DNA of 18,723 nucleotides, taken from contig CAMVBT010000011.1 of assembly GCA_947165805.1 (NCBI GenBank), positions 1 through 18,723 of the forward strand, given 5' to 3'. The DNA comes from an uncultured Clostridia bacterium. GTDB taxonomy: Bacteria > Bacillota > Clostridia > Oscillospirales > Ruminococcaceae. Below the pieces are notes generated by a model. It was not told the DNA's origin. It ran no database searches and saw only the letters and a program-made list of their open reading frames with translations. Both the position numbers and the translations under genes were made by a program. Shown piece by piece: positions 1 through 18,723 of the stretch (positions are counted from its first letter, which is position 1; each line of letters opens with the position of its first letter).

Positions 1-186
1 CGTGAGGATAAGTTTGCAGAGGATATCGTTTCGGCAGTGTCGGATAAGATAGAAAAGGCTTTGCCGAGCTTTCTTGGTGCTTGCATGATAAAGATATGCC
101 AGCCGTATGGGGCGGCGGCTCCGACAGCATCACCTGATGCCGGCATAGCGAACGAGGACATTGATTACAGTTTTCTCGGTGAATGA
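1..186 (+). CDS. C-terminal end of an unrecognised protein (5' end outside the window)
   Basis: Frame 1 is open from the window edge to a TGA at 184-186 and gives 61 residues ending DIDYSFLGE. The first half reads like an amphipathic helix (SDKIEKALPSFLGA). The tail is rich in Ala, Pro and Ser and ends in acidic residues. I do not recognise the family. It lies 355 nt upstream of a MobC-like gene on the same strand, so it is probably part of the same decayed conjugative or mobilizable element, perhaps a replication or transfer accessory gene. That role comes only from position. The start and most of the gene lie outside the window. Confidence 0.5.
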   Translation, partial: REDKFAEDIVSAVSDKIEKALPSFLGACMIKICQPYGAAAPTASPDAGIANEDIDYSFLGE

Positions 187-385
187 TATATCTCACGGTA
201 TAAGTTGTATCTCATACTGCGTTATTCATATATCATTCGCTTGTGAAACATATACCGGAGCTATACCATTCTGCGTGAAAATCTCAACCATGTACCATGT
301 GTTTCGATTTCTCACGCACCCCTCGAAAACTTCCTTCACTCAGGGAGGGACAAAAGCGGAGCTGTCACTATTGTGATGCTGTCGG

Positions 386-426
386 GCAGGTAGTACCTCT
401 GTATATACATACAGAGATCTACCTGC
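386..426. repeat. Nested 41-nt imperfect palindrome upstream of mobC
   Basis: The outer arms GCAGGTAG (386-393) and CTACCTGC (419-426) pair perfectly. The inner arms CTCTGTAT (397-404) and ATACAGAG (409-416) also pair perfectly around a 4-nt loop, leaving only a small internal loop. It sits about 115 nt before a mobilization gene, where oriT regions often lie, and could be an oriT stem or a transcript hairpin. No nick site is recognisable. Confidence 0.5.
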
Positions 427-454
427 TCAGGACACGTTCCCGAGACCCTTGTAA

Positions 455-492
455 ATGAGCATCTTTGATGCTCATGCCACGGCAAGCCGTGG
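455..492. repeat. Two back-to-back perfect hairpins before mobC
   Basis: ATGAGCATC-TTT-GATGCTCAT (455-475) is a 9-bp perfect stem. CCACGGC-AA-GCCGTGG (477-492) follows one base later with a 7-bp stem. With the palindrome at 386-426 they fill most of the gap between the partial gene and mobC. Neither has a T-run, so they are not typical terminators. They could be part of an oriT or leader structure. I see no gene in 187-541. Confidence 0.5.
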
Positions 493-541
493 ATAGCGTA
501 CCGCCCACAAAACACACTACACCAACGAAAGGAGAACGCAT

Positions 542-937
542 ATGACCAAACGCAAACGCTCACACTGTATCTGCCTCCGTCTTACCGATGATGAATACTT
601 ACTCTGGGAGAGAAAACGCAAAGAAAGCGGATTGTCCCAGACAGACTTCATTGTCAGGGCGATAAAGGACAGCACTATTAAAATATATCGCATTGATGAT
701 GCCCTCAGACCCATGATAAAGGAGCTTCGCTATATCGGGAGCAACATCAATCAGCTCGCATACTTCTCAAACATCGGACAGGAGTACCGTGTCAGAAATG
801 AGATAGAAAGTATTCGCAAGCGACACAATTTGTCAGCAGAATGCGCCGTTTTTTACGGAGGTATTATAATGGCAACTATGCAGATGAGTGGTCGTACCCA
901 AAGCGGAGCATATGGAAAAGGAAATATACTCCCTTGA
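542..937 (+). CDS. MobC-like relaxosome accessory protein, C-terminus apparently altered
   Basis: The ATG at 542 follows a good Shine-Dalgarno (AAAGGAG, 529-535). Residues 8-42 look like a ribbon-helix-helix DNA-binding fold (ICLRLTDDEY, then SQTDFIVRAI). Residues 60-73 carry the KELRYIGSNINQLA helix typical of MobC proteins, which bind oriT and assist the relaxase. About 105 residues look genuine. After residue 105 the sequence reads through a strong RBS and ATG (ACGGAGG at 854-860, ATG at 869) that would normally start the next gene, probably the relaxase. It then runs into integrase DNA in the wrong frame and stops at 935-937. The last 20 or so residues are therefore probably junction sequence. 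The family call comes from recognising the motif, without a database search. Confidence 0.65.
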   Translation: MTKRKRSHCICLRLTDDEYLLWERKRKESGLSQTDFIVRAIKDSTIKIYRIDDALRPMIKELRYIGSNINQLAYFSNIGQEYRVRNEIESIRKRHNLSAECAVFYGGIIMATMQMSGRTQSGAYGKGNILP

Positions 938-1487
938 TGAAGTAAAAAAGTTGTTTGAAAATCTCGGCAGCGAGCCGCTGAAATACCGTGTTTATCTTAT
1001 GCTGGCGATATACAGCGGCTACAGACGAAGTGAAATGCTGGGACTTGAATGGAAGGACATAGACTTCAAAAACGAGGTTATCCATGTAAGAAGAACATCA
1101 CAATACACGGCTGAAAAGGGGATATACACCGACACTACCAAGACAAGAAAGTCGAAGCGAATATCAAAGTTTCCACCGTCAATAATGGAGTTGTTGAAAG
1201 ACCTCAAGCTTGAACAGCAAAAGGAAGCGGAGAAGCTCGGCAGCAAGTGGATAGACTATGACCGTCTTTTCACAAAGTGGGACGGCACTCCTATGAACCC
1301 ACAGACACCCTATGAATGGCTGAAGGAATACTGTGAAAAGATAGATATTCCATTTAAAAATATCCATTCGCTCCGTCATATCAACAATATGAAAACATCT
1401 TTATTAAAAATCCGCTTAAAATCACATATCTCCCCACAAAAACAGCACCATGTAACAAAACAAACTTGGTGTTGTTTATTTATATAA
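888..1487 (+). pseudogene. Tyrosine recombinase (integrase) catalytic-domain fragment
   Basis: The frame opens with a GTG at 888, directly after a TGA, and codes for 199 residues. Residues 28-61 hold box I of phage-type integrases (YSGYRRSEMLGLEWKDIDF, catalytic Arg about 46). TKTRKSKR at 85-91 is the usual Lys hairpin region, and HSLRH (160-164) is the start of box II. Everything beyond is missing: there is no His/Trp box and no Tyr nucleophile, and the tail from residue 165 is unrelated. The N-terminal arm-binding and core-binding domains are also absent, since this frame begins inside the element's mobC/relaxase junction. The fragment cannot be active. It is a relic of an integrative element whose attachment site lies just downstream (1497-1529). 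Confidence 0.8.
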
Positions 1488-1496
1488 TGAATCTCT

Positions 1497-1529
1497 CGGT
1501 CGGGGGTTCGAGTCCGTTCACCAGCTCCA
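1497..1529 (+). other. 3' end of a tRNA gene (probably tRNA-Thr), candidate att site
   Basis: GGTTCGAGTCC (1505-1515) is a T-loop core. CACCAGC (1519-1525), the discriminator T (1526) and CCA (1527-1529) match the acceptor 3' half of a tRNA starting GCTGGTG, as in many tRNA-Thr genes. No 5' half, D arm or anticodon arm lies upstream, and the T-stem pairs poorly (GGGGG against CCGTT), so this is a fragment and not a working tRNA. A tRNA 3' end just after an integrase relic is the classic attL/attR arrangement of a tRNA-targeting element. The Thr identity is inferred from the acceptor stem only. Confidence 0.6.
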
Positions 1530-1540
1530 CTACTACTTGT

Positions 1541-1581
1541 TCGTGAAGTCGCTTGCAGAGCGGCTTCACGGCTTTTCTTTT
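1541..1581 (+). terminator. Rho-independent terminator after the tRNA fragment
   Basis: GTGAAGTCGCT (1543-1553) pairs with AGCGGCTTCAC (1559-1569) with one G-T pair and a 5-nt loop. CGGCTTTTCTTTTT follows. It probably belonged to the original tRNA transcript, which would put native chromosome to the right of the att fragment. Confidence 0.75.
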
Positions 1582-1598
1582 TCTGTAACAGGCACCGT

Positions 1599-1638
1599 TT
1601 TGTCCATTATTTGTCCATTGTTGAGGAAAAAGTCCATT
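1599..1638. repeat. Three GTCCATT direct repeats
   Basis: GTCCATT occurs at 1602-1608, 1613-1619 and 1632-1638; the first two are embedded in TTTGTCCATT spaced 11 bp apart. They sit about 75 nt past the candidate att site and could be integrase arm-binding repeats. The rest of 1582-1790 is AT-rich and shows no gene that I can support. Confidence 0.35.
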
Positions 1639-1792
1639 TTTGCTGTTTTGACTTGTTCTAACTTGCTATATCTTTACTACTGCTTTTATTGTCTATATTT
1701 CGATGCAAACTTGGTATTACACAGTTGCCAAGAATGTCGGTCAGGTACGGAACTAAGGCAATGATCTGATGAAAAAGCAAGGCATAGCAAAA

Positions 1793-1820
1793 GGCGCACC
1801 ATAACGATGCGCCTTTCTTT
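1793..1820. terminator. Bidirectional terminator closing the NRPS operon
   Basis: GGCGCA (1793-1798) pairs with TGCGCC (1808-1813) around a 9-nt loop. A T-rich run follows on the plus strand (TTTCTTT). On the minus strand the stem is followed by TTTTGC. It lies 16 nt past the PPTase stop codon, so it ends the minus-strand operon. Confidence 0.75.
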
Positions 1821-1836
1821 GAATACAGATCAAAAG

Positions 1837-2490
1837 TCAGATAATCATAGGTTCCGCGGAAACAACGACCGTATCCGGTACAGCATTCTTACCGCATACA
1901 CATACAGAATAGTCTTCCTTTTCCCACGCTGTAAAATGCAGCGTTTTTTCGTTGTAACGAACTGTGCCGCCGGAATAGTCTATATCTGGATCAGCCTCGT
2001 CAAACAGAGGAAGTCCTATACCTTCTTCCTTTGCAAACGCCTCTCGTATCGTCCATATCCTGTAAAAGCAGGAAACCGGATAAGCGGCTCTGCCAAGCAT
2101 TTCCCGCTCTACGGGAGTGAATGTGTCGGAAAGCTCCCGCCATTCGACAGGTATATGCTGTTCAATATCTATCCCGACAGGCGAATCGCTGACTGCAATA
2201 ACGACAAGATGTCCTGAATGAGATATGCTGAAATGAAAGTCTTTTGCTCCGCCGATATACGGCTTTCCGTATTCCGTGAGAAGTATCTTGGGGGCAGACA
2301 TACCAAGTCTCTCCGCAGCGAAAGTCCGTATCATGCGTCGCCCTGTGATAAACCGCAGCCTGTCGTCCTCGCGGAGAAAGCGATCCGCTTTTTCCCGTTC
2401 GGCAGGAGAAAGACCCGTATATAAGGTGCGGCACATCTCATTTGTCAGGCGTATATCCGAAAAAAAGACTTCAATATTTTTACTTGTCAT
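1837..2490 (-). CDS. Sfp-type 4'-phosphopantetheinyl transferase
   Basis: This enzyme transfers phosphopantetheine from coenzyme A onto the active serine of carrier domains, turning the apo-NRPS into its holo form in the cytoplasm. The 217 residues are normal for the Sfp class, and the core motifs are in order: GKPYI (75-79), FSISHSG (87-93), VGIDIE (105-110, Mg-binding Asp108 and Glu110) and WTIREAFAKEEGIGL (146-160, with Glu150 and Lys154). It is the last gene of the operon. Its ATG lies one base after the stop of the phosphatase gene, so translation is probably coupled; a weak AAAGG is 12 nt upstream. The natural substrates are the three T domains of the NRPS in the same operon. It may also serve other carrier proteins. 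Confidence 0.93.
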   Translation of the reverse strand: MTSKNIEVFFSDIRLTNEMCRTLYTGLSPAEREKADRFLREDDRLRFITGRRMIRTFAAERLGMSAPKILLTEYGKPYIGGAKDFHFSISHSGHLVVIAVSDSPVGIDIEQHIPVEWRELSDTFTPVEREMLGRAAYPVSCFYRIWTIREAFAKEEGIGLPLFDEADPDIDYSGGTVRYNEKTLHFTAWEKEDYSVCVCGKNAVPDTVVVSAEPMII

Positions 2491-2491
2491 A

Positions 2492-4303
2492 TCAACCGCT
2501 GCCTTTAATGGACAGACAAAGCATCGTTATATCGTCCGCCTGAGGAGCTCCGCCGGCAAATTGTGCAACAGAGTCGGAGACCTTACGGCATACTGTCCCG
2601 CATATATCTTCTTCATTGGGCGATATACCGTTCAGAGCCGCGATAGGACGCTTTTCTCCGTAGAAACCGCTGTTCGTGTCTGTTGCTTCGGTCACACCGT
2701 CGGTATAAAGGTAAAGAATATCTCCCTTACGCAGCTTTAAGCTCTGTGTCTGATATTCCGCGTCGTCCATCAGTCCGAGGATCAGGTCGGTTTTCATTTT
2801 AAGAAATTCCGCTTTTCCGTCACGAATAAGCACAGGGGGATTATGTCCCGCGTTTACAAAGCGCAGCTCGCCCGTTAAGATATCAAGTACGCCCACCCAC
2901 GCCGTGATGAACATTCCCGCCTCGTTGCCGTCGCATATCCGCACGTTCGCACGGGAAACACTTTCCCCGAGATCGTCGGCGCTCACTATGCTGTCACGCA
3001 AAGTTGCTTTTCCATTCATCATGAACATTGCGGCGGGTATCCCTTTGCCGGAAACATCGGCTATCATAAACACGAGCGTATGTTCATCCGTCATATAGAA
3101 GTCATAGAAGTCGCCGCCCACCTCTTTGGCGGTATTCATCGACGAGAAAAGACCGAAATACCGATTGTTCTTCAACCCTTCCGTTAGCACCGGAAGCGCG
3201 GAATACTGTATCTCCCACGCATAACGCAATTCTTCGTCGATCCTTGCGGTTTCCCGTGCTATATGCTTTTTAATGGAAGCGACCGTCTTGTTGATACCCT
3301 CGGAGATAGTTTCAAATTCGCTCGAAGACCGTACAGACACTTTCTCGTCAAGCTCCCCACCGGTAATGGAAGCGAGCGTTCCCGCGATCTCTTTCACGGG
3401 GCGAGTTACCTTCCGCTTCATCAGCATAGAAACACTGATAAACAATGTTACAAACAGTATCATTCCGAGAACTGAGGATAGTATCAGGTTTATCCTGATA
3501 TTCTCCATGACCCTTTTCTGTGAGAGCACTGCGACTATTTTGAAGTTGCTTATGGTGTCGAACACACGGTAGTAGGTGACGCCGTTAACAGATACCTCCC
3601 TGATCTCTCTGGTCTCGCCGTGTATCTCACGGCCTTCAAACATCTTGTCGATATCCTGGCTGCTGTCATCATACGGCTTGCTTACTACAGTGTTGTTCTC
3701 GTCGATTATGAACAGCATACCGTTCTGATTTACATGACGGCTACTGATAAATTCTGTCACAGCCTCGGATATGATGCTGTCAAGGCTATCCTGACTGAAC
3801 CCGCCCATCACATACATACCGTTGTCCAGTTCTGTTCCGATATACTGAATTATCTCGGACGGATCGCCGGCACTCTGAGGTATAGGAGAAAGGAGTTCCT
3901 TCTTTTCACGAAGTTCCTTGAAAAATCCTGAGGTCGCATCATTGCTGTCAAGATCAACGCCTATCATGTTTTTATTGGTAGATTCCAGCACAATGCCGTT
4001 TTCATCTATAATACTGGCCTCGTCGCAGTCGAGGTAGTATGGTATCAAGTCAAGGTCGGTGTAGCCGGGCTGAAGGTATGACTTTACAAAATACATACCT
4101 AAAAGCTGGGTCTCACTTACAAAGTGGGTCAGCGATCTTATCTCGTCTTCTATCGAGACCTTCAGGAGCCGCTCGGTATCATTCATAGTGACCTTGTACT
4201 GTATTACAACAGACAGCGCCGTTGTGAGCAGAAACATCAATACCATTATCAGCAACAGCCATTTGTTCAATTGTGACGCTATTGTTGGCAGTTTACGCTT
4301 CAT
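2492..4303 (-). CDS. Membrane sensor PP2C/SpoIIE-type serine phosphatase (Cache-HAMP-PP2C)
   Basis: This 603-residue protein is built like RsbU/SpoIIE-class phosphatases that dephosphorylate STAS proteins, with an added extracellular sensor. A membrane helix (about 15-36) is followed by an extracellular region (38-268) that resembles a double Cache fold (SIIDENGIVLESTNK, then MLFIIDENNTVVSKP), a second helix (272-294), a HAMP linker (295-347) and a phosphatase domain (about 365-600). Metal-site motifs are intact: EVGGDFYD (394-401), ADVSGKG (415-421), NAGHNPP (484-490), DGVTEA (535-540) and QADDIT (588-593). The ATG at 4303 has AAGGAG 6 nt upstream and overlaps the end of the RsbW-like gene by 11 nt. 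The likely substrate is the phosphorylated STAS protein two genes upstream. The sensed ligand is unknown; Cache domains usually bind small molecules. Confidence 0.9.
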   Translation of the reverse strand: MKRKLPTIASQLNKWLLLIMVLMFLLTTALSVVIQYKVTMNDTERLLKVSIEDEIRSLTHFVSETQLLGMYFVKSYLQPGYTDLDLIPYYLDCDEASIIDENGIVLESTNKNMIGVDLDSNDATSGFFKELREKKELLSPIPQSAGDPSEIIQYIGTELDNGMYVMGGFSQDSLDSIISEAVTEFISSRHVNQNGMLFIIDENNTVVSKPYDDSSQDIDKMFEGREIHGETREIREVSVNGVTYYRVFDTISNFKIVAVLSQKRVMENIRINLILSSVLGMILFVTLFISVSMLMKRKVTRPVKEIAGTLASITGGELDEKVSVRSSSEFETISEGINKTVASIKKHIARETARIDEELRYAWEIQYSALPVLTEGLKNNRYFGLFSSMNTAKEVGGDFYDFYMTDEHTLVFMIADVSGKGIPAAMFMMNGKATLRDSIVSADDLGESVSRANVRICDGNEAGMFITAWVGVLDILTGELRFVNAGHNPPVLIRDGKAEFLKMKTDLILGLMDDAEYQTQSLKLRKGDILYLYTDGVTEATDTNSGFYGEKRPIAALNGISPNEEDICGTVCRKVSDSVAQFAGGAPQADDITMLCLSIKGSG

Positions 4304-4715
4304 GACCTTCTCCTTGACAGCAGATTTTCAGCAGTATAATATTTCTGCCGTTTGTTCTCTGATACTGCCATTCACTCACCGTCTGGACCGATATAGCTAT
4401 ACCCATTCCGCCGCTGTCGAGGTCGAGGGGGTCTTTTTCTTCGTTCTCGTATGTCGTAGGGTCAAAAGGCACGCCATCGTCATACAGTCCGATAAACAGC
4501 CCGTGATCTGATCTCATGCAGGCAAATCCCATATTTTCAGCACCCGAATAAAGCACTATGTTTGTGATAAGCTCATCGCATACAAGCACAGCTTTTTTTA
4601 TTATGCCGATGTTATCCGTGAGTGCTGATATATCGCTTTTGACAATATCAAGCGAGGAAAGTGAAACACTTATCTCTTTCCACGACAGATCGGCGCATAT
4701 CATCTCCATCATCAT
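4293..4715 (-). CDS. RsbW/SpoIIAB-like anti-sigma factor or serine kinase (HATPase domain)
   Basis: The 140 residues form a GHKL ATPase fold like RsbW, SpoIIAB and BtrW. Such proteins phosphorylate a STAS partner on serine and sequester a target, usually a sigma factor. The N box is KKAVLVCDELITNIVLYSG (40-58, Glu48 and Asn52), the G1 box is YDDGVPFDP (78-86, Asp80 and Gly82-adjacent loop) and the G2 box is SGGMGIAIS (101-109). The first ATG (4713-4715) overlaps the STAS stop codon as ATGA. Met2, Met3 and Met5 are alternative starts, and no Shine-Dalgarno is visible, which fits coupled translation. No sigma factor follows; a phosphatase gene does. Its target is therefore unknown, and could be a sigma factor elsewhere or another protein of this operon. 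Confidence 0.85.
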   Translation of the reverse strand: MMMEMICADLSWKEISVSLSSLDIVKSDISALTDNIGIIKKAVLVCDELITNIVLYSGAENMGFACMRSDHGLFIGLYDDGVPFDPTTYENEEKDPLDLDSGGMGIAISVQTVSEWQYQRTNGRNIILLKICCQGEGHEA

Positions 4716-5002
4716 TCTATGTTCAGCCGTTTGTCAAGACCGGTCATTTTCAGTACATCGAAAACCTCCGGCGTGAGATTTTTCAGAGTGAGCGCACCGT
4801 TCATCTTTTTGTGCGCAGCAACTATCTGTCTGATACCTGCCGATGATGTGTACTCAAGTCCTGTCAGGTCAAGCACGAGTTTCTCCACAGAGGGCTCAAG
4901 TTCACTGAGCATCCCGGCAAATTCCGGTGCGCTCTTTGCGTCCATCCACCCATTAAGTGAAAGTGTTACAGTGTTTCCTTCGATCTTCTTTTCAATGTTC
5001 AT
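4712..5002 (-). CDS. STAS-domain anti-anti-sigma factor (RsbV/SpoIIAA-like)
   Basis: At 96 residues this is a single STAS domain of typical length. The phosphorylation loop is LEYTSSAGIRQI (49-60), with Ser54 the probable phosphosite by comparison with SpoIIAA and Ser53 the alternative. In partner switching, the unphosphorylated form binds the RsbW-type kinase and frees that kinase's target; phosphorylation by the kinase turns this off, and a PP2C phosphatase restores it. All three parts sit side by side here. The ATG at 5002 has a strong AAAGGAGA 9 nt upstream, and the gene starts 20 nt after the NRPS stop, so it is the only internal gene apart from the NRPS with a strong independent RBS. 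A second possible partner is the HATPase domain on the MATE exporter. Confidence 0.9.
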   Translation of the reverse strand: MNIEKKIEGNTVTLSLNGWMDAKSAPEFAGMLSELEPSVEKLVLDLTGLEYTSSAGIRQIVAAHKKMNGALTLKNLTPEVFDVLKMTGLDKRLNIE

Positions 5003-5022
5003 AGTATGTTTCTCCTTTAACC

Positions 5023-8000
5023 TTATTCCGCATCACTGTCAAAAAATCCCAGTGATATAAGCGATTCTATTGCACTTTCCAGATAACGCTCGTCGGTCAG
5101 CGGCCAGCGGTAGCCAAGACGATAAAGAACGTTCTTGGTGAATGTGTGATCCTCGGGAACGTATGAGCGCACCGTCTCCGCATCGGCGGAAAGGTAGCTG
5201 ATAAGCCCGGAAACAAGCATATTCTTCTTTTCGTCCCGCATAGCTTCCGACATTCGCTTTGAGAACTCTTCCTCATTTACGGCGTCAACGGGTATTCCCG
5301 CATTATTCATCGCTGCGACGACATCACCCATTTCGATCCAATGACCGTTGACAGCGTGGAATACCGTAAATTTATCGGGAGTTCCGCTTAGCAGACGAAC
5401 TGCCTTAGCAACAAGATCTATCGGTGAGAATTCTACCGGTCTTGCCATTTCACTGACAGGGTAAGCGCCTATCGCCGCATAGCCTTTCAGATTGCGCATA
5501 AATCCGCTTGTCACGGAGTTTGCCTGAAATTCTCCGTCGCTGTCTCTGCTCATAAGATTGCCGACGCGTATCACCTTTGCCTTGAGCCTGCCTGCCGCTA
5601 TTTCACGCAGTATAAGCTCCTCGGCTTTGTATTTTGAATTGATATACTGATTTGAGAGATCCTGCCCGAAGTACAGCATATTTTCACGCATCACGGCGGT
5701 GTCGGGAAGTGCGTGGTCAACATTCTCTCCCGCAACAGATACCGTGGATATCTGTATCAGTCTGGCGCCCGTCTTTTCGCAGAGAGCAACGAGGTTCCCG
5801 ACGCCTTTAACATTCACGCGTTCAAGTATATCGTCCTTTGCGAAATGCTTCACACAGGCGGCGCAGTTGATGACAGTACCGAAGGAAATGCCGTCCTGCG
5901 CAAGAACAAGCTCACGGTCAGTGATATCTCCGTCCATGGCTTTAAGTCTTCCACTGTCGAATTCCGCGGCGCAGTTCGTGTCGAAATAATAAACCAGCAT
6001 GGATTCGAGACGCTTGCGTGCCGTCTCTGAAGAGCCCTTGCGGATAAGGCAGGTTATCTTGCCTTTTTCGTTTTCAAGAAGCTCATGCAGCATATGTATG
6101 CCGAGAAAGCCCGTAGCACCGGTGAGCAGTATGTCGCCGAGAGGCACTGATGTCACCTCACGGATATGTTTCATCGTGTTGTATTCAAGAGCGGGCTTTA
6201 TCTCGGGTATCTCCTTGTCCTCGACCGCCGGCTCGCATATCGTATCAGAACGCTTACTTTCGCCGTTTTTGCCGAGTATATTTCTTTCAAGAGCCTCGAC
6301 TGTCGGGAACGCGAAAATATCTTTATACGCTATCGGGATATTTTCTACCATAGCCTGCATAGCGACCTTGGACGCGAGTATTGACGTTCCGCCTATCTCG
6401 AAGAAGTCCTCGTCAGCTGCCACGCTGTCAAGTCCGAGAGCTTTTGCGAACATTGCGGCTATCTTTTGCTGGAGCTCAGAAGAAGCTGCCTTTTCGCTGC
6501 GCTTTTTCTGTGTGAACTGCGGCTCAGGCAATGCTTTTCTGTTGATCTTGCCGTTTACGGTAAGCGGAAACTCGGTCAGATGCACGAACACACCGGGTAT
6601 CATATATACCGTAAGAGTTTCCTTCATGTGCGCTGTGAGCTTTGTCTCGTCAACAGGCTGCTCAGACGCATAGTAGCCGCACAGGAAGCTTCCGTCACCC
6701 GTGCCTTTCACGATGACTGCACTGCGCTTTATGCCGGGGAAGCTGTTCATCACATTTTCTATACCGTCCAGCTCAATGCGCAGTCCCCTGATCTTTACCT
6801 GATTATCGTTGCGTCCGCAGTGTACTATCTCGCCTCTGCCGTTGAAATACGCAACATCACCACTGCGATACGCAGGAACGTCTTTGCCGTTTATTTTCAC
6901 GGTGATGAACTTTTCACGGGTCATTTCGTCAAGGTTGACATAGCCCTTCCCGACCTGCGCGCCGGCAATGACAAGCTCGCCTCTCGCATAGGGCGGGAGA
7001 AAGTTTCCGAAGCTGTCGCGGATAAGGAAGTATGTGTTGAGCGTAGGACCGCCGACAGTCACCTGTCCGCCGTCAAGCACGCCTATACTTACAGATACGC
7101 AGGTTTCCGTGGGACCGTAGCTGTTGAAGAGAGTTCCCGTAAATCCCGCTTTGCGTATCTTCGCATACAGAGCAGCAGGAAAGGGCTCCGCACCGACGAT
7201 AAGCGCTTTCAGTCTGCCGAGTGCGCCCGCCGCTTCGGGAACATCAAGTATCGACTGCAAATACGACGGCGTGCACTTCATCATGTCAACTCCGGTGTTC
7301 GTCACAGTCCGCATAAGCAGCAGCGGATTGTGTATCTCCTCATCGGTTGCAATCGAAACCGCCTTGCCGTGATAGAGCGGCATCATTTCTTCTATGACAG
7401 AAACGTCGAAGGTGATCGCCGCAAGTGCTAAGAATATTGTTGAATTATCAACATAGGCTTTCGCAAGAGTGTTCTTTTCGTTATACGCAAGCAGGTTCGC
7501 AAGGTTCGAGTGCTTTATTTCAACGCCTTTCGGATTTCCCGTGGAGCCGGAGGTGTATATGAGGTATGCCGCGCTTTCACGCTCGATCTTTACCGGCAGG
7601 TCAAACGAGCTGCCGTTTATCACATCTTTGCTGATGTCATCGGTAAAGAGTATGTCAAGCCCGTCAAACAGCGTATTTCTTTTGCCGTACAGCGTCTTTG
7701 CGGTGATAAGTCGTGTTATACCCGCGTCTTTGAGTATATAAAGGATCCGGTCATCGGGGTATTCGGGTTCAAGCGAAACGAACGTACCGCCGGAAAGCAT
7801 AATGCCTTCACGCACAGCGTAAATGTCTTCGTCACGCTCCATATACAGCGCGACCCTGTCATTCGTGCGAACGCCGCTTTCTATGAGTGCGTTGGCGATA
7901 CTCTTTGCCTTGCACCACAACTCGCGGTATGTGACTTTCACCTGTCCGCTTCGGGCTATGACAGCGATCTCGTCAGGAGATGCTTCCGCCGCCGTTGCGA

Positions 8001-11000
8001 AAAGTTCCGGCGCAGTCGGGAACACACCGTCCGTCGCTGTATCATTGAAGCCGTCAAGCATTTCACGCGCTTCTTCCGACAGTATAGACACCTCGGCGAG
8101 CCACTTTCCCCGTACCATTCCGATAAGTGCGCACTCCACCGCGGACAGGAATCCGCGGATATATCCCTCGCTGTACCTGTCGCCTCTGTACTCCATAGAG
8201 AAACGTATCTTTCCGCCGTCAATGAATACGTTGAGGTTCATCGGAGCCTTTGCCTCGGAAAGCCTTAGCGGCTCGATCTTCGCGGGCTTGCCGCAAAGCG
8301 TGTCGAACGCGAATTCGTCTCCCTGCCACGCGAACATTACATCTGCGTTGACGTTAAGGCTCCGGCATATCTCAGCGAAGGAGTAAATATCGCTGCCCTG
8401 GGAATCCACAAGCTGATCGCTCACCTCGCGGGCAAGCTGAGCCGTGGTCTTCCCCGCCTCTATGCTGACGACTATCGGCAGAGTCTTGACGAGCATCGCC
8501 ACCGTACCGGCAAGACGCGAGTCGTTCCTTCCGCTGTATATACCCGCGAACACAGCCGACTCCGTGCCGAGGTACTTGTTCAGCGTCAATCCGAACGCTG
8601 CCGAGAACAGTCCGTTCATCGACGCTTTGTTATTTTCGCACCATGCCTTTGTCTCAGCAGCGTCGATGCCGGAAGCGTACATTTCATACATACAGGTCAC
8701 GGCACTATGTTCGCCTGTGATATCTCCTGTGGGGAGCGACTGGGTCTCAGCGCCGTCAACAAGTTTTTTGTAGTAGTTTTTCGCTTTTCCGTAAGCGTCC
8801 GACATACGAAGCTTTTCCTCGTTCAGAACGACCTCATAGCCGCTGTAACTCTCGGTTTCGAGCTGTATGCCCTCATACGCCGCCGATACATCGTTTAAGA
8901 ATATACCGATCGAACTGCCGTCCGAGATGATATGATGCATCTCGATAAACAGCCATGTCTTCCCGCCGTGCAGTATCTCAACACGGAAAAGTCTGCCACC
9001 GAGCAGTTTGAACGGCTTCACGAGCTTTTCCTTTTCTTCCTCTATCGACGATATTTCCCGTTCGGTTATCGAGCTTTCGTCGAATGAGAAGTCGCCGTCC
9101 ATACGGCGCATACGCACGTCACCGTCGTCATTTATGAACAGTCTCGTTTTCAGTATAGGGTGAGCGTTGACTGCCGCGACTATTGCGGTCTTCAGCTTCA
9201 CGGTGTCTATGTCGTCAGATATTTCAAGCAGCAGCGGGATATTGTAAAGAGTATCCGAGGGCTTTGCTATACACTCAACGTAGATACCCTCCTGTGTTTT
9301 GGTAAGACCGTAATCCGGCTGTATCCCGAACTTTTCGCTGCCTGATGCCGCGCCCGTCAGGAAGGTCTCAAGTTTGTCTATCGTGTTGTTCTCTTTAAGG
9401 TCGCGGGAGGTCACTGCCGTGTCAAATGCCTTTGCCAGCAGTACATTGAGCCTTATCGCGCCGATAGAGGATAGCCCCGCTTCGTATATGTTCGTGGTTA
9501 TGCCGAATCCGGTATGACCTACGACTTCCGCTATACAGTCAAATATCTTCTGCTGAACATCATTCTGCGGCGGTATGATCTCGATACTCTGTCTCTGCGG
9601 CTTGGGCAGAGCCTTTTTGTTTACCTTCTGGTTCTGGTTGAGCGGAATACTCTCTATTTGCATGGTAACAGCCGGTACCATATACGGCGGCTTACGGTCA
9701 AGGATAAACTCGTTCAATGCGGAAATATCCACGATATCATCGGCAACAACATAAGCTGCTATGAATTTCTCACCGCTTGCCTCGTCCTCAAACGCCTGCA
9801 CGGTAGCATCCCTGATCCCCGGAAACTCGCGGATAACGCTCTCCACCTCGGTAAGCTCGATACGGAAACCGCGCACTTTGACCTGACCGTCATTTCTGCC
9901 GATGAAATCTATCTCGCCGTTCGGCAGCAGACGTACGATATCTCCAGAACGATATGCGCGGGCATAGTCATCGCCGCTGTCAAAGGGATTGCGGATAAAC
10001 ACTTTTTCGGTGAGATCGGGGCGGTTCAGATATCCGCGCCCCACGCCGCGTCCCGCAATCAGCAGTTCGCCGGGAATAAGCGGCGGAAGCCGTCTTCCGT
10101 TCTCGTCAATCACATAGCACTTGTAGTTTTTCAGCGGTCTTCCGATCGGCACACGCTCATAGAGCCTTTCGACAATCTTTATCGTCGTCAGTATCGTACA
10201 CTCTGTGGGACCGTATAAATTGTAGAACGCAGGATCTCCCGATCTCGGCGGCAGAGGAACAAGCTTTTCGCCGCCCGTGGAGAGATATTTCAGGCTTTCG
10301 GCGTTGGTCATCGAGTAGAACTGTCTGCCGACCTGTGTCGTCATGAACGCGTGAGTTATACCCCACTCGTTTATGCGCGCTTCGAGAGCCAGCAGGTCAA
10401 GGCGTATCTCTTCCTCAATGATGTACACGCAGGCACCGGTGGTGAGCGCCGGGTACTGATCCATCATATCAGCGTCAAAGCCATAGCTTGCATAAGCCGC
10501 GACACGCGATGTCTCGTCGAGATGATAGAACTCCCTGTACCAAGCGCAGAAATTTGCAATATTGCGGTGCTCAAGCATAACTCCCTTCGGCGTTCCGGTC
10601 GAGCCGGAGGTGTAGAGCAGTATGAACAGATCGGACGGGTCGGGGTGATCTTTGATCCTGCCGCAGTCCGGAAGCGCGGGAATATCCTTTGTGAGCAGGA
10701 CTTCACCTTTGTACTCCGGCACCCGTGAAAGCAGTTCCTCGTCCGCGATGAGAAGCTTCGCGGACGCGTCAGACATCATAAAGGTTAAACGCTCGGTGGG
10801 GTAAGACGGGTCAAGGGGCTGATATGCCGCGCCCGATTTAAGCACACCGAGTGACGCTGTGGTCATATATGTGCAGCGCGGGATAAGCACGGAAACAACA
10901 TCTCCTTTGCCGATACCGAGAGAACGGATCTTACCGGCTATACGTTCGGAGATATCATCGACCTGCGTGTAGGTCAGAGTCTCGTCCTTGAAGATAACCG

Positions 11001-14000
11001 CTGTGCGGTCGGGGGTTTTCGCAGCCTGCGCTCTGAACATCGACACTATATCGGTCACGGGATAGTCAGCTTCTGTGGCGTTGAAAGTCTCCATTTCGGC
11101 AATATCACCGTCACTTACAAGACGTATATCTTTAAGCTTTCCGCCTTCGCAAAGCCCCGCGACTATGCGTGTATATACCTGCGCCATACGCTTTATCGTC
11201 TCTGCCGCGAATTTTTCGGCGGCGTACTCGAATTTCAGCATATAATCGCCGCTGTTCTGTTTGAGAACATGAAGCGTAAGAGATGCCATCAAATCATCCG
11301 ACTGATATATCTCCATAGGTATGTATCTTCCGTCCATTGTAACGCCGGAAAGCATCTCGCCCTGATATACAAAGAAACAATCGGGATGAATGCCGTATTC
11401 GCCGCAGAGGGAGGCTATATCCGCACTGTCATGTGTGACAAGATCGTGGAACTCCTTCTGGACATCACTCATAAAATCTGCGCAGCAGGCGTTCTCGTCA
11501 ATTTTTGCCAGCACGGGAAGATTGTGTACGAGCATACCTATCGTGTTTTGCAGGACCGGATCATGCCGTCCGTTCTCACCCGTGAAAAACACAACATTCT
11601 TCTGATTGCAGAAAAGTCTCAGCATATACGCGTAGGCACTCATGAACAGCGTGCTTTCGGTAAGATGCTTCTCGCTGAGAGCGGAAATGAGCTTGCCCGA
11701 AAGCTCGGTCTGCTGTGAATAAAGAGTGGTATCGTAAACACCAAGCTTGCCTTTGAAGTCCGCAAGCTCCGGGTAGTCGTCACTGTAAAGCTCTGTGTCA
11801 CCCTCTGCCTGATCGAGCATCTTTCTGTAAACTTCATCGTCCGCCTGCGATATTTCGGGGTGAACGGCTTCGTACTGTGCGAGGGTGAAATTGCTCATTT
11901 CCTCTGCGGCGGGAGCCTCACCGTTATATACGGACGCAATGTTGTTTATGATAAGGGACGCAGTCGTGCCGTCACACACGATATGGTGCATGACAAACAC
12001 AAGAAGCAGTCCCTCCGGCGTGCGGAATAAAGCGGCACGGGTGGGAAGCTCGCTTTCAAGGCCGAATGGAGTATTTATGCTCTGCGCGAGGGCATTCTTG
12101 TCCGTAAGATCGGTGTCACGCACCTCAACAATTATCTTTCTGTCCGGCGAAGGAACAAGTGAAGGCATACCGTCAGCGACCTTCGTCACGGCGCCGAGTA
12201 TCGGACAGCCGTTCAGAACACTCTCTGCCGCATCTTTAAGCCGTACTTCATCAGCACCCATATCGGACGGCATAAACAGCGCGAATACGTTGTTGTATGC
12301 AGTCTCCTTGCCGGAAGCCTGACAGTCGAGATATATGCTCATCTGTGCCTTGGTGAGCGGGTATGAATCGGCGGGAGTTCCCTTGAATGCGGAAAGTGCG
12401 GAGGTTTCACCAATGCTTTCGGCTATATTTTCGGGTGTCCTTCCGTCGAACACCGAGCTTGCGGATATTTCCACACCCCTGTTCCTCAGCGTTTTCTGGA
12501 GCATAAGCACCTTGATCGAATCGCCGCCAAGGGAGAAGAAGTCGTCTCTGATACCCACATCCGCAATGCCGAGGATCTCACCGAACGCCTCACATATATG
12601 TCTCTGTCGCTCATTCACCGGCGGGATATATTCTGCGCGGCGGCGGTCGATCTCAGGCTTCGGGAGCGCCCCGCGGTCGAGCTTGCCGTTTGCGTTCACC
12701 GGGAATTTTTCAAGCCGTGTGAAATATGCCGGGATCATATATTCGGGGAGCTTTTCCGAAAGCGCGGCTTTGATGATATCCTCCCCGATTTCACTTTCCG
12801 CGATGTAATACGCCGCAAGGAAAGTCTGTCCCGTGCTGTCGATAAAGTCCTTGACAACAGCGTCATTTATGCCGTCTGTCCTGCGTATCTCCGCCTCGAT
12901 CTCACCCGGCTCCACACGCTGACCGTTTATCTTTATCATCCAGTCCCTGCGGTTTATGTAGAGGATATTCCCGTCGGGAAGCCGCTTTCCGAGGTCGCCT
13001 GTATGTATGAGTATATCATGACCGTCCTTTTCCCTGAACGGGTTTGGCGTGAATGTTTGTGCGGTCTGTTCGGGGAGCCCGACATATCCGCGTCCCATAT
13101 CTCCCGAAACGCAGATCTCGCCCTCATCTCCGTCATTGCCGTCCTCGTCGAGAAGATATATATCCACACCGTCGGCAGGCTTTCCTATCGGAGTGTTGTC
13201 GTAGCCTCTGTTCACCTCAAAACATGCCGCTATTCCGGCTGTCTCGCTCATTCCGTACATATTCAGCAGACGGAAACCTTCCGGAGCGATCTGCGACATA
13301 CGCTCTCCTGCGGAAAGAACGATCCTGAGGCTGCTGCCCTTCTTCTCAAAATATCTCAGTACCTTAGGAGCGATATACGCGACCGTTACAGACTCTGAAT
13401 CAATGATCTCCGCAAGTCTGACCGGATCCGCCCTCACTTCATCGGGAAGAATATATGCTGTCATTCCGACACAGAGCGGAGTCAGCATATCTACGATATG
13501 AGCTACAAAGTAAAACGGTGCGTTGACTGCGCAGATATCGCTGTCAACCATAGCGGCAGCCTTTACGATGCGCTCTGTTGAGGATTTCAAAGAGCTGTGA
13601 CTGTGTATTATCCCCTTCGGCTTTCCGGTGGATCCCGATGTATACATTATAAGTGCGGTATTCCCGGGTCTGACCTCTGTGGGCTTCTCTATCGGAGCAA
13701 TATCCGCGCAGGCGGCAATAAACGTGTCGTCGATCACGGATTTCGCGCCGCAGTTGTTTTTAATAAACTCCGTCCTGTCCTCGGGGTAGTGATCGGAAAG
13801 CGGGACGTAAGCTCCGCCGGCATACAGAATACCGAAGATCGCTTCAACAAAGCCTATCCCGCGTGATGCCGTGATAAGTACAGACTCACCCGTCTTCAAG
13901 CCGTCTGAGAGGAGCTTTGCGGCAACGCGGCGGGCGTTTTCATCAAGCCCGGAATATGTTATCATTCTGCCGTCTGGCGCAGCGACCGCAGTCTTGGCTC

Positions 14001-14046
14001 CGTTTTTACTTACCTGTTCGTGGAATAATGTTATGATACTGTTCAT
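5023..14046 (-). CDS. Three-module NRPS with terminal reductase (A-T-C-A-T-C-A-T-R), predicted N-acyl dipeptide aldehyde synthetase
   Basis: Residues 1-465 are A1 (YTSGSTGKPKG 135-145), followed by T1 (GGDS, Ser510), C1 (about 560-985, HHIVCDG 687-693), A2 (about 1000-1482, YTSGSTGTPKG 1145-1155), T2 (GLSS, Ser1526 or 1527), C2 (about 1578-1990, HHIISDG 1704-1710), A3 (about 2010-2506, YTSGSTGNPKG 2164-2174), T3 (GGTS, Ser2555) and R (about 2630-3000, GATGFLG 2643-2649, Thr2768, Tyr2801 and Lys2805). No epimerase, methylase or thioesterase is present. Aligning by eye to GrsA gives pocket codes A1 VAVYLAMGIK, A2 DAMFSGLILK and A3 DVIKIGSVSK. A1 lacks Asp235, so it probably loads an acyl starter; A2 looks hydrophobic; Lys in A3 suggests Asp or Glu. 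The reductase should release an aldehyde. GGAGG lies 9 nt before the ATG, one base after the exporter stop. It resembles the gut ruminopeptin-type synthetases as I recall them; substrates are inferred. Confidence 0.93.
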   Translation of the reverse strand: MNSIITLFHEQVSKNGAKTAVAAPDGRMITYSGLDENARRVAAKLLSDGLKTGESVLITASRGIGFVEAIFGILYAGGAYVPLSDHYPEDRTEFIKNNCGAKSVIDDTFIAACADIAPIEKPTEVRPGNTALIMYTSGSTGKPKGIIHSHSSLKSSTERIVKAAAMVDSDICAVNAPFYFVAHIVDMLTPLCVGMTAYILPDEVRADPVRLAEIIDSESVTVAYIAPKVLRYFEKKGSSLRIVLSAGERMSQIAPEGFRLLNMYGMSETAGIAACFEVNRGYDNTPIGKPADGVDIYLLDEDGNDGDEGEICVSGDMGRGYVGLPEQTAQTFTPNPFREKDGHDILIHTGDLGKRLPDGNILYINRRDWMIKINGQRVEPGEIEAEIRRTDGINDAVVKDFIDSTGQTFLAAYYIAESEIGEDIIKAALSEKLPEYMIPAYFTRLEKFPVNANGKLDRGALPKPEIDRRRAEYIPPVNERQRHICEAFGEILGIADVGIRDDFFSLGGDSIKVLMLQKTLRNRGVEISASSVFDGRTPENIAESIGETSALSAFKGTPADSYPLTKAQMSIYLDCQASGKETAYNNVFALFMPSDMGADEVRLKDAAESVLNGCPILGAVTKVADGMPSLVPSPDRKIIVEVRDTDLTDKNALAQSINTPFGLESELPTRAALFRTPEGLLLVFVMHHIVCDGTTASLIINNIASVYNGEAPAAEEMSNFTLAQYEAVHPEISQADDEVYRKMLDQAEGDTELYSDDYPELADFKGKLGVYDTTLYSQQTELSGKLISALSEKHLTESTLFMSAYAYMLRLFCNQKNVVFFTGENGRHDPVLQNTIGMLVHNLPVLAKIDENACCADFMSDVQKEFHDLVTHDSADIASLCGEYGIHPDCFFVYQGEMLSGVTMDGRYIPMEIYQSDDLMASLTLHVLKQNSGDYMLKFEYAAEKFAAETIKRMAQVYTRIVAGLCEGGKLKDIRLVSDGDIAEMETFNATEADYPVTDIVSMFRAQAAKTPDRTAVIFKDETLTYTQVDDISERIAGKIRSLGIGKGDVVSVLIPRCTYMTTASLGVLKSGAAYQPLDPSYPTERLTFMMSDASAKLLIADEELLSRVPEYKGEVLLTKDIPALPDCGRIKDHPDPSDLFILLYTSGSTGTPKGVMLEHRNIANFCAWYREFYHLDETSRVAAYASYGFDADMMDQYPALTTGACVYIIEEEIRLDLLALEARINEWGITHAFMTTQVGRQFYSMTNAESLKYLSTGGEKLVPLPPRSGDPAFYNLYGPTECTILTTIKIVERLYERVPIGRPLKNYKCYVIDENGRRLPPLIPGELLIAGRGVGRGYLNRPDLTEKVFIRNPFDSGDDYARAYRSGDIVRLLPNGEIDFIGRNDGQVKVRGFRIELTEVESVIREFPGIRDATVQAFEDEASGEKFIAAYVVADDIVDISALNEFILDRKPPYMVPAVTMQIESIPLNQNQKVNKKALPKPQRQSIEIIPPQNDVQQKIFDCIAEVVGHTGFGITTNIYEAGLSSIGAIRLNVLLAKAFDTAVTSRDLKENNTIDKLETFLTGAASGSEKFGIQPDYGLTKTQEGIYVECIAKPSDTLYNIPLLLEISDDIDTVKLKTAIVAAVNAHPILKTRLFINDDGDVRMRRMDGDFSFDESSITEREISSIEEEKEKLVKPFKLLGGRLFRVEILHGGKTWLFIEMHHIISDGSSIGIFLNDVSAAYEGIQLETESYSGYEVVLNEEKLRMSDAYGKAKNYYKKLVDGAETQSLPTGDITGEHSAVTCMYEMYASGIDAAETKAWCENNKASMNGLFSAAFGLTLNKYLGTESAVFAGIYSGRNDSRLAGTVAMLVKTLPIVVSIEAGKTTAQLAREVSDQLVDSQGSDIYSFAEICRSLNVNADVMFAWQGDEFAFDTLCGKPAKIEPLRLSEAKAPMNLNVFIDGGKIRFSMEYRGDRYSEGYIRGFLSAVECALIGMVRGKWLAEVSILSEEAREMLDGFNDTATDGVFPTAPELFATAAEASPDEIAVIARSGQVKVTYRELWCKAKSIANALIESGVRTNDRVALYMERDEDIYAVREGIMLSGGTFVSLEPEYPDDRILYILKDAGITRLITAKTLYGKRNTLFDGLDILFTDDISKDVINGSSFDLPVKIERESAAYLIYTSGSTGNPKGVEIKHSNLANLLAYNEKNTLAKAYVDNSTIFLALAAITFDVSVIEEMMPLYHGKAVSIATDEEIHNPLLLMRTVTNTGVDMMKCTPSYLQSILDVPEAAGALGRLKALIVGAEPFPAALYAKIRKAGFTGTLFNSYGPTETCVSVSIGVLDGGQVTVGGPTLNTYFLIRDSFGNFLPPYARGELVIAGAQVGKGYVNLDEMTREKFITVKINGKDVPAYRSGDVAYFNGRGEIVHCGRNDNQVKIRGLRIELDGIENVMNSFPGIKRSAVIVKGTGDGSFLCGYYASEQPVDETKLTAHMKETLTVYMIPGVFVHLTEFPLTVNGKINRKALPEPQFTQKKRSEKAASSELQQKIAAMFAKALGLDSVAADEDFFEIGGTSILASKVAMQAMVENIPIAYKDIFAFPTVEALERNILGKNGESKRSDTICEPAVEDKEIPEIKPALEYNTMKHIREVTSVPLGDILLTGATGFLGIHMLHELLENEKGKITCLIRKGSSETARKRLESMLVYYFDTNCAAEFDSGRLKAMDGDITDRELVLAQDGISFGTVINCAACVKHFAKDDILERVNVKGVGNLVALCEKTGARLIQISTVSVAGENVDHALPDTAVMRENMLYFGQDLSNQYINSKYKAEELILREIAAGRLKAKVIRVGNLMSRDSDGEFQANSVTSGFMRNLKGYAAIGAYPVSEMARPVEFSPIDLVAKAVRLLSGTPDKFTVFHAVNGHWIEMGDVVAAMNNAGIPVDAVNEEEFSKRMSEAMRDEKKNMLVSGLISYLSADAETVRSYVPEDHTFTKNVLYRLGYRWPLTDERYLESAIESLISLGFFDSDAE

Positions 14047-14047
14047 T

Positions 14048-15811
14048 TCAGTGTTCCTCCGTTATTGCATTTCTTCCGACTTCGATGACTGTGTTATTGA
14101 GGTCTATAGAACGGACATAGTCAATGTCTGAAGCTAACCGCTTGACGATCCCGATACCGCTTATATCGAACAGATCGCCGTCAAACTCGTAAGATGTCGG
14201 GTCAAACGGGATCCCGTTGTCCCTTAAGCGCATTCTCAGCACTTCCGGTTCTATCGTAAGACAAAGATCTATCCACTCCGAGCTTTTCCCGCCGTAGGCT
14301 ATGATGTTTTCGGTCATTTCTTCCGCCGCGACCGTCATACGGTTAGCGAGAGTGCGCTCAACACCATTCTCCACAGCAAACTCAAGCATACGTCTGACAA
14401 GTGCCGGAACTTCCTCCTTGTCTGCCGGTATGGAAAGGTCGAGACATTCGCCGGTGTTCGTTCCCGGAAGTATGAACGCAGGGTTTTTTGGGTGCTTTAT
14501 AAAGCCGATGACAAGCGAAACTGCCGCAGTCAGCCCTTCGGATATCACAAACGACAGCCCCATTGCAATAAAACCGCTGCTGTCCGCAGAAAGCGCGAGA
14601 CTTATAGAGATATAAGCTGCGGGGAGTATTATCGTGCCATTTTCGAGAAGGGTTATAAGGCTTGCGAACCTTGTCTCGCCAATGCACTGATAATAGCTTG
14701 TAAGGAACTTGTTCCATACAAAAAACGGAAGACAGAGCATAAAGCAGCGCATTGCCGGAACGGTAAAGCCGAGAAGCGATCCTTCATTTACCCCGAACAG
14801 TCCCGCGACCTGACCGGCGAAGATCATAATGCCAATCAGAAGGCCTGCCGTGACTATCCCGGCTGTTTTAAGCGTTCTTAATGCAACCGACCGCAGCCCG
14901 TAATAGTCTTTTTCTCCGTAAAGCACACCCGCAAGATTTGGTATCACGCCGATGATACCGCCCGTTACCATAAGCATTATCATCATAACATTGGAGCACA
15001 CAGTGTATATCGTAAATCCTTCTTCCCCGAGAAGTCCCTTGATGATAAAGTTCAGTCCGAGTGACTGGACAAGCTTCATACCCATATATATGAGTGTCGG
15101 AGAGCCCGACTTTAACGCTGCCGCAGCCGATGACAGAGCAATGACAGGTCTCAGCGAGAGCATCTTTCCTTTCATCCTGATGTATTTTATGTACACCGCC
15201 ATTCCGCCAAGATAGCCTATCACAGTTGACAGTGCCGCACCCTTGATGCCGAGAGGCGTGTATGCAAGGAATATGTAGTCAAGGACAAGATTTATCACAT
15301 TGGAAACGATGATATAGGCGGACGACAGCCTGGGCTGACTTTCCACGCCCATGAAGTTCATCAGGTACAGCCCTATGCCGATAACGGGACACCCGAGCAT
15401 CCATATAAACATATAATCCCGCGCAAGCCCTTCAAATTCGCCTCCGCCCGAAAGCAGATGTGCCACAGGATCACACAGGAAGAAAGCCGCCAGCACAAAC
15501 AGTGCTCCGAAAATGACTGTAAGCCAGAACACAGTCGAGAATATATCAGATGCGCTCTTTTTGTCACGTTTTCCGAGAAACGTGGCTGCCGCTATTGCCG
15601 CGCCTGTTCCTAGACCGAACCCCACCACCTGCTCCAAAAGCGCTACCGGCATACATAGCATTATCGCCGACATAGCCTTTGTCCCGAGCAGGTTGCCCAC
15701 AAGCATCGTATCTACGATGTTGCCGAGCTGCATCGCCATATTCATCATTATCGACGGCAACATATACTTAGCGATCTTGCCGTCTATCAGCCTGTGATTA
15801 CGCTGTGCCAT
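14048..15811 (-). CDS. MATE-family exporter fused to a C-terminal RsbW-like HATPase domain
   Basis: Residues 1-440 form a MATE (multi-antimicrobial extrusion) transporter of about 12 membrane helices, with the family's start region (YMLPSIMMNMAMQLGNIVDTMLVG, about 16-39, split here by position) and a normal MATE length. Residues 455-587 are an added cytoplasmic GHKL domain: N box VAAEEMTENIIAYG (494-507, Glu498 and Asn502), G1 RDNGIPFDP (530-538) and G2 SGIGIV (551-556). The DxGxPFDPT(S/T)Y stretch closely matches the stand-alone RsbW-like protein of this operon, so the two domains are homologous. It is the first gene; the ATG at 15811 has AAGGGG 7 nt upstream. The likely job is export of the NRPS product. 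The HATPase could phosphorylate, or be bound by, the STAS protein and so gate transport. That control is inferred and would be unusual for a MATE protein. Confidence 0.9.
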   Translation of the reverse strand: MAQRNHRLIDGKIAKYMLPSIMMNMAMQLGNIVDTMLVGNLLGTKAMSAIMLCMPVALLEQVVGFGLGTGAAIAAATFLGKRDKKSASDIFSTVFWLTVIFGALFVLAAFFLCDPVAHLLSGGGEFEGLARDYMFIWMLGCPVIGIGLYLMNFMGVESQPRLSSAYIIVSNVINLVLDYIFLAYTPLGIKGAALSTVIGYLGGMAVYIKYIRMKGKMLSLRPVIALSSAAAALKSGSPTLIYMGMKLVQSLGLNFIIKGLLGEEGFTIYTVCSNVMMIMLMVTGGIIGVIPNLAGVLYGEKDYYGLRSVALRTLKTAGIVTAGLLIGIMIFAGQVAGLFGVNEGSLLGFTVPAMRCFMLCLPFFVWNKFLTSYYQCIGETRFASLITLLENGTIILPAAYISISLALSADSSGFIAMGLSFVISEGLTAAVSLVIGFIKHPKNPAFILPGTNTGECLDLSIPADKEEVPALVRRMLEFAVENGVERTLANRMTVAAEEMTENIIAYGGKSSEWIDLCLTIEPEVLRMRLRDNGIPFDPTSYEFDGDLFDISGIGIVKRLASDIDYVRSIDLNNTVIEVGRNAITEEH

Positions 15812-15840
15812 TTGTTTACCCCTTACGGTTCAGTTTCTTT

Positions 15841-15868
15841 AGTATACCTTTAAAAACCACTTTGAAAA
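15841..15868 (-). promoter_or_regulatory. Proximal promoter candidate of the NRPS operon
   Basis: On the minus strand TATACT (15841-15846) has TTTTCA (15863-15868) 16 nt upstream. The start site would be near 15834, giving a leader of about 23 nt before the exporter ATG. The -10 is good and the -35 weak, so it may need an activator or be secondary to the distal promoter. Confidence 0.45.
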
Positions 15869-15929
15869 GAGAAAATGAGATAGGTGCGTCAGATACAGGG
15901 AAAGCCGACGAAAGCGGGCTGGTCTGTCG

Positions 15930-16112
15930 GTCTTCTGTCGGTCATCCCTCTCTGGCTTCGCCACCTCCCCCAGCGGGGGAGACACCCTCTGTCTCACAAG
16001 CTCGACACCTCCCCGCTGCCGGGGAGACCACGCCCGATTAGGAGACTTGACGAAGTAGATGATCACGGCGGGAAGCCGTGGTATTGCCGCCAAAAGCGCG
16101 CAGGACGCGCGC
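15930..16112. repeat. Hairpin-rich GC repeat element in the operon leader
   Basis: Four perfect stems lie in a row: CTCCCCC-AGC-GGGGGAG (15965-15981), CTCCCCG-CTGC-CGGGGAG (16009-16026), CACGGC-GGGAA-GCCGTG (16064-16080) and GCGCGC-AGGAC-GCGCGC (16096-16112). The first two are near-copies of each other. The style matches dispersed palindromic repeats that I recall from Faecalibacterium and Ruminococcus relatives. If transcription starts at the distal promoter, all four lie in the 5' leader of the exporter mRNA. On the minus strand the GCGCGC stem is followed by TTTT and could act as a weak attenuator. I see no gene in 15870-16240. Confidence 0.6.
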
Positions 16113-16180
16113 ATACAAAGCGGCATAAAGCGGATAGCTCTTTTTCTCTCAAAACAGGTTTTGTGAGATTTTATAAATCA

Positions 16181-16209
16181 ATTATACATTTTCTTCTACA
16201 TATTGTCAA
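16181..16209 (-). promoter_or_regulatory. Distal consensus sigma-A promoter upstream of the NRPS operon
   Basis: On the minus strand TTGACA (16204-16209) is separated by 17 nt from TATAAT (16181-16186), a perfect match to the housekeeping consensus in both boxes and spacing. The start would be near 16174, about 363 nt before the exporter ATG, with no other minus-strand gene between. A small hairpin (TCTC...GAGA, 16147-16168) would sit at the very 5' end of the transcript. Confidence 0.75.
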
Positions 16210-16280
16210 TAATTAAAAAAATTATTTCTGGCCCTGCGTTTATGGTTGGGAAATCAGTCTGTCGGAAAATTCATTCTGAA

Positions 16281-16313
16281 ACAGCCGCTTGCCCGTTAAA
16301 TGCAAGCGGCTGT
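16281..16313. terminator. 12-bp perfect hairpin, probable terminator of the DUF6809-like remnant
   Basis: ACAGCCGCTTGC (16281-16292) pairs perfectly with GCAAGCGGCTGT (16302-16313) around a 9-nt loop. It lies 14 nt past the stop of the minus-strand remnant. The T-run behind it on that strand is short (TTTC). It also insulates the distal operon promoter from upstream transcription. Confidence 0.55.
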
Positions 16314-16327
16314 TGACTATAATGATG

Positions 16328-16492
16328 TTAATTTGTACTGTCCGGTATTTCAAAAATGAATATTGCTCCGAGCCTGAAACCCTCTTCAAAGTCCTGTAAG
16401 CTCTCGTAGGCTGCTGTAATGTTGAGCGCATCGGCGTAACTTTCGAGAAGTTCCTTATAATCGGGGTATTTGTTATGTATATCCGGGACATA
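16328..16492 (-). pseudogene. C-terminal remnant resembling DUF6809 proteins
   Basis: Reading the minus strand from 16492 to the TAA at 16328-16330 gives about 54 residues. These include HNKYPDYKELLESYADAL, a short helix, and then ESLQDFEEGFRLGAIFIFEI. The FEEGFRLGA tail is what I recall from small DUF6809-type proteins common in Clostridia mobile elements. There is no start codon, and a stop (TAA, 16493-16495) lies immediately upstream in frame, so the N-terminal part is lost or frame-shifted. The function of the family is unknown to me. A strong hairpin follows the stop, which supports this being a true gene end. Confidence 0.5.
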
Positions 16493-16609
16493 TTACCATA
16501 CCGGGTGAAGCGTTCAATTCATATAGTAACTGAAGAAAGCAAAGAGTATACTTTGCATAATTATGTTAGGCGCTGTCACATCATTTGGTTGATTTTTCTC
16601 GAAAAATTC

Positions 16610-16635
16610 AGACGGCTCAACGGGGTGAGCCGTCT
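16610..16635 (-). terminator. Rho-independent terminator (minus strand)
   Basis: AGACGGCTCA (16610-16619) pairs perfectly with TGAGCCGTCT (16626-16635) around a 6-nt loop. On the minus strand the stem is followed by GAATTTTTC. It starts 9 nt after the stop codon at 16645-16647 and so probably ends the remnant described there. Confidence 0.65.
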
Positions 16636-16644
16636 AAAGACCAA

Positions 16645-16800
16645 TTATTGATTATTAGGGTCATAAAAGTTACTTGGGTCATAAAAATCGTTTCCGCCGA
16701 ATTCCAGGGTAGGTAGAGTAACGATACCACCGAGGGTAGTTCCTCGCGAATTTGAGTCGTTTCTGCGCCCGTGTGAGCCGATGAAGCCCGGAGCAGGAGA
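16645..16800 (-). pseudogene. Possible C-terminal remnant of an unknown minus-strand gene
   Basis: A minus-strand frame ends in TAA at 16645-16647, with a good terminator just behind it. The last 43 or so residues (SHGRRNDSNSRG, then GGIVTLPTLEFGG, then a doubled FYDP motif in NDFYDPSNFYDPNNQ) look more like protein than the upstream part of the frame, which runs antisense through hairpins and is probably not coding. I do not recognise it. The doubled FYDP comes from a short direct repeat (TTTATGACCC). The evidence is only the stop-plus-terminator pair and the composition. Confidence 0.25.
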
Positions 16801-16908
16801 ATCAAGCCTGTGAAAAGACAAGGTTTCGGATTTGCAGGGCTTCGGCGTTATGCACAGGTCATTCAAAAAACAGGCAAATTCGGGGGTATGAAAAAAATGC
16901 AGGAAAAA

Positions 16909-16952
16909 GGGCAGTCGCCTTTTCGGCGCTCTGCCCGTCCACTTCGGCGGGC
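16909..16952 (+). repeat. Overlapping inverted repeats in the leader of the ribbon-helix-helix gene
   Basis: GGGCAG (16909-16914) pairs with CTGCCC (16931-16936) and encloses CGCC-TTTTC-GGCG (16916-16928). A competing stem uses GCCCG (16933-16937) with CGGGC (16948-16952). The two stems exclude each other. They lie 50-90 nt before the start codon and could be an oriT-type structure or a leader control element. Confidence 0.4.
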
Positions 16953-17001
16953 AAAGCCCACCGTTGAGCCAGTTGTAAAATTCAGAAAAAGGAGCCAAAA
17001 T

Positions 17002-17484
17002 ATGAAAAATAAGAAAAGTTGGAGGTCAAATCCCGATAATCCGAAAGAAAATGGCTTAATAAAGCCAGATTCCGAGGGGTCAGACAAGCGAAAATTCGCA
17101 CTTTACATTGACGAGGACACGCTTGCGGAGGTCGGAGAAAAGTATGCCGAGAGCGGCTGCAGTTCCCGCTCGGAGTTCATCGTAGAAGCGACAAAATTCT
17201 ATCTCGGCTACATCGCAGCCAAGAGCAGTACGAAATATCTGCTGCCGGTTTTGAATAGCATTATCCGTGATCAGATGCAGGTATCCGAGCAGCGAACCAA
17301 CAGAAATCTGTTCAAGATCGCGGTGGAGCTGGGCAAGCTGTCACACATAGTTGCGGCGATGAATGATGTTGACGATGACACGGTTCATGACCTGCACGCA
17401 ATGATCGTGGACGAGGTGCGCAGGATAAATGGGATAATAAGTTACGAGCAGGCTGATCGGTATCAGCACGAAGATTGGCAGTGA
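17002..17484 (+). CDS. Ribbon-helix-helix (CopG-like) protein of a conjugative element
   Basis: I chose the ATG at 17002 because AAAAAGGAG lies about 7 nt upstream; the frame is open back to 16810, but that part runs through leader hairpins and has no RBS. The protein is 160 residues. A basic, Asn-rich N-terminus (1-30) is followed by an RHH fold at about 31-70 (KFALYIDEDTLAEVGEKY, then SRSEFIVEATKFYL). A helical C-terminal part (about 80-145) could mediate oligomerisation. Such proteins often precede primase, replication or mobilization genes in Firmicutes conjugative transposons and either repress their operon or bind oriT. The next gene starts within about 10-65 nt (see there). Its function is inferred from the fold and context. 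Confidence 0.75.
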   Translation: MKNKKSWRSNPDNPKENGLIKPDSEGSDKRKFALYIDEDTLAEVGEKYAESGCSSRSEFIVEATKFYLGYIAAKSSTKYLLPVLNSIIRDQMQVSEQRTNRNLFKIAVELGKLSHIVAAMNDVDDDTVHDLHAMIVDEVRRINGIISYEQADRYQHEDWQ

Positions 17485-17549
17485 GGAGGTGATATTATCG
17501 AAAAGAAAAAAATGAACTTGAGAGAGCGAAGTGTCTTGACGACGAAAAT

Positions 17550-17822
17550 GTGTCCGACACCGAATACCGGGACATAACGCTTGACGGAGTTACATACCGT
17601 GTCTGGTCGGCATTTTCCGGTGACGGTTCGCCGGATGAACGGCTTGAAAATGTGATGCTCCGCAGCGTCGAATCGGGCGAGGAGATCGGAAAAGTCAAGG
17701 ACTGGCACGAGGAGGAAATACGTCGCATAGAGCGTGAATCGCTTTTAACTATGGGTTTTTCCGAGGAAGAAACAGAGGAAGCGCTCGACGAATATGAAGA
17801 ACAGTTCGGACTGAGTATGTAG
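17550..17822 (+). CDS. Small TnpW-like transposon-encoded protein, start uncertain
   Basis: From a GTG at 17550 the frame gives 90 acidic residues. ITLDGVTYRVWSAFSGDG (9-26), then SPDERLENVMLRSVES, resembles the short TnpW pattern of Clostridia transposons (gene product of unknown role): an IgGtxYxV strand followed by a DKLxRLI helix. The C-terminal half is strongly acidic and helical (EEETEEALDEYEEQFG). The frame is open further upstream to 17493 without an ATG. The strong GGAGGT at 17485-17490 points instead to ATT or ATC at 17494/17497 in another frame, and a run of seven A (17506-17512) between them would join the frames if one A were added. The gene may therefore carry a frameshift, or use slippage or a rare start. 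It follows the RHH gene directly. Confidence 0.55.
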   Translation: MSDTEYRDITLDGVTYRVWSAFSGDGSPDERLENVMLRSVESGEEIGKVKDWHEEEIRRIERESLLTMGFSEEETEEALDEYEEQFGLSM

Positions 17823-17832
17823 TTTATGAAAG

Positions 17833-17873
17833 CAGCCGGAGTGCTGTGAAATGTGCTCCGGCTGTTCTTTTCC
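17833..17873 (+). terminator. Rho-independent terminator after the TnpW-like gene
   Basis: CAGCCGGAG (17833-17841) pairs perfectly with CTCCGGCTG (17856-17864). TTCTTTTCC follows. It starts 10 nt after the stop codon. Confidence 0.8.
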
Positions 17874-17919
17874 GAGAACGGCGCAGGCATATGCAAGCGC
17901 TCACAACCAGGAATGCGTA

Positions 17920-17948
17920 TTGACTATCAGCCTAAAAAATGATATACT
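17920..17948 (+). promoter_or_regulatory. Sigma-A promoter of the cysteine hydrolase gene
   Basis: TTGACT (17920-17925), a 17-nt spacer and TATACT (17943-17948) form a near-consensus promoter. It lies about 50 nt before an ATG (18000) with AAGGAG at 17988-17993, so the downstream gene is its own transcription unit. Confidence 0.8.
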
Positions 17949-17999
17949 TAATAAAACGTTTGAAAGCGCAGATAGGATTTAACAGATAAGGAGAACCGA

Positions 18000-18548
18000 A
18001 TGGTACTGTTAGTTGTAGATACACAAAAGGGATGTTTTGACGAAAGGCTATATTAGTTTGAAACGGTAAGAAAAAATATAAAGCGGTTAATTACTACAGC
18101 GCGGGAGAATCATGTTGAAGTCGTATATGTCCAGCACGATGACGGCCCAGGTAGTGATCTGGACAAATCTGCGGATAACTACGAAATATATGAGGATTTT
18201 GCGCCGGAAAACGGTGAACGATGTTTTGAAAAGAATGTAAACAGTGCTTCCCATCCTATGACAGGATTGACCGAATACCTGAAGGCTAAGGATGAGAAGG
18301 ATATTATAACAATCGGTGTATCAACAGACTATTGTATGGACGCAACAATTAAAAGCGGATTTGAAAAAGGTTTCCGCATATTCGTTCCTTCATACACGAA
18401 CTCGACCTATGATAATCCATATTTTGACAAGGAAACTGCCTGCAGATATTTTAATGAATTTATGTGGGGTACGCGTTACGCAAAGATCATTACTGTCGAA
18501 CAAGCGATCCGGCTTCTGCGATCTGAAATATCGCCGGAGGATATATAA
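18000..18548 (+). pseudogene. Isochorismatase-family cysteine hydrolase broken by one amber codon
   Basis: From the ATG at 18000 (AAGGAG 6 nt upstream, good promoter) the frame covers 182 codons to the TAA at 18546-18548, interrupted only by TAG at 18054-18056 (codon 19). On both sides it reads as one normal-length isochorismatase-like hydrolase: MVLLVVDTQKGCF, then VEVVYVQHDDGPGSDL, FEKNVNSA and GVSTDYCMDATIKSGF. The Asp7, Lys78 and Cys112 triad is intact. These enzymes hydrolyse amides or related bonds in small molecules (nicotinamidase, N-carbamoyl hydrolases, isochorismatase); the substrate here cannot be told. Restart at Met87 would lack the Asp and Lys. It is therefore probably a very recent pseudogene, unless there is a base error or readthrough. 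The neighbour is a GNAT gene start 43 nt downstream. Confidence 0.85.
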
Positions 18549-18591
18549 GAAATTTCGGTTCACAGATCGGGATTTGTGGAGGTGACACAAC

Positions 18592-18693
18592 ATGGAGATC
18601 AGGTTATTCAAGCCGGAGGATGCTGAAGAAACAGCTTTGGTCATTGAAAAAAGGCAACCTCTAAAAACCCTGTACAAAAAGGGAAAAAAGTAG
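18592..18693 (+). pseudogene. N-terminal fragment of a GNAT acetyltransferase, truncated
   Basis: The ATG at 18592 has GGAGG 9 nt upstream. The first 20 residues (MEIRLFKPEDAEETALVIEK) match the usual opening of GNAT N-acetyltransferases: beta-1, then PEDAEE, then helix 1. After Lys20 the sequence turns into a Lys-rich tail (RQPLKTLYKKGKK) and stops at 18691-18693. The rest of the fold, including the acetyl-CoA loop, is missing. The break falls at about 18651, where a different sequence with its own promoter begins, so an insertion there is the likely cause. The GNAT call rests on a short segment. Confidence 0.55.
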
Positions 18694-18723
18694 TATAATA
18701 GAATCATGAAAAAACAACAGATA
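18651..18723 (+). mobile_element. Probable left end of an insertion sequence (continues beyond the window)
   Basis: The GNAT reading ends at about 18651. What follows is a short AT-rich stretch with a small inverted repeat (CCCT...AGGG, 18668-18683), a promoter and an ATG at 18706 starting MKKQQI at the window edge. This is the layout of an IS terminus with its transposase start. The family cannot be read from six codons, and the terminal repeat cannot be confirmed without the other end. Confidence 0.4.
18671..18699 (+). promoter_or_regulatory. Promoter of the gene starting at 18706
   Basis: TATAAT (18694-18699) is a perfect -10, with TGTACA (18671-18676) 17 nt upstream as a weak -35. The ATG at 18706 is only 7 nt past the -10, so its transcript would be almost leaderless. 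Confidence 0.55.

Follow-up and report, generated by a model that had tools for sequence, protein, structure and literature searches.

In an 18,723-nucleotide stretch of DNA from an uncultured Clostridia bacterium (hereafter the window), a MATE exporter runs in frame into a C-terminal RsbW/SpoIIAB-type HATPase domain, and its gene stands in an operon with an NRPS and the genes of a partner-switching module. The fusion recurs among relatives, its HATPase domain is conserved, and the fused genes are linked to STAS genes. We give a probability of roughly one half (about 0.52) to the reading that a sensory phosphatase, a kinase and a STAS protein form a partner switch that directly controls a natural-product exporter, the unphosphorylated STAS protein docking on the exporter domain. 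A signal at the HAMP-bearing phosphatase would lead to dephosphorylation of the STAS protein at Ser54, and the free RsbW would phosphorylate it again. Once unphosphorylated, the STAS protein would dock on the RsbW-type domain that hangs from the exporter into the cytoplasm and alter how the exporter transports, either permitting or stopping release of the NRPS product without new transcription. Residues of the ATP site are retained in the exporter domain, so that docking could depend on nucleotide or reset itself slowly.

The exporter gene is the first of a tight, operon-like row on one strand, followed by the genes for the NRPS, the STAS protein, the free RsbW, the SpoIIE-type phosphatase and the phosphopantetheinyl transferase (PPTase) (Table 1). 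The exporter stop codon and the NRPS start are one base apart, the STAS and RsbW genes overlap by 4 bases, the RsbW and phosphatase genes by 11, and the PPTase gene lies one base past the phosphatase gene. PP2C phosphatase, STAS protein with a conserved serine and RsbW-type HATPase, the parts of a partner-switching module, are thus found in one operon. Ser54 is invariant in the 61 distinct STAS sequences from the fetched loci (61/61), and a Cache match in the phosphatase (PF02743) falls below the cut-off. Reductive release by terminal NRPS domains of the kind found here gives a peptide aldehyde, and the predicted product is accordingly a peptide aldehyde or a cyclised derivative, by analogy. 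One end of the window (542-1487) holds a weak similarity to MobA/MbpA mobilisation proteins, below the cut-off, and a tyrosine-recombinase-like fragment; a small gene with no NCBIfam match lies at the other end (16810-17484). A mobile element may have carried the cluster, an origin that fits its sporadic occurrence: only 2 of 295 genomes of the window's own order match the gene at 1e-60, its own genome included.

Table 1. Features of the exporter gene and its operon (positions in the window)
Feature	Position	Strand	Match
MATE exporter with C-terminal RsbW/SpoIIAB-type HATPase, 587 aa	14048..15811	minus	
MATE transport domain, residues 1-440	14492..15811	minus	
HATPase_c_2 domain, residues 455-579	14075..14449	minus	PF13581 4.1e-11
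N box, E497 E498 ... N502	14306..14323	minus	
G1 box DNGIPFDP, residues 531-538	14198..14221	minus	
Altered G2 box ISGIGIV, residues 550-556	14144..14164	minus	
NRPS, 3 modules (3 A, 2 C, 3 T domains) and terminal NAD-binding reductase, 3007 aa	5023..14046	minus	Pfam
STAS protein, 96 aa; predicted phosphorylation site Ser54, codon 4841-4843	4712..5002	minus	PF01740 3.1e-14, TIGR00377
Free RsbW-like HATPase, 140 aa	4293..4715	minus	PF13581 9.7e-8
Phosphatase, HAMP and SpoIIE/PP2C, 603 aa	2492..4303	minus	PF07228 1.7e-48, PF00672 5.1e-6
Sfp-type phosphopantetheinyl transferase (PPTase), 217 aa	1837..2490	minus	PF01648, PF22624

The initial annotation had described a full-length MATE transporter continuing into a GHKL domain, and both the open reading frame and Pfam bear this out. 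The transport part belongs to the MATE family (MOP superfamily) by a MatE match above the cut-off and by its MATE fold, and the suggested domain search of the C-terminus confirms a HATPase of the RsbW/SpoIIAB type (PF13581, 43.4 bits against a cut-off of 27.4). No HisKA or PAS match was found in the protein with Pfam at E 0.01. A phmmer search of PDB sequences with the single domain gave a chance match only, and we therefore used a profile (A3) built from 36 exporter HATPase domains, which matches the SpoIIAB structures 1tid, 1th8, 1til and 1l0o at E of about 1e-3 and RsbW structures at 0.013. In the whole-model structure comparison, the matches listed are dominated by transport domains. A frame or assembly artefact as the source of the fusion is ruled out, as many independent contigs carry it.

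Homologues are numerous: 883 proteins were found at E <= 1e-3 among 7,996 candidates scored, and among the matches listed 116 of 120 homologues have both domains. One source annotates such proteins as 'Na+-driven multidrug efflux pump/anti-sigma regulatory factor', so that the architecture is visible in annotation, but we found no functional account of them. GTDB contigs yielded 175 relatives, of which 80 loci were kept, mainly from Lachnospiraceae, Oscillospiraceae, Ruminococcus and other Clostridia, as titled. The window's own genome encodes two further fused proteins. One, at the edge of contig C172 (L005, L167), is a MATE-HATPase tail with a HATPase part 53% identical, directly followed by another NRPS gene. 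The other (contig C104; L002, L166) is divergent and lies beside a PP2C gene and GH3-family frames, the GH3 match being split across two open frames; divergent fusions in L133, L113 and L186 are likewise found beside a GH3-family adenylating enzyme and PP2C. Such loci make up another type of cluster that holds partner-switch genes.

The residues of the exporter domain bear on whether it is a kinase or a receiver. Its N box and G1 box hold the expected Glu, Asn and G1 Asp. N502 and D531 are kept in 81 of 93 distinct exporter domains, the window included, and this class 1 is defined by these two residues themselves, the other 12 domains missing one or both; E497, E498, G533 and F536 are invariant across the 81. 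The G2 box and the ATP lid depart from those of free RsbW proteins. Glycine occupies the first G2 column in 0/81 exporter domains versus 29/29 free RsbW; the window has instead a shifted G552-I-G554, two residues later, and G554 is glycine in only 6 of the 81. The lid has a median of 12 residues in the exporters versus 19 in free RsbW, and a lid arginine in 13/81 versus 27/29, although the free RsbW of the window's own operon likewise has none. The combination of a G2 GxG and an Arg-bearing lid is thus missing from the exporter domain. This arginine is located, in SpoIIAB, in the ATP lid. It contacts the ATP gamma-phosphate, according to the accessible part of PMC10120452. Of the three boxes that the initial annotation took to be intact, N and G1 have stood while G2 is altered, and the likeness of its DxGxPFDPT(S/T)Y stretch to the operon's RsbW-like protein loses its value as special evidence of common STAS binding, the motif being mostly a family-wide one. 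The domain looks impaired as a kinase; given the altered lid and G2 box, it would be mainly a receiver, and from its residues we interpret it as the output of the STAS switch, a domain for docking, and not as an ordinary kinase. Both N-box Asn and G1 Asp are missing from 10 of the 12 divergent MATE domains, and from all the HATPase domains examined on ABC (14/14) and SDF (12/12) transporters, and the Glu pair and G533 are kept in most members of these three groups. Loss of these residues from domains that are themselves retained is as expected of binding domains.

Co-occurrence with STAS and PP2C genes, on which the initial annotation had staked its proposal, is what we find. Around intact fusions (38 neighbourhoods in 36 genomes, up to 20 kb on each side, some stopping at a contig end so that absences are partly open), there is an NRPS in 34, STAS in 31, PP2C in 22, free RsbW in 21, a PPTase in 21 and an RsbW fused to PP2C in 2, as well as a second MATE-HATPase in nine, an ABC-HATPase in two and an SDF-HATPase in one. 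They come from 43 regions fetched, five of which were dropped (the window, two contigs of its own genome, G318:C156 and G307:C18), and the set is non-random: 37 of the 80 loci were chosen for long contigs, and 36 went into the whole-genome search. In these 36 genomes 46 of 56 fused exporters have a STAS gene within 20 kb, versus 0 of 19 plain MATE genes, the latter being non-fused matches at E <= 1e-50 rather than all MATEs. The proportion is 32/39 for intact and 14/17 for divergent fusions (Fisher p = 7e-10 for intact and 7e-11 for all fused, against plain MATEs), 'intact' meaning here the first 39 rows by E-value of the fused-MATE search and not the N502/D531 class, so that some of the 17 'divergent' rows keep the N-box Asn (e.g. 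G307:C18, G324:C17). No STAS gene was found within 20 kb of the other 7/39 and 3/17. The counts use home-made HMMs seeded from the window and L015, which distant members may escape.

A second control served to separate the effect of the NRPS. A single locus out of 17 NRPS loci without a fused MATE has a STAS gene, versus 31 of the 38 fusion neighbourhoods (Fisher p = 1e-7). The control draws on 196 genomes of one order, 24 of them with a match, from 18 of which 20 loci were annotated; more loci exist. Three were excluded: G441 (fused MATE and STAS), G405 (fused MATE on a short contig, no STAS) and G413 (a 575-aa MATE with no detectable HATPase). Most of the 17 control NRPSs are more distant, at about 27-32% identity, and the contigs of G523, G374, G402 and G381 are short or one-sided, which makes STAS absence there less certain than around fused MATEs. 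In genomes with exactly two STAS genes, one lies near a fused MATE in 14 of 17. For six of them compared by eye (G298, G313, G315, G316, G317, G323), the other STAS gene has as neighbours a SigB/F/G-type sigma gene and a HATPase_c_2 gene with a strong match, and by these it is placed as SpoIIAA is.

A sigma factor would be the usual target of such a module. Of 37 genomes, 34 have exactly two matches of at least 170 bits to the SigB/F/G model (TIGR02980), G304 has one, and G302 and G307 have none; a third strong match occurs nowhere among the 37, the next ones scoring about 150 bits or less. Pfam reveals no sigma gene among the proteins of the window's operon, nor among ten previously unassigned cluster ORFs; these comprise, among others, two GH3 enzymes, two amino-acid SBP-permease fusions, a glyoxalase and a protein with an HD domain. 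An additional target of the SigB type is therefore not evident, which is an argument and not a proof, as the search covered the SigB/F/G type and ECF sigmas fall outside it. G307 (L042, Lachnospiraceae AD3010), with thirteen STAS matches, seven SpoIIE-phosphatase matches and no strong SigB/F/G sigma, is a genome rich in partner switching without an evident sigma output of this kind; STAS and PP2C genes lie there beside a MATE-HATPase and an ABC-HATPase, and no free RsbW is found within 20 kb.

Free and phosphatase-fused RsbW domains split from the MATE, ABC and SDF domains with a support of 0.894, in a midpoint-rooted tree of a short alignment that samples 28 of the 81 exporter domains and where long-branch attraction is possible. 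In the tree of the transport part, which samples 44 of 87 intact fusions, the fused MATEs group together (support 0.73) apart from 13 of 14 plain MATEs; the fourteenth, from G307, has a faint trace of a HATPase domain. This grouping suits descent of the fused MATEs from one original fusion. Mean distances between clusters are about equal for the HATPase (0.81) and transport (0.78) parts. A distance-matrix test that controls for the transport part shows no co-evolution between the STAS protein and the exporter HATPase (r = -0.18, p = 0.96, 32 clusters), while STAS distances correlate with those of free RsbW (r = 0.40, p = 0.022, 22 clusters) and PP2C (r = 0.20, p = 0.04, 23 clusters). With 22-32 clusters the test is weak and docking is compatible with its result, which nevertheless counts against docking.

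Other transporters too carry related HATPase domains. Four amino-acid-type ABC ATPases with a degenerate HATPase-like domain at the C-terminus (L015:7101-8189, L042:5647-6735, L070:16430-17578, L078:6545-7669) share clusters with a fused exporter, and many full-length relatives lie outside such clusters. The secondary structure of this domain, E-H-H-E-E-H-E-E, has the order seen in the exporter domain, except for an additional helix of 4 residues; its Pfam match (16.4 bits in L015) is below the cut-off and a home-made profile also matches. The fold call rests on this order and on the profile matches because transport domains dominate the whole-model comparison. SDF dicarboxylate/amino-acid symporters carry a HATPase-like domain at the N-terminus (L015:8229-9881, L174:9715-11364, L176:9675-11351) and have more than 100 relatives aligned over nearly their whole length, mostly not beside STAS. 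By our reading of the listings, STAS lies within 20 kb of 2 of 12 full-length ABC-HATPase and 1 of 14 SDF-HATPase matches. In six loci (L170, L171, L172, L173, L179, L182) an ABC-HATPase gene stands beside an ORF of 750-804 aa, with no STAS in the 15-20 kb fetched, and four of the six also have one or two SDF genes. Such fusions are consistent with transport being what the switch controls, and so is the lack of any evident spare sigma of the SigB type. A broader idea, which we put forward tentatively and with more doubt than confidence, is that RsbW-type domains may be a portable transporter-control module in gut Clostridia and their relatives: a single domain lineage would have been joined to MATE exporters, to amino-acid ABC importers and to SDF symporters, catalysis being largely lost to leave a socket, and the phosphorylation state of one STAS protein would jointly set the uptake of precursors and the export of product, with no sigma factor involved.

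What we count for docking of the STAS protein on the exporter is the fusion with its operon, the STAS linkage against both controls, the invariant Ser54, the gene set of G307, the genomes with two STAS genes, the want of a third strong SigB/F/G sigma, the split of the domain tree, the similar distances of the HATPase and transport parts, and the precedent of MlaB-MlaF. Against it stand the STAS distances, which track free RsbW and not the exporter domain, the fusions that have no STAS nearby, the ABC- and SDF-HATPase genes that mostly lack one, the presence of an NRPS near 34 of 38 fusions, and two STAS/RsbW/PP2C sets found beside an NRPS in fetched stretches that contain no fused MATE (G326:C237, G334). 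The flow of information could also be the reverse and the exporter a transceptor, the substrate load or flux of the MATE part changing the HATPase activity so that the STAS protein is phosphorylated and export is reported to the switch. The N box and G1 Asp kept in 81/93 domains speak for this, as do G307, where STAS and PP2C have no free RsbW within 20 kb, and CbrA, a transporter fused to a histidine kinase (in the part of PMC7096432 available). We judge it unlikely in view of the first G2 column, the shortened lid and its rare arginine, of the catalytic Asn and Asp, which are missing from most of the divergent MATE domains and from every ABC and SDF domain examined, and of the 21/38 neighbourhoods that have a free RsbW and the 2/38 that have one fused to PP2C.

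The correlation of STAS with free RsbW distances speaks for a reading in which the exporter domain pairs with free RsbW as a HATPase heterodimer and tethers the kinase, possibly along with the NRPS complex, to the membrane, the STAS protein acting on RsbW only. Yet the distances of exporter domain and RsbW, given the transport part, are not positively correlated (r = -0.24, p = 0.97), G307 has no local free RsbW, and RsbW is part of the phosphatase protein in G305 and G329, so that we find this improbable. Nor do we see much chance, and about as little as for such pairing, that the switch controls transcription or the synthetase through another target, the exporter domain doing no more than regulate the pump by sensing ATP/ADP. 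Transporters with regulatory domains are indeed known: MetNI, among the structure matches, is regulated through one. The frequent NRPS neighbours and the sigmas, ECF and others, outside our search would agree with this. It fits poorly with the single STAS-bearing locus among 17 NRPS loci without a fused MATE, with the missing third SigB/F/G sigma, and with the divergent fusions, which mostly lack the ATP-site residues and of which some lie beside STAS with no NRPS in the fetched stretch (L185, L186, L187, G318:C156).

Partner switching is a classical bacterial signalling device whose best-known outputs are sigma factors. In the RsbU/P-RsbV-RsbW and SpoIIE-SpoIIAA-SpoIIAB switches of Bacillus, a PP2C phosphatase, a STAS protein with a phospho-acceptor serine and an RsbW-type HATPase come together as they do here, but the output is SigB or SigF, whereas no sigma gene is seen in our operon or the ten cluster ORFs, and a second RsbW-type domain is fused to the exporter. 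ClbM (PDB 4z3n), which we take to be the MATE exporter of the colibactin cluster, likewise accompanies an NRPS-type product cluster, but its chain of 431 residues leaves no room for a HATPase domain. The SypA/SypE system of Vibrio fischeri has partner-switch parts and a non-sigma output downstream of the STAS protein; its effector is not known according to the text available of PMC10120452, while here a candidate with a docking-type domain is in the operon. A STAS-only protein acts directly on a transporter in the MlaB-MlaF system of Escherichia coli, where MlaB binds the ABC ATPase itself and the transporter has no RsbW-type domain, as far as the part seen of PMC7367683 goes. CbrA and CrbS join an SLC5 transporter to a GHKL ATPase domain in one protein, but this is a two-component histidine kinase, with transport not needing the kinase in CbrA (PMC7096432, in part), in contrast to an RsbW-type, serine-kinase-like domain on a MATE exporter beside STAS and PP2C; such transporter-kinase fusions are also the subject of a 2026 preprint (PMC13022988, in part). 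An output on an exporter is not mentioned in the portion available of a review on STAS-only proteins (PMC8256260). In the open-access literature searched, judged by title and start of abstract and with subscription papers outside its reach, we found no description of a MATE-HATPase or a STAS-controlled exporter; the initial remark that no such system was known to be described holds within that literature, as does the absence of a described combination of an RsbW-type domain on a MATE exporter with linked STAS and PP2C genes.

If partner switching does act physically on a membrane transporter, this would open a new branch of it and could explain STAS/PP2C sets that have no evident sigma target. 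Peptide aldehydes made by NRPSs of gut Lachnospiraceae inhibit cathepsins (Guo et al. 2017, as cited in the accessible part of the review PMC10794557), and a transporter output would give a handle on the timing of NRPS peptide release by gut Clostridia.
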